From assembly GCF_025950095.1 (NCBI RefSeq), contig NZ_JAPDDR010000013.1:1-64000 (forward strand): a stretch of DNA of 64,000 nucleotides, read 5' to 3'. How positions within the stretch are numbered: position 1 is the stretch's first letter; every line of letters begins with the position of its first letter. A program made the position numbers and the translations under genes. Origin of the DNA: Luteolibacter rhizosphaerae. Lineage in GTDB: Bacteria > Verrucomicrobiota > Verrucomicrobiia > Verrucomicrobiales > Akkermansiaceae. This document shows, one piece after another, positions 1-64,000 of the stretch. The notes beneath the pieces were generated by a model that did no database searches, was not told where the DNA came from, and worked only from the letters and a program-made list of their open reading frames with translations.

Positions 1-52
1 GCCGAAGAATCTCCCATTCGGAATCGGTGAGGCTACAGGGATACTCGCGCAT
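1..52 (-). CDS. IS5-family transposase, N-terminal fragment (cut by window edge)
   Basis: The 17 visible residues begin MREYPCSLTDSEWEIL. The 'LTD.EW.(I/L)' start is typical of the N-terminal DUF4096-type domain of IS5-family transposases. ATG at 52 follows a GGAG motif nine bases upstream, and an in-frame stop lies a little further upstream, so this start is well defined. The rest of the gene is outside the window, so intactness and the DDE catalytic residues cannot be judged. Confidence 0.6.
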   Translation of the reverse strand, partial: MREYPCSLTDSEWEILR

Positions 53-126
53 CGCGAGCTTCTCCAATACCTCACCCGGCTAGTACAGATCAAAATCCGG
101 ACGGAGATGATTTTTCAGACGGCTTC
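1..126 (-). mobile_element. End of an IS5-type insertion sequence (truncated by window edge)
   Basis: The stretch holds the 5' end of a leftward transposase gene. Read leftward from about 126, it starts with GAAGCCGTCTGAAAAATC, which resembles the terminal inverted repeat of IS5-group elements. The next bases outward (127-129, TTA) could be a three-base target duplication. The other end lies outside the window, so the inverted repeat and the duplication cannot be confirmed. The boundary at 126 is inferred. Confidence 0.45.
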
Positions 127-200
127 TTAGGCGTCCGGAAGGGGGAGATGGTAGAGGAATGCGCTTGCGCAAAACCTCCTCCCGCCCTGAGAAGACGGCC

Positions 201-3200
201 ATGAACCGCTGGAAATCCGCAGGCTGCTGGCTGGGCGCTTGGAGCTTGCTAGGCATCGCGCAGGTCTCCGCGGACGTGTTGCATACAAGTAACTTCGACA
301 CCGGTTTTTTGCCCAAGGACTGGAAGGTCAGCCGGACGGTGCAGGGGCAGGCCATTTTGAGCGCGGATTTCGAGCCGATCCAAGGGACGCGCCAGCTGGT
401 GCTGCACGATGCAAAAAACGATGCGAAGCACTCGGTGACCGAGGCGACCCTGCGTCTGCCGCTGCTTGATCACCGCGATGTGGTGCTGAGTTTCAAGGCC
501 AAGAGCATTGGGGACGGCAATCTCGGGCGTCCGGTGCCGGAAGGGATCTACACCAAATCCGGGCGGGATTTCGATGCGGTCTCGGTGAGCGTGGATGGCA
601 AACGGTGGGTGGTGGTGCAGTCCTTCGTGGGTCTGCCGAACGGCCCGCAGGATTTCACCCTTTCGCTGGATGCGGCGGCGGCCTCGCTGGGAGGATACGG
701 GAAGGTGCCGTTCATGATCCGCTTCTCGTGGTTCGGACGGATGTCCGCGCCGTGGGCCGGACTGGCGATCGACGATGTCAAGGTGACCGGAATCTTCGAT
801 CCGCGGGTGGAGCTGCAGATTCCCGCCGTGGTGACGGAAGGAGCCGCGCCGCTGAAGGTGCGCGCGACGCGCGGGGTGGTCACCAAGGAGACCATGACGC
901 TGCAGCTGTCGGGCGATCCCTCCGGCGTGCTGGATTTCCCGGCGAGCGTCACCTTCCCGAAAAAGGCGAAGTTCGTGGAGTTCACGGTTTCTGCTCCGAA
1001 TGACGGGGTCCTGAATCCCCATCGTCAAACCACGGTGAGAGCCGGATGGGCGGGTCGCGAGGTGGCGGCCGCTCCGGTGCGGGTCGGTGACGTGACTCCG
1101 CTCGCGGTGAGCTTGGAGCTCCCGGCCGAGTTGCGGGAAGGCGGCCCAGCCGGTGAGGGGCGAGTGGTTTTCAATCGTCACACGGATGCGGTGGTGCCTG
1201 TGCAACTGGCCGCAGATCCGGCCGGACAACTTGAGTTTCCGGCGACGATCGAGGTCCCGGCAGGAACGATCGAGATGACGTTTCCGCTCTCGGCCTCGAA
1301 CGACACGCTCTTCGACGGTGACGTGGAGGTCGGCCTGAATGCGACTTTTGCCGGCGGAAGCGCCAGCACCAGCACCACGGCGGTGGACAACGACGAGATG
1401 AGCTTGCGGGTCGAGCTTCCCGCCACGGTGCGCGAGGGCGGCAGTGTGACCGGAACCTTGTTCATGGGCGCGAGCCATCCTCACCTTAGAACACGGGTGA
1501 ACCTGGAGGTTTCCGGCCATAGCCTTTACGGACCGGGCCCGATCGAATTGCTACCGGGCGAGACGACCGCGACGTTCACGCTCAACTCTGGCGATGACGT
1601 CTTTGCCGAAAGCGACCGGAGCCACGTCGTGACGGCAAGAGCCACGGGCTACCAGAACGGGAGCACGACGATCCGGGTGCTGGAGAACGATCTCTCCAAG
1701 CTGCGATTCGACCCCCTGGCAGGGGCTGTCGAGCAAGGAACCCCGTTTCCTGTGACGCTGCGTGCGGCGGATGGCAGCGGGCTGGTGCTGGAAGGCGTGG
1801 AAGGTGCGGCTAACCTGGTAGCCGTGAATGCGGACGGGAGCACCCACGCTGTGAGCCCGGCAACGGTGACGCTCAGCCAAGGAAGCTGGACCGGCCAGGT
1901 GACGCTGCCGGAGGCAGCGCTCGCCCCGGTAGCTCTGCGCGCTACGCGGGGAACGGCTTCCACGGAGATCGCACTGAGCGTGGCCCGCACCTTGGCGATG
2001 AAGGCCTCCGACCTGGCCGTGGACCCGACCCGCGGCAAGATCTATGCGGCCTTCAGCTGGGACGGCGGCGAGCATGCGAACAAGGTGCTGGCGATCGATC
2101 CGAAGACCGGGGCGGTCACGGCGACCGTCAACATCGGAGCGAACTGCGGGAAACTGGCGATCACGAGCGGTGGCGAGTTCCTCTACGTCGCGCATACGTC
2201 GGACGGGATGGTTTCGCAGATCGATCTGGCGACCTTCACCGTGGTGAGGAGTTTCGGTGCGCAGGCCTTGGATATGGCAACAGTGCCGGGGAATCCGAAT
2301 CGCCTGATTTCCCTGACCCTGAGCGGTGTCTGGGCCTTGGAGAACGGGGTCCTGCTGCCGCAGAAGATCCAGCACAACAACATCGGCAACTTTCTGGAGG
2401 CATCCAGCGATCCGGGGGTCTTCTTCTGCTTCAACGGACTGAGCACCGAGTACGGCTTCCGGAAGATCTTCCTAGGACCGGACGGCGTGACCGAAGGGCC
2501 GGTGATGGAAGGGATCTTCCACGAAGAAGTGGGCGAGGTGGTGGCCGCGGGCGACTTTGTTTTCGACAACCACGGGCGGATGGCCAACGGGCTGGCAATG
2601 AAACGGGAAATCAATTTCCCGGCATTCGGCCCGGTGTGTCCGGACTTGCAGAGGAAGCGGGTCTACTTCCTCGCCTGGGAGGCGGCGGGCTACCGGACCC
2701 TGAAAGCCTTCGATCCCGCCACCGCGCACGAGATCGCGCAGGTCAACCTACCGGCCAGCCATACGAATCCGAAGGGTCTGGTGCGGTGGGGCGAGAGCGG
2801 CCTCGCATTCCGCAGCGAGAAGGGGATCACCTTGTTCCAGATCCCGCGCCTGACCGGAGCCGGGAACCCGGCGGATCTGGAAGTCAGGATCGAATCGAGC
2901 ACTGGCGCTGCGGCGACGGGGGATCCGGTCGAGTATGAAGTGGTGGTCTCGAACGAAGGCACGGCGCAGGCACCGGATACGCTGGTGACGGTGGATCTCG
3001 GCGGCGACCAGACGATCGAGCGGGTCGATTCCCCGGCGATTCCTTACACGCAGTCGGGCAAGCGGATTTCCTTCCATCCGGGCGTCTTGCCGCAGGGCGG
3101 GAGCAGGAGCTTCAAGATCAAGGCACGCGCCGGGGGTGCCGGGTTGATTGCCGCCAGCGCGGCGGCCAGTTCCTCGGTCGTGGATCCGGATTTCGAGCCC

Positions 3201-6200
3201 GCGGTGGCGGCGGTGAGCGTGGAATTCGACAACGCTCCGGGAGCCTTCAACGAGCTGCGTCTCGCCATCAACGACATCGTTGAAGATCCGACGCGGGGTT
3301 TGCTGTGGCTGGCGCTCGGTGCCGAGGCCGGAGCGGGTCTGGCGAACAGCATCGTATCGCTGGACCCTACGACCGGGCACATCAGCCAGCCCATTCCCCT
3401 GTGGGCGACGCCGGGGATGCTGAAGGTTTCCGAGAACGGGACCTATCTCCATGCCGTGCTTCTCGATCTGCCGCTGATGCAGCGCGTGCGGCTAGATCTC
3501 CATCGCAAGGATCTACGTCACGTCTTCGGAGGCACGGCCGACGGACAGCGGATGTTCGGCGGCGACTTCGAAATCCTGGACGGCGACGGCCGCTCGATCG
3601 TGATCTCGCGCTATGATCCGCTGCTCAGGCCGGGCATCAAGGGGGTCGCGGTTTATGACGACGGGGTCGTCCGGCCGCGGATCGAGCACAGCTTCAATTC
3701 CTCGGTGCTGGAAGACTCACCGGACGCTTCGATTTTCTATGGCTATGACAATGCCAGCACCGGCTTCGGCTTCAGCCACTTGAAGGTGGATGCAGAGGGG
3801 GTGAGGACCGTGGCGAGCCGGAGCTACATGTTCTCCTATAACTTCGCGATCCGGCTGGAATCGGCGGGCGACAAGGTTTTCGCCACGGATGGCGGAGTGG
3901 TGGACGGGCTGGCGATGAAGGGGCTCGGCAACTTCGGCACGAACGGGCCGATGGTGCCGGACCCGCAGCGCGACCGCGCCTTCTTCCTGGAGTCTAGCGG
4001 CGACGCGGGCTGGAACTACGACGTGCTGACCAGCTACAGCACGGACACGATGATGTCCGAGTTTTCGCGGCGGCTTCCCAAGGGCTACGGGTTGCCGCGG
4101 CGGATGATCCGCTGGGGGAACAACGGGATCGCCTTCAGCGTGGATCAAACGGTGGTGCTCCTGAGCGACCCGCACCTGATCCCGTCCGGCGATCCGGCGG
4201 ATCTCGGCGTGCAGGTGAGCGTGACTTCCGGCGAAGCGATGGTCGGTGAGCCGATCCGGTACCGTGTCGATATTCTCAACGAGGGTCCGAACCCCGCGAC
4301 CGAGTGCTTCGCGAGCGTGTTCGTCACCGAAGGCCAAGTGGTCGAATCGGTGGATGGCGCGCCCTTCGTCCGGGACGGGAATTGGTATAGCTTTTATCTC
4401 GGGGACCTGGCTCCGGATGAGGACGTCCGGATCGAGATCGTTACGAGGATGAACCAGCCGGGAACGGCGCAGTGCTTTGCCTATCTGGAGGCGACATCCG
4501 ACGATCCGCGGGCCGGCAACAACTCGGACACCGCGGTGGTGCCGGTGAGCTACAACCGGGGCTTGGATGCGGTCAACCGCCTGCAGCTTGCCTTGTCCGG
4601 GATGGTGAAGGACCCGGTGCAAGATCTGATCTGGTGCAGCGTCTCACCGGGAGGACCGCCGGGACTGGCGCGTTCGGTGGTGGCGATCGATCCCGCGAAC
4701 GGCACGATCAAGCATCGCATCCCGATGAGCAATGCGCCCGGGACCCTGGCGATCTCCGCGGACGGGCGCTGGCTCTATGCCGGTCTGCTCGACATGACCG
4801 CGATCCGGCGGATCGACCTGCAAACGCGGACCCTGGATATCCTGATCGAGCTGGGGCCCGATCGCTTCGCGGGAGAGATTGAGGTGTTGCAGGGCGATGG
4901 GCGGAGCGTGGTGGTGGCGATGCAGAACCGGACCTTGGCTTCCCGTTTCGCGGCGTTGGCCGTGTATGACGACGCGGTGAAACGGCTGCAGGAGATCACG
5001 TCCTGGGAAGGCTCGGTCAACGAGATCGCGAGTTCGGCCGATCCGGGCATCTTCTTCGGCATCAACACGGACTCGACCGGGGCGGACTTCTACCGCCTGC
5101 GGGTGAGCGCCACCGGGGTGGTGGTGGAAGAAGGCCAGATGCGGGCGATCCGGGAGTTCTGGGGCGGCCTGCGTTCGGACGGCGACTATGTGGTGATGGA
5201 TACCGGACGGCGGATCGACGGGGCGACGATCACTTGGAAAGGTGAATTCAATGCCTCGGGAACGGCCCTGCCCGAGACCGGTATCGGCCGGGTCTTCTTC
5301 GTCGAGCACGAGTTCGATTGGGGGAGCCGTGCCGACAGCGCGCGGAGGATCTCCGCCTACGATTCGAACTCGATGGTGAAAGTGCTGGAGACCCCGCTGC
5401 CGGAAGGGCTGGGTTGGGCGCGGGATTTCCTCCGCTGCGGTGGTGATCGGATGGCCTTCCGCTCGAACGGCGAATTGATCCTCGTCCGCAGCAGCCAGTT
5501 GACGCCGTCCGCGGTGCCAAGCGATCTGGCGGTGAGCGTCCAAGCGCCGCCGGTGGTGCACGTGGGGGTTCCCGCCTTCTACACGGTGACGATCACGAAT
5601 GTGGGCCAGAGTGCGGTGACGAGCACGGTGACCGGCGTGAACCTGTCCGTGAACCAGACCTTGGGGACGATCGATGCTCCGGGGGCGACCCACACCGTGG
5701 AAGGTCTGAGGGTGACGATCAAGGGCGGCCCGCTGGCAGCCGGTGCGAGCGCGGTCTATCGGGTCGCCGGGAATCCGGAGACGGCAGGGGTGCTAAGTTG
5801 CAATGCCGGGGTCACCTCGCCGGCGGTGGAGGTCCAACTGGCGAACAACAAGGCCGAGGCGATCAACCATGCGCGCTACACGATGGGGCCGAACGCGGGA
5901 TGGATCACACGCTTCACCGCGAAAGACATCATCGACGACCCGACGCGGAACTGGATCTGGGCGAGCGTGGCATCCAGCGGCAAGCCGGGTGCGCAGGGTG
6001 CGGTCAGCGCCATCGACCCGCTGACCGGGCTGGTGATGGCCAGAGTGAGCTTCACGGGCAACCCGACGGCACTGGCGATCTCGCGCAACGGGCGCTACCT
6101 CTACGCGGCGCTGCTCGACCAGCCCGCGGTGCAGCGGATCGATCTGGTATCCCGCACGGCGGATCTCCTGATCCCGCTGGGTGATGATCCGGCTTACCGG

Positions 6201-7193
6201 GCGGAGGACATGCTGGTGCTGGAGGGCGACGGAACCGCTCTGATGGTGGCGCGGAACGATCCGCCGACCACATGGACGCAAGCCGGGGTGGCGGTCTACG
6301 ACGGGGCGGTCAAACGTCCGAACGTGACGCCGCGGCCGTGGACTGGCAACCGGATCGAGGCGAGCCCGGATCCGAATGTTTTTTACGGCTTCAACGGCCG
6401 CAACACCGGCGCGGAGCTCTACCGGATGACCGTGGATGCGAACGGAGTGACGCAGACGATGGTTGCGAACACCCTGTTCGCGCCCTTCACCGACTATCGG
6501 GCGTCCGGCAATCTGCTCTTCACCTCCTCGGGGCGCCTGATCGACACGACCAGCCTGAGCGTGAAATTCAGCCTGCCCAACGGGAACTGGGGAATTCCTT
6601 GGGTGGATGCGGCGCACCAGAGTTGCTACCTCACAAACAACATCTTCCTGTATGCCTACTCGACCGAGACGGGCGAGGAAAAGGAGACCTTCCCGATCGG
6701 AGGTCTGAACTATCCCGGTGCCCACAAGCAGATGGTGCGCTGGGGGACAGACGGCTTCGCGATCCTGGGCGAGAACGGGAAGATCCTGTTCCTGCGCTGG
6801 GCGCTGGCACCATATACGCCGCCGGTAGCGGCGGGTGAGGCGGACGCGACGGTGGCTGGTACGACGCTCGACTCCGACGGGGACGGTCTGGCGGATGCGC
6901 TGGAGTATTTCTTCGGGACCTCCGCCACGGCACCCCAAGCGGGCTCGCCCGTGAAGGTGCTGGGAGTAAACGAGGGCGGCCTGCACCTCACCTTCACCAG
7001 GCGGCAAGGCCTTCCCGCCGGGGCTTATCGGATCGCGGTGAGCGGGGACATGAAGTCTTGGCAAGCGGCGGAAGGAGTGGTGGAAAGTGTCACCGGCACG
7101 GCGGAAATCGACGGCGTGATGGTCGAAACGGTCGAGGCGCGCGTGCCCTGTCCGGTGGGGCGGGGTTTCGTGAGAATCGAATGGGACGGCTGA
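201..7193 (+). CDS. Giant secreted protein: Calx-beta-like domains plus four propeller/DUF11 modules
   Basis: About 2330 residues. ATG at 201 is preferred to the in-frame ATG at 159 because it gives a clean signal peptide (MNRWKSAGCWLGAW...VSA). After a jelly-roll-like N-terminus come roughly three Calx-beta-like strands (residues ~204-500, 'LPA.(V/L)REGG' motifs). Four homologous modules then begin near residues 598, 1019, 1461 and 1903. Each opens with a motif like 'DP(T/V)R..(I/L)W' and resembles a YVTN-type beta-propeller ('GRYLYAALLD'). Modules 1-3 end in a DUF11/CARDB-like domain ('ADL.V......GEP..Y.V...N.G'). The C-terminus has a calcium-type linker (DSDGDGLADALEYFFG, ~2224) and a tail common in verrucomicrobial secreted proteins. 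It is probably extracellular or on the cell surface; no enzyme motif was seen. Confidence 0.8.
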   Translation: MNRWKSAGCWLGAWSLLGIAQVSADVLHTSNFDTGFLPKDWKVSRTVQGQAILSADFEPIQGTRQLVLHDAKNDAKHSVTEATLRLPLLDHRDVVLSFKAKSIGDGNLGRPVPEGIYTKSGRDFDAVSVSVDGKRWVVVQSFVGLPNGPQDFTLSLDAAAASLGGYGKVPFMIRFSWFGRMSAPWAGLAIDDVKVTGIFDPRVELQIPAVVTEGAAPLKVRATRGVVTKETMTLQLSGDPSGVLDFPASVTFPKKAKFVEFTVSAPNDGVLNPHRQTTVRAGWAGREVAAAPVRVGDVTPLAVSLELPAELREGGPAGEGRVVFNRHTDAVVPVQLAADPAGQLEFPATIEVPAGTIEMTFPLSASNDTLFDGDVEVGLNATFAGGSASTSTTAVDNDEMSLRVELPATVREGGSVTGTLFMGASHPHLRTRVNLEVSGHSLYGPGPIELLPGETTATFTLNSGDDVFAESDRSHVVTARATGYQNGSTTIRVLENDLSKLRFDPLAGAVEQGTPFPVTLRAADGSGLVLEGVEGAANLVAVNADGSTHAVSPATVTLSQGSWTGQVTLPEAALAPVALRATRGTASTEIALSVARTLAMKASDLAVDPTRGKIYAAFSWDGGEHANKVLAIDPKTGAVTATVNIGANCGKLAITSGGEFLYVAHTSDGMVSQIDLATFTVVRSFGAQALDMATVPGNPNRLISLTLSGVWALENGVLLPQKIQHNNIGNFLEASSDPGVFFCFNGLSTEYGFRKIFLGPDGVTEGPVMEGIFHEEVGEVVAAGDFVFDNHGRMANGLAMKREINFPAFGPVCPDLQRKRVYFLAWEAAGYRTLKAFDPATAHEIAQVNLPASHTNPKGLVRWGESGLAFRSEKGITLFQIPRLTGAGNPADLEVRIESSTGAAATGDPVEYEVVVSNEGTAQAPDTLVTVDLGGDQTIERVDSPAIPYTQSGKRISFHPGVLPQGGSRSFKIKARAGGAGLIAASAAASSSVVDPDFEPAVAAVSVEFDNAPGAFNELRLAINDIVEDPTRGLLWLALGAEAGAGLANSIVSLDPTTGHISQPIPLWATPGMLKVSENGTYLHAVLLDLPLMQRVRLDLHRKDLRHVFGGTADGQRMFGGDFEILDGDGRSIVISRYDPLLRPGIKGVAVYDDGVVRPRIEHSFNSSVLEDSPDASIFYGYDNASTGFGFSHLKVDAEGVRTVASRSYMFSYNFAIRLESAGDKVFATDGGVVDGLAMKGLGNFGTNGPMVPDPQRDRAFFLESSGDAGWNYDVLTSYSTDTMMSEFSRRLPKGYGLPRRMIRWGNNGIAFSVDQTVVLLSDPHLIPSGDPADLGVQVSVTSGEAMVGEPIRYRVDILNEGPNPATECFASVFVTEGQVVESVDGAPFVRDGNWYSFYLGDLAPDEDVRIEIVTRMNQPGTAQCFAYLEATSDDPRAGNNSDTAVVPVSYNRGLDAVNRLQLALSGMVKDPVQDLIWCSVSPGGPPGLARSVVAIDPANGTIKHRIPMSNAPGTLAISADGRWLYAGLLDMTAIRRIDLQTRTLDILIELGPDRFAGEIEVLQGDGRSVVVAMQNRTLASRFAALAVYDDAVKRLQEITSWEGSVNEIASSADPGIFFGINTDSTGADFYRLRVSATGVVVEEGQMRAIREFWGGLRSDGDYVVMDTGRRIDGATITWKGEFNASGTALPETGIGRVFFVEHEFDWGSRADSARRISAYDSNSMVKVLETPLPEGLGWARDFLRCGGDRMAFRSNGELILVRSSQLTPSAVPSDLAVSVQAPPVVHVGVPAFYTVTITNVGQSAVTSTVTGVNLSVNQTLGTIDAPGATHTVEGLRVTIKGGPLAAGASAVYRVAGNPETAGVLSCNAGVTSPAVEVQLANNKAEAINHARYTMGPNAGWITRFTAKDIIDDPTRNWIWASVASSGKPGAQGAVSAIDPLTGLVMARVSFTGNPTALAISRNGRYLYAALLDQPAVQRIDLVSRTADLLIPLGDDPAYRAEDMLVLEGDGTALMVARNDPPTTWTQAGVAVYDGAVKRPNVTPRPWTGNRIEASPDPNVFYGFNGRNTGAELYRMTVDANGVTQTMVANTLFAPFTDYRASGNLLFTSSGRLIDTTSLSVKFSLPNGNWGIPWVDAAHQSCYLTNNIFLYAYSTETGEEKETFPIGGLNYPGAHKQMVRWGTDGFAILGENGKILFLRWALAPYTPPVAAGEADATVAGTTLDSDGDGLADALEYFFGTSATAPQAGSPVKVLGVNEGGLHLTFTRRQGLPAGAYRIAVSGDMKSWQAAEGVVESVTGTAEIDGVMVETVEARVPCPVGRGFVRIEWDG

Positions 7194-7384
7194 GGCTCTG
7201 GCGCGGAATGGCCCGTAGGCGGCGCGCCAAGGAGGGTCGCTTGCGCGGGTGAATTCCCGCGGCTAGGTTCAATCATGGATGCTGCAGGCCGGAGGTGTGG
7301 GGGGAGAACCCCTGAAATCCGACTGCGGCACGGGGGCTGCTGCGTCCGGAATTGTGTCGATTTCCTGACCCACGGGGGCATTGA

Positions 7385-8524
<1,140 letters not shown>

Positions 8525-8552
8525 TTTCCCGGACTCGCTAGTTTTTCAGAAG

Positions 8553-8588
8553 CACCCCGCCTTGAGAGAGGCGGGGTGTTTTTGTTTT
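8553..8588 (+). terminator. Intrinsic terminator of gapA
   Basis: A perfect 9-base stem, CACCCCGCC (8553-8561) with GGCGGGGTG (8570-8578), around an 8-base loop. It is followed directly by TTTTTGTTTT. It lies 28 bases after the gapA stop. Confidence 0.92.
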
Positions 8589-8674
8589 GGATGAAGCTGC
8601 GGGGCGAGGGGAGTTCGCTTGATCGGGCCGCGATTATCCGGACGATGGGGGGGGGCCGCTTTCCTGTCCCGTCC

Positions 8675-9205
8675 ATGATCACATCAGGCGACATCAATAA
8701 GATCCTGAAGCGTGTGGTAGTTCCAACACTTCGGGAGATCGGCTTCAGCAAATTCAAGGGCCGCGTTGCATGGCGTTACTTGGACGATGCGATCTGGGTT
8801 TTTCATACAAAGGCGGTCGGGAACTATTTCTCCGAGGTCACCGGTTTCCCTCCCTCGTCACTCACCGCACGGCTCGGGATTTTCTATTTGGATTTTCCGG
8901 GCTCGCATCCGGTCAAAACCGTGGATGACGGTCTTCTGATTCCAGACGAAAGCCGATGTCAGGTCCGGTATGGCTTGGATAATATCGCCGACCAAATTGC
9001 CATCCGGAATCCTGAGATGCGGGAGCAAGATAGATTGAGGAAGGACATCTGGTGGGTCGATCGTGATGGCAGCAATGCAGAGGCTGTCGTGGAGGACATC
9101 AGGCGATCGATCCTTGAATATGGAGTGCCATTGCTCGAGAAGCCTTACAACACGCGAGCGGCCCAGTTGGAGAGACGAGGTCTAGCCGACCCGAGAAGCT
9201 GTTAG
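8675..9205 (+). CDS. DUF4304-like protein, possible immunity factor
   Basis: 176 residues from ATG 8675. The longer in-frame start at 8576 lies inside the gapA terminator, so it is unlikely. The layout 'I.KILK...P.L...GF.K.KGR..WR' followed by 'GFPPSSLTARLG' resembles DUF4304, a cytoplasmic alpha/beta family often found near polymorphic toxins. The similarity was judged by eye only. No signal peptide or membrane segment is visible. Its only neighbour on the same strand is the Imm31-like gene just downstream (14-base gap), and no toxin is nearby. Confidence 0.6.
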   Translation: MITSGDINKILKRVVVPTLREIGFSKFKGRVAWRYLDDAIWVFHTKAVGNYFSEVTGFPPSSLTARLGIFYLDFPGSHPVKTVDDGLLIPDESRCQVRYGLDNIADQIAIRNPEMREQDRLRKDIWWVDRDGSNAEAVVEDIRRSILEYGVPLLEKPYNTRAAQLERRGLADPRSC

Positions 9206-9219
9206 GACGCTAACCTTTG

Positions 9220-9516
9220 ATGCCTTGCCCGATGTCTGAAATCGGAATGAGATCTTCGCCCTTTGCATTCTACGAGGAAGTCCGGGTGAAGGCCGGTCGG
9301 GCCGGACTTGAGGAAGTTGCCGGTGAACTCGGGGCGGTCTTGGGTTCTTCACAAGACGGCGAGCGCTGGAGCTATGCAATTCTCATCTATTCGCGGGGGG
9401 CCACGTGGGGTGCAGACGAGGATGATCTCGTCAGCACCGGACGGATCCGGACGCGGGAAGAGTTCTACGACGGCGCGGCGGTCCGAGTTTCGGAAGACGG
9501 GCAGTTGCTCGATTGA
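9220..9516 (+). CDS. Imm31-like immunity protein
   Basis: About 98 residues. The pattern 'FYEEVRVK', 'GAVLGSSQDG', 'W.YAI.IYSRG..W', 'DEDDLVSTGR', 'R.EFYDGAAVRVSEDG' fits the small Imm31 family of predicted immunity proteins from polymorphic toxin systems. ATG 9220 has a weak AGGA 12 bases upstream; ATG 9232 and 9247 are alternatives. No toxin or secretion gene lies next to it, so it is an orphan or part of an eroded locus. Confidence 0.6.
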   Translation: MPCPMSEIGMRSSPFAFYEEVRVKAGRAGLEEVAGELGAVLGSSQDGERWSYAILIYSRGATWGADEDDLVSTGRIRTREEFYDGAAVRVSEDGQLLD

Positions 9517-9559
9517 GAAATCCGCCCGATGTCATCGGGAGTCCGAAGGGCCACCGGAT

Positions 9560-10681
9560 TCAAACCTTTAAGAAGGTCTTCTTCTTCCACAGGAAGTAGA
9601 GCACCAGCCACTCGATAAGGAGGATGCCGGTGGTGATGAGGAGGGGACCCCAGTGGCCGGACTTGGAGGCGAGGCCGCCGAGGAAGAACCCGGAGATGTC
9701 CGCGAAGGGGACGACGCGCTCCAGCAGGTAGATGGTGATGGAGTTCATGCCGACGACCTGGAGGAAGAAGCTCCAATTCGGCTGCGGGCGGAAATCGACG
9801 AGGAGGTAGAAGACGACGAAGAGCCAGGTGCAGATGCCGCCGGCGAGGAGATTGAAGGAACTGGTCCAGATCTTCTTGATGGGCGGGTAGCCGAGGTGCC
9901 AGGCGATCCAGCCGAGGAAGAAGACGGCGGTGCCCGCAATGAGGATGCGACTGGCGGCGGTGAGGGAGGGCTTCTCCCAGGAGCGGACGTAATCGCCGAC
10001 AAGCAGGCCGCCGAGGGTGAGGGCGCAGGCGGAGATGACGGAGAGCACTCCTTCAGGATCGTAAGGCGCCCATTCGTGGGGACGGCCCGGGAGGAAGCGT
10101 TGGTCGAACCACGCATTGATGCTGCCCGCAGGGGTGAGCACGCCGGCACCGTGACCGGGAACCGGGACGAGGAGTTGCAGAACGGCGATGGCGATGAGGA
10201 TACCGAGGCACCATGCGGTCCGGCCCTTCCATGAGCGGGTGAAGAGGAAGACGGTGGCGGCAACACCGTAGGCGATGCCGATCTGGCCGAGGACGCTGGC
10301 GAAGCGTTGCTCGGAGTAGCCGACGAGTTTCAACCCGCCATTGTAGAGAATGCCGAGGACGATGAGAATGATGACGCGGCGGATGACGGTGCGCAGCAGG
10401 CTTGCACGCGAGACTCCGGCCTCCAGCTTGGGCTTGAGCGCGTAGGGGATCGAGATCCCCGAGGCGAACATGAAGAGCGGGAAGATCAGGTCGTGGATGC
10501 GGATGCCTTCCCAGGCGACGTGATCCATCTGGACGGCCCAAGTCTGGAGCCAGCCGATCTTGGTGATCTCGGCGAGCTGGATGAAAAACTCGGAGAGCCC
10601 GATGATCCAGAGCATGTCGAAGCCGCGCAGGGCATCGAGCGAACGCAGGCGCGGGGCGGTTGCGCGGGAATCTGCCATCAC
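9560..10681 (-). CDS. HGSNAT/NagX-type membrane acyltransferase family protein (DUF5009-like)
   Basis: 373 residues with roughly ten hydrophobic segments. The N-terminus has RLRSLDALRGFDMLWI, the hallmark of the family that includes heparan-alpha-glucosaminide N-acetyltransferase and bacterial NagX. 'MDHVAWEGIRIHDLIFPLF' and 'F..G.SI.YAL' follow in the usual order. These proteins move an acetyl group across the membrane to amino sugars or are annotated as amino-sugar transporters; which applies here is unknown. It stands alone on the minus strand between an Imm31-like gene and the SGNH protein. Two ATGs in a row mark the start. Confidence 0.85.
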   Translation of the reverse strand: MMADSRATAPRLRSLDALRGFDMLWIIGLSEFFIQLAEITKIGWLQTWAVQMDHVAWEGIRIHDLIFPLFMFASGISIPYALKPKLEAGVSRASLLRTVIRRVIILIVLGILYNGGLKLVGYSEQRFASVLGQIGIAYGVAATVFLFTRSWKGRTAWCLGILIAIAVLQLLVPVPGHGAGVLTPAGSINAWFDQRFLPGRPHEWAPYDPEGVLSVISACALTLGGLLVGDYVRSWEKPSLTAASRILIAGTAVFFLGWIAWHLGYPPIKKIWTSSFNLLAGGICTWLFVVFYLLVDFRPQPNWSFFLQVVGMNSITIYLLERVVPFADISGFFLGGLASKSGHWGPLLITTGILLIEWLVLYFLWKKKTFLKV

Positions 10682-10904
10682 GCCCCGGAGGGTCGCGGGA
10701 CGCCCGGGGATTGCAAGCTTGGTGTTAGGGAGAGGGTGGGGAATGTACGATTTGGAGATCGGGGTCCCACCTTCGACATTTGGAGACTGAGGTTCAAAGG
10801 GTTGGTGCGCAGCGGACTAGGTTTATTCCTAGGGGGCGCAATGGGGGATTGCTTTTGGAGGGGGGTGGCTAGGATCCACTACTACCCAATTCTCATAAAA
10901 CCCA

Positions 10905-13900
10905 ATGGATACCCCCTGGCGAAGCCTCCTCGCGCCTGTCGCGATCTTGTCGTGTTCCGTACTCTCCGCAGCCCCGATACGAATCCTGCCCATGGGGGAT
11001 TCGATCACGGAGGGATCTCCCAGTAGCAACTACCGCACCACGCTGCGGACGATCCTGACGAACGCGGGATACGACGTGGACTATGTGGGCACCTACACGG
11101 CCAATCCCGGCACTCTAACCGATCGCGAGCATGAGGGCCACAGCGGCTGGCGGATCGACCAGCTCGACTCGAACGTGTCGGGTTGGTTCTCCGCGATCGA
11201 GGATCCGGATTTCATCCTGCTGCACATCGGGACGAACGACTTCGGCCAGAACTTCGACACGGCGAATGCGATCAACCGCTGGGATGCGCTGATCCTGAAG
11301 ATGGCCACGCTGAGACCGCACGCGAACATCGTGGTGACCAACATCATGCAGCGCAGCGGCGCGGTGGATACGAACATCCAGAACCAGTTCAACGCCTTCG
11401 TGCAGGCGCGGGTGAACGCGCACATCGCCGCGGGGCGCAAGGTGACTTTCCTGGACATGCGTGCGGCGGTGCCGCTCTCCGACATGCCGGACGGCCTGCA
11501 CCCGAACCAGACGGGCTCCGACAAGATGGCGAATGCGTGGCTGGGTGCGATCCAAGCGCTGTCCACGCCGGAGGGGGACTTCAGCGCGCCGGCGATCTCG
11601 CGCATTCGCGGTAGTATGTCGCGCACGGAGGCCACGGTCACCTTCAGCAAGCCCGTGGCCGACTCCGCGGCGAACCTGGCGAACTTCGCGATCGATGGCG
11701 GGCTCACGATCTCATCCGCCACACTGGATGCAACCAAGCGCAAGGTCACGCTCGTGACCTCAGCGCAGACGGAGAACACGGTCTATACGGTCACGGTGAA
11801 CAACATCGTGGACCGCCAGACGCCGACTCCGAACGCGATCGCGCCGAACAGCATCATGACCTTCGTGCCGCCGATCCCGCGCGGCTATCAGAACCACATC
11901 GCGGAGTCCGAGCAGTACGCGCTGGCTTACTCGCTGGATATCCCGAGCAATGCCTACTACCGGCAGGCCCAGCCGAACTATCAGGTGGATAACCGGGCCT
12001 CGGTGGGACCCTTCGATCGGGTGGCCTACTACCTCGAGCTGCAGGCCGACAACGGCGAGCTGCAGTACGTGTGGACCTCGATGGATGCCTTCACGCAGGA
12101 CGCGGGCAAAATCGCGGTGCCGACCTTCGGCAGCGGTGCTTTCTTCCAGCAGCCGGTGACGAATCTCACGGTGCGCTCGAACGTGGCGGGATTAGCAACG
12201 GGGAATAGCTTGAGCGGGAACATCGAGTTCTGGCCAAGCAACTACGAGAAGGGGAATTCCGCCAACGTGACGGGCGCGAGCGCCACGCATTTCGACTTCG
12301 GCGATCAGCCTTCTGCGGGTGATTACGGCTCGATGCAGGTGCACAACACGGGTGCCGCGCAGACCGTCTTCGCCTTCAACCACTGGGGTGGCACGGGTCA
12401 GGTCGCCCGGATCGCGGATCTGGGAATCGGCAACGACCCTTCACCCGTCAACGACGGCCGGGACTGGACCTTCCACAATAATGCGGGGGCTTATAACGTC
12501 AAGACGCTGCAGGTGCTGGTCCGCACCACCGGGGATCACACCGCGCCGACCCTTGTTTCCGCGATGGCCGCGGCCAGTCGCTCGCAGGTGGTAGTGAATT
12601 TTTCGGAGCCGCTGGCCACCGCGTCGGTGAGCGCCTCGGACTTCAGCTTGGACAACGGGGTAAGCGTTCTTTCCGCCACGCTGTCCGCGGATCGCCGCTC
12701 CGTGACCTTGCAGACCAGCACACATCCGCAGGCCGTATCGCTCACGCTCTCCGTGGGTGAGGTGCGCGATAGCTCGGCAAATGCGAATCCGATCGCGGCC
12801 GGCGCAAGTATCGCCGTCTCCACCGAGACGCGTCCGGCGGAGGTCATCGCGAATGTCGGTGCTGCTTCCGCGGGCTATCAACTGGTGCTCTCCGCGGATC
12901 TGCCGACCGTGGGGAACTTCGTCGCGAGGAATCCCTATAAGTTCGACGACCGCTCCGCGCCCGGCAACTTCACGAAGGTGGCCTACTATCTGGAACTCCA
13001 GCAGCAGGGGCAGCCTACCCGCTACGTGTGGACCTCAATGGATGCCTTCACCGGCGGTCGCCATCACATCGGTATCCCCACCACTGCCAGCGGTGCGGTC
13101 TATCAGCAGAATGTCACCAACCTCGAAGTGCTCTCGAATGCTCCCGGCATCGTCACGGGGACGACGGCCACGGGCGGTAACATCGAGTTCTGGCCGCACA
13201 GTTACACGCAGGCGAATGGCATCGCGATCCCGAATGCCAATGCCGGGACCTACGACACGGGTGATACCCGCACCACGGGGACCTACGGCTCGATGCAGGT
13301 GCACAACCACGATGCGGGGGCGAACCAGACCATCTTCGCGCTGAACCATTTCGGTGCGGATGGCAGCGTGCTGGATCTCGGCATCGGCAACAATACGGCT
13401 CCCGTCGACGGTGGCGTGGACTGGACCTTTGCTGCCAATGCGGGGAACTACAGCAAGCGGACCCTGCACGTGCTGGTGCTGCCCGGCACGACCACCAGCC
13501 CGGACCTGATCGCGAAGGTGCCCGAGGCCGAGGGCTATCAGCTGGCTTATTCCGTGGATGTCCCGGCGAGCGGGAACATGCAGAGCGGCACCGGTGCCTT
13601 TACCTACCAGAAGAACTTCGGCACCGCGCTGGGGCCCTTCACCCGCGTGGCCTACTACATGGAGCTCAACAAGACCGGCGATCCGGCGCCCACCTACGTG
13701 TGGACCTCCATGGATGCCTTCACCACGAATGGCGCGCGCATCGGCGTTCCGACCGGCTGGATGTTCCAGCAGCAGGTGACGAACATGAACGTGTTCTCGA
13801 ATGCTCCGGGAGTGGTCACGGGCACGAACATCGCGACCGGGAATATCGAGTTCTTCCCGAGCAACTACAACCAGTCGAACCCGCTGGCCATTCCGAATGC

Positions 13901-15593
13901 CAGTCCTGCAGTCTTCGACTTCGGCGACGGCGGAGCGGGCACGGGCCAGGGCCACGGCTCGATGCAAGTGCACAACTACGGCGCGAGCCAGACCTTGTTC
14001 GCGCTCAATCGCTGGGGTTCGGCCAACACGAACAACCCGCTCTGCATCGGCATCGGCAACGGACCGGCACCGGATACGGACTGGACCTTCGCGAACAATG
14101 CGGCGACCTGGAACCTGAAGCGCCTGCTGCAGGTCTACGTGCTGCCGGGGAACTCCGACCTGGCGGCTCCCGCGATCACCGCGGTGAGGCCCTCGATCGA
14201 CCTCGATGCCGTCCGGCTGACTTTCAGCGAGCCGATCGCGGAGAATTCCGCAAGCGCCGCCGTGGTGGATATCCCCGGCCTGAGCGTGCTCGGGGTGGAG
14301 ATGCAGGGCAGTACGGATCTGATCGTGCGGACTAGCGCCCAGACCGCGGGTGCGGCCTACACGGTGAATGTGAGCGGCGTGCGGGATCGTAGCCCGGCGG
14401 CGAATACCACGGCACGCACCGCGAACTTCAACGGCTACACGGCGCCGGCGGTCTTCGCGAACGTGCCGGAGATCTCCGGCTACCGTCACATGCTCAGCCT
14501 GGGGCTGCCCGGTGCGGTGCCGAACTACAACAACAACGGGGTGAACTACGACCTGGACGAGCGCCGCTTCGGCGATTCGTCCTTCGATCGCGTGGCCTAC
14601 CTGATGGAGCTGAACGGCAACTGGGCCTACGCCTCCTTCGATGCCCACACTCGTCTGCCGAGCCAGATCGGGGTGCCCACCCTGACCACGAACCCGGTGC
14701 CGATCCAGCAGATCGTGACGCACATGAACGTGGCTTCGAACGTGGCCGGCGTGACCAACGGGACCGATATCGCCACCGGCAATATCGAGTTCTGGGGCGG
14801 TAACTACGAGGCCGGAAACGACACCGGTATCCCGGGTGCCAGCAGCACGCTCTTCGACTTCGGCGATCGGATGACGAATGGCGGTCACGGCTCGATGCAG
14901 ATCCACAACCATGGTGCGGGGCACACGATCATGGGCTTCAACAACTGGGGCTCGAACCTCACGGGCAACAGCGAGATGGGCATCGGCAACAACACGCCGA
15001 TCAACAATGCGATCGATTGGACCTTCGCGGCGAATGCGAACAGCTACACCACCAAGCGCCTGTACGTGCTGGTGCGCGCGAGCGCTCCGGCCGCGCCGGG
15101 CTCGCTGGCCGCGCAATTCCATGGCGAGCCGGGCACCCGGATCGCGGATGCGGGCGAGGATGTGACCTTCACGGTGAGTGTCGCCGGTCCCGGCCCCTTC
15201 ACCTACCAGTGGCGTCACAATGGCGTGGCGATCGAGGGCGCGACCAATCCGTGGCTGGATCTGAGCAACATCAGCGGCAGCAGCTCCGGCACCTACGATG
15301 TGATCGTGACCGGTCCGGGCATGGTGGCCACCACCAGCCCCGGCGGCACGCTGATCGTGACCGGACTGGTCCTTTCCCCGAACGAGATCCACGTGACGGA
15401 GGCCGGTGACGTGTCGCTTAGCTTCTACGGCGATCCGGGCCGGATCTACGAGATCCAGCGTAGTACCACGCTGGGCGGCTGGGAGACGCTGGACGAGATG
15501 CAGGCACCCTCCAACGGTGAGATGCCCTATCTGGATGATGAGGCACCGGAGCCGAAGGCCTTCTATCGTGCGGTGCCGCTGCCGCAGCCTTGA
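10905..15593 (+). CDS. Secreted SGNH hydrolase with four copies of an unnamed ~210-residue repeat
   Basis: 1562 residues with a signal peptide (MDTPWRSLLAPVAILSC...SA). Residues ~25-220 are an SGNH/GDSL esterase domain: GDSITEG with nucleophile Ser33, 'HIGTND', and the Asp/His box 'DMPDGLHPN'. The rest mixes SwmB/Big-like beta domains (~226, ~544, ~1086; 'V.FSKP', 'V.FSEP') with four copies of a repeat starting near 326, 644, 866 and 1183. Each copy has 'VAY..EL', 'SMDA.T' or its equivalent, 'GNIEFW', 'FDFGD' or similar, 'GSMQ(V/I)HN', 'GIGN' and 'DWTF'. An Ig-like domain (~1402) and an 'YEIQRSTTLGGW' tail end it. It is likely an extracellular carbohydrate esterase with binding modules; the substrate is unknown. 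Confidence 0.85.
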   Translation: MDTPWRSLLAPVAILSCSVLSAAPIRILPMGDSITEGSPSSNYRTTLRTILTNAGYDVDYVGTYTANPGTLTDREHEGHSGWRIDQLDSNVSGWFSAIEDPDFILLHIGTNDFGQNFDTANAINRWDALILKMATLRPHANIVVTNIMQRSGAVDTNIQNQFNAFVQARVNAHIAAGRKVTFLDMRAAVPLSDMPDGLHPNQTGSDKMANAWLGAIQALSTPEGDFSAPAISRIRGSMSRTEATVTFSKPVADSAANLANFAIDGGLTISSATLDATKRKVTLVTSAQTENTVYTVTVNNIVDRQTPTPNAIAPNSIMTFVPPIPRGYQNHIAESEQYALAYSLDIPSNAYYRQAQPNYQVDNRASVGPFDRVAYYLELQADNGELQYVWTSMDAFTQDAGKIAVPTFGSGAFFQQPVTNLTVRSNVAGLATGNSLSGNIEFWPSNYEKGNSANVTGASATHFDFGDQPSAGDYGSMQVHNTGAAQTVFAFNHWGGTGQVARIADLGIGNDPSPVNDGRDWTFHNNAGAYNVKTLQVLVRTTGDHTAPTLVSAMAAASRSQVVVNFSEPLATASVSASDFSLDNGVSVLSATLSADRRSVTLQTSTHPQAVSLTLSVGEVRDSSANANPIAAGASIAVSTETRPAEVIANVGAASAGYQLVLSADLPTVGNFVARNPYKFDDRSAPGNFTKVAYYLELQQQGQPTRYVWTSMDAFTGGRHHIGIPTTASGAVYQQNVTNLEVLSNAPGIVTGTTATGGNIEFWPHSYTQANGIAIPNANAGTYDTGDTRTTGTYGSMQVHNHDAGANQTIFALNHFGADGSVLDLGIGNNTAPVDGGVDWTFAANAGNYSKRTLHVLVLPGTTTSPDLIAKVPEAEGYQLAYSVDVPASGNMQSGTGAFTYQKNFGTALGPFTRVAYYMELNKTGDPAPTYVWTSMDAFTTNGARIGVPTGWMFQQQVTNMNVFSNAPGVVTGTNIATGNIEFFPSNYNQSNPLAIPNASPAVFDFGDGGAGTGQGHGSMQVHNYGASQTLFALNRWGSANTNNPLCIGIGNGPAPDTDWTFANNAATWNLKRLLQVYVLPGNSDLAAPAITAVRPSIDLDAVRLTFSEPIAENSASAAVVDIPGLSVLGVEMQGSTDLIVRTSAQTAGAAYTVNVSGVRDRSPAANTTARTANFNGYTAPAVFANVPEISGYRHMLSLGLPGAVPNYNNNGVNYDLDERRFGDSSFDRVAYLMELNGNWAYASFDAHTRLPSQIGVPTLTTNPVPIQQIVTHMNVASNVAGVTNGTDIATGNIEFWGGNYEAGNDTGIPGASSTLFDFGDRMTNGGHGSMQIHNHGAGHTIMGFNNWGSNLTGNSEMGIGNNTPINNAIDWTFAANANSYTTKRLYVLVRASAPAAPGSLAAQFHGEPGTRIADAGEDVTFTVSVAGPGPFTYQWRHNGVAIEGATNPWLDLSNISGSSSGTYDVIVTGPGMVATTSPGGTLIVTGLVLSPNEIHVTEAGDVSLSFYGDPGRIYEIQRSTTLGGWETLDEMQAPSNGEMPYLDDEAPEPKAFYRAVPLPQP

Positions 15594-15611
15594 GCTGGAC
15601 AGAAGCTTGCC

Positions 15612-15645
15612 AGCCCGCGCGGGAGATCTCCTGCGCGGGCTTTTT
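15612..15645 (+). terminator. Intrinsic terminator of the SGNH gene
   Basis: AGCCCGCGC (15612-15620) pairs with GCGCGGGCT (15633-15641), with an inner GGAGATCTCC palindrome, followed by a run of Ts. It starts 18 bases after the stop of the SGNH gene. Confidence 0.88.
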
Positions 15646-15715
15646 CGTGGGCGACTCCAAAACCGGTGGTCCGCTGGAATTGACCCTATCTGAGGAAACG
15701 GGCAGAAGCTTGCGC

Positions 15716-16417
15716 GTGAAGTGTACGAGTTGTGGCGGACGACTGGAAGGTTCGATGAGCTTTTGCCCCTTTTGCGGGGTGCGGCAGGAGGTGAACCTGC
15801 GCCAGATCCATTTCCGTGACTTGGGCACGGATGCCTCGTTGCCCTGTCCGCATTGTTCGACGGCGCTGGATGTGATCGAGTTCGACACCGAGCCGAAGAT
15901 GCGGATCGAGCGCTGCACGACCTGCTTCGGGATGTTCTTCAATCCGGGCGAACTGGAGGCGCTGCTGGATGCGCAGACCAATCCGCTGGTGTGGCTCGAT
16001 CCGGTGCAGCTCAACCAGATCGCGGAGGACTTCGGCCACCAGCATGAGATCGTGTACCTCAAGTGTCCGATGTGCGCCGAGCGGATGAGCCACCTGCACT
16101 TCGGCGGGAAGAGCGGGGTGATCCTCGACCGCTGCGGCACCCACGGCGTGTGGCTGGAGGGGAGCGAGCTGCGCCGCTTGACCGAATGGTGGCGTGCCGG
16201 GGGCAAGCTGATCTATCAGGCGCACGAGGCGGCGCGGGTGAAGCGGATGCAAGGGGAGCTGGAGCAGATCCGGAAGCCGGGGCCATCCTTTGTGAGCGTG
16301 GAGGGGCGGCAGCCATACGTTTTCGACCGGGAGCCGCGGTCCTTCGACGGCTCCGGAAGCGCGGCGGTGGATATCGTGGGCATTGTCGGAGGCCTGATGT
16401 CGATGTTCCTCGATTAG
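15716..16417 (+). CDS. Zinc-ribbon (TFIIB-type) protein
   Basis: About 233 residues if it starts at GTG 15716; TTG 15710 is also possible, and GAGGAAA at 15692 could serve either. Longer starts run back into the terminator. Several CxxC pairs are visible: 'CTSC...CPFC', 'CPHC....CTTC', 'CPMC....C'. The order 'CP.C...L........RC..C.G.....E' is that of the zf-TFIIB family. The C-terminus is charged and ends in a short hydrophobic stretch (VDIVGIVGGLMSMFL). Metal binding is likely; the biological role is unknown. It converges with the sigma-factor gene. Confidence 0.7.
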   Translation: MKCTSCGGRLEGSMSFCPFCGVRQEVNLRQIHFRDLGTDASLPCPHCSTALDVIEFDTEPKMRIERCTTCFGMFFNPGELEALLDAQTNPLVWLDPVQLNQIAEDFGHQHEIVYLKCPMCAERMSHLHFGGKSGVILDRCGTHGVWLEGSELRRLTEWWRAGGKLIYQAHEAARVKRMQGELEQIRKPGPSFVSVEGRQPYVFDREPRSFDGSGSAAVDIVGIVGGLMSMFLD

Positions 16418-16435
16418 CCGGTCTCCGAACGCAGA

Positions 16436-16460
16436 CGAGGCCTCCCGCCGGGAGACCTCG
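16436..16460. terminator. Possible bidirectional terminator hairpin between convergent genes
   Basis: CGAGG-CTCCC pairs with GGGAG-CCTCG around a short loop, with one offset base on each side. It sits between the stop of the zinc-ribbon gene and the stop of the sigma-factor gene. It lacks a T-run on either strand, so confidence is low. Confidence 0.35.
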
Positions 16461-16486
16461 CCGTGTCATGGCTGTGGCTATGGAGC

Positions 16487-18046
16487 TTACTTGTCTTGGA
16501 GCTGATCGAGGATACCCCCGTCGGTGATCCCTTCCATCAGTTGCTTGGCCCCGCCGATCATCTTGCGGCCGGAGGCGACTTGCTTCTCGATCTCTTCGAG
16601 GGTGGAGAACTCCTGCTCGGCCTCGGTCTTTTCCTCCTTGGTGCGGGCGGCGAGTCCATCCTGGAAGATCCGCTTCTGCTCTTCATCGAGGATGGCGAGG
16701 AAGGCTTCCACGAAAGCTTCGTCGTCCAGTGAATCCGACTCCATGGAATCGGTGTCGCCAATGGCCATGGAGAGATCATCCTCGGGGATGTTGAGGGTTT
16801 TCTCGAGCTCCGCGAAGGCGGCGGGAGTCATTTCGCCACGCTTCACGGCATCCGAGGCGAGCAGGTATTCCATCAGCGAGGCGGGCTCCTTCTTCAGCAG
16901 GGAGATCAGCGAGCGTGCTTCCTCGCCATCGCGCTTGAAGGAGTCGTTCTCGAGCTGGCCGAGGGTTTTCTTCTGCTCCTCGGTGAGGTTGAGCTTCTCG
17001 CCGAGTTCTCCCAGCGATTCGGCCGGGTCGTCCCCGAACTGTTCGCCGAGCTTCATGCTGTGAGCGATCTCCATGACCGAGATGGCGTCCTCGAGAAGGG
17101 CAATCATTTCACCGTGGAGGTGGGCGGAGAGCTTGGTACGGGCATCGCCGTACTTCGCGGTGAGGCGTGCCTGGGTTTCGTTGCTGCGCTGCTTGCCGGT
17201 GGAGGCGGCGGAGGGCAGGGCGCTGCCCGAGAAGGGGGCGCTGCCGGTGGTGGAGGATGTTGCGGACGGGGTGCTATCGCTTCCATCCCGCATGCGGGGA
17301 ACGGCGATGGCGGTGACTCCGGCGAGAAGAAGGAGCGAGGCTCCGGCGACGATGGCTTTGTGGCTCATGATGATGGCGATGATGCTGGTGCTTGAGACCG
17401 CGGTGGTGGCGGCAGTGGAAAGGGCGGTGGATGAAAGGCTGGCAGCGAAGCCCGCGGGGGCGGGTGCCGTGGCGTGGGCGGGGAGAATGGTGGCGAGCGC
17501 GGCAGAGGTGGTGGCGATGCCGCGCTTCGACAGAAGCGAGCGGAGTCGTTCGAGCGCGCGGTCGATGCGCTTGCGGGCGGCCTCCTCGCTCAGGCCGAGG
17601 GCGGCACCGATGGCACCGTGGGAGCGCTTTTCGTAGAAGCGGAGGAGGACGGCGCGGCGCTCCATCTCCGGCAGTTCGTCGATGAGTGAATCGATGACCG
17701 GCTCCAAGCGGGACCAATCGGGCGTGGGTTCGGAGTTCATCTCGAAAGGGTGGGAATGGGCGGATTCGCGCTTGCGGCGGGCTTCCTCGCTGCGGACCAG
17801 ATCAATGGCGAGGGAGCGGCAGGTGCGGTGAAGCCATGCGGCGAGCGGCACATTGGCCGGGACGGAGGCGGGCTTCGCGGCGAGCTTGCTGAAGACCTGC
17901 TGGGAGACATCGCGGGCGAGATCCGGATCCCGGGTCACGCGGCCGGCGACGCTGAAGACGAGATCGCAGTGGCGATCCACCAGCCGCCGGAATGCCTGCT
18001 CGGAGCGAGTGGCGGCGAATTCACGGATGAGATCCTGATCGTTCAT
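16487..18046 (-). CDS. ECF-type sigma factor with membrane anchor and C-terminal extension
   Basis: 519 residues, far longer than a usual ECF sigma (~190). The first ~75 residues form region 2 ('AFRRLVDRHCDLVFSVAGR...DLARDVSQQVF', then 'LAAWLHRTCRSLAIDLVR'). Region 4 follows at ~110-170 ('LPEMERRAVLLRFYE...AIGAALGLSEEAARKRIDRALERLR'). One hydrophobic segment (KAIVAGASLLLLAGVTAIAV, ~228-247) then precedes an alanine/serine-rich linker and a helical, acidic C-terminal part. That part has 'LNLTEEQKKTL' and 'AILDEEQKRIF', which resemble Spy/CpxP-type LTEEQ motifs. A built-in membrane sensor replacing a separate anti-sigma is plausible but inferred. No anti-sigma gene is adjacent. Confidence 0.8.
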   Translation of the reverse strand: MNDQDLIREFAATRSEQAFRRLVDRHCDLVFSVAGRVTRDPDLARDVSQQVFSKLAAKPASVPANVPLAAWLHRTCRSLAIDLVRSEEARRKRESAHSHPFEMNSEPTPDWSRLEPVIDSLIDELPEMERRAVLLRFYEKRSHGAIGAALGLSEEAARKRIDRALERLRSLLSKRGIATTSAALATILPAHATAPAPAGFAASLSSTALSTAATTAVSSTSIIAIIMSHKAIVAGASLLLLAGVTAIAVPRMRDGSDSTPSATSSTTGSAPFSGSALPSAASTGKQRSNETQARLTAKYGDARTKLSAHLHGEMIALLEDAISVMEIAHSMKLGEQFGDDPAESLGELGEKLNLTEEQKKTLGQLENDSFKRDGEEARSLISLLKKEPASLMEYLLASDAVKRGEMTPAAFAELEKTLNIPEDDLSMAIGDTDSMESDSLDDEAFVEAFLAILDEEQKRIFQDGLAARTKEEKTEAEQEFSTLEEIEKQVASGRKMIGGAKQLMEGITDGGILDQLQDK

Positions 18047-18245
18047 GGTCGTGGTCTTCTTGAACTATTCGGGACCGGCCAGAAAAGCGGACGGGAAAAT
18101 GGAGATTTTTTCCCGGGGGCTTACCGAGGGCAGCCTATCTTCGTAGCGCCGAGGTAGCTCGAAACGCTCCCGCGGGAATACCCGGGGCTACCTTCGCAGC
18201 TTCACGGCAGCAGGCAGCGCGCACTCCAAGGCGGCATGGCCGCGT

Positions 18246-20162
18246 TTACGGAGTGGTAGCGCGCGTGTAGACGAGGCGGTAGAAGAGGCGGGAGAGACTT
18301 GGAGATGTATCCAGACGGATGCGGCGTTCGGTGAAGCCGTTGCCCAGATCGGTGTCGCTCAGGAGGGTGTAGACTGCCGGTGACCAAGCCGCGGATGGAT
18401 CGCCAGCGGAACTGATGGCGTAGTCGAGCGCGGGAGAGGCTCCGTCCATGCGCATCTTGAAGGTGAGGATGGCGTGATCCGTTTCGAGCGAGGCGAAGGC
18501 GAGGAGATTCGGAGCCGCATCGGCGACCTTCGGGTCGAGGCCGTGGGCGAATTCTTCGAGGTTGGTGTAGCCATCCTGATCCGGGTCAGCGGCTTCACCC
18601 CAGACGGTGGCTTCTTCTTCCGGGTCGAGCGGTTGGAAGGCGGCGTGGGTCCAGGTGTCGAGCGCGGAGACCGCTTCGATCGTGAGATTCACGAGGATGG
18701 AATCGCTGCCGCCCCGGCCATCCGAGACGGTGACGGTGAAGGCGTCGCTACCGGTGTAGTTGAGCGCGGGCTGATAGCTGAGGTTCACGCTGCCGCCGCT
18801 GGCAGGGGTGGTGATGCCTGCGGTGCCATGGCTGGCCTGGGTGAGGATGGCCCAAGAGAGCGCATCACCATTCGCATCCGTGGCGGAGAGGCTGCGGCTG
18901 AAGGCGGTGGGCGCATTGTTCTTCGAGAGCGTGACCGCCACGGAGGAGCCCTCGAGGATGACGGGTGCGGTATTCGGCGGTTCCTGGATGGTGAGATTGA
19001 CGGTGATTGTGTCAGTGCCCCCTTGGCCGTCCGAGACGCGCACGACGAAGGAGTCGCTGCCGGTGTAGTTCAGTGCCGGCTGATAGCTCAGGTTCACGCT
19101 GCCACCGCTGGCAGGGGCGGCGATGCCTGCGGTGCCGTTTGCAGCTTGGGTGAGGATTGACCAGGTAAGGGTGTTGTTTTCCGGGTCGGTCGCGCTGAGG
19201 CTACGGCTAAAGGCCATGGGGGTGTTGTTCTTGGAGAGCGTGACAGAGACCGAATCTCCCTGTGCGATCAACGGCGGGTCATTGGTCGGGATCAGGAAGG
19301 CGCGCATCACCGCCATGTGCTGCATGCCGGTGGCGCCGCTATCGCCAGCCATGACGGGAGCAACCGCGGTGAGCGGGGTGTAGACGCGGCTGTCGAAGAC
19401 AAGGCCGTTCGCGAAGCTGTTCGACCCGATGACGAGCGGGGTGGAAAGGGCAGCGAGCGATGCTCCCGGCGCGACCCAATCGTAAGGCTTGGCCCGGCTG
19501 GCATTGGTGCCGCCCAAGCCGGCCTGATCGACGGGCCAAGGAGACGAGGTCACAACAACGGGCGAGAGCGTGCTCAGGCATGCCTCGCTGCGGCTGTCGG
19601 TATTGAAATCGCCGCCAAGCACCACGTGGTCAGTGGCCAGCTTGTTCGCTTGGATGAGAGTGCGGAGATTGCCTGCCTGAGTGTTCCGCGTGCTGGAGCC
19701 GCCGCCGGAGCTGAGGTGCACGCTAATTGCGAGCAGGTTCATGTCGCCCGGGATATCGATGCGGGCCCAGACGTACTCGCGGTCGGGCATCTGGGTGTCT
19801 TCCCAGACACCGGTGGCGAGGAAGGGGTAGCGGCTGACGATGCCGTTCGGGATGCTCTTGCCGGTTTCCACGTGGTAATGGAAGCTGGTGCCGAAGTTCT
19901 CGTTCACCCATTGGCGGTAAGTGGCGGCGCTGTTCTTGGACCCGTTCAAGGTCACGTTCATCTCTTGAACGAGCGCGATGTCCGGATCGAGACCTTGGAA
20001 GATGCGGTTGCCGTGGCCGGGGTCATAGGACTGCAAGTTTCCGCTCGAGGTGTTCGCCGCCATGATGCGGATCACCTCATCCGCCCATGAAACCGGGGCG
20101 AGGAGTCCGAGAGAAACGGCGGCAAGCGCGAAGAACCTGAGAATCACGCGCGACCAAAGCAT
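18246..20162 (-). CDS. Secreted endonuclease/exonuclease/phosphatase-fold protein with two cadherin-like domains
   Basis: 638 residues from ATG 20162, which gives the signal peptide [20 protein letters not shown]...WA. The open frame extends far upstream, but that part is antisense to the helicase gene. Residues ~24-290 match the EEP fold: 'IALVQEM' (metal-binding Glu), '[11 protein letters not shown]', '[16 protein letters not shown]'. The last motif, usually S-D-H, reads GMQHMAV, so the catalytic Asp appears replaced by Gln. Two nearly identical cadherin-like domains follow ('[19 protein letters not shown]', '[13 protein letters not shown]'). A calcium-type linker ([19 protein letters not shown]) and an FYR-type tail end it. 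It is probably extracellular; activity is uncertain. Confidence 0.8.
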
Positions 20163-20276
20163 CAAACGGGCCACCCGGGCAATGCAGCGCGTGTGTCGAA
20201 TCTGCGTGTTTTTGCGGAGCATGGGACGGCTGCGGCTTCCCATCGGGGAAATCCGCCGCCATGGTCCGCGGGCCCG

Positions 20277-22814
20277 ATGATTTTGCTCGATCCTGCCAAG
20301 CTCTCGAATCCGACCTCGAATGACGAGGTGCTGAGCGTCTTCCTGGACTACCTGATCGAGACGGAGGTGGAGCCCTACGACCATCAGGAGCAGGCGATCC
20401 TGGAGCTTTTCGCGGGAAACAACGTGATCCTGAACACGCCGACGGGATCGGGGAAGTCGCTGGTGGCACTGGCGATGCATTTCAAGGCGATCTGCCAGAA
20501 CCGGAAGTCCTACTACACGGTGCCGATCAAGGCGCTGGCGAACGAGAAGTTCCTCTCGCTGTGCCATGTCTTCGGGCCGGAGAAGGTGGGCATGATCACG
20601 GGCGATGCGACCGTGAATCCCGGCGCGCCGGTGATCTGCTGCACGGCGGAGATCCTGGCGAATCTGGCGCTGCGCGAGGGTGCGCAGGCGGAGGTGGATG
20701 ACGTGATCATGGACGAGTTCCACTACTACTCGGATGCGTCTCGCGGCTTCGCTTGGCAGGTGCCGCTGCTGACCCTGCCGCAGGCGAGGTTCCTGCTGAT
20801 GTCCGCCACGCTGGGGGAAACGGCTTTCTTTGAGGAGACGCTGACCAAGCTGACGGGTGCGCCGACGACGCTGGTGAAATCCGAGCAGCGTCCGGTGCCG
20901 CTGGAGTTCGACTACAGCGAGACGCCGCTGGAGGAGAAAGTCGGGGAGCTGGTGGAGCAGAACAAGGCGCCGGTGTATTTGGTGCACTTCACCCAGCTGG
21001 CCTGCGCGCAGACGGCGCAGAACCTGACGAGCTCGAACTTCTGCACGAAAGAAGAGAAGCAGCGGATCGCCGAGGTGTTGCACGATGCGAATTTCCGCAG
21101 CCCCTACGGGAAGGAGGTCTCGAAGCTGTTGCGGCACGGGATCGGCATTCATCACGCCGGCCTGCTGCCGAAGTACCGGATCCTGGTCGAGAAGCTGGCG
21201 CAACGCGGCCTGCTGAAGGTGATCTGCGGGACGGACACGCTGGGGGTGGGGGTGAACGTGCCGATCCGCACGGTGCTCTTCACGCAGCTATTCAAGTACG
21301 ACGGAAGTAGTACGAAGACGCTGGCGGTGCGGGACTTCAAGCAGATCTGCGGGCGTGCCGGGCGGAGGGGCTTCGACCACATCGGCTACGTGGTCTGCCA
21401 GGCACCGGAGCACGTGATCGAGAACCTGCGGCTGGAGAAGAAGGCGTCCTCTTCGGGCAAGAAAAGCTTCGTGAAACGAAAGCCGCCGGAGAAGGGCTTC
21501 GTGAACTGGGACGAGAAGGCTTACCGACGGCTGATCGATGCACCGCCGGAGAAGCTGGTATCGAGCTTTCAGGTGCGGCACTCGATGCTGCTGAACGTGC
21601 TAAGCCGCGAGCATGAGGACGGCTGCGACGCCCTGCGGAAGATCATCCGGAACAGCCACGAGACGGCGGCGAAGAAGAAGGCGCACAAGAAGCGGGCCTT
21701 TCAGATCTTCCGCGGGTTGGTGGAGGGAAACATCCTGCGGATCATCCCGCCGGCCGAGCGCAAGGGCCCGGTGAAGGTCGCGCTGAACGTGGAGCTGCAA
21801 GAGGATTTCTCGATGAACCAAGCGCTCGGGCTGTATCTGCTTGATGCAGTGCCGCAGCTCGACCGGGAATCGCCGGACTATGCGCTGAACGTGATCTCGC
21901 TCGTCGAGGCGATCCTGGAGAATCCGGAAGTGATCCTGCGGCGGCAGGTGGACTTGCTGAAGGGCGAGTTGATCGGCCAGTTGAAGAACGAGGGCGTGGA
22001 GTATGAAGAGCGGATGGCCCGGCTCGAAGAGGTCGAGTGGCCGAAGCCCGGGAAGGATTTCATTTACGACACCTACAACGCCTTCGTGGCCGAGCGGCCG
22101 TGGATGAAGGAGGCGGCGGTGCGGCCGAAGTCGATTGCCCGGGAGATGTTCGAGCACTGGCAGTCCTTCGAGGACTATGTGAAAACCTACGGGCTGGAGA
22201 AGAGCGAAGCGGTGCTGCTACGGCATCTCTCGGAGGTCTACAAGGTGCTCTCGCAGACCGTGCCGCCGATGGCGAAGACCGAGGAACTGGTCGAGGCGGA
22301 GGAATACTTTTTCGAGATCCTGCGCGGGGTGGATTCGAGCCTGCTCGACGAGTGGGAGAAACTGAAGAATCCCGACTATGTCCCGGAGGAGGAGAAGCCG
22401 CCGGAGCAGCGGAAGCATGTCGCCTTCACGCGGAATCGCCCGGCCTTCACGCGGGCGCTGCGGAATGCGGTGTTCACCTTGGTCAAGGCGTTCGCCGAGG
22501 AGAATACCGCGGCGGTGCTGGCCCAGGTGGAACCGGCGGACGGCGATGGGACCGCGTGGAATGCGGGGCGGGTGGAGGGCTTGTTGGATGCCTACTTCGC
22601 GGAGCACCTCAGGATCCGTCTGGACCCGGAAGCGCGGGCGGCCAAGCACTCGCGGATCGACGACGAAGAGCCGCGGCGCTGGAAGGTCGAGCAGATTCTG
22701 GTGGACCCGGACGAGCACAACGACTGGATGCTAAAGCTGACGGTGGATCTGGACCGGAGTGACGCGGAGGAAAGGCCGGTGCTGGTGTTGGAGGGGATGG
22801 AGACGATCGCGTGA
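20277..22814 (+). CDS. Ski2-like DExH RNA helicase with DUF3516-type C-terminus
   Basis: 845 residues from ATG 20277; an upstream in-frame start at 20193 is less likely. Superfamily 2 motifs appear in order: TPTGSGKS (Walker A, ~54), MDEFHYY (DExH, ~146), SATLG (~176), '[16 protein letters not shown]' (~319) and [12 protein letters not shown] (motif VI, ~357). The arrangement and long helical C-terminus match bacterial Ski2/Mtr4-like helicases that carry DUF3516. The likely role is ATP-driven RNA unwinding in the cytoplasm; partners are unknown. It is divergent from the EEP gene with about 114 bases between the starts. Confidence 0.88.
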
Positions 22815-23042
22815 ATGATGGTTTCATATTTCCACACGCTTGAACGAATGCTAGGGTCCGGTGTGGCCGACCCATCCCAGACCTTTCCAGAACGAGGCAT
22901 GCCGCGCTGGCGCGAGAAGCAGCGGAAAATGCCGGTAGGGGAGAAGGTGGCCCTGCTGGGGCAGGTGATCTTGGAAACCCGGAAGCTCGAAGTGATCAAG
23001 AAGGCATGGAAGCAGTCTGCGATGTCCTCGAAGAATTACTGA
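22815..23042 (+). CDS. Small protein overlapping a nucleotidyltransferase (possible antitoxin-like partner)
   Basis: Up to 75 residues; the true start may be ATG 22815, 22848 or 22899. The first ATG comes immediately after the helicase stop. The conserved-looking part is 'WREKQRKMPVGEKVALLGQV' plus 'ILETRKLEVIKKAWKQ', basic and helical. It overlaps the next gene by 37 bases in another frame, which suggests translational coupling. I do not recognise the family. The pairing of a small ORF with an overlapping nucleotidyltransferase resembles toxin-antitoxin layouts, but function is inferred. Confidence 0.5.
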   Translation: MMVSYFHTLERMLGSGVADPSQTFPERGMPRWREKQRKMPVGEKVALLGQVILETRKLEVIKKAWKQSAMSSKNY

Positions 23043-23521
23043 AGCAAGGCTCCCTTAGCGCGTATGCCATCGGAGGTGCAACTGCCGCAGGCTTTCATGG
23101 GGAGCCCTTGGCCACGCGGGATATCGATGTCTTCGTTTTCTTAGAGGCATCCCCCGGGTCACTCTTGGTCTCGCTGTCCCCGCTTTTCGAGCGCTTGTCC
23201 CAGATGGGCTTTCGAGACTTCGACGAAGAAGGTATTCTGATCAACGGCTTTCCGGTCCAGTTTCTCTCCGCAACTCCCGGGCTAGAAACTGAGGCTGTGA
23301 CCGAAGCCTTGGTGATTCAATTCGATACCCATGTGATCCGGGTGATGACCCCGGAGCATTTGGCTGCGATTGCTTTGAAACTGGGGCGACCCAAGGATCG
23401 GGCAAGGTTGGTGTATCTGGTCTCCCTCCCGGAGTTTGACCGGAGTCGTTTCGGAGAGGTCTTATCTAAGCATGGACTGACCGAGCGGTGGGACACTTGG
23501 GCTTCCGGACTAGGCCTCTGA
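23006..23521 (+). CDS. Nucleotidyltransferase-fold protein (AbiEii/MNT-like)
   Basis: 171 residues. 'YAIGGATAAGFHGEPLATRD' then IDVFVFLE gives the GG...DxD signature of minimal nucleotidyltransferases, close to the AbiEii/DUF6036 type. The third acidic position appears as 'PVQFLSATPG', with Gln where many relatives have Asp. It starts inside the upstream small ORF and may be made by coupled translation. Relatives include toxins that modify tRNA or inhibit growth, but solitary non-toxin forms exist too. No signal peptide is visible. Confidence 0.65.
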   Translation: MEAVCDVLEELLKQGSLSAYAIGGATAAGFHGEPLATRDIDVFVFLEASPGSLLVSLSPLFERLSQMGFRDFDEEGILINGFPVQFLSATPGLETEAVTEALVIQFDTHVIRVMTPEHLAAIALKLGRPKDRARLVYLVSLPEFDRSRFGEVLSKHGLTERWDTWASGLGL

Positions 23522-23578
23522 GCGGGTGTTCCCCGTGACCGAAAAGCTGCTGGCAAATCGCCGCTTAGAGGCCTTAGT

Positions 23579-25723
23579 GTGCGAGTGGTGAAATTGAGCA
23601 ATATGGGACTGCGCGGAAAGTTCGCCCTGGCACTGGCGATCGCAGCCCTGATTCCGTTTCTGGTAGGGCTGGTGGTTCTGGAAACCTTCGGGTTCCGGCA
23701 TTTGCTGGCCACCAAGGGGCGCTTGCACGAGGCGGAGGCGCGGGCGACCGCACGGTCGCTGGAGCGCTCGGTGGAGTTCCAGGCGGGCAATTTCTGGAGC
23801 TGGGTGGCGGCGGATCCGGCCCTGCTCGATTATCTCTCCGGGCTGGTGACCGGGGCTGAACCGGACATGAAGGCCACCGAGGCGAGGTGGAAGGAGATGT
23901 CGGAGGATGACCCGGTGCTGCGCGAGATTCTGGGGAACCCGGGAACCAACAGCCTGCTGCGATTCGCGACCTCGCACAAAACGGTGGCGGAGGTGCTGGT
24001 GGCGGATACCACCGGGCGTTTGGTGGCGGCTTCGCAAAAGGCCAGCGACTACGATCAATCGGACGAGGCGTGGTGGAGCGTGGGTCGCACCCTGCCGGAA
24101 AGCGGGATGTGGACGGACTCGCTGCACTTCGACGAGAGCGCCGGGGTATTCTCGCTGGATCTGGTGCTGCCGATTCACCGCAAGGGCGAGCTGAAGGGGG
24201 TGGCGAAGCTGGTGCTGGATGTCACCCCGCTGTTCTCGCAACTCCGGACCTCACGCGACGACAGCGGCGGGCAACTGGAGATCCTGCTGCCGGACAGCCG
24301 GGTGCTGGCCCGCTCCGGTGCGACCGGCTATGAGGCGCAGGGGACCACGCTGGACCCTGATGCGATGCTGGTCATCCGCGCGGCCCGGAATGGCTGGACC
24401 CTGAATCATCCGGGGAACAGCCCGGAGGAGCGGATGAGTGGGTTCGCCTCGATCGAATCGCGGGGATCGGACCGGCGGCGCTCGGAGCCGGATGGCTACG
24501 TGCTCTTTTCTTCACCGAAGGACGAGGTGGTCGCCCCTCTGCGGCGGCAGGTTGTCCTGATCGGTCTGGCCGCGGGACTGGCCACCGGGGTGTGTTTGCT
24601 GGGCGGCTACGCCTTGGTGAACCGGAAGATCCTCAAGCCGATCTCGGCGCTGGGGCAGGCGGCCCGCTCGGTGGCCGCCACCGCCCATCTGCGCACCGAT
24701 GTCGGCATGTCCGAGACGGAGGCCTTCGCGCTGCGGAAGACGGCGGAAGAGGATCTGCACCGGATCCGCTCGATCCAAACGGGCGACGAGGTGCAGGAAC
24801 TGGCGGAGGACTTCGGCGCGATGACCGACCGGGTGATGCGCTATCACCGGGAGCTGGAGGCGGAGGTGGATGCCAAGACCTCCCTGATCCGGGAGGAACT
24901 GGAGATGGCGCGCGAGTTCCAGACCGCGCTCATGCCGACGAGTTTCCCGGAGACGCCCGCGCATCTGGCGAAGGACCCGCTGCGGCTGGGCTTCGCGCAC
25001 TTCTACCAGCCGGCCTCGACAGTGGGCGGGGATTTCTTCGATCTGCTGGAGCTGGATGAGCACCGCACCGGCGTGCTGATCGCGGATGTGATGGGGCACG
25101 GGGCCCGCTCGGCGCTGGTCACGGCGATCCTGCGGGCGCTGGTGCGGAATCACGTGGCCTCCGCTCACGATCCGGGGGCGTTCCTCGGGATCCTGAACCG
25201 CGAGCTCTTCGAGGTGATCGAGCGCAGCCACCAGACCCTGTTTGTGACCGCCTTCTTCCTGGTGCTGGATACCAAGGAGGCGAAGGCGAGCTGGGCGGTG
25301 GCAGGGCACCCTGCCCCCCTGCGGGCGCGGCGCAGCACCGGCAATCCGCCCCAACTACTGTGGAGCGGCGCGCAGCGGCAGCCTGCGCTGGGCCTGATGC
25401 CCGCCACGGCCTACCAGACGGCGAATTCCTCGATCCGGGCGGGGGATGTCTTCCTGCTCTACACGGACGGGGTGGTGGAGGCGGAGAATCCCTCCGGGAA
25501 GGATTTCGGCATCCAACGGCTGGTCGCGACCTTCGACGAGGCCCTCGACGGCCCGCTGGCCGCCATGCCGGCCAAGGTGATTTGCGAGGTGGCGGCCTTC
25601 CAGAAGCGGCGTCACCACGACGACGACGTGTGCGTGGTGGCGGTGGAGGTGAGCCCCGGGGCAGTGTCGGAACCGGTGACGGGTCCGGGGATGCTGGCAG
25701 GATCGGTCCCACGCGGTGCTTGA
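23579..25723 (+). CDS. Membrane sensor with HAMP and SpoIIE/RsbU-type phosphatase domain
   Basis: 714 residues. GTG 23579 is chosen because AGAGG lies seven bases upstream; ATG 23603 is the alternative. TM1 is at ~15-35, followed by a periplasmic dCache-like sensor (~37-320), TM2 (VVLIGLAAGLATGVCLLGGY, ~324-345), a HAMP linker and a coiled coil. The PP2C-like SpoIIE domain (~470-690) has 'GGDFFDLLELDEHRTGVLIA' followed by DVMGHGARSAL, 'AVAGHPAPLRAR' and 'LYTDGVVEAENPSG', with the Asp residues that bind Mn/Mg. RsbU-type proteins dephosphorylate anti-sigma antagonists. No partner STAS or kinase gene is adjacent, so the target is unknown. Confidence 0.88.
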   Translation: MRVVKLSNMGLRGKFALALAIAALIPFLVGLVVLETFGFRHLLATKGRLHEAEARATARSLERSVEFQAGNFWSWVAADPALLDYLSGLVTGAEPDMKATEARWKEMSEDDPVLREILGNPGTNSLLRFATSHKTVAEVLVADTTGRLVAASQKASDYDQSDEAWWSVGRTLPESGMWTDSLHFDESAGVFSLDLVLPIHRKGELKGVAKLVLDVTPLFSQLRTSRDDSGGQLEILLPDSRVLARSGATGYEAQGTTLDPDAMLVIRAARNGWTLNHPGNSPEERMSGFASIESRGSDRRRSEPDGYVLFSSPKDEVVAPLRRQVVLIGLAAGLATGVCLLGGYALVNRKILKPISALGQAARSVAATAHLRTDVGMSETEAFALRKTAEEDLHRIRSIQTGDEVQELAEDFGAMTDRVMRYHRELEAEVDAKTSLIREELEMAREFQTALMPTSFPETPAHLAKDPLRLGFAHFYQPASTVGGDFFDLLELDEHRTGVLIADVMGHGARSALVTAILRALVRNHVASAHDPGAFLGILNRELFEVIERSHQTLFVTAFFLVLDTKEAKASWAVAGHPAPLRARRSTGNPPQLLWSGAQRQPALGLMPATAYQTANSSIRAGDVFLLYTDGVVEAENPSGKDFGIQRLVATFDEALDGPLAAMPAKVICEVAAFQKRRHHDDDVCVVAVEVSPGAVSEPVTGPGMLAGSVPRGA

Positions 25724-25754
25724 CTTGCAAGGCGTCCTGCGGCAACCCCGCCCC

Positions 25755-26951
<1,197 letters not shown>

Positions 26952-26996
26952 CTTGGCCCGATTCCCGCTGTTGATCCCGCACCCAACTGATTTGCC

Positions 26997-27767
26997 ATGT
27001 TCCGCAAGCCCATCTTTGCCGCCAACTGGAAGATGAACAAGGGGCCCTCCGAAACGGAGGACTTCGCCCGTAGTTTCCTTTCCAAGGTTCAGAACCGCAC
27101 TTTCCCCTGCGATATCGTGATCGCGCCTCCCTTCGTTTCGCTGTCGAAGGCGGCGGAGATCCTGGGGAATGTCTCGAGCATCGCGCTCGCCGCCCAGAAT
27201 TGCTCGCAGTTCGATTCCGGTGCCTACACCGGTGAGATCAGCGCGATGATGCTGAAGGAATTCTTCGTGCACTACGTGATCCTCGGTCACAGCGAGCGCC
27301 GCGCGATCTACGGTGAGACGGATGAAGTGATCAACGCGAAGGTCCGCAAGGCCCGCGAGTTGAACATGAAGCCGATCTTCTGCATCGGCGAAACGCTCGA
27401 GGAGCGCGAGGCCGGCAAGCTGGAGAAGGTGCTGCGCACCCAGGTCAGCGCCGGTCTGCAGGGTCTCTCCGAGCGCGACCTGCTCGATACGGTGATCGCT
27501 TACGAGCCGGTCTGGGCGATCGGCACCGGCGTGACCGCCTCGGCAGCGCAGGCTCAGGAGGCACACGCTTTCGTCCGTTCGCTGGTGGCGGAGCAGTTCG
27601 GCGCGGACAGCGCGGCGAAGATCCGGATCCAGTACGGTGGCTCGGTGAAGCCCAGCAACGCGGCCGAACTTATGGCCTGCCCGGACATCGACGGCGCACT
27701 GATCGGTGGTGCCTCGCTGGAGCCGCAGAGCTTCCTCGATATCATCGAGAAGGGTGCTCCGGCCTAA
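26997..27767 (+). CDS. tpiA: Triosephosphate isomerase
   Basis: 256 residues, the usual length. It interconverts dihydroxyacetone phosphate and glyceraldehyde-3-phosphate. AANWKMNKG carries the catalytic Lys, GHSERR the His, and 'AYEPVWAIGTG' the catalytic Glu. 'QYGGSVKP' binds the phosphate. It lies directly after pgk and before a strong terminator, so the pgk-tpiA unit ends here. Confidence 0.97.
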   Translation: MFRKPIFAANWKMNKGPSETEDFARSFLSKVQNRTFPCDIVIAPPFVSLSKAAEILGNVSSIALAAQNCSQFDSGAYTGEISAMMLKEFFVHYVILGHSERRAIYGETDEVINAKVRKARELNMKPIFCIGETLEEREAGKLEKVLRTQVSAGLQGLSERDLLDTVIAYEPVWAIGTGVTASAAQAQEAHAFVRSLVAEQFGADSAAKIRIQYGGSVKPSNAAELMACPDIDGALIGGASLEPQSFLDIIEKGAPA

Positions 27768-27796
27768 GCGCTGCGATAAGCCAGATTGATTCTTGG

Positions 27797-27823
27797 AAAG
27801 GGGCGCATCTCGCGCCCCTTTTC
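27797..27823 (+). terminator. Intrinsic terminator of pgk-tpiA
   Basis: AAGGGGCGC (27798-27806) pairs with GCGCCCCTT (27812-27820) around a 5-base loop, followed by TTTTC. It lies 30 bases after the tpiA stop. The rest of the 231-base gap up to 27998 shows no other clear element. Confidence 0.88.
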
Positions 27824-27998
27824 ATTTGTTGTGCTTGTCATCCGGGATCCGCGGGTGAGCGGGAGGAAGGAAATCCGGGAAAGTACCAAGAAGCACCGGG
27901 CCGGTGCGTCGAACTTGTGTCGAGCGGATTGTTCCGCCCGGCCTCCCCCGATCCGCGGGGAGCTCCTGTCGCCAAGCTCCAACATCTCCTGTACCCTT

Positions 27999-30218
27999 AT
28001 GACTTCGAGGTCCCGTCTGCTCGCCATCACCCTTTGCCTCGGGGCTTCCCTCGCGGCATTCATCCCGGTGAAGCAGCGTCTCCACTCCCACCCGCAGAGA
28101 TCCTCCGGTGATTCTCCGCGTGTCCACGATTCCACGATTCCCCATCAAACAAAGGCTCGAGGTGAAGGAATCTTGACGGAAAGCCAGCCCGATGGGCCCG
28201 CCTACGGGTTCCGCGAAGAGCAAGGCGGCCAGGCCTTCGCCGCGGAGAACTTCGCCTATCAGATGGATGTGAAGTGCCATCAGGATGGCATCACCATCAC
28301 ACCTTCCGGCGATCATGCCCTCGCTCCCGCATGGTCGTTCAGCTTGGCCAAGCCGCAGGCAGGTCAGTCGATGCTCACTGCCGAGAATGGCAGGGTGGCC
28401 TATCAGCACGGGCCTCATCAGGAGGAGTGGTTCGTCAATTCCACCAAGGGCGTTGAACATGGCATGACACTCGCCACAGCGATCTCCTCGCAGGATGAGC
28501 CGTTAATCATCGAGTTCGCCGTAGACTCCTCGCTGAAGGGCGAGCAAGCGGGAAGCAATCACTTGGTCTTCAGCAACGACGCCGGTGTGCCGACGCTGCG
28601 CTACGAGCAGCTCTTCGCCTTCGATGCGAAGGGGCGCGACATTCCCACCGCGCTGGCATGGAACGAGGATCGATCGACGATCTCGTGGCGCGTGGATCAC
28701 CAGGGCTTCGAGTATCCGATCACCATTGATCCGATCATCGCCACCTTCTCGCAGACCTTGCTACCGCCGACCTTGTCGAACGGCAGCTTCGGCGACTCCA
28801 TTGCGATCGTCGGCAACTTCATGGCAGTGGGATCACCCAGCTTGAGCCGGGTGTATCTCTACGAGAAAAACGCGGGGACTTGGGAAATCTTCAGCCGCAA
28901 GAACTTCCTCGTCTCCACCGCGAGCAACGGCGGCGCTTTTGGCACGAAGGTGCTGATGCCCGATCTCAACACGATCATAGTCTCGGATATCACCTATGAC
29001 GCTCCTACTTCCTCGGGCGGCACGAATGATAATCAGGGAGCCATCTTCGTCTTCGGCCGGAACGTCGGCGGGGACAACAGTTGGGGTTTGATCAAGCAGT
29101 TCACGATCACCGATCCGCTCTTGCCGAACGGGAAACTGGCCGACCGTCTCGGAACCGTGATGGTGTGCAACGGGACCACGCTTGCAGCGAATGCCATTCC
29201 CGATGCGGGCTCCTACGATACCGCGATGAAGTCGATCTACCTCTTCGAGAAGGACCGCGGTGGCATCGATAACTGGGGCCAGGTGCCCAACGTGCGGGTT
29301 GAGAGCCTCGGCTTCGCCAGCGGCTTCACCTACGGGCATACCTTCGACTTGGAAGGCGACCTTTTGGTGGTGGGTTCCTCCGCGGAGAACTATCAAGCGA
29401 GCTCCAGTTCGCCGATCGTCCAGTTTCAGGGTGCAATCTACCTCTATGGCCGGAACCAAGGCGGCACGAACCAATGGGGACTGCTGCCCAATGGCAGGCG
29501 CTATGCGGCGGACGGCCTGTTCGGAGACCTCTTCGGGCGCTCCGTGTCGATCTCGGGCGATATCATCGCGGTCGGTGCGGATAGCGTGGATCTCTCCGCG
29601 TCCCAAGCGGATGCGGGAGCGGTTTACCGCCTTTCCCGCAATCAAGGCGGCACTGGTGCATGGGGCTTCCTTCCCGGACGGATCACGGCGGCGGATGCGG
29701 CGGCTGGGGACGGCTTCGGAGCCTTCGTCGAGCTTCTCGGGGATGTGCTCGCGGTGCGGGCATCCGGCGATGATGTAGCCGGCACGAACAACGCCGGCTC
29801 GGTCTACCTCTTCGAGCGGAATCTCGGCGGGCCTAACAACTTCGGTGCCGTGTCCGGTGGGAAGTTCTCGATCGATAACGTCTCGAACATCGTGAAGGTG
29901 AACAGCCCGGTCTTCCTCTCGCCGGGGCACCTCGCGTTCTCGACCAATCCCTCCACGGGGAACTCTTCGCTCAGCATCGTGAACCTGAGCGGCACCCTGG
30001 CACCGGCCACGCTGGGTCCGATCACCTTCAGCCCGCAAGGCGTGGTGAGCTTCACGCCCGTGGCCGCGGGCAACTATCAGCTGCGGACCAGCACCAACCT
30101 CAGCACCTGGTCCAATCAAGGCGCGGCACAGGTCGGCGCGGCGAATGCCAGTCTGACTTGGAACGCCGGAGCCCCGACCCCGGGGACCAAGCGATTCTAC
30201 CGGGTGGAGAGCCCGTGA
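27999..30218 (+). CDS. Secreted FG-GAP-like beta-propeller protein
   Basis: 739 residues from ATG 27999, which gives a signal peptide (MTSRSRLLAITLCLGASLAAF). The open frame extends 71 codons upstream, over the tpiA terminator, which is unlikely to be coding. After an N-terminal domain of unknown type, repeated blades have 'YLFEK..GG...WG' and 'FGRNVGGDNSWG' with 'FG.S(I/V)...GD..AVG', typical of FG-GAP repeats. The end, 'YQLRTSTNLSTWSNQG...FYRVESP', is the tail shared with other secreted proteins here. It is likely extracellular; ligand unknown. Confidence 0.8.
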   Translation: MTSRSRLLAITLCLGASLAAFIPVKQRLHSHPQRSSGDSPRVHDSTIPHQTKARGEGILTESQPDGPAYGFREEQGGQAFAAENFAYQMDVKCHQDGITITPSGDHALAPAWSFSLAKPQAGQSMLTAENGRVAYQHGPHQEEWFVNSTKGVEHGMTLATAISSQDEPLIIEFAVDSSLKGEQAGSNHLVFSNDAGVPTLRYEQLFAFDAKGRDIPTALAWNEDRSTISWRVDHQGFEYPITIDPIIATFSQTLLPPTLSNGSFGDSIAIVGNFMAVGSPSLSRVYLYEKNAGTWEIFSRKNFLVSTASNGGAFGTKVLMPDLNTIIVSDITYDAPTSSGGTNDNQGAIFVFGRNVGGDNSWGLIKQFTITDPLLPNGKLADRLGTVMVCNGTTLAANAIPDAGSYDTAMKSIYLFEKDRGGIDNWGQVPNVRVESLGFASGFTYGHTFDLEGDLLVVGSSAENYQASSSSPIVQFQGAIYLYGRNQGGTNQWGLLPNGRRYAADGLFGDLFGRSVSISGDIIAVGADSVDLSASQADAGAVYRLSRNQGGTGAWGFLPGRITAADAAAGDGFGAFVELLGDVLAVRASGDDVAGTNNAGSVYLFERNLGGPNNFGAVSGGKFSIDNVSNIVKVNSPVFLSPGHLAFSTNPSTGNSSLSIVNLSGTLAPATLGPITFSPQGVVSFTPVAAGNYQLRTSTNLSTWSNQGAAQVGAANASLTWNAGAPTPGTKRFYRVESP

Positions 30219-30233
30219 GAAAACAAGGGGGGT

Positions 30234-30269
30234 GGCCTGCGCTGTGCCTTCAGGGGCATGGCGCAGGCC
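30234..30269. terminator. Hairpin between convergent genes, possible weak terminator
   Basis: GGCCTGCGC (30234-30242) pairs with GCGCAGGCC (30261-30269), with some inner pairing. It lies between the stop of the FG-GAP gene and the stop of the DUF1080 gene. No T-run follows on either strand, so its role is uncertain. Confidence 0.4.
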
Positions 30270-30278
30270 CATTCCAGA

Positions 30279-30854
30279 TTACAGCGAGTCCACGGTGAGG
30301 TTCTTGAACTCGATCTTCATCTTCACGCCGGGGTGGATCTGCAGGCCGATCGGGCCGGATTCCTTGGCGGTGTCGGAGACGTATTCGATGACCTGCTCGC
30401 CATTCAGGGAGACGGTGTAGGTCTTGCCCTTCGCCACGATCTTCATGTGGTTCCAGTCGTCCGCCTTCAGGAGTTCCTTCACCCCGGCGGCTTCCTGCGG
30501 GTAGCCGCGCTTCGAGCCGATGTAGGGCGAGGCGGTCAGGTCGCGCTTGAGCGAACGGGAGGTGCCGATCTGGATCTGCTCGTTCTCGTGGCGTAGGAAG
30601 ATGCCGGAGTCCACGTCGCCGGAGAACTTGAAGTCGAGCTCGACCGTGAAGTCCTTGAAGCTCTTCTCCGACCACAGCACGGAGTTCTGCTTCTTGTCAT
30701 CGCTCTCGCCCTTCAGCACACCCTCGGCCACGGTCCAGTAGTCGGCGCCCTGGACTTTCCAGCCTTCGAGTCCGGTCCCGTTGAAGACTTTCTCCGGTGC
30801 GGCGATGGCGATGGTCGGGAACAGCAGGGATGCGAGCAACAAGTGAGCTTTCAT
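30279..30854 (-). CDS. Secreted DUF1080 (3-keto-disaccharide hydrolase-type) protein
   Basis: 191 residues with signal peptide MKAHLLLASLLFPTIAIAA. The mature part is one DUF1080 domain: 'KVFNGTGLEGWKV', 'WTVAEGVLKG', 'F.VELDFKFSGD.DSGIFLR', 'WNHMKIVAKG', 'GPIGLQIHPGVKMKIEFKN'. It has the concanavalin-like beta-jelly-roll pattern. Family members include 3-keto-glycoside hydrolases and binding domains, and they are abundant in Verrucomicrobiota and Planctomycetota. The substrate here is unknown. It is a single gene convergent with the FG-GAP gene. Confidence 0.85.
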   Translation of the reverse strand: MKAHLLLASLLFPTIAIAAPEKVFNGTGLEGWKVQGADYWTVAEGVLKGESDDKKQNSVLWSEKSFKDFTVELDFKFSGDVDSGIFLRHENEQIQIGTSRSLKRDLTASPYIGSKRGYPQEAAGVKELLKADDWNHMKIVAKGKTYTVSLNGEQVIEYVSDTAKESGPIGLQIHPGVKMKIEFKNLTVDSL

Positions 30855-30976
30855 TGAGGGGACTACGCCTAGGTCATGAAACTCTTTCTTGAAAGATCGG
30901 GTTATAGACGGGCGGGGAAAAACTTGTCATCTTTGCCCCTTGTGCCCGGTCGCAGGGGCTTCCTAGGGTGGGATCG

Positions 30977-32146
30977 ATGAAACCCTTTTCCCGGCTTGTC
31001 TTTGTCTCCGCGTTGTCCGGTTTTTCGGTCCTCCCGCTTGCCGCGCAAGATGCCAGGGCGAAGTCCGCCACGCTGGCGGTGGCAGCGATGGACAAAGCGA
31101 TCGCGGACAAGGAGATCGCCGGGTCCGTGACCTTGGTTGCGGGCAAGGAGGGGGTGATCTTCTCCTCTACCAACGGGTTCTCCGATCTGGAGAAGAAGAC
31201 CCCGATGGCGAAGGATGCGATGTTCTGGATCGCCTCCATGACGAAGCCCGTCACCGGCACGGCGGTGATGATGATGCAGGATGCCGGGAAGCTCTCCGTG
31301 GACGACCCGGTCTCGAAATACATTCCCGCCTTCAAGGATCTCAAGGACAAGGACGGCAAGCCGGTGACGGTTACGATCAAGCAGTGCCTGACCCACAGCT
31401 CCGGCCTCAGCGAGGTGTCCCCGGAGGAATCCGGCGATATCGCCAGCTTGGAAGCGCTCATGCCCTTGATCGTGGCGAAGCCCGTGATGTTCGAGCCCGG
31501 TAGCCAATGGCAATATTGCCAGACCAGCATCAACACCGCGGCGCGTGTGGTGGAGGTGGTGTCCGGCGAGTCCTTCCCGGAGTTCCTGGAGAAGCATCTC
31601 TTCGGCCCGCTGGGCATGAAGGACACGACCTTTTACCCCGATGAGAAGCAGGCCTCGCGGATCGCCACCTCTTACAAGCGGACGGATGCGGGCGAGTTGG
31701 AGAAGGCCGGGCTGATGTTCCTCGGCAACAAGCCGATCACCAGCAAGGAACGCTATCCGCGTGCAAACGGCGGGCTCTTCTCCACGGCGGAGGACTATGC
31801 TAAGTTCGCCCGCATGATCCTCAATGGCGGTGAGCTCGACGGAAAGCGCTACCTCTCCGAGACAGCGGTGAAGCAGATGACGACGGTCCAGAGCGGCGAT
31901 TTGAAAACCGGCTTCACCCCGGGCAATGGCTGGGGTCTCGGTTGGTGCGTGGTGCGGGAGCCGCAGGGCGTCACCGCTGCCGTTTCCCCGGGCACCTTCG
32001 GTCATGGCGGAGCCTACGGCACGCAGGCGTGGATCGATCCGGTGAAGGGCCGCGCCTATGTGATGCTGGTGCAGCGCGCGAACTTCCCGAACTCCGATGG
32101 GTCCGAGGTTCGGAAGGCCTTCCAAGACGCCGCGGCCGGACTCTGA
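30977..32146 (+). CDS. Secreted serine hydrolase, class C beta-lactamase family
   Basis: 389 residues from ATG 30977 with signal peptide MKPFSRLVFVSALSG...LAA. 'WIASMTKPVTG' gives the SxxK motif with the nucleophile. 'THSSGL' and 'FGHGGAYGT' (HxG-like) follow. The usual YSN motif reads YCQ ('WQYCQTSINTAARVVEVVSG'), a departure in a catalytic loop. 'FGPLGMKDT' is typical of the family. Members include esterases, D-amino-acid peptidases and peptidoglycan-modifying enzymes; beta-lactam resistance cannot be inferred. The next gene starts one base after its stop. Confidence 0.85.
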   Translation: MKPFSRLVFVSALSGFSVLPLAAQDARAKSATLAVAAMDKAIADKEIAGSVTLVAGKEGVIFSSTNGFSDLEKKTPMAKDAMFWIASMTKPVTGTAVMMMQDAGKLSVDDPVSKYIPAFKDLKDKDGKPVTVTIKQCLTHSSGLSEVSPEESGDIASLEALMPLIVAKPVMFEPGSQWQYCQTSINTAARVVEVVSGESFPEFLEKHLFGPLGMKDTTFYPDEKQASRIATSYKRTDAGELEKAGLMFLGNKPITSKERYPRANGGLFSTAEDYAKFARMILNGGELDGKRYLSETAVKQMTTVQSGDLKTGFTPGNGWGLGWCVVREPQGVTAAVSPGTFGHGGAYGTQAWIDPVKGRAYVMLVQRANFPNSDGSEVRKAFQDAAAGL

Positions 32147-32147
32147 G

Positions 32148-32561
32148 ATGAAACAGCGGCGTCAACGGAATCGGCTGCGTCCGAAGGGGGATGGAAAGCG
32201 TAAGAAGGAGCAGCCAGATCCAAAGGAGGAAGAAGCGCGGAAGGTATCAAAGCGAGCCAGAGAGCTTGGTCTCGCGCCGATCAACCGTGAGAAGCTGCAT
32301 TCGCGCAGCGTTTTCGGGTCCTTCCTCCAGTCCACCTTCCACGGCTGCTTCTATCTGGACTACGAATTCACCTGTAAGGATTGCGGGAAGGTCGAGGTCT
32401 GGACCGGTCGCCAACAGAAGTGGTGGTATGAAGTGGCGCGCGGCGAGGTGGAGCAGACTGCGGTGCGTTGCCGCAGTTGCAGGCAGAAGGAGAAGCGCTG
32501 CAGGGACGAAGCGCGCCGGGTGCATCTCGAAGGCTTGGAGCGGAAGAAGCGGGGGAAGTGA
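32148..32561 (+). CDS. Small zinc-ribbon protein
   Basis: 137 residues. The stop of the serine hydrolase and this ATG are separated by one base (TGAGATG), which implies coupled translation. The N-terminus is very rich in Lys/Arg. The C-terminal half has 'FTCKDCGKVEVWTGRQQKWW' and 'VRCRSCRQKEK', matching the probable zinc-ribbon family PF13451 (CxxC, 'Q..WW', CxxC). A nucleic-acid-linked role is plausible from its basic composition but is inferred. Confidence 0.7.
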   Translation: MKQRRQRNRLRPKGDGKRKKEQPDPKEEEARKVSKRARELGLAPINREKLHSRSVFGSFLQSTFHGCFYLDYEFTCKDCGKVEVWTGRQQKWWYEVARGEVEQTAVRCRSCRQKEKRCRDEARRVHLEGLERKKRGK

Positions 32562-32604
32562 GTGACTAGGGTGATGTGCTCCCTTTTGAACGAGTAAGGG
32601 TGCG

Positions 32605-34041
32605 CTATCTGGCTCTCACCTTCTCCAGCAGGCTCTTGAGCTCCGCGATCTTCTTCGCATTCTCCGGAGCGAGGTTCTTGCTCTCGCCGGGATCCTTCGA
32701 GAGATCGTAGAGCTGGCCGGGTTGCTTGTTCTTGCCGGGAACGAATTTCCAGTCGCCCGAGCGAATGGCGAGTTGGCCGGCGTGCTCGATGATGTGGTCG
32801 CGACCTTTGTCCGAATCGCCGGTGAGGGCACGAAGCATGTTCTCGCTATCGGGGAACTTCGAATCCTGCCCGGTAAGTACGGCGAAGCTCGTAGCAAAGT
32901 CGATCTGGCTCACCATCGCGGGGCTCTGCTTCCCGGGCCTTACACGGGCCGGCCAGCGCAGCAGGAAGGGCACGCGGGTGCCGCCTTCATGCATACTATA
33001 CTTTCCCCCGCGCCAGGGGCCCGCCGGTTTGTGGCCGCCCAGCTTCGCCTCGGCTTCGTCCTTGTAGCCGTCGTCGATCACCGGGCCGTTGTCGCTGGAG
33101 AAGACCACGATCGTGTTCTCCGCCAGCTTGAGTTCATCGAGCAGGCGCAGCACTTCGCCGACCTGCCAGTCCGCCTGCACGATGGCATCGCCGCGCGAGC
33201 CCATGCTCGTCTTGCCGACGAAGCGAGGGTGGGGGACCCGTGGCACGTGGATATCGTGCAGCGCGAAGTAGAGGAAGAAAGGCTGCTCCTTCGATTCGCG
33301 GATGAAGCGCAGCGCCTGCGCGGTGAAGTGGTCCGCCATGTCCTCGTCCTTCCACAGCGCCTTGCTGCCGCCCTTCATGAAGCCGATGCGGCCGATGCCG
33401 TTCACGATCGCCATGTTGTGGCCGTGGCTCCAGTCGAGCTTCAGCGTGGAGCGGTCCGTGGTGCCGGTGGGCAGACCGGGGAAGGGCTGCTTGTAGGAAA
33501 CCTCGATCGGGTCGGCGGGATCCAGATTCACCACCTTGCCATCCTCCACATACACGCAGGGCACGCGGTCGCCCGTGGCGGCCATGATGTGGGAGAAGTC
33601 GAAGCCGACCTCATTCGGCGAGGGTTTGATCGGCTGATTCCAGTTCACGCCCTCCTTGCCGCCGAGGCCCAGGTGCCACTTGCCCACCACCCCGGTGCGG
33701 TAGCCCGCTTTCTGCAGCATGCCTTGCAGCGTTGGTTGGGCTGGATCGATGATCAGTGCCGCATCTCCCGGCAAGATGCCGGTGCCCTGTTGGCGCCAGG
33801 CATACTTCCCCGTGAGCATGGAAAAGCGCGAGGGCGTGCAGGTGGCCGAGGTGGCGTAGCCCGCGCTGAAATTGATTCCTTCCTTCGCCAAGCGGTCGAT
33901 GCCCGGCGTCTGCACGGCGCTGGCACCGTTGCAGGAGATGTCACCGTAGCCTAGGTCATCGGCATAGATCAGGACGATGTTCGGCCTTTCCGCGGCAATC
34001 AGGGCGAAAGGAAGAAGAGCCAGCAGGCCGATGGATTTCAT
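32605..34041 (-). CDS. Secreted sulfatase (arylsulfatase family)
   Basis: 478 residues with signal peptide MKSIGLLALLPFALIAA. 'RPNIVLIYADDLGYGD' binds metal. TCTPSRFSMLTG holds the C-x-P-S-R motif whose Cys becomes formylglycine. 'GVVGKWHLG' and 'FSSDNGP' complete the site. It removes sulfate esters, probably from sulfated polysaccharides, in the periplasm or outside. The maturing enzyme is not in the window. It sits near the DUF1080 protein and the serine hydrolase, but not in one operon with them. Confidence 0.93.
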   Translation of the reverse strand: MKSIGLLALLPFALIAAERPNIVLIYADDLGYGDISCNGASAVQTPGIDRLAKEGINFSAGYATSATCTPSRFSMLTGKYAWRQQGTGILPGDAALIIDPAQPTLQGMLQKAGYRTGVVGKWHLGLGGKEGVNWNQPIKPSPNEVGFDFSHIMAATGDRVPCVYVEDGKVVNLDPADPIEVSYKQPFPGLPTGTTDRSTLKLDWSHGHNMAIVNGIGRIGFMKGGSKALWKDEDMADHFTAQALRFIRESKEQPFFLYFALHDIHVPRVPHPRFVGKTSMGSRGDAIVQADWQVGEVLRLLDELKLAENTIVVFSSDNGPVIDDGYKDEAEAKLGGHKPAGPWRGGKYSMHEGGTRVPFLLRWPARVRPGKQSPAMVSQIDFATSFAVLTGQDSKFPDSENMLRALTGDSDKGRDHIIEHAGQLAIRSGDWKFVPGKNKQPGQLYDLSKDPGESKNLAPENAKKIAELKSLLEKVRAR

Positions 34042-34107
34042 GGCGCAAGAATACGGAAATCCGCCATGAAACCATCATAAAAACCCGTTTGGGTAGGACC
34101 TTTCGGC

Positions 34108-34866
34108 CTATTGGCGGATCTCGATGAGGGCGTTGCCGAACTCCGGGTCCTCAAGTTTCCCGCCTCCGCAGCAGGTGAAGCCCTCGGGAAAGCCGGGAGA
34201 GTTCACCTCCAGGCCTTCCCCGACAAGGCCGCCAAGCGCTTGGAACTCGATGAAGCGGTCGCAGAGCCCGATCGCCGCGCTCCTCCACTCCGGTTTCACG
34301 CCGCGGATGCTGATGTCCGGCCGGCCGAATTTCCGCATGCCGCGGGTATGCACCCACTCGCTGCCCTCGCCCTCCGGAGAAGTCAGGATCACGCACTGGC
34401 TGCGCAGCGCGGGCTCCACCGGCTCGAAGGCCTTGCGCCACCATTCCTCCGGCGTCCACCAGCGGAACATCTGGGGATCGTAAACGCAGATGCCACCCTG
34501 ATCGACCATCCAACTCGCGATGCCCACGGCGTCCCGGAGATAGTAGAGTTCCCTCTGATCACCCAGCTCGCCGCGCAGCACGGTGCAGGAGGTCTGCGCA
34601 GCGATGTTTGCGGCGAAGGCTGAGTCGCGGATCTTCAGATCTTCCCATGCCTGGCCCTTGCGGAAGGATTCCACCTCGGCGGCATACTCCGGGGAATCAT
34701 ATTGGATGATCTCCAGTTCCTCCGACATCCCCTGCACGCGGTACTTCGCCGCAGGCAGGGTGGTGGAGAGATCGACATTTCCGTACACGACGAAGCACAG
34801 GAAGGAGGATCCTCCCCCGGCTTGATAACGCGGACGCTTCCACAAAGAGGCTCCGTTGGGCGACAT
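34108..34866 (-). CDS. Hypothetical protein (unrecognised family)
   Basis: 252 residues, cytoplasmic by appearance. Notable motifs are 'GNVDLSTTLPAAKYRVQG', 'GICVYDPQMFRWWTPEEWW', 'WVHTRGMRKFGRPDISIRG' and 'GFTCCGGGK'. An internal ATG at 34728 is a possible shorter start. I do not recognise the family. The 'HTRGM.KFGRPD' block looks like a conserved core. It lies downstream of the SUKH gene on the same strand after 90 bases, so it may be another immunity-type gene, which is only a guess from position. Confidence 0.65.
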   Translation of the reverse strand: MSPNGASLWKRPRYQAGGGSSFLCFVVYGNVDLSTTLPAAKYRVQGMSEELEIIQYDSPEYAAEVESFRKGQAWEDLKIRDSAFAANIAAQTSCTVLRGELGDQRELYYLRDAVGIASWMVDQGGICVYDPQMFRWWTPEEWWRKAFEPVEPALRSQCVILTSPEGEGSEWVHTRGMRKFGRPDISIRGVKPEWRSAAIGLCDRFIEFQALGGLVGEGLEVNSPGFPEGFTCCGGGKLEDPEFGNALIEIRQ

Positions 34867-34956
34867 GAAGCGCCTTGTTAGCCAGTTATGGGTTCGTGGA
34901 AAAGCTCCAATCGCGCGTGGTGTTCGCCCGCAAGCTGTTCGGAGGAGCAGAGCCGT

Positions 34957-35727
34957 CTAGGCTGGCAAGTCCTTTGAACGAAGGCCACCGCGCTTCTCCA
35001 CTTCCACCGCACGCGCGGGGTTGTAGTCGGTCCAATCCCGGATCGTCCTACCATCCGGCTCAAGCTTGTTGATGTCCCATCCTTGCGAGATCAGGTGATC
35101 GAGCACGGACCAACTGCCGTTCATGGCCGCGCAGCGCATCACCATGCCGGGCGGCAGGCCGTCCTCCAGGCATCCCTTTACCAGCACGAGATTGTCGTGC
35201 TTCGCGGCCTCTTGGCAGATCTTCCCGCGATGTTCTTCGAAGCCGTGCCATGCCTTCATCTCGGTGAGCGACGCGGTCTTGCACTTGATCACAAACTCCG
35301 ACTCGGCCGGTTCGACCTCGATCCCCGCCAGAAACTCGTCCAGCGAATCGCAGATCTTCCGCAAGGGACCGCCTTCGTGATCCCAGTAGTAGATCGCGTG
35401 ATCCTTCACACCGATCACCCAGAAGTCGCCGCCCCAAGTGCTCGCCAGCGGTAGATGCTTGCGGAAGTCGAAGTATTCGACTAACTCGCAGAGATGGAGA
35501 ATGTCGTCGTCGTGGTCCTCTTCGATCCGGCAGAAGGCCCGCACGTCCGGTGACTTGTTCCCGGTTTTGAAGCTCGCGAGTCCTTCGAAGTCGCCGCCGT
35601 TGACCTCCAGCAGTAATCCCCGCAGGGAGGGTGGCAGCTTGAGCTTGAGCTGTTCTTCGAGAGCCTTCAGGTCCTCCTCATCGAGATCGGGACCGCTGTC
35701 TTCAAGATGCTCGAGGGGGTATCGCAT
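34957..35727 (-). CDS. SUKH (SMI1/KNR4) family protein with ankyrin-like C-terminus
   Basis: 256 residues. The N-terminal ~150 residues follow the SMI1/KNR4 pattern: 'DLKALEEQLKLKLPPSLRGL' then 'LLEVNGGDF', and later 'LASTWGGDFWVIGVKDHAIY' with 'YWDHEGG' and 'DSLDEFLAGI'. The C-terminal part ('HDNLVLVKGCLEDGLPPGM' followed by 'AAMNGSWSVLDHLISQGWDI') resembles two degenerate ankyrin repeats. SUKH proteins are common immunity proteins of bacterial toxin systems. It starts four bases after the stop of the metallo-hydrolase gene. Confidence 0.75.
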   Translation of the reverse strand: MRYPLEHLEDSGPDLDEEDLKALEEQLKLKLPPSLRGLLLEVNGGDFEGLASFKTGNKSPDVRAFCRIEEDHDDDILHLCELVEYFDFRKHLPLASTWGGDFWVIGVKDHAIYYWDHEGGPLRKICDSLDEFLAGIEVEPAESEFVIKCKTASLTEMKAWHGFEEHRGKICQEAAKHDNLVLVKGCLEDGLPPGMVMRCAAMNGSWSVLDHLISQGWDINKLEPDGRTIRDWTDYNPARAVEVEKRGGLRSKDLPA

Positions 35728-35731
35728 GAAT

Positions 35732-36487
35732 TCACTCCCACCAGCCGCAGGTGTTATCCTGACCGGCGCAACACACTTCCACCTCCATAAAGGCGGCGCG
35801 CACGGCGGCTGCCGCTTTCACCGGGCAGTTGCAATCGCGGCTGAGATGGCCGAGCACCACGCGGCGCAGTCCGGCCGGAATCAGTTCCGCCACCAGTGCC
35901 GCGGTCTGGGCATTCGAAAGATGACCGTGGCGGGAAGAGATGCGCTGCTTGGTCGACCAAGGGCGCTTCATGTCGGCCTCTAACAGCTCGTCATCGTAGT
36001 TCGCCTCCACGAAGAGCGCGTTCACCCCGCGCAGGCGATCGAGGATCAGCTTGGTCACGTGCCCGGTATCGCTCAGCAGGCCGAAGGACTTGTCCTCATG
36101 ACGGAACGTGAAGCCTACCGGCTCCACCGCATCGTGCGGCACGGCGAAGGACTGGATCTCCAGCCCGTTCATGCGGAAGCCCGCGCCGGACTCGAAGATC
36201 TTCCACGACCCGCCGACCCCGCCGTCGCGCACCACCATCGAGGTGGCGGGCGTGGCATAGATCGGTACCGCGAGTTGCTTCATCATCACGCGCAGGCCCT
36301 TGATGTGATCGCCGTGTTCGTGGGTCAGCAACACCGCATTCAGCGTCGCCGGATTGATCCCGCTGGCCATCATGCGAGTCACGAGTTGCTTGGCCGAGAG
36401 TCCTGCATCCACGAGCAGCCGGATGCCGCCGGCCTCCACGACCGCCGCATTCCCTCCGCTGCCGCTGCCTAGGACGATGAACCGCAC
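35732..36487 (-). CDS. MBL-fold metallo-hydrolase, WalJ/YycJ-like
   Basis: 251 residues. 'GSGSGGNAAVVEAGGIRLLV' leads into DAGLS. 'LLTHEHGDHIKGL' is the metal-binding HxHxDH motif, 'LLSDTGHVT' the Asp, 'EANYD' and 'GHLS' complete the site. This layout matches the YycJ/WalJ group of beta-lactamase-fold hydrolases, linked to cell-wall or DNA processing. It is the first gene of a leftward run (metallo-hydrolase, SUKH gene four bases later, then the hypothetical). The final ~20 residues are rich in Cys/Trp (CCAGQDNTCGWWE), which is unusual. Confidence 0.85.
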   Translation of the reverse strand: MRFIVLGSGSGGNAAVVEAGGIRLLVDAGLSAKQLVTRMMASGINPATLNAVLLTHEHGDHIKGLRVMMKQLAVPIYATPATSMVVRDGGVGGSWKIFESGAGFRMNGLEIQSFAVPHDAVEPVGFTFRHEDKSFGLLSDTGHVTKLILDRLRGVNALFVEANYDDELLEADMKRPWSTKQRISSRHGHLSNAQTAALVAELIPAGLRRVVLGHLSRDCNCPVKAAAAVRAAFMEVEVCCAGQDNTCGWWE

Positions 36488-36523
36488 GGGCCGACACTGC
36501 CGCGCTGCGGCGAAAATCCAAAT

Positions 36524-36612
36524 CCCAAACTATAATTTCCAAGAAATGCCCAAGGCTGCGGCCCGAGCCCCACGCGGGTGCATTTTTTGAATCTTGGAAT
36601 TTAGGGTTTGGG
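36524..36612. repeat. Imperfect inverted repeat between divergent genes
   Basis: The 21-base arm at 36524-36544 (CCCAAACTATAATTTCCAAGA) and the arm at 36592-36612 are inverted copies matching at 18 of 21 positions. About 47 bases separate them. The left arm contains a perfect TATAAT at 36531-36536 on the plus strand, though no good -35 box was found at the right distance. It lies in the divergent gap between the metallo-hydrolase and AsmA-like genes, so it may be an operator, a REP/MITE-like element, or both promoters folded together. Confidence 0.55.
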
Positions 36613-36628
36613 GTTCCAAGTTCCCCCC

Positions 36629-39130
36629 GTGCGGCACCTCCGTATCATCCACAAGCTCCGCACGCTGTTGGCGCTGCTGGTGTTTGCGGCGCTGCTGGCG
36701 GCGGGGGGCGGCCTGTGGTGGGCGAATCAGACCGGCCTGCCGGAGACCTGGCGGGCCCAGATCGAGAACGGCTTGGCCGCGCAGGGCTTGCACGCGGATA
36801 TCGGCCGCCTGCGCTATTGGCCGCTGCAGGGGATCGAAGCGGACGAGGTGATCGTCTACGCGGATGCCAGCCGCGAGCGCGTGATCGCGAAGGCGCACGA
36901 GGTGGTGGTGGATGTGGATCGCACCAAGTTGGCCCGCGGCGATGTGCGCGTGGAACGGCTCGACCTCCGCGGTGGCTCGCTGACCCTACCCGTGGACCCG
37001 GACGATCCGAAGTCCAAGGTGCTGGAGGTGAAGAACGCCAGCGGCCGTGTGCTCATGCCCGGCGGGCGTCGCTTGGAGGTGAAGAACGCCCGCGGTGAGG
37101 TGAGCGGTGTCGCGCTGGAGTTCGAGGCCCTGGTGCTCGGCTACAAGAAGCGGCTCACGGAAAAGCCGGAGGATCTGGAGGCGCAGCTTTACCGGCGGCG
37201 CCTGCTTTCGCGGGTTATCGAGCTGCTTGAGCCCTGGGCCTTTGAGGAGGGCAAGCCGCCAGTCATCCGCATGCGCGTGGAGGGCGATCTGGATGACCCG
37301 AAGACGGTGCGTGCGGACCTGCACCTGACCAGCGGGGCGATGAACCATGGCAACCTTTCGATCAACAGCATCGAGGCCCGCGGCGAGATGCGCGGTCGTC
37401 TCCTGGTGCTGGAATCCCTGACGATCAAGGACGGTGGCGGCGACCTGAAAGGTCGCATGGAGTTCGATCTGGCGACCCGCAGCGGCCGCTTCGAGATGCG
37501 CTCGAATCTCGATCTGCCGCCGATCCTGCAAGAGCTGGATGCGGAAGGCCTGCTGCGCGACGTGAGCTTCGAGTCCCGGCCGGAGCTGACCGCCCGCGGC
37601 AAGCTGGAATGGCCGGAAGACGCGAAGCCGAGCTTCCACATCATGGGCCATCTGAAGGCGGATAACGTCCGCTTCGCCAAGCACACGGCCAGCCGCTTGG
37701 AGAGCGATGTCTCGTGGGATGGCAAGAACCTCTTCCTCGACAATCTGGAAGCGACTCGGCCGGACGGCTCGATGAAGGCGCGGGTCCTGGTGCAGGCCGA
37801 TCAGGTGCGCTACGAGGCCTCCACCGATCTGAAGCCGACGGTGTGGCGCAGCTTCTTCGACAGCGTGCCGCTGGGTAAAGTTCTCCACGATTTCAGCGAG
37901 AGCAAACAGACCAAGGTGGCCGCTCGGGTCGAGGGTCGCTTCGGTCGCGGGAATCCCCACGACTGGTCGGCATGGGGTGAAGCGAGTGCCACTCACATGG
38001 CCTATCGCGGCACGCCCTTCAACCGGGCCAAGGTGAAGATGAAGCTCGACCACGAGTTCTTGGATTTCACCGAGGGCACGGTGGAGTTCGATTACTCGGA
38101 CTACTCCCTGCGCAAGGCCCACGGCGGTCCCATGACGGGGGAGGCGAAGGTGGACCGGGTGCGCTACAATCGCGTGCCCTCGACTCTGACGCTGGAAGGG
38201 ATCAGAGGGAGCTTCTGGCCTGCCCCGGTGCTGCGGATGTTCCTGCCGTCCGTGGCGGATCATCTGGAGGAGTACGGCTTCCATCGTACTCCGGAGCTGA
38301 GTGCCGCGGGCACCATCGGGCTCTTCAGCGGCATTCCGAAGACGGACTTCCGGATCAAGGGGGTGACACCCGGCTTGGTCTCCTATCGCTTCGCGGGTAC
38401 GGATCTGCTGCTCAACGGGCTGGATACCGTGGTGCGCGTGAAGCCGGACCGCACCGAGGTGCGGGATCTCTCCTTCGATCTCTTCGATGGCAAGATGCGC
38501 GGGCAGTTCGACATCATCCCGGACGATCGCGGCAAGCAGGTGAAGGGTGACATCGACTGGACCCGCCTGAGCCTGCCGGAGCTCTCGAAGGCCTGCGGCT
38601 TTGAAAAGGCCGCGAAGGGCTATGTGACCGGCCGCATGGACTTCGATCACAAGGGCCGGGACGCCGCGGGCCTGAACGGCGAAGGACACATCGCCTTGGA
38701 AGAGGGTGAACTCTTCTCCGTGCCGATCTTCGGGCCGCTCTCGCCGCTGCTCAGTGCGGTGCTCGATCGCAAGACGGGTTTCCAGCAGGCAACCGAGGCC
38801 TTTTGTAGTTTCAAGGTGACCGAAGGCGTGCTGAGCACCCGCGATTTCTACACGGATACCTCCTCGCTGGTTTTCACCGGCGATGGCACCGCGAACCTCA
38901 ACCGCAAGACGATGGACATGACCATCCGCATGAACGCGCGCGGATTGCTGGGTGTCATCACGCTGCCGCTCAAGCCCTTCTACGGGCTTTTCCAGTTCCG
39001 CGGTACCGGCCCCCTGAAGGAGCCGAAGTGGGACAATGTGATGTTCACCTCGCCGCCGGAAGAGGCGGAGGAGAAGCTGCTGGAAGCGCCGAAGGCGAGA
39101 CCGGCACGCGGCCCGGTGAACCGGCGCTAG
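36629..39130 (+). CDS. AsmA-like inner-membrane/periplasmic protein
   Basis: 833 residues from GTG 36629; the TTG at 36608 lies inside an inverted repeat and is less likely. An N-terminal membrane anchor (TLLALLVFAALLAAGGGLWW) is followed by a long periplasmic region. It has repeated beta-strand patterns such as 'LRGGSLTLPV', 'GMRGRLLVLESLTIKDGGGD' style blocks and 'DGTANLNRKTMDMTIRMNAR'. The end, 'GLLGVITLPLKPFYGLFQFR' with 'GTGPLKEPKW', is typical of AsmA-like C-terminal domains. AsmA/TamB-type proteins act in envelope assembly or lipid transport. It is divergent from the metallo-hydrolase. Confidence 0.75.
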   Translation: MRHLRIIHKLRTLLALLVFAALLAAGGGLWWANQTGLPETWRAQIENGLAAQGLHADIGRLRYWPLQGIEADEVIVYADASRERVIAKAHEVVVDVDRTKLARGDVRVERLDLRGGSLTLPVDPDDPKSKVLEVKNASGRVLMPGGRRLEVKNARGEVSGVALEFEALVLGYKKRLTEKPEDLEAQLYRRRLLSRVIELLEPWAFEEGKPPVIRMRVEGDLDDPKTVRADLHLTSGAMNHGNLSINSIEARGEMRGRLLVLESLTIKDGGGDLKGRMEFDLATRSGRFEMRSNLDLPPILQELDAEGLLRDVSFESRPELTARGKLEWPEDAKPSFHIMGHLKADNVRFAKHTASRLESDVSWDGKNLFLDNLEATRPDGSMKARVLVQADQVRYEASTDLKPTVWRSFFDSVPLGKVLHDFSESKQTKVAARVEGRFGRGNPHDWSAWGEASATHMAYRGTPFNRAKVKMKLDHEFLDFTEGTVEFDYSDYSLRKAHGGPMTGEAKVDRVRYNRVPSTLTLEGIRGSFWPAPVLRMFLPSVADHLEEYGFHRTPELSAAGTIGLFSGIPKTDFRIKGVTPGLVSYRFAGTDLLLNGLDTVVRVKPDRTEVRDLSFDLFDGKMRGQFDIIPDDRGKQVKGDIDWTRLSLPELSKACGFEKAAKGYVTGRMDFDHKGRDAAGLNGEGHIALEEGELFSVPIFGPLSPLLSAVLDRKTGFQQATEAFCSFKVTEGVLSTRDFYTDTSSLVFTGDGTANLNRKTMDMTIRMNARGLLGVITLPLKPFYGLFQFRGTGPLKEPKWDNVMFTSPPEEAEEKLLEAPKARPARGPVNRR

Positions 39131-39275
39131 GAAAGAGCCCCGGCCTTTCCGGAACACGAATGGTTTCAGGATTCTGTAGCGGCACATCCCTCCTTGCGCG
39201 GCCAATCGATCCGTGCGAGCATTTTGAGCAGGAGCGACAAGTGGCTCCGTCCTTCATTTCCAACCATTCCAAGTC

Positions 39276-39752
39276 ATGTCCGACACTTTCGCCAGCAACG
39301 CCGGTTCCCTCGATCCCGAAGCCGGTTTCTCCAATGGTCCGTCCGTCGGCCAAGCCGCCAATGACCTCCGCACCGCCGCGGGAGAGAAGGTCAAGGATGT
39401 GGCCGGCCAAGCCAGCGAGCAGGCCCGGGCCCTGAAGGAGCGCGCGGTGGAATCCGTGCAGCACTTCAAGGAAGTGGCCACCGAAAAGGCCTCCCATCTG
39501 AAGGAAGTGGCGAGCGAGAAGGCCCAGGCCTTCAAGAGCGCTGCGACCGAAAAGGCTTCCCACCTCAAGGAAGTGGCGGGCGATCGCGCCAAGCAGTTCC
39601 GCAGCGCCGCCGACGAGCAGTGGCGTGAAACCCGCGAGAAGGCGAAGGAGATTCACATCACCACCGAGGACTACATCCGCCAGCATCCTACGCGTTGCGT
39701 GGTCGGCGCTTTGGGCCTCGGATTCGTGATCGGCCTGCTTGCCCGCCGCTAA
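39276..39752 (+). CDS. YqjD/ElaB-like (DUF883) membrane-anchored protein with LEA-like repeats
   Basis: 158 residues. The middle is a long amphipathic helix with repeated units ('TEKASHLKEVASEKAQAFKS' and 'TEKASHLKEVAGDRAKQFRS'), duplicated also at DNA level. The C-terminus 'EDYIRQHPTRCVVGALGLGF' plus VIGLLARR is the classic DUF883/YqjD membrane tail. E. coli YqjD and ElaB anchor ribosomes or respond to stress at the inner membrane. It heads a trio with the yqjE- and yqjK-like genes, as in enterobacteria. Confidence 0.85.
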   Translation: MSDTFASNAGSLDPEAGFSNGPSVGQAANDLRTAAGEKVKDVAGQASEQARALKERAVESVQHFKEVATEKASHLKEVASEKAQAFKSAATEKASHLKEVAGDRAKQFRSAADEQWRETREKAKEIHITTEDYIRQHPTRCVVGALGLGFVIGLLARR

Positions 39753-39770
39753 GAGCGGCTACCCCGAATC

Positions 39771-39808
39771 GCCCGTGAAACGCAGTCCGCGCGGCCGCGT
39801 TCACGGGC
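39771..39808 (+). promoter_or_regulatory. Strong hairpin between the yqjD-like and yqjE-like genes
   Basis: GCCCGTGAA (39771-39779) pairs with TTCACGGGC (39800-39808), and the inner CGC/GCG extends it past a single bulged A. The stem ends 10 bases before the ATG at 39819, and no Shine-Dalgarno is visible. It could limit read-through or translation of the downstream gene, or protect the upstream mRNA. Confidence 0.5.
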
Positions 39809-39818
39809 ATTTGATACC

Positions 39819-40211
39819 ATGACCCAAGGCCCTGAACCGGAAATGCCCGAGCACTCGTCCTGGCGGGAATCCGCGGTGGAATTCGTTTCCGCGCGGGTGG
39901 AGTTGTTGTCCTTGGAGGCCAAGGAGGCCGGAAAGCTTGCCGCGATCAAGGTCGCGCTGATCGTCTTCGCCATCTGCTGCCTGCTGGTGGCGTGGCTGGT
40001 CGCGGTGGCGGGCTTGATCGGCTGGATTGCTTCCGGCACCGGCTCGTGGTATTTCGTCGCCCTCGGTGCTGCCGGCTTCCACGTGCTGCTTGCCGTGGTG
40101 GCAGTCCTGATTCTGCGCCGTCCGGCCCCGCCGGCATTCCCGCATTCCAAGGCTGAACTTCTAAAAGACCGCGAATGGCTTCTTCACAAGAACGAGATCT
40201 CGAAGCGCTGA
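39819..40211 (+). CDS. YqjE-like membrane protein (phage holin superfamily)
   Basis: 130 residues. A cytoplasmic N-terminus ('ESAVEFVSARVELLSLEAKE') precedes two hydrophobic segments (AIKVALIVFAICCLLVAWLV and WYFVALGAAGFHVLLAVVAV). This matches the YqjE/Phage_holin_3_6 family, which is named for topology and need not lyse cells. It overlaps the next gene by 37 bases in another frame. It probably works with the YqjD-like protein at the inner membrane under stress. Confidence 0.8.
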   Translation: MTQGPEPEMPEHSSWRESAVEFVSARVELLSLEAKEAGKLAAIKVALIVFAICCLLVAWLVAVAGLIGWIASGTGSWYFVALGAAGFHVLLAVVAVLILRRPAPPAFPHSKAELLKDREWLLHKNEISKR

Positions 40212-40546
40212 TCTCCCGGATCGCCCGCTCCCGCGGGGAGGTGGCGCGGGACATCGCGCACCTGCGCCGCCGGCTCGATGTGAAGTCCCGCGTGAAGGAG
40301 TCCGTCCTGTCCAAGCCGCTGGCTTGGCTGGGTGGCTCGCTCGGGGCTGGATTCCTGACCAGCATGGTGCTGAAGAGGCGCCGGCTTCGCCCGGCGAAAA
40401 CCGAGGAGGTGGTGAAGAAAAGCCTGTGGACGGTTTTGCTCGGCGGCTTGTTCACTTTGGCCCGTCCGGCCCTACAGTCATGGGCCTTGCGCGAGTTTCA
40501 GTCACGCTTCGCACAGCCTAGGTACTCACAGGATAAACACCCCTGA
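40175..40546 (+). CDS. YqjK-like protein, third gene of the yqjDE-type cluster
   Basis: 123 residues. The N-terminal half is basic and helical ('EALISRIARSRGEVARDIAH' then LRRRLD), followed by 'LAWLGGSLGAGFLTSMVLKR' and 'LWTVLLGGLFTLARPALQSW', two short hydrophobic segments. The start lies inside the yqjE-like gene (37-base overlap), so translation is probably coupled. Assignment to YqjK rests mainly on position and general shape; sequence identity is not obvious. Confidence 0.65.
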   Translation: MASSQERDLEALISRIARSRGEVARDIAHLRRRLDVKSRVKESVLSKPLAWLGGSLGAGFLTSMVLKRRRLRPAKTEEVVKKSLWTVLLGGLFTLARPALQSWALREFQSRFAQPRYSQDKHP

Positions 40547-40605
40547 GACAAAGTCGCAATTCGCACTTCCCAACCCGAAATCTTCCCGCTCTAAAGCACG
40601 CCCAC

Positions 40606-41688
40606 ATGTCCGAGCACCGCGTACTCGACCACGTTGACGAATATCTCAGACTCGGCCGCGAGTATGAATGTTCCGACATCCATTTGCCGACGGCTTATCC
40701 CCCGGCATGGCGTCGTCATGGCCAACTTTCGCCCATCTGGAACGATCATCCTCCGCTCACGGCCGAGGATACGGAACGGCTCGCCCGCTCCTTTCTTAGT
40801 GAACGCGAATGGACCCGTCTTCAGGAGAATGGCGACGTTGACTTCGCTTATTCAAATGGCGACGGCCGCTATCGCGCCTCGGTGGTGAAGCAGCGTCTCG
40901 GCTACGACATGGTTTTCCGGATCATCACCGGGGTGATCCGCTCGATGGAAGAGATCAATCTTCCGGTGGAGCACTTGACCCCGCTGACCCGTTATCACAA
41001 CGGGCTGATCCTGGTGACGGGAGCCGTGGGTTCCGGCAAGTCCACCACGCTGGCCGCGCTCGTCGATTTCATCAATGCGGACCGTGAGGACCACATCCTC
41101 ACGCTGGAAGACCCCATCGAGTATGTCTTCGAATCGAAGGGCTGCCAGGTCAACCAGCGCGAGGTCCACACGCACACCGAGTCCTTCGCGAAGGCCCTGC
41201 GCGGCGCCCTGCGGGAAGACCCGGACGTGATCATGGTCGGTGAAATGCGCGACCTTGAGACCATCTCGCTGGCGCTCACCGCCGCGGAAACCGGTCACTT
41301 GGTGCTCGGCACCCTCCACACCGGCAATGCCCCGCGAACCCTGGACCGCGTGCTCGACGTGTTCCCGGTCGATCAGCGCGAGCAGATCCGCATCATGGTC
41401 TCCGAATCGCTGCGCGGTGTCTTGTCCCAGCAGCTCGTACCGCGTGCGGACGGGCAGGGCCGGGTGATGGCGCTGGAGCTTCTGGTGAATACCGCCGCTG
41501 TCTCGGCCACCATCCGCGATGGCAAGACCTTCATGCTGCCCGGCATCATGCAGACCGGTAAGAACGTCGGCATGATCACCATGGATGAGTCGCTGCGCCG
41601 CCTCTACATCAAGGGTTTGATCACGCAGGAAGAAGCGCTCTTCCGCAGCGAGGATAAGAACCAGATGCGCAATTTCTTCACTTCCTGA
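40606..41688 (+). CDS. PilT-like twitching-motility ATPase (first of a pair)
   Basis: 360 residues. Walker A reads GAVGSGKSTTL (~139) instead of the usual GPTGSGKS. 'LTLEDPIEYVF', 'REVHTHTESFAKALRGALRE', 'VGEMRDLETISLALTAAETG' (Walker B and surroundings) and 'LGTLHTGNA' (His box) are all present. The AIRNLIRE helix is changed to 'AVSATIRDGK'. It retracts or regulates type IV pili, or acts as PilU. It is followed after 13 bases by a second pilT, so they are one operon. No pilin or pilB gene is in the window. Confidence 0.88.
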   Translation: MSEHRVLDHVDEYLRLGREYECSDIHLPTAYPPAWRRHGQLSPIWNDHPPLTAEDTERLARSFLSEREWTRLQENGDVDFAYSNGDGRYRASVVKQRLGYDMVFRIITGVIRSMEEINLPVEHLTPLTRYHNGLILVTGAVGSGKSTTLAALVDFINADREDHILTLEDPIEYVFESKGCQVNQREVHTHTESFAKALRGALREDPDVIMVGEMRDLETISLALTAAETGHLVLGTLHTGNAPRTLDRVLDVFPVDQREQIRIMVSESLRGVLSQQLVPRADGQGRVMALELLVNTAAVSATIRDGKTFMLPGIMQTGKNVGMITMDESLRRLYIKGLITQEEALFRSEDKNQMRNFFTS

Positions 41689-41701
41689 CCCTTTCGATCC
41701 C

Positions 41702-42811
41702 ATGGCCGTCATCGACGCTTATTTCCAGTACCTCGTCGCGAACAAGGGGTCGGACCTCCACCTTTCGGAAGGTCAGCCGCCGAAGATCCGCAAGCACGGC
41801 TCCGTGGTAGCCATCCCCGACCAGCCTGTCCTGCAAGGGGAGAGCTTCAAGGCGATGCTCGCGGAGATCTGTGATCCGAAAGCTTTCGAGAAATACCTTG
41901 AAGGCGGTGATCTCGACTTCGCCTACTCGATGGACGAGGAGTCGCGCTTCCGCTGCAACTACCTCAAGCAAAACCACGGCCTCGGCGCGGTATTCCGCTT
42001 GATCCCGACCGAGATCATGTCCTTGGAATCCCTGGGCGTGCCGGAGGTCGTGAAGCAGTTCGGGCACATCCGCTCCGGTCTGGTGCTGGTCACCGGTCCG
42101 ACCGGTTCGGGCAAGTCCACCACGCTGGCGGCGCTCCTCGACTACATCAATACGAACTACAACCGGCACATCATCACGATCGAGGAGCCGATCGAGTTCG
42201 TGCACCGCAACAAGCGCTCGATCATCACCCAGCGCGAGGTGCCGATCCAGACGCCTTCCTTCTCCGATGGCCTGCGCGCCGCCCTGCGTGAAGACGCGGA
42301 TATCGTGCTGGTGGGTGAGATGCGCGACCTTGAAACCATCTCGCTCGCCCTGACGGCGGCGGAAACCGGCCTGCTGGTGTTCGGTACCCTGCACACCAAC
42401 AACGCCCGTAAGACGGTCGACCGTATCATCGACGTGTTCCCCGCCGACCAGCAGTCGCAGGTGCGCACCATGCTCGCGGCCTCGCTCCGCGGCGTGCTCG
42501 CCCAGCTTCTCTGCAAGCGCAGCGACAAGCCGGGCCGCGTGGCCGTGCACGAGATCATGTTCGCGACGCCTGCCGTCTCGGCCATTATCCGTGAAGGCGC
42601 CACCCAGAAGCTCTACGACGTCATTACGGGCGGTAAGGGCGAGGGCATGCAGTTCATGGACGAGTCGATCTGGAACCAGCTCCAAGCCGGCAAGATCTCT
42701 CCGGAAGAAGCCTACATGAAGGCGATCGACAAGACGCGCTTCAAGAAGTTCCTGCCGGACCGCTCGTCGCATCTGGGCGATGCTTCCGGCGAGAGCCCGA
42801 TGGAGCATTGA
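41702..42811 (+). CDS. pilT: PilT-family pilus retraction ATPase (second of a pair)
   Basis: 369 residues. 'VANKGSDLHLSEGQPP' is the canonical PilT start. Walker A GPTGSGKSTTL is at ~132. 'TIEEPIEFVH', 'VGEMRDLETISLALTAAETG' and 'FGTLHTNNARKTVDRIIDVF' follow. The C-terminal helix reads 'AVSAIIREGATQK', close to the AIRNLIRE motif. It hydrolyses ATP as a cytoplasmic hexamer to retract type IV pili, powering twitching. This copy looks more canonical than its upstream partner, so the upstream one may be the PilU-like member. Confidence 0.93.
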   Translation: MAVIDAYFQYLVANKGSDLHLSEGQPPKIRKHGSVVAIPDQPVLQGESFKAMLAEICDPKAFEKYLEGGDLDFAYSMDEESRFRCNYLKQNHGLGAVFRLIPTEIMSLESLGVPEVVKQFGHIRSGLVLVTGPTGSGKSTTLAALLDYINTNYNRHIITIEEPIEFVHRNKRSIITQREVPIQTPSFSDGLRAALREDADIVLVGEMRDLETISLALTAAETGLLVFGTLHTNNARKTVDRIIDVFPADQQSQVRTMLAASLRGVLAQLLCKRSDKPGRVAVHEIMFATPAVSAIIREGATQKLYDVITGGKGEGMQFMDESIWNQLQAGKISPEEAYMKAIDKTRFKKFLPDRSSHLGDASGESPMEH

Positions 42812-42836
42812 TCGTCTGCCTCAAGGATTTGTAAGG

Positions 42837-42868
42837 AAGGCCGCCGGGAGATTCCGGCGGCCTTTTTC
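42837..42868 (+). terminator. Intrinsic terminator of the pilT pair
   Basis: An 11-base perfect stem, AAGGCCGCCGG (42837-42847) with CCGGCGGCCTT (42854-42864), around a 6-base loop, followed by a run of Ts. It lies 25 bases after the second pilT stop. Confidence 0.92.
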
Positions 42869-42964
42869 GTGGTGGTGGGAAGACATGGCTTGTCCCGCCG
42901 CACCGTTGACGCCTCCGGATCGATCCGGTAGCTTCCCCGTGTTCAAACTCCCACCCCCTGGTTG

Positions 42965-44455
42965 ATGGCGACGGATACGCTCACTTTTCACTGCCCGCAC
43001 TGCAACATCCGGCTCACGGTGCCGGCGAAATTCGCGGGGGTGAAGGGGCCGTGCCCGAGCTGCCGGATGAGCATCACCGCGCCGGTTCCTGACGAGGGCC
43101 CGTCGCCCTTCGAAGCCTCCGCACCAGCCGCCGTCACCCCGCCCTTGCCCTCCGCCGGGGTTCCGGCCGAGCCCGAGGCGGCCACGGTTTCCCCTGGTCC
43201 CGAGCTGCCGCTACCGCCGCCACACGCTCCGGTGGTGGAGGAAGAAAAGGCTCCTGCCATGCCGGATTACCCGGTGCCGGTTCCCGTCGCCAAGACGCCG
43301 GAACCACCCTTGGAGGAAGCGGGGGAGGAAACAGCCGCTGCGGACGGCAGCAAGATCCGGCCCGAGCCCCGGCTGATGAAGGAGCGTGCCGTAGCCGGTC
43401 CGATTCAAGCTCGCCACAGCACGAACGACGAGCACATGAAGCGGCTGGAGCCGATCCAGACGGTGCGTCGCCGCGGTTCCACGCGCTTGATGCAGGCCTT
43501 GGTCCCCGCGGTCTTTTGCGCGGCAGCCACCACGGTCAGCTACCTGCTCTTGTATTTCTATCTGCCGAGCGGTCCCGGCAAACGTCTGAAGGAGGCCACT
43601 GCGCCCCTGGTGGTCCCGCCACCGCCTACGCCGGAGATCGTCATGGCTCCGGTATCTCCAGCTCAGGCGGACACCCCGCCACCAGCACCCGCACCTGCTC
43701 CGGTCCAGCCCGCCGAAATGCCTGCGAGCCCGGAGGCCGTGCAAGCACCTGCTCCCGCCCCTGCGCCTTCCGCTCCGGCGGACGACGGCTTGTCCCCGGC
43801 GATGATCGCGAACGAGCTGCTTGAGGCTTTCCTGCGCGCGAAGGATGCGCGAACGCGCTATGGCATGGTGGAGCCGGAGGCGGCTAGCATCTCTGAACTG
43901 GAAGCGATGCCGCTGATGAACGGTCCTCTCTGGGAGGTAGAGCGGATCTCCACGGAGCTGCCCCAGCATCATCCGGACGAGCAGGTGACCGACTACCCCT
44001 ACCGGGTCACCTTCTTCATCCCGAACCGGAAGAGCGTGGATTTCTCGATGCTGGTGCGGCAGCGTGGCACCCAGGCGCCGAAGGTTTTCCTGCCGGCATT
44101 CCTCGATCTCGCGGGCGGCCGCCTGCACTCCTTCACCCGGGAACCGAATGCCCTCGACCCGGGAACCTTCCATGCCGTGATCGAGCCGGTACCCGGCTGT
44201 CATGAAGCAGGGATTCCGAATCCCGATCGCAAGTTCACGCTGCGCTTGCTTCCGAGCTCGATCGGCAAGGAGACCTCGCGGGCTTATGTCTCCACCGGCT
44301 CCCGCTTCAAGAAGATGGTGGAGGATCCCGCTTCCTCCCTGCGCTGGGGCGTGAGGATCCGCGCCACGGTGACCATCCAGTGGAATCTCAGGGAGGATCC
44401 GGAGAAGCCCTACCTCGAGTTGATCGACATCAACTCGCTGGGGTGGGGGCCTTGA
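42965..44455 (+). CDS. Zinc-ribbon membrane protein with proline-rich linkers
   Basis: 496 residues. The N-terminus has a zinc ribbon ('FHCPHCNIRLTVPAKFAGVK' then GPCPSC). A Pro/Ala/Glu-rich linker leads to one membrane segment ('ALVPAVFCAAATTVSYLLLY') and a second Pro/Ala-rich linker. The C-terminal ~200 residues are a compact domain of unknown type ('AMIANELLEAFLRAKDARTR', 'DYPYRVTFFIPN', 'RFKKMVEDPASSLRWGV'). The architecture of cytoplasmic zinc finger, TM and extracytoplasmic domain is common in this phylum. Its 3' end overlaps the rhodanese gene on the other strand by 26 bases. Confidence 0.7.
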   Translation: MATDTLTFHCPHCNIRLTVPAKFAGVKGPCPSCRMSITAPVPDEGPSPFEASAPAAVTPPLPSAGVPAEPEAATVSPGPELPLPPPHAPVVEEEKAPAMPDYPVPVPVAKTPEPPLEEAGEETAAADGSKIRPEPRLMKERAVAGPIQARHSTNDEHMKRLEPIQTVRRRGSTRLMQALVPAVFCAAATTVSYLLLYFYLPSGPGKRLKEATAPLVVPPPPTPEIVMAPVSPAQADTPPPAPAPAPVQPAEMPASPEAVQAPAPAPAPSAPADDGLSPAMIANELLEAFLRAKDARTRYGMVEPEAASISELEAMPLMNGPLWEVERISTELPQHHPDEQVTDYPYRVTFFIPNRKSVDFSMLVRQRGTQAPKVFLPAFLDLAGGRLHSFTREPNALDPGTFHAVIEPVPGCHEAGIPNPDRKFTLRLLPSSIGKETSRAYVSTGSRFKKMVEDPASSLRWGVRIRATVTIQWNLREDPEKPYLELIDINSLGWGP

Positions 44456-44894
44456 TCATTCCCGCGGCCTTGAGCGCTTCCACGCCGCCGTAGAGGGCCT
44501 TCGCCTCCAGTGGCAGCCCGTAGACCTTGATCTGCCGGACCACTTCCTTGCTGAGATTGCAGTTCAGCCCGTCGCAATACACCACCGCGCGTTGGGCGCC
44601 CGCTAGCTTGTCGAAGACGGCGGCGAGCTGTTCGTCGAAGCTGACCTGACCCATGGTGGTGATGTGGATGGAGCCGGGAAGCCCGTCCTTTTTCCATGCT
44701 TCCTCGGAGCGGGCGTCGATCCAGAGGGCGTCCGGCCATTCGGCTGTCACGGTGGCGAGGCAAATCTCCTCCTCGCTCATTTTGGCAGGATCGCAGGCGA
44801 TGGCCCGATCCGGCGGTCCGGCGATCTTCCACGTGGCGAGCGCGCCTGCGGAAGCGAGGATCACCACCAATGCCAGCTCCGTGACGACTTTCAT
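44430..44894 (-). CDS. Secreted/membrane rhodanese-like protein
   Basis: 154 residues. The N-terminal hydrophobic stretch (ALVVILASAGALATW) is a signal or anchor. The rhodanese fold is shown by 'ALWIDARSEEAWKKDGLPGS' and the active-loop Cys in 'AVVYCDGLNCNLSKEV'. The usual loop Arg is not seen, so sulfurtransferase activity may be modified. It is the last gene of the sigma-factor operon, with its ATG overlapping the stop of the DUF1573 gene by four bases (ATGA). A periplasmic sulfur or redox role is plausible. Confidence 0.8.
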   Translation of the reverse strand: MKVVTELALVVILASAGALATWKIAGPPDRAIACDPAKMSEEEICLATVTAEWPDALWIDARSEEAWKKDGLPGSIHITTMGQVSFDEQLAAVFDKLAGAQRAVVYCDGLNCNLSKEVVRQIKVYGLPLEAKALYGGVEALKAAGMIKAPTPAS

Positions 44895-45586
44895 GGTTTG
44901 GCGGCGGTGGCGGTTGCCGGGGCCTTGCGCACCACCATGAAGACCCGCTGGGAGCGGTGCCGCTGGAGCTTGCAGTCGGTCTCGATGTGGATCACTCCCA
45001 TTGCCACCTCGGCGGTCTTGGCCGGAGTCACGACGATCTCGTATTTCTTGCCTTCCTCGATCGTCTTCAGCTCCTGCGTGAAGCGGCTGTCGGCACCGGA
45101 AATCTTGACCACCTTGATCGGCTCGCTGTGCTTCATCGTCAGGGTCACGCTCTTCGGTTTGGCGTCTTCCCCGACATTCCAGAAGAGGGTCTTGGGCTCC
45201 ATCTCGACCAGCACCGGGATGTGGATGCGGGTATTGAGGACGATGGAGGGCTCGTCCTTCGGATCGCCCTTCAGCCGGATGGCCACCGCCTTGTCCACCG
45301 TGCCGGCCAAGGCGCTGAGCTCGAACTCAGAGCGGATGATTCCGCTTTCGCCGGGTTTGTAGATCAGCTTGCCGGAAGGGCTGATGGAGGCGCTCAGGCA
45401 GGAGCAGCCGGAGGTGTATTCCACGATCTCCACATCCTCCGAGGACTCGTTCTTGAAGGGAAACTCGGTGACCGCCTTGGCCTCGTCGGCCGTGATGTTC
45501 AACTCGCGCAGCTTGGTTTCGAACTTCAGTTCCGCCGCGGCGAGGGGCGCACAGAGAGCGAGGGCGGCGAGAAGTATCGAGCGCAT
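44891..45586 (-). CDS. Secreted DUF1573 protein (downstream paralogue)
   Basis: 231 residues with signal peptide MRSILLAALALCAPLAA. 'FPFKNESSEDVEIVEYTSGC' followed by SCLSASISPSGKL is the DUF1573 core with its CxC motif. The C-terminus 'IETDCKLQRHRSQRVFMVVR' is shared with the paralogue just upstream and goes beyond the DUF1573 core. It is probably periplasmic or lipid-exposed; its function is unknown. It overlaps the rhodanese gene by four bases. Confidence 0.82.
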   Translation of the reverse strand: MRSILLAALALCAPLAAAELKFETKLRELNITADEAKAVTEFPFKNESSEDVEIVEYTSGCSCLSASISPSGKLIYKPGESGIIRSEFELSALAGTVDKAVAIRLKGDPKDEPSIVLNTRIHIPVLVEMEPKTLFWNVGEDAKPKSVTLTMKHSEPIKVVKISGADSRFTQELKTIEEGKKYEIVVTPAKTAEVAMGVIHIETDCKLQRHRSQRVFMVVRKAPATATAAKP

Positions 45587-45658
45587 GGACGCAAGTAATG
45601 CCGCAGCATGGGCGCTTGTGCAAGTGCCGCAAAGGGGCGGGTGACCGTGGAATCCCGC

Positions 45659-46333
45659 TCAGGGCTTCTTCACCTTGCCCTTCACCACCGCGAAGATTCC
45701 GTGCGAGCGGTGGCGCTGGTAGGTGCAGTCGGTATCCAGATGCAACACGCCGTTGCGATGGCCATCGGTTGAAACCGGGGTGATCGTGATCTCGTATTTC
45801 CGGCCTTTTTCGATCTCCTTCCACTCGTGTTTGAAGGAACCGTCCGCACCGGTCAGCGAAGTCACGTGGATCGGCATCGTGGCAGGATTCATGGTCACGG
45901 TCACCTTTTTCGGCTCCGGAGCGTCGCCGATCTCCCAGATCACGGCCTTGGGCTCGACGGTGACGAGATCGGGAATCTTCGCCTTCATCTTCAGCAGCTG
46001 GGAGGGCTGGAGACTGTCGCCCTTCAGCCAGACGCCAATGGTCTTATCCACCACGCCGGTAAGCGCCTTCGTGTCCATGGTCGCGCGGATCGTGCCTTCA
46101 CCGCCGGGGGCGATGACCAGTCCGCCCTTGATGGCGCTGGAGATGCAGGGGCAGTCGCTCTGGGCGCGATCGATGACGACCGTCTCGCTGCCGGTGTTCT
46201 TGAAGCTGAAGTCCACGAAGGTGGAGGTGGCTTCAAAGGGGACATCCACTTCCTTCGCGGTTTTGTCGAAGGTGAGGGGACCTGCCGCGAGCGGGCTGGC
46301 CGCGACGAGGAGCAAAGCGAGGAATTTTCCCAT
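45659..46333 (-). CDS. Secreted DUF1573 protein (upstream paralogue)
   Basis: 224 residues. ATG 46333 gives the signal peptide MGKFLALLLVAASPLAAG; the open frame extends upstream into the previous gene. 'FSFKNTGSETVVIDRAQSDC' then PCISSAIKGGL is the DUF1573 core with its CPC motif. The C-terminus 'LDTDCTYQRHRSHGIFAVV' closely parallels the downstream paralogue. The start lies five bases after the stop of the preceding gene, consistent with one transcript. A tandem duplication within the operon is likely. Confidence 0.82.
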   Translation of the reverse strand: MGKFLALLLVAASPLAAGPLTFDKTAKEVDVPFEATSTFVDFSFKNTGSETVVIDRAQSDCPCISSAIKGGLVIAPGGEGTIRATMDTKALTGVVDKTIGVWLKGDSLQPSQLLKMKAKIPDLVTVEPKAVIWEIGDAPEPKKVTVTMNPATMPIHVTSLTGADGSFKHEWKEIEKGRKYEITITPVSTDGHRNGVLHLDTDCTYQRHRSHGIFAVVKGKVKKP

Positions 46334-46338
46334 GGATC

Positions 46339-46851
46339 TCAAGGTTTGCCGGATTTCTCCGGGGACAGTTCCACGGCCAGGATGAGTCGTCCACCTTTCC
46401 AATCGGGACCGAGCACGAGCAGCGGCTTGCCGAAGGTCATCGCGGCGTCGGTCTTGAGGATCTTCTTCCGGCTTAGCCAGAGTTCCAGGTCCAGGCGCAT
46501 CGTGTCCTTGTCCAGATTGCTCTGGGGCTCGAAGCGCAGCATCACCTCGTTGCTCGGCTCGAAGGGCTCGGACCAGTTCTGGTAGATCCGGTAGAGCATC
46601 CGCTGGTCGCGGGCCAGCTCCAGGTATTTTGAGAATTTGAGCTTCTGTTCGCCGCTCAGGCGGGCGGCGATTTCGGCCGGAACTTCTTTCGCCCGGGGGC
46701 CGACCGCTGAAGCATCACCATTGGTGCCGAGGTAGACGGTGACTTTCACCGAGCCGATGACTTCCTTCTCGGGATCGGCCTCCTCCCCGGCACTGCGGGC
46801 AAAGCCGAAGCAGGCCGGGATCAGCAGGGCGAGCAGCAGACGGCGGTTCAT
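46339..46851 (-). CDS. Secreted protein of the sigma operon (unrecognised)
   Basis: 170 residues with signal peptide MNRRLLLALLIPACFGFARS. The rest is a single small domain ('KEVIGSVKVTVYLGTNGDAS', 'EPSNEVMLRFEPQSNLDKDT', 'GKPLLVLGPDWKGGRLILAV'). I do not recognise the family. Its ATG overlaps the stop of the anti-sigma gene by four bases and its stop lies five bases before the first DUF1573 gene. It therefore belongs to the regulon locus, probably as a periplasmic partner. Confidence 0.7.
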   Translation of the reverse strand: MNRRLLLALLIPACFGFARSAGEEADPEKEVIGSVKVTVYLGTNGDASAVGPRAKEVPAEIAARLSGEQKLKFSKYLELARDQRMLYRIYQNWSEPFEPSNEVMLRFEPQSNLDKDTMRLDLELWLSRKKILKTDAAMTFGKPLLVLGPDWKGGRLILAVELSPEKSGKP

Positions 46852-47423
46852 CGGGGCTCGATATCGATATCGGCCGTGGCGGCCGGACCTCGATCGGTGG
46901 AAGCGGTTTCCGGCAGCTCGAAGGTATCCGGGATGGCGGCCACGCCATCGAGGACGATCACCTCGGCATCCGCGGAGCTGGACGCAAAGTATTCGGCATT
47001 CACACCCTTCTCCGGGGTATAGAGCACCGGCGGTGCTTCGACCGTCACCGGAGCGGGGGCGGAAGGAACCAATCGGGTGCCAGCCCAGAAGCAGAGCGCC
47101 ATGCCGGCTACCGCGGTAGCTGGTAGCAGCCAGCGGAAGAAATTGCGTTCGCGGGCAGGGGCGGGAGCGGCAGGGGCTGCTGCAGCCGCCTCGCGGGCGA
47201 TTTCCCGGGAGATCCGGGAATTGAAGAAATCGGCATAGGGCGGCTCCTCGGCCGACGGCATGTTGGCACGGCGGAAGAGGGCCTTCAACTGGCGCGCGTC
47301 CTCCCGGCGGGCCAACCACTCGGGCTGGGTCGCGGCCCACGCTTCGACCCCGGCGGCCGACGCGCTATCGAGCTCGTCTTCCACCCAGAGGGCCAGCAGT
47401 TCTTCATCGGGCATCGTATTCAT
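46848..47423 (-). CDS. Probable anti-sigma factor (membrane protein)
   Basis: 191 residues. The cytoplasmic N-terminus ('MPDEELLALWVEDELDSASA', 'WLARREDARQLKALFRRA') has the helical look of a zinc-less anti-sigma domain. One membrane segment (FFRWLLPATAVAGMALCFW) precedes a short Pro/Ala-rich periplasmic tail. It overlaps the sigma gene by 20 bases and the next gene by four, so all are translated together. It is expected to bind the ECF sigma factor; this is inferred from position and topology. Confidence 0.75.
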   Translation of the reverse strand: MNTMPDEELLALWVEDELDSASAAGVEAWAATQPEWLARREDARQLKALFRRANMPSAEEPPYADFFNSRISREIAREAAAAAPAAPAPARERNFFRWLLPATAVAGMALCFWAGTRLVPSAPAPVTVEAPPVLYTPEKGVNAEYFASSSADAEVIVLDGVAAIPDTFELPETASTDRGPAATADIDIEPR

Positions 47424-48078
47424 CCTGCAGGAGGGATTGGAGTTTCTGACGGGCGTAGAAAAGACGGCTCATCACCGTGCCGATCGAGCAGCTCATCACG
47501 TCGGCGATCTCCTTATACGCCAAACCTTGGACGTCTTTCAAGATCACGGCTTCGCGGTGTTCAGGGGAGAGTTTGGAGAGGGCGGATTCGATTTTCGCGC
47601 GGAGTTCGTCTCCGGCCAGGGCTTCGTCCGGGCTGCGGGACTCGGCCGGGGTGGCCACCGCGGCGGGGTCGATCCGGTCGCGGTTCAAAAGCTCGTCGTT
47701 GATTTCGTCGCCACCCTCGGGGCGGCGGCGGCGGGTGAAGTCGTAGACGCAGTTGTGGGCGATCCGGTAGAGCCAGGTGGTAAAACGGGCCTTGGCCTCG
47801 AAACGAGGCAGGGCCTGCCACGCCTTGATGAAGGCCTCTTGCGAGAGGTCCCAGGCGTCGGTGTCGTTTTTGACCATGTTGCGGATCATAGCGTAGATTC
47901 TTCCCCGGTGACGGGTGACCAGTTCGTCGTAGGCTTTCAGGTCGCCCGCTTTTGCGCGGAGGACCAGTGCCTCGTCGTCCGGGCCGGCTTCGGGCTCCTC
48001 CGGCATCCCGGAAGCCGCCCCGCCGGACCCTGCTGGGCCCATCACGGGATTCGACGCGAGGCGCTGGAAAATATTCAT
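47404..48078 (-). CDS. ECF sigma factor (SigE/RpoE-like)
   Basis: 224 residues from ATG 48078; the frame extends upstream but the earlier residues do not look like this family. Region 2 is 'AYDELVTRHRGRIYAMIRNM', 'DAWDLSQEAFIKAWQALPRF', 'FTTWLYRIAHNCVYDFTRRR'. Region 4 is 'LSPEHREAVILKDVQGLAYK' then EIADVMSCSIGTVMSRL. It is the first gene of a six-gene leftward operon. Autoregulation is common in such operons but no promoter was identified. The 377 bases upstream contain copy A of the repeat described separately. Confidence 0.93.
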   Translation of the reverse strand: MNIFQRLASNPVMGPAGSGGAASGMPEEPEAGPDDEALVLRAKAGDLKAYDELVTRHRGRIYAMIRNMVKNDTDAWDLSQEAFIKAWQALPRFEAKARFTTWLYRIAHNCVYDFTRRRRPEGGDEINDELLNRDRIDPAAVATPAESRSPDEALAGDELRAKIESALSKLSPEHREAVILKDVQGLAYKEIADVMSCSIGTVMSRLFYARQKLQSLLQDEYDAR

Positions 48079-48263
48079 CGTACTCGGAAAACCTTGCGCG
48101 CGGGGACGGAGGAAGAATCGCCGCCGGTAAAGGAAACCGGGCGGATGCGCCGGAAGATGAGCACCTGTTTGAATGCTGGCAACTTCATTCAAGCCTGCCC
48201 ACCCCGTTGCGGGGGGCTGAAATCTTTCGTTTCCGCCCCGAAATGGAACTTTCGGCTACCTCC

Positions 48264-48447
48264 ACGATTGCGTACTTGGAGCCGGGGCAAAATCGGCCAT
48301 GATGACCCCCGTAAGCCTGACCGGTCCCCCCGCCGAAACGGTTTGGAATTCCCCCCGAACAGACCCGCCCATCCCCCCGAAGGCGGACGACCCAAAAGGG
48401 AAAACCCGCTGCCTTCGTTCCCCCAACGGCGATAGCGGGTTTTTCTT
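48264..48447 (+). repeat. C-rich intergenic repeat, copy A (candidate small RNA or terminator element)
   Basis: The 5' block has AAAATCGGCCATGAT and CCCCCGTAAGC, matching copies B and C after purL. The middle has several CCCCCCGA-type tracts. The 3' end is a plus-strand terminator. It fills the gap between the leftward sigma operon (start 48078) and the leftward gene ending at 48456. No plus-strand gene lies upstream, so a terminator here points to an independent plus-strand transcript or to a mobile element. The remaining part of this gap, 48079-48263, shows no clear element. Confidence 0.6.
48403..48447 (+). terminator. Terminator hairpin of repeat copy A
   Basis: AACCCGCT (48403-48410) pairs with AGCGGGTT (48434-48441) and is followed by TTTTCTT. 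An inner stem CGTT/AACG (48416-48419 with 48425-48428) presents a CCCCC loop. On the other strand the hairpin is followed by only four Ts, so it may act weakly in that direction too. Confidence 0.75.
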
Positions 48448-48455
48448 GTACCGGG

Positions 48456-48902
48456 TTAGGCGGGTGAATTGGTCTCGGTAGTAACAGCGGCCGTTCTCCG
48501 GCTGAGCAGATAGACGACAGGGAGAAGGAGGGCTTGGAGAGTTCCCAAGAAAGAAACGACTCTCCCATACTTGCTCGAACATTCCTCGAAAACCGCGTGA
48601 CTGAAGTCGTGCCCGATTCCGACCGGGAGATTGAACGAGAACACCGCTGACAGAGCCCCAATGAGAACAAACCAACGGGGGATCTGCATTTCGCGAAGGA
48701 GCAGAACCAGCATGACCACCGAGACCGGAATGCTGACTGCGGAACCTGCCAGCAAGCGCACCAAAAGGGTGGCGTGTCCGCGGGGATCGTAGGGGATCTT
48801 GAAGCTGTCGAAGTAGCGAATCGAGCCGGATATCGAGAGAGCGACAATTGCCGAGCCGAGAATGATGGCAGTGGCGCAGAGGCTGATTTGTAGACCCTTC
48901 AT
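48456..48902 (-). CDS. Small membrane protein (unrecognised)
   Basis: 148 residues with about four hydrophobic segments (LQISLCATAIILGSAIVALS, LLAGSAVSIPVSVVMLVLLL, WFVLIGALSAVFSF, LGTLQALLLPVVYLL). No motif was recognised. It starts four bases after the stop of the gene upstream of it (48907-49629), so the two form an operon. Its stop lies nine bases from repeat copy A, whose hairpin may end this transcript weakly. Confidence 0.65.
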   Translation of the reverse strand: MKGLQISLCATAIILGSAIVALSISGSIRYFDSFKIPYDPRGHATLLVRLLAGSAVSIPVSVVMLVLLLREMQIPRWFVLIGALSAVFSFNLPVGIGHDFSHAVFEECSSKYGRVVSFLGTLQALLLPVVYLLSRRTAAVTTETNSPA

Positions 48903-48906
48903 TGCT

Positions 48907-49629
48907 TCAATTTTGATAGCCCCTGAAAAACCAAGCCTGCCCGTCGGAATCTCTCACTGCGAAGGTGATCCAAGTCTTGGTGCTCGTTTTGGTGCTGTCG
49001 CTTTTCTTGATGAAGCATTTCACTCCTTGAGCACCGGGTGGTTCGGCGAGCAAGGCCGAACCGGATGAGGAAAAAACCGGGTCGCGCGCGATCCTTTCCT
49101 TCAGGGAGAATGGCTTGGTTTCCTCAAGCTCCCAACGGGTCCGGATCCTTTCTGCGCCTTGCTGGTCGATCTTGAAGGTGACGAGCCAGCGGGTCGCGAG
49201 AAAGGAATTGAAGCCGCTGGCTTTGATTTCCGAAGCCCCGTCGTTGTCGCCGTTCCCGACCAGCTTGAGGTAGCGTTGCCGGGGAGTTGCCGAGTAGAGA
49301 CCTGCGCCTGCAAGCGCGAGCGAGATTGCCGAGGCGACACCTAGAATGGTTTTGGATCCAAGCCAAAGGGGCCAGCGCCCGCGACGGGAGAGGGATGTAA
49401 CGATCGCTCTGAGGATCAGGACCGGGAAAATCGCTGCTGGTACAAGGCAGGCCGAGAGGATCAGCGGCCACCAGAGGCCAATTTTCAGGAGGTCTCCGGT
49501 CGTCATCGAAGTGACGGTGTGAACAGCCAAGCCCGGGTAAATGAGCAGGGCGCCAAGGACGAACGCGTTCGGTGGGGAGGGCTTCAAAATGAAAAGGTTG
49601 CGGCGGCCGGACGGTTTCCGTCGGGACAT
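48907..49629 (-). CDS. Membrane protein with C-terminal extracytoplasmic domain (unrecognised)
   Basis: 240 residues. About three or four hydrophobic segments fill the N-terminal half (e.g. FVLGALLIYPGLAVHTV, LWWPLILSACLVPAAIFPVL, ILGVASAISLALAGAGLYS). The C-terminal ~120 residues are soluble ('YLKLVGNGDNDGASEIKASG', 'WLVTFKIDQQGAERIRTRWE', 'TWITFAVRDSDGQAWFFRGY'). I do not recognise the family. It is divergent from purL and forms an operon with the small membrane protein that follows. Confidence 0.65.
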   Translation of the reverse strand: MSRRKPSGRRNLFILKPSPPNAFVLGALLIYPGLAVHTVTSMTTGDLLKIGLWWPLILSACLVPAAIFPVLILRAIVTSLSRRGRWPLWLGSKTILGVASAISLALAGAGLYSATPRQRYLKLVGNGDNDGASEIKASGFNSFLATRWLVTFKIDQQGAERIRTRWELEETKPFSLKERIARDPVFSSSGSALLAEPPGAQGVKCFIKKSDSTKTSTKTWITFAVRDSDGQAWFFRGYQN

Positions 49630-49710
49630 GGCGGGATTCAGGGGACACGCGGCTTGCTCTCGCGGGGGTGGTGACTAGCATCCAGCGCCTCCGCAGCTTT
49701 CCGCCGCCCC

Positions 49711-52700
49711 ATGAACCGCATTTTCGTCGAAAAGAAGCCCGAATTCAACGCCGAGGCCCGGCATCTCCTGCACGATCTGAAGGAGTCGCTGGGGCTGGAG
49801 GGACTGAAGGGAGTGCGGGTGATCCAGCGCTACGACGTCGACGGGCTGTCCGGGGAAGAATTCTCGCAGGCGGTGGGCCTGATCCTTTCCGAGCCGCAGG
49901 TGGATATCACTTCGGCGGACCTGGCTTTGGCCGGGGATGAAAACGCCTTCGCAGTGGAGTACCTGCCGGGGCAATTCGACCAGCGGGCAGATTCCGCGGC
50001 GCAGTGTGTGCAGATCCTGACGGGGAAGGAGCGGCCGCTCGTTTCCTCCGCCAAGGTGATGGTGCTGAAGGGCGGACTTTCCGCCGACGAGGTGGCGAAG
50101 GTGAAGGGCTACGTGATCAATGCGGTGGATTCCCACGAGGCCCGCATGGACCTGCCGGAGACCCTGCAGCCGAAGATCGGTGTGCCTGCGGACGTGGCAG
50201 TGCTGGCAGGCTTCACGGGCAAGCCCGCCGCCGATCTCGCCGCGCTGCGCAAGGAGTTGGGCCTAGCGATGTCCGATGCCGATCTGGTCTTCTGCCAGAA
50301 CTATTTCCGTGACGAGGAGAAGCGCGACCCGAGCATCACGGAGATCCGGATGCTGGACACCTACTGGTCCGACCACTGCCGCCACACGACCTTCCTCACG
50401 AAGATCGACGAGGTGAACTTCGAGCCTGGCGCGGAGCCGGTGAAGGCGGCATGGGAAAGCTACTTGGCCACGCGCCAGAAACTCGGCCGCGAGGACAAGC
50501 CGGTTACGCTGATGGACATCGCGCTGATCGGCATGCGCGAGCTGAAGGCCAGCGGCGAGCTGGATAACCTGGAAGTTTCCGAGGAAGTGAATGCCGCGTC
50601 GATCGTGGTGCCGGTGAGCATCAGCGGCCGCCCGGAGGAGGAGTGGCTGGTGATGTTCAAGAACGAGACGCACAACCACCCGACGGAGATCGAGCCCTTC
50701 GGTGGCGCGGCGACCTGCCTGGGCGGCTGCATCCGCGATCCGCTTTCCGGGCGCTCTTATGTTTACCAAGCCATGCGCGTGACTGGCGCGGGTAATCCTC
50801 TCACGCCCTTTGCCGAGACACTGCCGGGCAAGCTGCCGCAGAAGAAGATCTGCCAGATCGCGGCGCACGGCTACTCCTCCTATGGCAACCAGATCGGTCT
50901 TGCGACCGGTCAGGTCTCGGAGGTCTATCACCCCGGCTATGTGGCAAAGCGGATGGAGATCGGCGCGGTGGTCGCGGCGGCTCCGCGTTCGCAGGTTTTC
51001 CGCGGTACCCCGGCAGCGGGGGATGTGATCCTTCTCACCGGCGGCCGCACCGGTCGCGATGGCGTGGGCGGAGCGACGGGCTCCTCCAAGGAGCACACGG
51101 ATACCGCGCTGGAAAACTCCGCGGAAGTGCAGAAGGGCGATGCCCCGACCGAGCGCAAGATCCAGCGCCTCTTCCGTAACCCGGAGCTGACGAAGAAGAT
51201 CAAGATCTGCAATGACTTCGGGGCCGGCGGCGTTTCGGTGGCGATCGGTGAGATCGCGCCCTCGCTGGAGATCGACCTCGATGCCGTGCCGAAGAAGTAC
51301 GAAGGTCTCGATGGCACCGAGCTCGCGATCTCCGAATCGCAGGAGCGCATGGCCGTGTGCATCGATCCCGCGGATGCGGCCTACTTCATCGCCGAGTGCG
51401 ACAAGGAGAACTTGGAGTGCGTGAAGGTGGCGGATGTCACCGATACCGGCCGCCTGCGGATGAAGTGGCGCGGCAAGGTGATCGTGGATCTCAGCCGCGC
51501 CTTCCTCGATACGAACGGCGTGCAGCAGCTTGCCAAGGTGAGCGTGGGCGCGCCCCAGGATCTCTTCCAATCCGCGATCGTGAATCCGCAGTCGGCGACG
51601 GCGCTGCTGTCCGAGCTGAACTACTGCTCGCAGAAAGGGCTGGGCGAACGCTTCGACTCCTCCGTGGGTGCGGGCACGGTGCTGTGGCCCTTCGGTGGCA
51701 AGCACCAGCTCACGCCGCCGGATGCGATGGTGGCGAAGCTGCCTTTGTTAGAAGGTGATACCGATGTGTGCACCTACATGAGCTGGGGCTTCAATCCACA
51801 GATCTCCTCTTGGTCGCCCTTCCACGGTGCAGTCTATGCAGTCACGGAATCCGTGTGCAAGGTGGTGGCCGCGGGCGGTCGCCTGAGCGATATCCGTCTC
51901 ACGCTGCAGGAGTATTTCCCGAAGCTCGGCGGCGATGCCGCGCGCTGGGGTCTGCCCTTCGCCGCGCTGCTCGGTGCCTATCATGCCCAGCACGGCCTGC
52001 GCCTCGCTGCGATCGGTGGCAAGGACTCGATGTCCGGCTCCTTCAATGATCTCGATGTCCCGCCGACCTTGGTATCCTTTGCGCTGGCCCCGGGCCTCGC
52101 GAGCCGCGCGCTCTCGCCGGAGTTCAAGCAGGCGGGCAACACGCTCTCGCTGGTGGAAGTTTCCCGCGACGACAACAACCTGCCCGACTACGAGCGCCTG
52201 AAGGAAGTGGCGGAGCAGCTCCACCAGCTGAATGCGGAGGGCAAGCTGGTTTCCGTGAAGGCCTTGGGTGCCGGCGGCCTGATGCACGGCGTCGCCACCA
52301 GCGCTTTCGGCAATGGCATCGGCGCGAAGATCTCTTCGGATCTGAATGCGTATGCAGAGCGTTACTTCGGCTTCCTGATCGAGCACACGGCGGAGCTGCC
52401 GGAAGCCTTGGGTGCGGAGAAGATCGGCGAGACGATCGCCGCGTCGCGGCTTGAGTTCCCGGCGGAATCGCACAACCTCGCCGAGCTACAGGCCGCATGG
52501 CTGGGCACCTTGGAGCCAATCTATCCGACCAAGGAAGACACCAAGGTGGCCGAGACGCCGCATCTGACTTTGGCCGCTTCCTTCGCAAACACCATGCACC
52601 GCGGTGCGGCGACGAAGCACTCTAAGCCGAAGGTTCTGATCCCGGCCTTTCCCGGCACGAACAGCGAATACGACTCCGCTAAGGCCTTCAACGAAGCGGG

Positions 52701-53421
52701 AGGAGAGTCGGAGATCCAAGTCTTCCGCAATCTAACAGCCCGCCACATCGAAGAGTCGTTGGAAGCCTTCGCCGCTCAGATCCGCAAGTCGCAGATCCTG
52801 ATGTTCCCAGGTGGTTTCAGCGCGGGCGACGAGCCGGACGGCTCGGCCAAGTTCATTGCCACGGTGATCCGCAATCCGCGCGTGGCGGATGCGATCATGG
52901 ATCTGATCAAGAACCGCGACGGCCTGGTGCTGGGTGTCTGCAATGGCTTCCAAGCGCTGATCAAGACGGGCTTGGTGCCCTACGGCGAAATCCGCGATCC
53001 GCAGGCGGAGGCGCCCACGCTCACCTTCAACGACATCGGCCGCCACGTCTCCTGTTACGTCACTACCCGCATTGCCAGCACGCTTTCGCCGTGGCTTGCA
53101 GGAATGGAAACGGGCGAGCTGCACAGCGTTCCGGTCTCGCACGGCGAAGGCAAGTTCCTCGCCAGCCCGGGCGTGATCGCCGAGTTGGCGGCAAAGGGCC
53201 AGATCGCCACACAGTATGTGGATACCGAGGGTGTTTACTCGATGGAGATCGACACCAATCCGAACGGCTCGCTTTTTGCGATCGAAGGCATTACCAGCCC
53301 CTGCGGCCGGGTCTTCGGCAAGATGGCTCACACGGAGCGGAGCGGCAGCTTGGTCGGCAAGAACATCCCGGGCGAGAAGCGCCAGCCGATCTTCGCGGCC
53401 GGCGTGAAGTGGTTCGCATGA
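49711..53421 (+). CDS. purL: Phosphoribosylformylglycinamidine synthase, single-chain form
   Basis: 1236 residues. It makes FGAM from FGAR, glutamine and ATP in purine synthesis. 'DTYWSDHCRHTTF', 'FKNETHNHPTEIEPFGGAAT' and 'GGKDSMSGSF' mark the synthase domains. The C-terminal glutaminase part has 'LIPAFPGTNSEYD', 'FPGGFSAGDEPDGSA' and 'GVCNGFQALIKTG' with the catalytic Cys near 1075. The length and motifs fit the clade II single-chain type rather than separate PurL/PurQ/PurS. No other pur gene is in the window. The start lacks a clear Shine-Dalgarno. Confidence 0.95.
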   Translation: MNRIFVEKKPEFNAEARHLLHDLKESLGLEGLKGVRVIQRYDVDGLSGEEFSQAVGLILSEPQVDITSADLALAGDENAFAVEYLPGQFDQRADSAAQCVQILTGKERPLVSSAKVMVLKGGLSADEVAKVKGYVINAVDSHEARMDLPETLQPKIGVPADVAVLAGFTGKPAADLAALRKELGLAMSDADLVFCQNYFRDEEKRDPSITEIRMLDTYWSDHCRHTTFLTKIDEVNFEPGAEPVKAAWESYLATRQKLGREDKPVTLMDIALIGMRELKASGELDNLEVSEEVNAASIVVPVSISGRPEEEWLVMFKNETHNHPTEIEPFGGAATCLGGCIRDPLSGRSYVYQAMRVTGAGNPLTPFAETLPGKLPQKKICQIAAHGYSSYGNQIGLATGQVSEVYHPGYVAKRMEIGAVVAAAPRSQVFRGTPAAGDVILLTGGRTGRDGVGGATGSSKEHTDTALENSAEVQKGDAPTERKIQRLFRNPELTKKIKICNDFGAGGVSVAIGEIAPSLEIDLDAVPKKYEGLDGTELAISESQERMAVCIDPADAAYFIAECDKENLECVKVADVTDTGRLRMKWRGKVIVDLSRAFLDTNGVQQLAKVSVGAPQDLFQSAIVNPQSATALLSELNYCSQKGLGERFDSSVGAGTVLWPFGGKHQLTPPDAMVAKLPLLEGDTDVCTYMSWGFNPQISSWSPFHGAVYAVTESVCKVVAAGGRLSDIRLTLQEYFPKLGGDAARWGLPFAALLGAYHAQHGLRLAAIGGKDSMSGSFNDLDVPPTLVSFALAPGLASRALSPEFKQAGNTLSLVEVSRDDNNLPDYERLKEVAEQLHQLNAEGKLVSVKALGAGGLMHGVATSAFGNGIGAKISSDLNAYAERYFGFLIEHTAELPEALGAEKIGETIAASRLEFPAESHNLAELQAAWLGTLEPIYPTKEDTKVAETPHLTLAASFANTMHRGAATKHSKPKVLIPAFPGTNSEYDSAKAFNEAGGESEIQVFRNLTARHIEESLEAFAAQIRKSQILMFPGGFSAGDEPDGSAKFIATVIRNPRVADAIMDLIKNRDGLVLGVCNGFQALIKTGLVPYGEIRDPQAEAPTLTFNDIGRHVSCYVTTRIASTLSPWLAGMETGELHSVPVSHGEGKFLASPGVIAELAAKGQIATQYVDTEGVYSMEIDTNPNGSLFAIEGITSPCGRVFGKMAHTERSGSLVGKNIPGEKRQPIFAAGVKWFA

Positions 53422-53433
53422 TGCGTAGGGAGA

Positions 53434-53620
53434 CATACGTGAAAACCCTGCGCGCGATTGCGTGATAGCAAGTGTCCCAAAAACGGACATGCTCTCCCAC
53501 GTAAGCGACGCCGATCCCCCCGCCTGCCCGCCTGCTGTTCAAGACAACACACACTAACACACCCCCCGAAAAGGAACACCCGCTGACCGCGTCCCCCACG
53601 CTGCTAGCGGGTTTTTCTTT
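53434..53620 (+). repeat. C-rich intergenic repeat, copy B (candidate small RNA or terminator element)
   Basis: It starts 12 bases after the purL stop. The first ~90 bases match copy C at all but about 12 positions, including the identical run GCGTGATAGCAAGTGTCCC. The middle has CCCCCC tracts and the end is a plus-strand terminator. It could serve as the purL terminator, but the conserved 5' block is not needed for that. 53422-53857, a 436-base gap without a gene, consists almost entirely of copies B and C. Confidence 0.7.
53578..53620 (+). terminator. Terminator hairpin of repeat copy B (downstream of purL)
   Basis: ACCCGCT (53578-53584) pairs with AGCGGGT (53606-53612), followed by TTTTCTTT. 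An inner stem GCGT/ACGC (53589-53592 with 53598-53601) presents a CCCCC loop. This inner stem differs in sequence from copy A but still pairs. Confidence 0.85.
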
Positions 53621-53642
53621 GGCCGTTTTCCACGGCTGTTAG

Positions 53643-53843
53643 GACGTACGTGGAATCCCTGTGCGCGACTGCGTGATAGCAAGTGTCCCAAAATCGGCCA
53701 TGATCTCCCGCGTGAGCGACGCCAATCCCCCGTAGGTCCGCTTGCAGCCCCCCGAAAAACGAGATCCCCCCGATCCCCAGAGCACACACCCCCAAAGAAT
53801 TACCCGCTGGAGCGCTTCTCACGCCGCAGCGGGTTTTTCTTTT
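53643..53843 (+). repeat. C-rich intergenic repeat, copy C (candidate small RNA or terminator element)
   Basis: Tandem with copy B, 22 bases after its end. It contains GCGTGATAGCAAGTGTCCC and AAAATCGGCCATGAT, the latter shared exactly with copy A. Two CCCCCCGA tracts and a CCCCC precede the terminator. Since copy B already ends the purL transcript, a second complete unit suggests its own transcription or a duplication of a mobile unit. Confidence 0.7.
53802..53842 (+). terminator. Terminator hairpin of repeat copy C
   Basis: ACCCGCTG (53802-53809) pairs with CAGCGGGT (53827-53834), followed by TTTTCTTTT. The inner stem is shorter (GCG/CGC) with a seven-base loop lacking the CCCCC of copies A and B. 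It points toward the convergent FKBP gene. Confidence 0.85.
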
Positions 53844-53857
53844 CCGGAGATCGAAGC

Positions 53858-54343
53858 TTAGCGGATGCCGAGCAGCTCCACCTCGAAGACGAGCGGGCTG
53901 TTCGGCGGGATGTCGGGGCTCGGGCTGTTCGCGCCGTAGGCCAGTTCCGCCGGGATGGTGAACTTGAACTTGTCACCCACCTTCATCAGTTGCACGCCTT
54001 CGGTCCAACCTTTGATCACCTGGTTCAGCGGGAAGCTGGCCGGGGTGCCGCGCTGCACGGAGCTGTCGAAGACCTTCCCGTTCAGCAGGGTGCCGTGGTA
54101 GTGCACGGTCACGGTATCGGTGGCTTTCGGGTGGACGGTGCCGGTGCCGCTCTTGAGGACCTTGTATTTCAGGCCGCTGGCCGTGGTCTTCTCTTCGTCC
54201 GTGGGAGCGGCTGCCGGAGCGGCGGCATCGGCCGGGGCGTCCGCTTTGGGGGCAGCGGGTTCCGTGGTCGTGGGAGCCGGCTTGTTGCAAGCGGCAAGCG
54301 AAAGGGCGGCGAGGGCCGCAAAGAAAAGAGTGGTGGATTTCAT
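53858..54343 (-). CDS. FKBP-type peptidyl-prolyl isomerase, lipoprotein
   Basis: 161 residues from ATG 54343. The signal peptide MKSTTLFFAALAALSLAAC ends in a lipobox (LAAC), so it is a lipoprotein. A Pro/Ala-rich linker precedes the FKBP domain: 'KYKVLKSGTGTVHPKATDTV', 'YHGTLLNGKVFDSS', 'VIKGWTEGVQLMKVGDKFKF' and 'IPAELAYG'. It catalyses proline isomerisation of proteins in the envelope. The open frame extends much further upstream but lacks a signal and family match there. The next gene upstream (54415) is on the same strand. Confidence 0.92.
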   Translation of the reverse strand: MKSTTLFFAALAALSLAACNKPAPTTTEPAAPKADAPADAAAPAAAPTDEEKTTASGLKYKVLKSGTGTVHPKATDTVTVHYHGTLLNGKVFDSSVQRGTPASFPLNQVIKGWTEGVQLMKVGDKFKFTIPAELAYGANSPSPDIPPNSPLVFEVELLGIR

Positions 54344-54414
54344 GGATGATCGTTGGATCGCCCCTGAGGAATCGGCGTTGTGTGGCCGCGGGTCAAGCCG
54401 GGAGGTCCAGGGGC

Positions 54415-54765
54415 CTAAAGCTCGTTGTATTTGAGATTGTTCCCGCGGGCCTTGTCCTGCGGGTAGCGATGCTCGTTGCGCGCGATCTTCGCCTCCATCA
54501 CCTCGCCCAGGTTCATCCCGAGCAGATACGCCATCTCGAAGAGCAGGATGCCCACGTCCGCGATCTCCGAGGCGATCTCGTCGCGCTTCTCCGCGGCGCG
54601 GCGCTCGACCTGATCCGGCTGCTGCCAGACGAAATGTTGGAGCAGTTCCCCGGCCTCCGCGGCGATGGCCACGGCCATGTCCTTCGGGTTGTGATACTGC
54701 TGCCACTCCCGTGCGGCGACGAAGGCGCGGATGCGGCCGGTGAGCTCGGAGATGGAGTCGGACAT
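54415..54765 (-). CDS. MazG-like nucleotide pyrophosphohydrolase
   Basis: 116 residues. 'REWQQYHNPKDMAVAIAAEA' then GELLQHF and 'KRDEIASEIADVGILLFEMA' give the EExxE...ExxD metal site of the all-alpha NTP pyrophosphatases. It is closest in shape to the RS21-C6/dCTP pyrophosphatase group. It hydrolyses non-canonical or excess nucleoside triphosphates in the cytoplasm (house-cleaning). It lies upstream of the FKBP gene with a 71-base gap, so co-transcription is possible. Confidence 0.88.
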   Translation of the reverse strand: MSDSISELTGRIRAFVAAREWQQYHNPKDMAVAIAAEAGELLQHFVWQQPDQVERRAAEKRDEIASEIADVGILLFEMAYLLGMNLGEVMEAKIARNEHRYPQDKARGNNLKYNEL

Positions 54766-54900
54766 GCGCGTTTTATGGACGAAAGGGCGGAGGAGGCCAA
54801 GGGCGGGGTAGGGGTGTTTCGAACAGCGGGAATATGAAAATCAAGTGAAACCGGCGAGGGTGGCTTGCGTAGTGCTCATAGTTGGACGAAATGACATGTG

Positions 54901-55149
54901 ATGAATGCTAATACACCCCCTGCTGCTCAGACAGACCCTTTGAAATGCCACGTCGGGGATTGGATCCCCGCTTCAGCTCCGGTTGTGGCCGATTGGAACC
55001 GCCGCCGCGGCGTTTACTGGTATCTGGTCGGCGGTTTCGTGAAACGGCGCATGCAGGGTGCCGGTCCGGTGAATCCGGCGACTCCCTGGGGATTTGAACT
55101 CAAGCGAAATCCCGCGCTGGGTGGCGACGTATGGGTGCGCAGCTCCTGA
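54901..55149 (+). CDS. Small hypothetical protein
   Basis: 82 residues from ATG 54901; GTG 54898 in the same frame is the alternative. The sequence is rich in Trp and Arg ('VADWNRRRGVYWYLVGGFVK', 'TPWGFELKRNP'). It shows no signal peptide. I do not recognise the family. It lies just before msrB with a 59-base gap and may share its transcript. Codon use looks ordinary, but coding status is uncertain. Confidence 0.45.
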   Translation: MNANTPPAAQTDPLKCHVGDWIPASAPVVADWNRRRGVYWYLVGGFVKRRMQGAGPVNPATPWGFELKRNPALGGDVWVRSS

Positions 55150-55208
55150 GCGGGCGGGAATAGCCCGCCCTCTTGCATCCTCTTGCTGCCGTGCGTAAAT
55201 CTGTTTCG

Positions 55209-55778
55209 ATGAAATCCGCCCTCATGCTTGCCGCCGCGCTCACCCTGTGCGCCTGCACGGCCGAGGAAAAGAACGACAAGGTCATGGAAACCGCCAGCAC
55301 AGCGCCCGAGCAACCGACCGGCAAGGTCGAGAAGTCCGACGAGGAGTGGAAGAAGATCCTCACGCCGGAGCAATACCGCATCCTCCGCCAAGCCGGTACC
55401 GAGCGGCCGAACGGCGAGGTCTACAAGCAATTCAACCAACAGGGTGAGGGCACCTACTACTGCGCCGGCTGCGGTGCGGAGCTTTTCACCGCGAAGGAGA
55501 AGTTCGACAGCCACTGCGGCTGGCCCTCCTTCTACGACCCCTCGAAGGCCAAGAACGTCACCACGCGCGACGACTTCTCCGGCGGCATGGTCCGCACGGA
55601 AGTGAACTGCGCGAAGTGCGGCGGCCATCTCGGGCACGTTTTCAAGGGAGAGGGTTTCAATACCCCGACCGACCAGCGCTACTGCATCAACGGCGTGGCG
55701 CTGAAGTTCGTCCCCGCCAAGGCGGAGAAGAAGGAAGAGGCCAAGAAGGAGGAGCCGAAAGCCGAGGAGAAGAAGTAA
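55209..55778 (+). CDS. msrB: Peptide-methionine (R)-S-oxide reductase, lipoprotein
   Basis: 189 residues from ATG 55209. The signal peptide '[16 protein letters not shown]' ends in a lipobox-like LCAC. The MsrB domain has the zinc Cys pairs CAGC and CAKC, '[11 protein letters not shown]', and the catalytic Cys in [11 protein letters not shown]. It repairs oxidised methionine (R-sulfoxide) in envelope proteins. The C-terminus is a Lys/Glu-rich tail ('[19 protein letters not shown]'). It is followed four bases later by the hydrolase gene. Confidence 0.95.
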
Positions 55779-55782
55779 GCCG

Positions 55783-56865
55783 ATGCGCGCCCTCGCCCTC
55801 CTCCTGCTGCTGGCTCCCGCCGCCTTCGCCCAAGCCGATCCCTTCTCCGCGCTGGACGCGAACAAGGACGGCAAGATCACGATCAACGAGGTCCCGGACA
55901 TCGCCCGCGGGCAGTTCAAGGGCTTCGATGGCAATGGCGACGGTGCCGTTACCCGCGAGGAATTCCTCGCGGCGGCTTCCGGTCAGACGGGCGGCGAAGC
56001 GGGCAAGGCAATCGAGCTCTCGCACCTGAAGGATATCGACTACGTCGGGTCTAACAATCCGCGGCAGAAGTTGGATCTGGTGGTGCCCAAGCGGGCCGGT
56101 GCCGCGAAGCGTCCGCTGGTGGTCCTGATCCACGGCGGCGGCTGGCTCTCGGGCCGGAAGGAAGATGTCGGTGATCTCGTGCGTTTGCTGGCATCCACCG
56201 GCGACTATGTGGCCGCGACGATCAACTATCGGCTCACCCAGGAAGCGGCGTGGCCGGCACAGATCCACGATTGCAAGGCGGCGATCCGCTTCCTCCGCGG
56301 CAATGCGGAGAAGTATGGCATCGATCCCGAGCGCATCGGCGTGATGGGCCTTTCGGCGGGCGGGCAGTTGGTCTCGGTGCTTGGCACGGGCAACGACGAG
56401 CCGGTGCTGGAGGGAAGCCTCGGTGGCTTCGCCAAGGTCAGCAGCCGGGTGCAGTGCGTGGTGAATTTCTTCGGGCCTACGGATTTCCTTACCTTCTTCG
56501 GGAAGGATACCACGGCGGCCCGCTTGAGAGGGGCGAACATGATCTCGCAGTTCCTCGGTAAGAAGAGCGACCCGGAGTTGAAGGAGAACGCGCGCCAGGC
56601 TTCCGCGGTGACCTGGGTGACGAAGGACGATGCGCCCTTCCTGACCGCTCACGGCACGGAGGATAACCTGGTGCCGCTGGATCAGGCGGAGAAGATCCAT
56701 GCCGCGCTGGAATCGGCGAAGGTGGAGAGTCATCTGATCGTGATGCAAGGGGCCGGGCACGGCTTCGCGAATGCCGAGCTGAACCGGCGCATCCGGACCT
56801 TCCTGGACAAGCATCTGCGAGGTCTCCCGGGAACGATTTCCGACGAGCCGATCGCGGTGAGGTGA
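55783..56865 (+). CDS. Secreted alpha/beta hydrolase with N-terminal EF-hand pair
   Basis: 360 residues with signal peptide MRALALLLLLAPAAFAQA. Two EF-hand loops, DANKDGKITINE and DGNGDGAVTREE, lie at ~24-65. The rest is a BD-FAE/carboxylesterase-type hydrolase: 'VVLIHGGGWLSGRK' (oxyanion), 'GVMGLSAGGQL' (nucleophile Ser), 'TAHGTEDNLVPLDQA' (Asp) and 'GAGHGFANAEL' (His). It is likely an ester hydrolase in the envelope; substrate unknown. It starts four bases after the msrB stop, so they form an operon. Confidence 0.87.
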   Translation: MRALALLLLLAPAAFAQADPFSALDANKDGKITINEVPDIARGQFKGFDGNGDGAVTREEFLAAASGQTGGEAGKAIELSHLKDIDYVGSNNPRQKLDLVVPKRAGAAKRPLVVLIHGGGWLSGRKEDVGDLVRLLASTGDYVAATINYRLTQEAAWPAQIHDCKAAIRFLRGNAEKYGIDPERIGVMGLSAGGQLVSVLGTGNDEPVLEGSLGGFAKVSSRVQCVVNFFGPTDFLTFFGKDTTAARLRGANMISQFLGKKSDPELKENARQASAVTWVTKDDAPFLTAHGTEDNLVPLDQAEKIHAALESAKVESHLIVMQGAGHGFANAELNRRIRTFLDKHLRGLPGTISDEPIAVR

Positions 56866-57028
56866 GATTCTCTACGACTCTTGGTAAGGAAGATTTTCGG
56901 TCGGGATCCCAATGCAATCCCCTAGGCCGAGCTCCGAGTCCCTAAGATGATATTGGGAGCGGATCAACGGCTGGAGTTGCGTGCGGCGGGTGGAGCTGGT
57001 CCCGGGACGAGGCTCGCTCTGGGGGATA

Positions 57029-57532
57029 TCAGGGAAACCTGCGGCTGAGCTTCGGATAGAGCCGGGGCAGGTCCTCTTCATCCCAATCGTCTCCGGATGG
57101 GGTCGTAGGGAAATCGGAGCGAATTCCGGCCTCTCCGACGACCTGCTCTTCCGCATCGGTGACGGCATAGGCGAAGCCTTCGTAGCAGGGCTCGCCGTCG
57201 AGATAGGGTTGTTCGGCCAGGCTGTCGGGGTCCTTCACGGCGCTCTCGAAGACCGCGCGGCCTTGGGAGATCAGCGTCGAGCGGAAGTCGTCGAAGCCGT
57301 CATCCGAGCAGCCGCCGTCGATGACATAGGCGGCACCCCAGAGACCCCAGGTGTAGGCCTTCGCATCGCAGGCATCGAAATGACGGCGGAAGGATTTCAT
57401 CTCATCCGGGTCGAGGGTCTCCAAGCGTTCGCGCAGGAGATCGCACTTCACATCCATATCTCCTCCGGAGGCCTCGTGAACGTCCCCGATGATTTCCCAG
57501 AAGCGAGTGATCGTCATCGGGAGCCTAGACAT
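57029..57532 (-). CDS. DUF4240 protein
   Basis: 167 residues from ATG 57532; ATG 57517 is the alternative. The pattern 'FWEIIGDVHE', 'LWGAAYVIDGGCSDDGFDDF', 'RSTLISQGRAVFESA' and 'EGFAYAV' is DUF4240, a small cytoplasmic family found near toxin and immunity genes, among other places. No toxin is adjacent. It is divergent from the PH-domain gene with 91 bases between the starts. Function is unknown. Confidence 0.8.
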   Translation of the reverse strand: MSRLPMTITRFWEIIGDVHEASGGDMDVKCDLLRERLETLDPDEMKSFRRHFDACDAKAYTWGLWGAAYVIDGGCSDDGFDDFRSTLISQGRAVFESAVKDPDSLAEQPYLDGEPCYEGFAYAVTDAEEQVVGEAGIRSDFPTTPSGDDWDEEDLPRLYPKLSRRFP

Positions 57533-57623
57533 GGGCGCGGGGATTGTTCTTTCAAGCAAGCGCTCCAAATCCTGTCCATTTCTCCACTTGTTGAACCCCG
57601 GGCTTATCCCTCAGTCTGCAAAC

Positions 57624-58148
57624 GTGAGCGAAGAAGTTCTCTGGAAAGGCAGCCCCTCGCAGGTGCTGAATCTCGGCAAGTATGTGGTGGCCCTGCTGCT
57701 GGCCGCGGGCATCGTGGTGGCCGGCTTGTTCCCCGGCCTGCAGATCGTCTGGGCCGCACTGGTCCTGCCGCTCGGCTGGGCGCTCTGGACTTTCATCGAG
57801 ACGCGCAGCGTGCACCACGAGTTGACCTCCGAGCGGATCCGCCTGCGCTCCGGAATCTTCAACCAGAAGATGGATGATGTGGAACTCTACCGGGTGAAGG
57901 ATACCTCGATGGAGCGGCCCTTCTGGTATCGAATGTTCGGTCTCTCCACGCTCATCATCGAGACCTCCGACCGCTCGCAGCCGCGGATCGAGATCAAGGC
58001 GGTGCGCAATGGCGACGATCTGCGCGAGACCCTGCGCAAGCAGGTGGAATTCTGGCGCGACCGGAAGCGCGTGCGCGAGGTGGATTTTGACGAGGGTGCG
58101 GTAGCCGATGCCGGCCAGGACGAAGGCGGGCAGGGGACGATTGTCTGA
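57624..58148 (+). CDS. PH-domain (bPH2/DUF304-type) membrane protein
   Basis: 174 residues from GTG 57624; an upstream in-frame start at 57489 would be antisense to the DUF4240 gene. Two membrane segments (YVVALLLAAGIVVAGLFPGL and VWAALVLPLGWALWTFI) form a hairpin. They are followed by the PH-like domain ('HHELTSERIRLRSGIFNQKM' then DDVELYRVKDTSMERP). Such proteins are membrane-bound and of unclear role. The hydroxypyruvate-isomerase-like gene follows after 47 bases. Confidence 0.82.
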   Translation: MSEEVLWKGSPSQVLNLGKYVVALLLAAGIVVAGLFPGLQIVWAALVLPLGWALWTFIETRSVHHELTSERIRLRSGIFNQKMDDVELYRVKDTSMERPFWYRMFGLSTLIIETSDRSQPRIEIKAVRNGDDLRETLRKQVEFWRDRKRVREVDFDEGAVADAGQDEGGQGTIV

Positions 58149-58195
58149 CGTTCGGAGGTGGACTCGCGGCGCTGGGTAATCTCAAATCGCGCCGC

Positions 58196-58999
58196 ATGAC
58201 CGAACTTCCCGGACGCACCCCGCACACGCCAATCGCCGTCAATATCGAGATGTGGTTCGAAGGCTCCTTCGAGGAGCGGATCGAGCAAGCCGCCGCGCTC
58301 GGCTTCCCGGCGATCGAGTTGTGGACCTGGCGGGACAAGGATCTGGTGACGGGTGCCGGGCTGCTGAAGAAGCATGGCATGATCGCCACGCAGTTCACTG
58401 CCTGGGGTTTCGGCCAGCAGATCAATCACCCGCAGTATCCGGTCGAGGACTTCGTGAACGAGATCAGCGCCGCCTGCGATGCCGCGGATCTCTTGCCCGG
58501 CTGCGAGCTGATGACCGTGGTAGGCGGGGACAATATCCCGGGCCTGACCAAGGAGCAGATGCATGCCGCGGTGATCGAGAAGCTGCGCGCCGCCGTGCCG
58601 GTGCTGGAGGCGAAGAAGAAGACGATCATCCTGGAGCCGATGAATCCCTACAACCACCCCGACCACTGCCTCTACGGCAGCGAGGACGGGGTGGCCATCT
58701 GCAAGGCCGTGGGCTCGCTGCGGGTGCTGCTGAATTGGGATCTCTTCCACATGCAGCGCTACGAAGGGAACCTGATCGACAATCTGGAGCGGCATAAGGA
58801 GTGGATCGGCTACGTGCAGTTCGCGGATTCCCCGGGCCGCTTCGAGCCGGATACCGGCGAGGTGCGCTACAGCGAGCTGTTCCGGAAGGTGCGCGAGCTG
58901 AAGCTGCCGTTGCCGCTCGGCGCGGAATGCCTGCCCTACGCGAAGGATGCCCGCCGTGCGGCGGAGCGGCTGTATCAAGTGGACCTGCAGTCGGCGTAA
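58196..58999 (+). CDS. Hydroxypyruvate isomerase-like TIM-barrel protein
   Basis: 267 residues. It resembles the xylose-isomerase-like AP-endonuclease-2 barrel family, Hyi group. 'FPAIELWTWRDKD', 'TIILEPMNPYNHPDHCLYGS' (metal-binding/catalytic Glu), 'NWDLFHMQRYEGNLI' and 'LPLGAECLPY' (second catalytic Glu) match the order of that family. The reaction may be hydroxypyruvate/tartronate semialdehyde isomerisation, but related sugar epimerases cannot be excluded. No glyoxylate genes are nearby. Confidence 0.85.
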   Translation: MTELPGRTPHTPIAVNIEMWFEGSFEERIEQAAALGFPAIELWTWRDKDLVTGAGLLKKHGMIATQFTAWGFGQQINHPQYPVEDFVNEISAACDAADLLPGCELMTVVGGDNIPGLTKEQMHAAVIEKLRAAVPVLEAKKKTIILEPMNPYNHPDHCLYGSEDGVAICKAVGSLRVLLNWDLFHMQRYEGNLIDNLERHKEWIGYVQFADSPGRFEPDTGEVRYSELFRKVRELKLPLPLGAECLPYAKDARRAAERLYQVDLQSA

Positions 59000-59038
59000 G
59001 GGGCTCGACACTCGGCGTGCGAATGCTAGGCTGCTGAC

Positions 59039-59227
59039 ATGGAGAAAGTCGTGGTGAAGCGCTCCTTGAAAAGCGAGGGAATCCCTCCTCTGGTCACGGA
59101 TTCCGCCGAGGCTCTCGAAATCTTCGCCGAGCTTCTGGAGCGCGGGGCCTCGTTCTATCCTAACCACAATGAAGCTGCAGAAGGATATCCGCGAGTTTAT
59201 CGGGTTGTTGCTCTCGCGGAAAGTTGA
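59039..59227 (+). CDS. Small protein overlapping a second nucleotidyltransferase (possible antitoxin-like partner)
   Basis: 62 residues ('KRSLKSEGIPPLVTDSAEAL' followed by EIFAELLERG), mostly helical. Its last 59 bases overlap the next gene in another frame, which suggests coupled translation. I do not recognise the family, and it does not resemble the small ORF at 22815. The layout repeats that of the 22815-23521 pair, so a two-component unit is plausible. Confidence 0.5.
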   Translation: MEKVVVKRSLKSEGIPPLVTDSAEALEIFAELLERGASFYPNHNEAAEGYPRVYRVVALAES

Positions 59228-59618
59228 GTTCCTGCTCGTAGGAGGCTACGCGCTTGCGTTTCACGGTGCACCGAGGTTCACGGAAGATATCGATTTCCTC
59301 GTCTTGGTTTCTCCTGAGAACGCGGAGAAGCTGGCGGGAGTATTGGATGACTTCGGCTTTGATGAGTTGGGTCTTACTTCAGCGGACTTTCTTGTCCCGG
59401 ATCAGGTGATCCAACTCGGGCGAGCTCCGAACCGGATCGATCTGCTCACCGGGATAAGCGGCGTAACTTGGGAGAATGCTTGGAATTCGAGAACGCCTGT
59501 CATCATGGACGGGTTGGAAATCCAAGTAATTGGCAAGGCAGCTCTGGAGGCAAACAAGGCCGCAACGGGGCGTCCTCAAGACTTGGCGGATCTGGCGAGA
59601 TTGAGAGGGGTGGACTGA
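59169..59618 (+). CDS. Nucleotidyltransferase-fold protein (DUF6036/AbiEii-like)
   Basis: 149 residues. 'FLLVGGYALAFHGAPRFTED' then IDFLV gives the GG...DxD motif. 'APNRIDLLTGISG' supplies the third acidic position, missing in the similar protein at 23006. 'RPQDLADLARL' is the family's usual C-terminal helix. It may be the enzymatic partner of the overlapping small ORF. Whether it is a toxin is unknown. Confidence 0.72.
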   Translation: MKLQKDIREFIGLLLSRKVEFLLVGGYALAFHGAPRFTEDIDFLVLVSPENAEKLAGVLDDFGFDELGLTSADFLVPDQVIQLGRAPNRIDLLTGISGVTWENAWNSRTPVIMDGLEIQVIGKAALEANKAATGRPQDLADLARLRGVD

Positions 59619-59656
59619 GCGCTTGCCGGTGGCATGCCGGCGGCTTTGATCCCGGT

Positions 59657-62600
59657 ATGCAAGCAGCGTGGCGCATCCGGGTGGATACCGGCGGAACCTT
59701 CACCGATGCCTGGGCCCTCGGTCCGGACGGGCAGGAGCGGCGCGGGAAGATCCTGTCCGATGGCACCCTGCGCTGCACGCTGACCGCCCGTGACGGGGAC
59801 TGGTGGATCACCGACTGCGGGGTGGAGGCACCGGATGATACGCTCCGGGGCTGGCGTTGCGGGGAGGCGATCGTCTCCGGAAGCCGCGACGGTGCGAGAC
59901 GTCTGAGGTTCGATCGAAGTACGACGAATCTCGTAGTTGGTGCGGTCATCGGACTCTCCAGCGGGGATGAGGCCCCGGTTGCGGTGGCACGAATTCTTAC
60001 TGGAACGCCGGTGGGAGAATCCCTGCCGCCGGTGGATTTCCGGGTGGCCACGACCCGTGGCACGAATGCTCTGTTGGAGAGGAAGGGAGCACGGCTCGCC
60101 TTTTTCACGACCAAAGGATTTCACGATCTGCTGGTGATCCGGGACCAGCGGCGCGCGCGCTTGTTCTCCCTGGAGCAGCCGGAGCCGGAGGTGCTGGCGT
60201 CCTTCACCGCGGCGATCCCCGCGCGCATGAGCGCGGGAGGTGAAGTGGTGACGCCCTTGGATGAGGCGAGCCTGCGGCAAGCTGCTGGCGAGCCTCTAAA
60301 ATCCGGCTGCACCGTGGCGGCGGTGGCCCTGCTGCACGCATGGAAGAATCCGGCGCAGGAACAGCGTGCCGGGGAGATCCTGCGTGAGGCGGGCTTTCGG
60401 CACGTGGTTCTCTCCGCAGACATCGCGCCGCTGATCCGCCTTCTGCCGCGGGCGGAGACGGCCGTGGCGGAGGCTTTCCTCACGCCGGTGATGGAGCATT
60501 TCGTCAGCCGGGTGGCCGGAGCTCTGGAGGACAGCGAGCCATGGCTGATGACCAGTGCGGGCGGCTTGGTGTCTGCCAGCCGTTTCCGACCGAAGGACTC
60601 GCTGCTATCCGGTCCGGCGGGCGGTCTGGTGGGTGCTGCGGAACTGGCGCGGGCGGCGGGTTTTCCTCGCGTGCTCACTTTCGATATGGGCGGCACCAGC
60701 ACGGATGTGGCGCGGATCGACGGCCCTTTCCAATGGCGGCAGGAGCAGGAGATCGGGCCAGCGCGAGTCTTCGCTCCGGCCCTGAAGATCGAGACGGTGG
60801 CGGCGGGCGGCGGCTCGATCTGCAAGTGGCGGAACGGGCGGTTGGAAGTCGGCCCAGAAAGCGCCGGTGCCGATCCCGGCCCGGCCTGCTACGGTCGCGG
60901 CGGGCCGCTGACCCTGACCGATGTGAATTTGCTGTCGGGTTTCATGGATGCGGGCAAGGCGGGGATCCCGCTCGATCTGGCTGCGGCGGAGAATCGGCTG
61001 CAAGAGCTGCTTGCCGAGATGGCAGGGGCCGGTGAATCGGCCTCGCGTGATGGTCTGCTTGCGGGCCTGCGCGATATCGCCGTGGAGACCATGGCGGAAG
61101 CGATCCGCGGTGTGAGCGTGCGCGAGGGGTGCGCTCCAGAGGACTTCGCGCTGCTGGCTTTCGGCGGGGCCGGGCCGCAGCATGCCTGTGCGGTGGCAGA
61201 GAAGCTCGGCGTGCGCTCGGTGCTCATTCCTGCGGATGCCGGGCTTTTGAGTGCCTGGGGGCTTGAGCGGGCGCGGCGGCAGGAGCAGCGCGTGCGACAG
61301 GTGTTGAGACCTTTGGATGCGGCTTCTTGTGAAGTCATCTGGAGAGAGCTTGCCGAAGAAGCGGCAGAGGGTTTGACGCGTCCCGTGTTCCGCTGGCTGG
61401 CGGATCTCCGCTTGGTGGGACAAGATACGGCACTCGTCGTAGAAGCCGGTGACGTGGACGAGTCTGCGGAGCAACTCCGGGAGAAGTTCGCGGCGGAGTA
61501 TCGTCTTCTCTACGGCTATGCTCCTCCCGTCGGCAAGGCGGTGGAACTGGTGTCGCTCCGTGTGGTGGCGGAGGAGGGGCAGACGGCGCAGGTTCGGGAG
61601 GATTTCCCCAGCGAAGTCACCGTGGGACCGCTCCTATTGCAGGATCGTTTCTCCACCTGTGTGATTCCCGCGGGGTGGCAGATGAGGAGGGGGACGAAAG
61701 GAACGCTTTTGTTAGGGCGGGAAAGGGAGCTCCCTCAGTCCTCCCCGGATGCACTGATGCCTGCGGCCGTGAGAGCAGGGCTCTTCCGCAGCCGCTTCGA
61801 GGGAATCGTGAGCGCCATGGGTGAACTCCTGCGCCGCACCGCGCTCTCCACGAATGTGAAGGAGCGGCTCGATTTTTCCTGCGCCTTGCTCGATGGGGAG
61901 GGTCGCTTGGTCGCAAGCGCCCCGCACGTGCCCGTGCATCTCGGAGCGCTCGGCGTCTGCGTGAGGGAAGTGCTGAAGGTGCTCGATCCCGGGCCGGGCG
62001 ATGTGATCGTGACGAATCACCCGGCCTTCGGTGGCTCGCATTTGCCGGACGTCACGGTGATCGCGCCGGTCTTCGATGCCGATGGTCAGCGTGTCGCTTT
62101 CGTGGCAAACCGCGCGCACCATGCCGAGATCGGCGGCAAGGCACCGGGCTCGATGCCAGCGAATGCGCGCTCGTTAGCAGAGGAGGGCGTGGTCATCGCG
62201 CCGCGCCTGCTGGTGGCCGCTGAGGTGCCTCGCTTCGATGAAGTGGAGGTGTTGCTGCGGGATGCCCCGTGGCCCTCGCGCAGGATCGGGGATAACCTCG
62301 CCGACCTCGAAGCTCAGCTTGCCTCCGTGCATCACGGCGGGGAGGCGATTGCCCGCCTCGTTTCCGAACACGGCGGCGAGGTGGTGAGTGCCGAGCTCTT
62401 CGGTATCCTCGCCCGTTCCAGCGCACTCATGAACGAGCGCCTGCAAACATCCGGCATCGATCGGGAAGCGGCATCAGCCTTCGACGACGGCACGCCTCTT
62501 CGGGTTTCAGTTCACGCGGGTGAAGGGAAGATGCGTATCGACTTCAGCGGCACCGGTGCGGTGCACCCGCGCAACCTGAATGCCACGCCCGCCATCATAC

Positions 62601-63298
62601 GCAGCGTGGTGCTGTATGTCCTGCGCCTCTGGATCGGTGAGGACGTGCCCTTGAACGAAGGACTGCTGGAAGCCGTCGAGATTATCATTCCGCCCGGTTT
62701 GCTGTCGCCCGATTTCGGGGACGATCCGAATGCGGCTCCCGCGGTAGTCGGCGGAAATGTGGAAACCAGCCAGCGGCTTACCGATCTCCTGCTGGAAGCG
62801 CTCGGGCTGGCGGCGAACGGACCGGGCACCATGAACAACTTCCTCTTCGGCGACGACAGGGGCGGTTACTACGAGACCATCGCGGGCGGCTCGGGTGCGG
62901 GACCGGAACACAAGGGCGCTTCCGGTCGGCACGTCCACATGACGAACACGGCGATCACCGATCCCGAGATTCTGGAGCACCGCTTCCCGGTGCGCCTGTG
63001 GAAGTACGAGATTCGCCGTAGTTCCGGCGGCACGGGGGGCAATCCCGGAGGGGACGGCGTGGTCCGCGAGGTGGAGTTCCTGAAGCCCCAGACCGTTTCT
63101 TTCCTGACGGAGCGGCGTCTTTCCGGTCCCGCGGGCATGCGGGGTGGCGGTGATGGCCAAGCAGGAAAGCAGACAAGGATTTTTCCGGAGGGAGGCGAAG
63201 AGGTCCTGGCCGGCGCGGTGACCTATCGGGCGGAAGCCGGGGAGCGGGTGAGGATCGAGACTCCAGGAGGCGGGGCTTGGGGATCGGGAAGTCTCTGA
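59657..63298 (+). CDS. 5-Oxoprolinase/hydantoinase, fused A and B subunits
   Basis: 1213 residues from ATG 59657. The first half is HyuA-like ('RVDTGGTFTDAW', 'ATTRGTNALLERKG', 'TFDMGGTSTDVARIDG', 'AFGGAGPQHACAVAEKLG'). The second half is HyuB-like ('TNHPAFGGSHLPDVTVIAPV', 'HHAEIGGKAPGSMPANARSL', 'IAGGSGAGPEHKGASGRHVH'). The fused form matches ATP-dependent 5-oxoprolinase, which opens 5-oxoproline to glutamate; hydantoin-type substrates are the alternative. It is cytoplasmic. It follows the nucleotidyltransferase gene by 38 bases but probably has its own role. Confidence 0.9.
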   Translation: MQAAWRIRVDTGGTFTDAWALGPDGQERRGKILSDGTLRCTLTARDGDWWITDCGVEAPDDTLRGWRCGEAIVSGSRDGARRLRFDRSTTNLVVGAVIGLSSGDEAPVAVARILTGTPVGESLPPVDFRVATTRGTNALLERKGARLAFFTTKGFHDLLVIRDQRRARLFSLEQPEPEVLASFTAAIPARMSAGGEVVTPLDEASLRQAAGEPLKSGCTVAAVALLHAWKNPAQEQRAGEILREAGFRHVVLSADIAPLIRLLPRAETAVAEAFLTPVMEHFVSRVAGALEDSEPWLMTSAGGLVSASRFRPKDSLLSGPAGGLVGAAELARAAGFPRVLTFDMGGTSTDVARIDGPFQWRQEQEIGPARVFAPALKIETVAAGGGSICKWRNGRLEVGPESAGADPGPACYGRGGPLTLTDVNLLSGFMDAGKAGIPLDLAAAENRLQELLAEMAGAGESASRDGLLAGLRDIAVETMAEAIRGVSVREGCAPEDFALLAFGGAGPQHACAVAEKLGVRSVLIPADAGLLSAWGLERARRQEQRVRQVLRPLDAASCEVIWRELAEEAAEGLTRPVFRWLADLRLVGQDTALVVEAGDVDESAEQLREKFAAEYRLLYGYAPPVGKAVELVSLRVVAEEGQTAQVREDFPSEVTVGPLLLQDRFSTCVIPAGWQMRRGTKGTLLLGRERELPQSSPDALMPAAVRAGLFRSRFEGIVSAMGELLRRTALSTNVKERLDFSCALLDGEGRLVASAPHVPVHLGALGVCVREVLKVLDPGPGDVIVTNHPAFGGSHLPDVTVIAPVFDADGQRVAFVANRAHHAEIGGKAPGSMPANARSLAEEGVVIAPRLLVAAEVPRFDEVEVLLRDAPWPSRRIGDNLADLEAQLASVHHGGEAIARLVSEHGGEVVSAELFGILARSSALMNERLQTSGIDREAASAFDDGTPLRVSVHAGEGKMRIDFSGTGAVHPRNLNATPAIIRSVVLYVLRLWIGEDVPLNEGLLEAVEIIIPPGLLSPDFGDDPNAAPAVVGGNVETSQRLTDLLLEALGLAANGPGTMNNFLFGDDRGGYYETIAGGSGAGPEHKGASGRHVHMTNTAITDPEILEHRFPVRLWKYEIRRSSGGTGGNPGGDGVVREVEFLKPQTVSFLTERRLSGPAGMRGGGDGQAGKQTRIFPEGGEEVLAGAVTYRAEAGERVRIETPGGGAWGSGSL

Positions 63299-63462
63299 GG
63301 TAGAGCATTCGGTCCCGAGGCTAAAGGAGCCTCCGGAAAATAATCGCAAAATCCGCCAAGAAAGCGCGGGCTCATCCGACTTGCATGGTGCAATCGCCGG
63401 AAATCGGGGTTTAGGACCCGCAATCCCGGACGGCGATTTTCCATCATAAGTCGTTTGTTTCC

Positions 63463-64000
63463 ATGAAATCCTTTGTTTTCACGATCTCCGCTCTTCTTGG
63501 CGTTGCGTCCGCGCAGGCCCAGTCCAAGCCGGGCTCGATCTCGCCGCTGGTTTTCTCGGCCACCATCACCACGCAGAACGCCCCGATCGACCAGAACCTC
63601 CCGAACGGAGCGAAGCGCCGGCTCTTCACCACCTCCGCGGTCCGTTTCACCAACCGTGAGATTCTGGAAGGAATGCGGGCTGCGGCCTTGCTCGACAGCT
63701 CGATCCAAGGTTGGTCGCTGGCTCGCATCGCGAATCCGGCCGGGGTGGGGAACCTCTACGCCATCAAGCAGGGCAAGACCGCCGTGGCCGTGCCCGCCAC
63801 CTTGCTCACGCAGCCAGCGGTGCAAGGCTCCGCGACCACCGGTAACTCCTTCATTCCGGCCACCGGAGCGGAGCAGCCGAACCTGGTCCGCCGCTCCTAT
63901 GCCACCCTCGACGTGCGTCAGGGTGCCAGCAGCGCGGCCGGAACGCAGACGCTGAAGTTTGGCAACCTGCGGATTGGCACCACCACCACGGTCGTCGCCA
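63463..64000 (+). CDS. Secreted protein, N-terminal part (runs past the window end)
   Basis: At least 179 residues, open to the end of the window. ATG 63463 gives the signal peptide MKSFVFTISALLGVASAQA. The mature part is rich in Thr/Ala ('SISPLVFSATITTQNAPIDQ', 'RRLFTTSAVRFTNREIL', 'LRIGTTTTVVA') and looks like an extracellular beta protein. I do not recognise the family. A hairpin (AATCGCCG 63392-63399 with CGGCGATT 63431-63438) lies in the leader. Confidence 0.65.
   Translation, partial: MKSFVFTISALLGVASAQAQSKPGSISPLVFSATITTQNAPIDQNLPNGAKRRLFTTSAVRFTNREILEGMRAAALLDSSIQGWSLARIANPAGVGNLYAIKQGKTAVAVPATLLTQPAVQGSATTGNSFIPATGAEQPNLVRRSYATLDVRQGASSAAGTQTLKFGNLRIGTTTTVVA

Follow-up and report, generated by a model that had tools for sequence, protein, structure and literature searches.

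Two tandem units downstream of purL

In the 64,000-nucleotide stretch of Luteolibacter rhizosphaerae DNA analyzed here (the window), purL (+) ends at 53421 and is followed by an intergenic stretch carrying two similar units, each closed by a terminator. Do these units serve purL, or are they genes in their own right? Sequence comparison strongly supports that units 1 and 2 are members of a previously undescribed multicopy small RNA gene family, here termed class A.

A sequence-only reading of the window had described the units as sharing a block of about 90 bases, and this is borne out by alignment: 53432-53520 and 53643-53731 are 88% identical over 89 nt with 11 differences (E about 1e-26, spacing 211), and the stretch that it gave as invariant, GCGTGATAGCAAGTGTCCC, is identical between the units. 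Also present, as described there, are the C-tracts in the middle of each unit (C5-C6, 3' of the shared block) and a plus-strand terminator in each. A GC-rich hairpin followed by AGCGGGTTTTTCTTT closes both units, and their terminator ends share 78% identity over 65 nt. The downstream neighbor, an FKBP-type isomerase gene (PF00254; 53858-54343, -), is convergent, so that the units do not lead into a same-strand gene, and within the window no same-strand gene was found downstream of them. Whole units fold better than their shuffles (z -2.8 and -3.6), as does the predicted RNA part of unit 2 (z -3.9). The features of the locus are as follows.

53452-53621, +: unit 1, class A copy, terminator-ended, covariance model match
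53452..53463, +: palindromic operator-like site of unit 1, GCGCGATTGCGT then GAT, at a fixed distance from GTNAG; clade-specific pattern
53488..53493, +: -10-like element of unit 1, CATGCT, putative promoter role; CANNNT 6-8 nt before GTNAG
53501..53620, +: predicted small RNA 1, about 120 nt, GTAAGC to T-run; covariance model E 5.9e-25 and fold; start predicted
53501-53535, +: 5' hairpin of predicted small RNA 1, from the fold
53579..53620, +: intrinsic terminator of unit 1 with C5 in the loop, from the sequence and from helix pairing across copies
53663-53843, +: unit 2, class A copy, terminator-ended, covariance model match
53663..53674, +: palindromic operator-like site of unit 2, GCGCGACTGCGT, at a fixed distance from GTNAG
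53699..53704, +: -10-like element of unit 2, CATGAT, putative promoter role; from the pattern search
53712..53842, +: predicted small RNA 2, about 131 nt, GTGAGC to T-run; covariance model E 2.4e-23; start predicted
53712-53745, +: 5' hairpin of predicted small RNA 2, from the fold
53803..53842, +: intrinsic terminator of unit 2, from the sequence

Class A is a multicopy family of one clade

Querying this genome and 17 others of the genus with the region by BLAST revealed further copies, both tandem and dispersed. We extracted and aligned 29 units from the genus and built a covariance model (R1), which detected class A in 15 of the 18 genomes and six copies in this one, three inside the window and three outside. 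The third copy in the window lies beyond the coordinates considered in the earlier reading; it is flanked by a divergent ECF sigma gene (47404-48078, -) and by a gene at 48907-49629 (-).

48262-48449, +: third class A copy in the window, covariance model E 8.5e-26
48311-48445, +: predicted RNA of this copy, from the covariance model
C3:333039, -: class A copy, model R1
C4:115360, +: class A copy, model R1
C4:97534, -: class A copy, model R1

A second model that included the sister genus (R2) matched 26 of 289 genomes of the order, representing only 3 of 50 genera, the third of them by one weak match. Rfam searches left the units without a match, the sole gathering-level hit being a tRNA in a flank, and cmscan, run on 53400-53870 with all 4227 families and a limit of E 10, returned only mir-1203 and P10. 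Our search of the open-access literature for Luteolibacter small RNAs yielded no earlier description.

It was conceivable that the units are doubled terminators or a 3' untranslated element of purL, given their position directly after this gene and the two terminators in a row. However, other class A copies adjoin unrelated genes, every copy comes with a conserved promoter-like block, and none of the purL loci of eight relatives carries a copy, which led us to reject a conserved position after purL; we regard a purL element as extremely improbable. That class A is a mobile or repetitive, MITE-like DNA element that has spread without acting as RNA and whose terminator is incidental is also very unlikely, if marginally less so. 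Dispersed, multiple, and partly tandem copies would be expected of such an element, and in one relative six units lie within 1.6 kb (G002:C3:65036-66594), a cluster that arose partly from a recent block duplication of about 816 bp. On the other hand, no inverted pairs were reported within 53100-54200, and the copies of one genome, although mostly strongly diverged, have kept promoter spacing, base pairs, and exact C6 tracts. Three matches of the core pattern in viral contigs were unrelated chance matches, which speaks against a mobile element and led us to reject a phage origin. The tandem small RNAs suspected in the earlier reading are instead strongly supported: the covariance-model search of related genomes that it had proposed as a check returned additional copies whose structure is conserved and which each carry a promoter-like block and a terminator, so that the refuting outcome it had named, a lack of such copies or structure, did not occur.

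A promoter-like block with a palindrome at fixed spacing

The conserved block has a constant order: first a palindrome, [AC]CGYNATNRCGT, extended by RAT, then the -10-like CANNNT, and then GTNAG. From the start of the palindrome to GTNAG, the distance is 48-50 nt in every one of the 52 aligned copies, drawn from two genera, and 49 nt in 43 of them, these copies having been chosen by a regular expression that itself requires CANNN[TG] and the spacing range and that 4 of 56 units did not fit. Matches to the pattern CGNNATNRCGTRAT...CANNNT...GTNAG occur in 14 of the 18 genomes of the genus and, in a sample of the family, almost exclusively in this genus and its sister genus; the reversed control gave 0 matches. 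If GTNAG is taken as +1, the first base of the RNA coincides with the first base of the 5' hairpin, and the palindrome is centered at about -43. We infer from this comparison that most of the conserved block is a promoter and that each copy possesses its own. The conservation of the 5' block claimed in the earlier reading therefore stands, but not its role as an RNA leader throughout, as about 50 nt of it would be promoter. GCGTGATAGCAAGTGTCCC, proposed there as a hybridization probe, falls inside this putative promoter, so that a probe to it would miss the RNA; GCGACGCCGATCCCCCC is an example of a stretch within the predicted RNA part. An ECF-type -35 element ahead of CGTRAT, sought by eye, was inconsistent between copies and was dropped.

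Conserved helices and exposed C-tracts

The 52 predicted class A RNAs are 105-199 nt long (median 132), contain 42% C and 22% G, and share an architecture of a 5' hairpin, unpaired C-tracts, and an intrinsic terminator with compensatory changes. An alignment made without fitting to the structure has 90.1% of its cells paired and shows two-sided changes in 9 pairs, versus 2.2 after shuffling. A larger, structure-fitted alignment showed two-sided changes in 20 pairs and 120 cells versus 10.8 and 19.2 in shuffles, these counts being biased toward the structure by the fitting and including two antisense terminator matches. Most of the covariation signal comes from the terminator helices, which are 98.9-99.6% paired across copies with two-sided changes. 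RNAalifold of the full alignment recovered chiefly the terminator, as the length of the middle differs between copies. The 5' hairpin shows a clear double change between the genera (GTAAGC/GCTTGC to GTCAGC/GCTGAC); aligned alone, its covariation is modest, with 5 of 500 shuffles attaining its score, and this counts against the explanation favored below.

C-runs of at least five number 227 in the 52 RNAs; 157 are exactly six long, 191 are preceded by U, and in most the next base is G or A. Each RNA carries a median of five C-tracts and up to eight. On average, the tracts are unpaired with a probability of 0.90, versus 0.37 for other C's and 0.71 when the tracts are left intact and the rest is shuffled. 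U-C6-purine thus looks like a defined element kept open in loops and linkers. Within 624 kb of this genome, ten intergenic clusters of at least three C5+ tracts were listed, five of which are class A or class B (see below). C-tracts were also seen just before the start codon in the leader of an ECF-type sigma gene on contig C1 (76328-76921, -).

Other RNAs and genes under the same palindrome

Class A shares its promoter block with two or more other RNA types, among them class B and class D. Class B is an RNA of about 85 nt with C-tracts and a very conserved hairpin, CGGACACTGGAACGGTTCCCCCCTCTAGTGTCCG; its model (R3) matched 2 of 43 genera, and it also occurs in genomes of the genus without, or nearly without, class A. 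Class D is a single conserved RNA-like locus in which the palindrome occurs with hairpins bearing C6 loops and with a GU-rich linker that hardly varies.

G000:C1:24939-25019, -: class B copy
C1:379296-379387, +: class B copy
C27:17297-17389, -: class B copy
L213, L236, L244: class B RNA
C8 near 230.8-231.2 kb, -: class D locus
L385 about 545-800, -; L379-L383: class D

The class D linker contains 20 nt with perfect complementarity to the central part of unit 1 (GACAACACACACTAACACAC). Among the class A copies a long match is confined to unit 1, and a general complementarity between class A linkers and class D was rejected.

Some mRNA leaders, too, carry the palindrome together with same-sense C-tracts.

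C3:154436: prepilin-like gene (PF07963)
C4:468495: sugar-transferase-like gene by its reading, with a CoA_binding_3 match below the cutoff
Sister genus: gene for a protein with a PEP-CTERM-like end

The palindrome lies upstream of 5 of 30 PEP-CTERM genes; in the comparison set, genes preceded by a gap of 100 nt or more, it was counted at 8 of 524 (binomial p about 9e-5). The test was post hoc, run after one case had been seen; one of the five (L354) has a misplaced start, and with 4 of 30 the p value is about 1e-3. PEP-CTERM loci with a palindrome like ACGTGATCACGT upstream are L350, L354, L363, L366, L375, L376, and G000:C3:324456-325250; L354 and L366 have perfect palindromes elsewhere upstream, and some of the palindromes upstream of PEP-CTERM genes are longer, extended to CCTACGTGATCACGTAGG. 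A near-palindrome also lies 30 nt upstream of a gene for a NarL/FixJ-type response regulator (PF00072 + PF00196; G000:C3:43107-43799, L331:3107-3799, -), whose product might, conjecturally, regulate the RNA family. We found no literature uniting PEP-CTERM, Verrucomicrobia, promoter, and regulator.

Possible pairing with G-rich mRNAs or titration of a C-tract-binding protein

With a putative promoter of their own and exact C6 runs in open loops, class A RNAs probably regulate other genes. The explanation we favor, which we consider about as likely to hold as to fail, is that the locus comprises two tandem, independently transcribed genes of a clade-specific multicopy RNA family, coactivated via the palindrome, whose C6 loops pair with G-rich mRNAs. 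A transcription factor bound to the palindrome, near a class II activator position, would switch on all copies together, and other C-tract RNAs as well as some surface and exopolysaccharide genes may be coactivated through the same site. Least certain are the subsequent steps, in which exposed C6 loops would pair with G-rich stretches of target mRNAs without Hfq, as in 6C/B11, and copy number and repeated loops would increase dosage and sensitivity, as proposed for LhrC.

Binding of the C-tracts to Shine-Dalgarno sites, raised in the earlier reading, received no support. We examined 758 intergenic leaders from C1, C2, C3, and the window, taking the start codons from a simple coding score, the errors of which dilute enrichment tests. 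AGGAG was found 3 times versus 8.0 expected at -25..-8, and GGAGG was likewise not enriched. Shine-Dalgarno pairing as a general mechanism is therefore unlikely, and translation initiation in this genome seems largely Shine-Dalgarno independent, allowing for errors in start prediction. G6 was not enriched in these leaders either (6 observed versus 7.7 expected at -30..-1), so that pairing would need specific G-rich sites and no target class was found. All six G6 cases lie within the proximal 30 nt, the distal 30 nt having none, and single candidate genes with a G6 leader exist; signal-peptide enrichment among the genes with G6 leaders was not significant. Hfq was absent from all 18 genomes of the genus.

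Alternatively, class A RNAs might be decoys in the manner of CsrB/RsmX, their U-C6-purine loops titrating a protein that recognizes C-tracts (a KH-domain protein, Rho, or another) and otherwise acts on mRNA leaders with the same tracts. We judge this possible but somewhat unlikely. Display of U-C6-purine on the unrelated scaffolds of classes A, B, and D, the number of tracts per RNA and of copies, and the tight constraint on tract length and flanks would suit a decoy, and the mRNA leaders with the palindrome and same-sense C-tracts fit it at least as well as pairing. Same-sense C6 is, however, not enriched in leaders generally (13 observed versus 23.5 expected at -30..-1 of the 758). We place C6-G6 pairing first and the C-tract decoy second, while noting that the data separate the two poorly. 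It is tempting to speculate further that U-C6-purine, an element of 8 nt, on unrelated scaffolds and in some mRNA leaders under one palindromic operator, underlies a clade-specific RNA network, a poly-C counterpart of Csr/Rsm with a putative C-tract-binding partner, a proposal that we regard as rather doubtful.

Like class A RNAs, 6C/B11 RNAs end in an intrinsic terminator. CsrB/RsmX-type decoys are under one controlling regulator, as class A may be. They also resemble class A in having many identical short loop motifs and several copies, but their motif is GGA, whereas the motif repeated in class A is U-C6-purine and not GGA, and a protein partner of class A is putative. The actinobacterial 6C/B11 is a small structured RNA with runs of about six C's in hairpin loops, as is class A, and acts without a chaperone such as Hfq (PMC10470900), a protein absent from the 18 genomes of the genus. 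Pairing of the B11 C-loops with a G6 tract in a 5' untranslated region has been proven by compensatory mutation (PMC10470900). Class A differs from 6C in its median of five C-tracts per RNA, placed in loops and linkers, in its many tandem and dispersed copies, and in its phylum, and no covariance match links class A to Rfam 6C. The Listeria RNAs LhrC1-5 are 111-114 nt long and nearly identical; four of the five share one locus, all depend on one two-component system, and they carry three redundant C-rich motifs in loops and linker. The authors remarked on their likeness to Csr/Rsm decoys (PMC4132741). Class A similarly has several homologous copies per genome, some in tandem, and its shared palindrome at fixed spacing may have a parallel in the single-regulator control of LhrC. 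LhrC, however, targets Shine-Dalgarno sites through UCCC motifs and binds Hfq (PMC4132741), whereas class A has C6, in a genome in which Hfq is absent and no Shine-Dalgarno signal is seen. By this comparison, the closest proven mechanism is that of B11/6C and the closest genetic layout that of LhrC.

Implications

Class A is new to Rfam. It belongs to the known kind of multicopy small RNAs with C-rich loops but is set apart by fixed C6 elements, more tracts per RNA, a shared palindromic, operator-like site, and a host with neither Hfq nor a Shine-Dalgarno signal. Its natural copies are numerous, its promoter grammar is defined, and its C6 element has a fixed length; genomes that lack both Hfq and a Shine-Dalgarno signal allow a clean test of how C-loop RNAs can act without either. 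Through the shared operator the regulator could be approached, and a link to exosortase-sorted surface proteins is possible. If the poly-C network were real, it would control surface or biofilm traits, under an operator that also marks some exosortase (PEP-CTERM) and exopolysaccharide-type genes.
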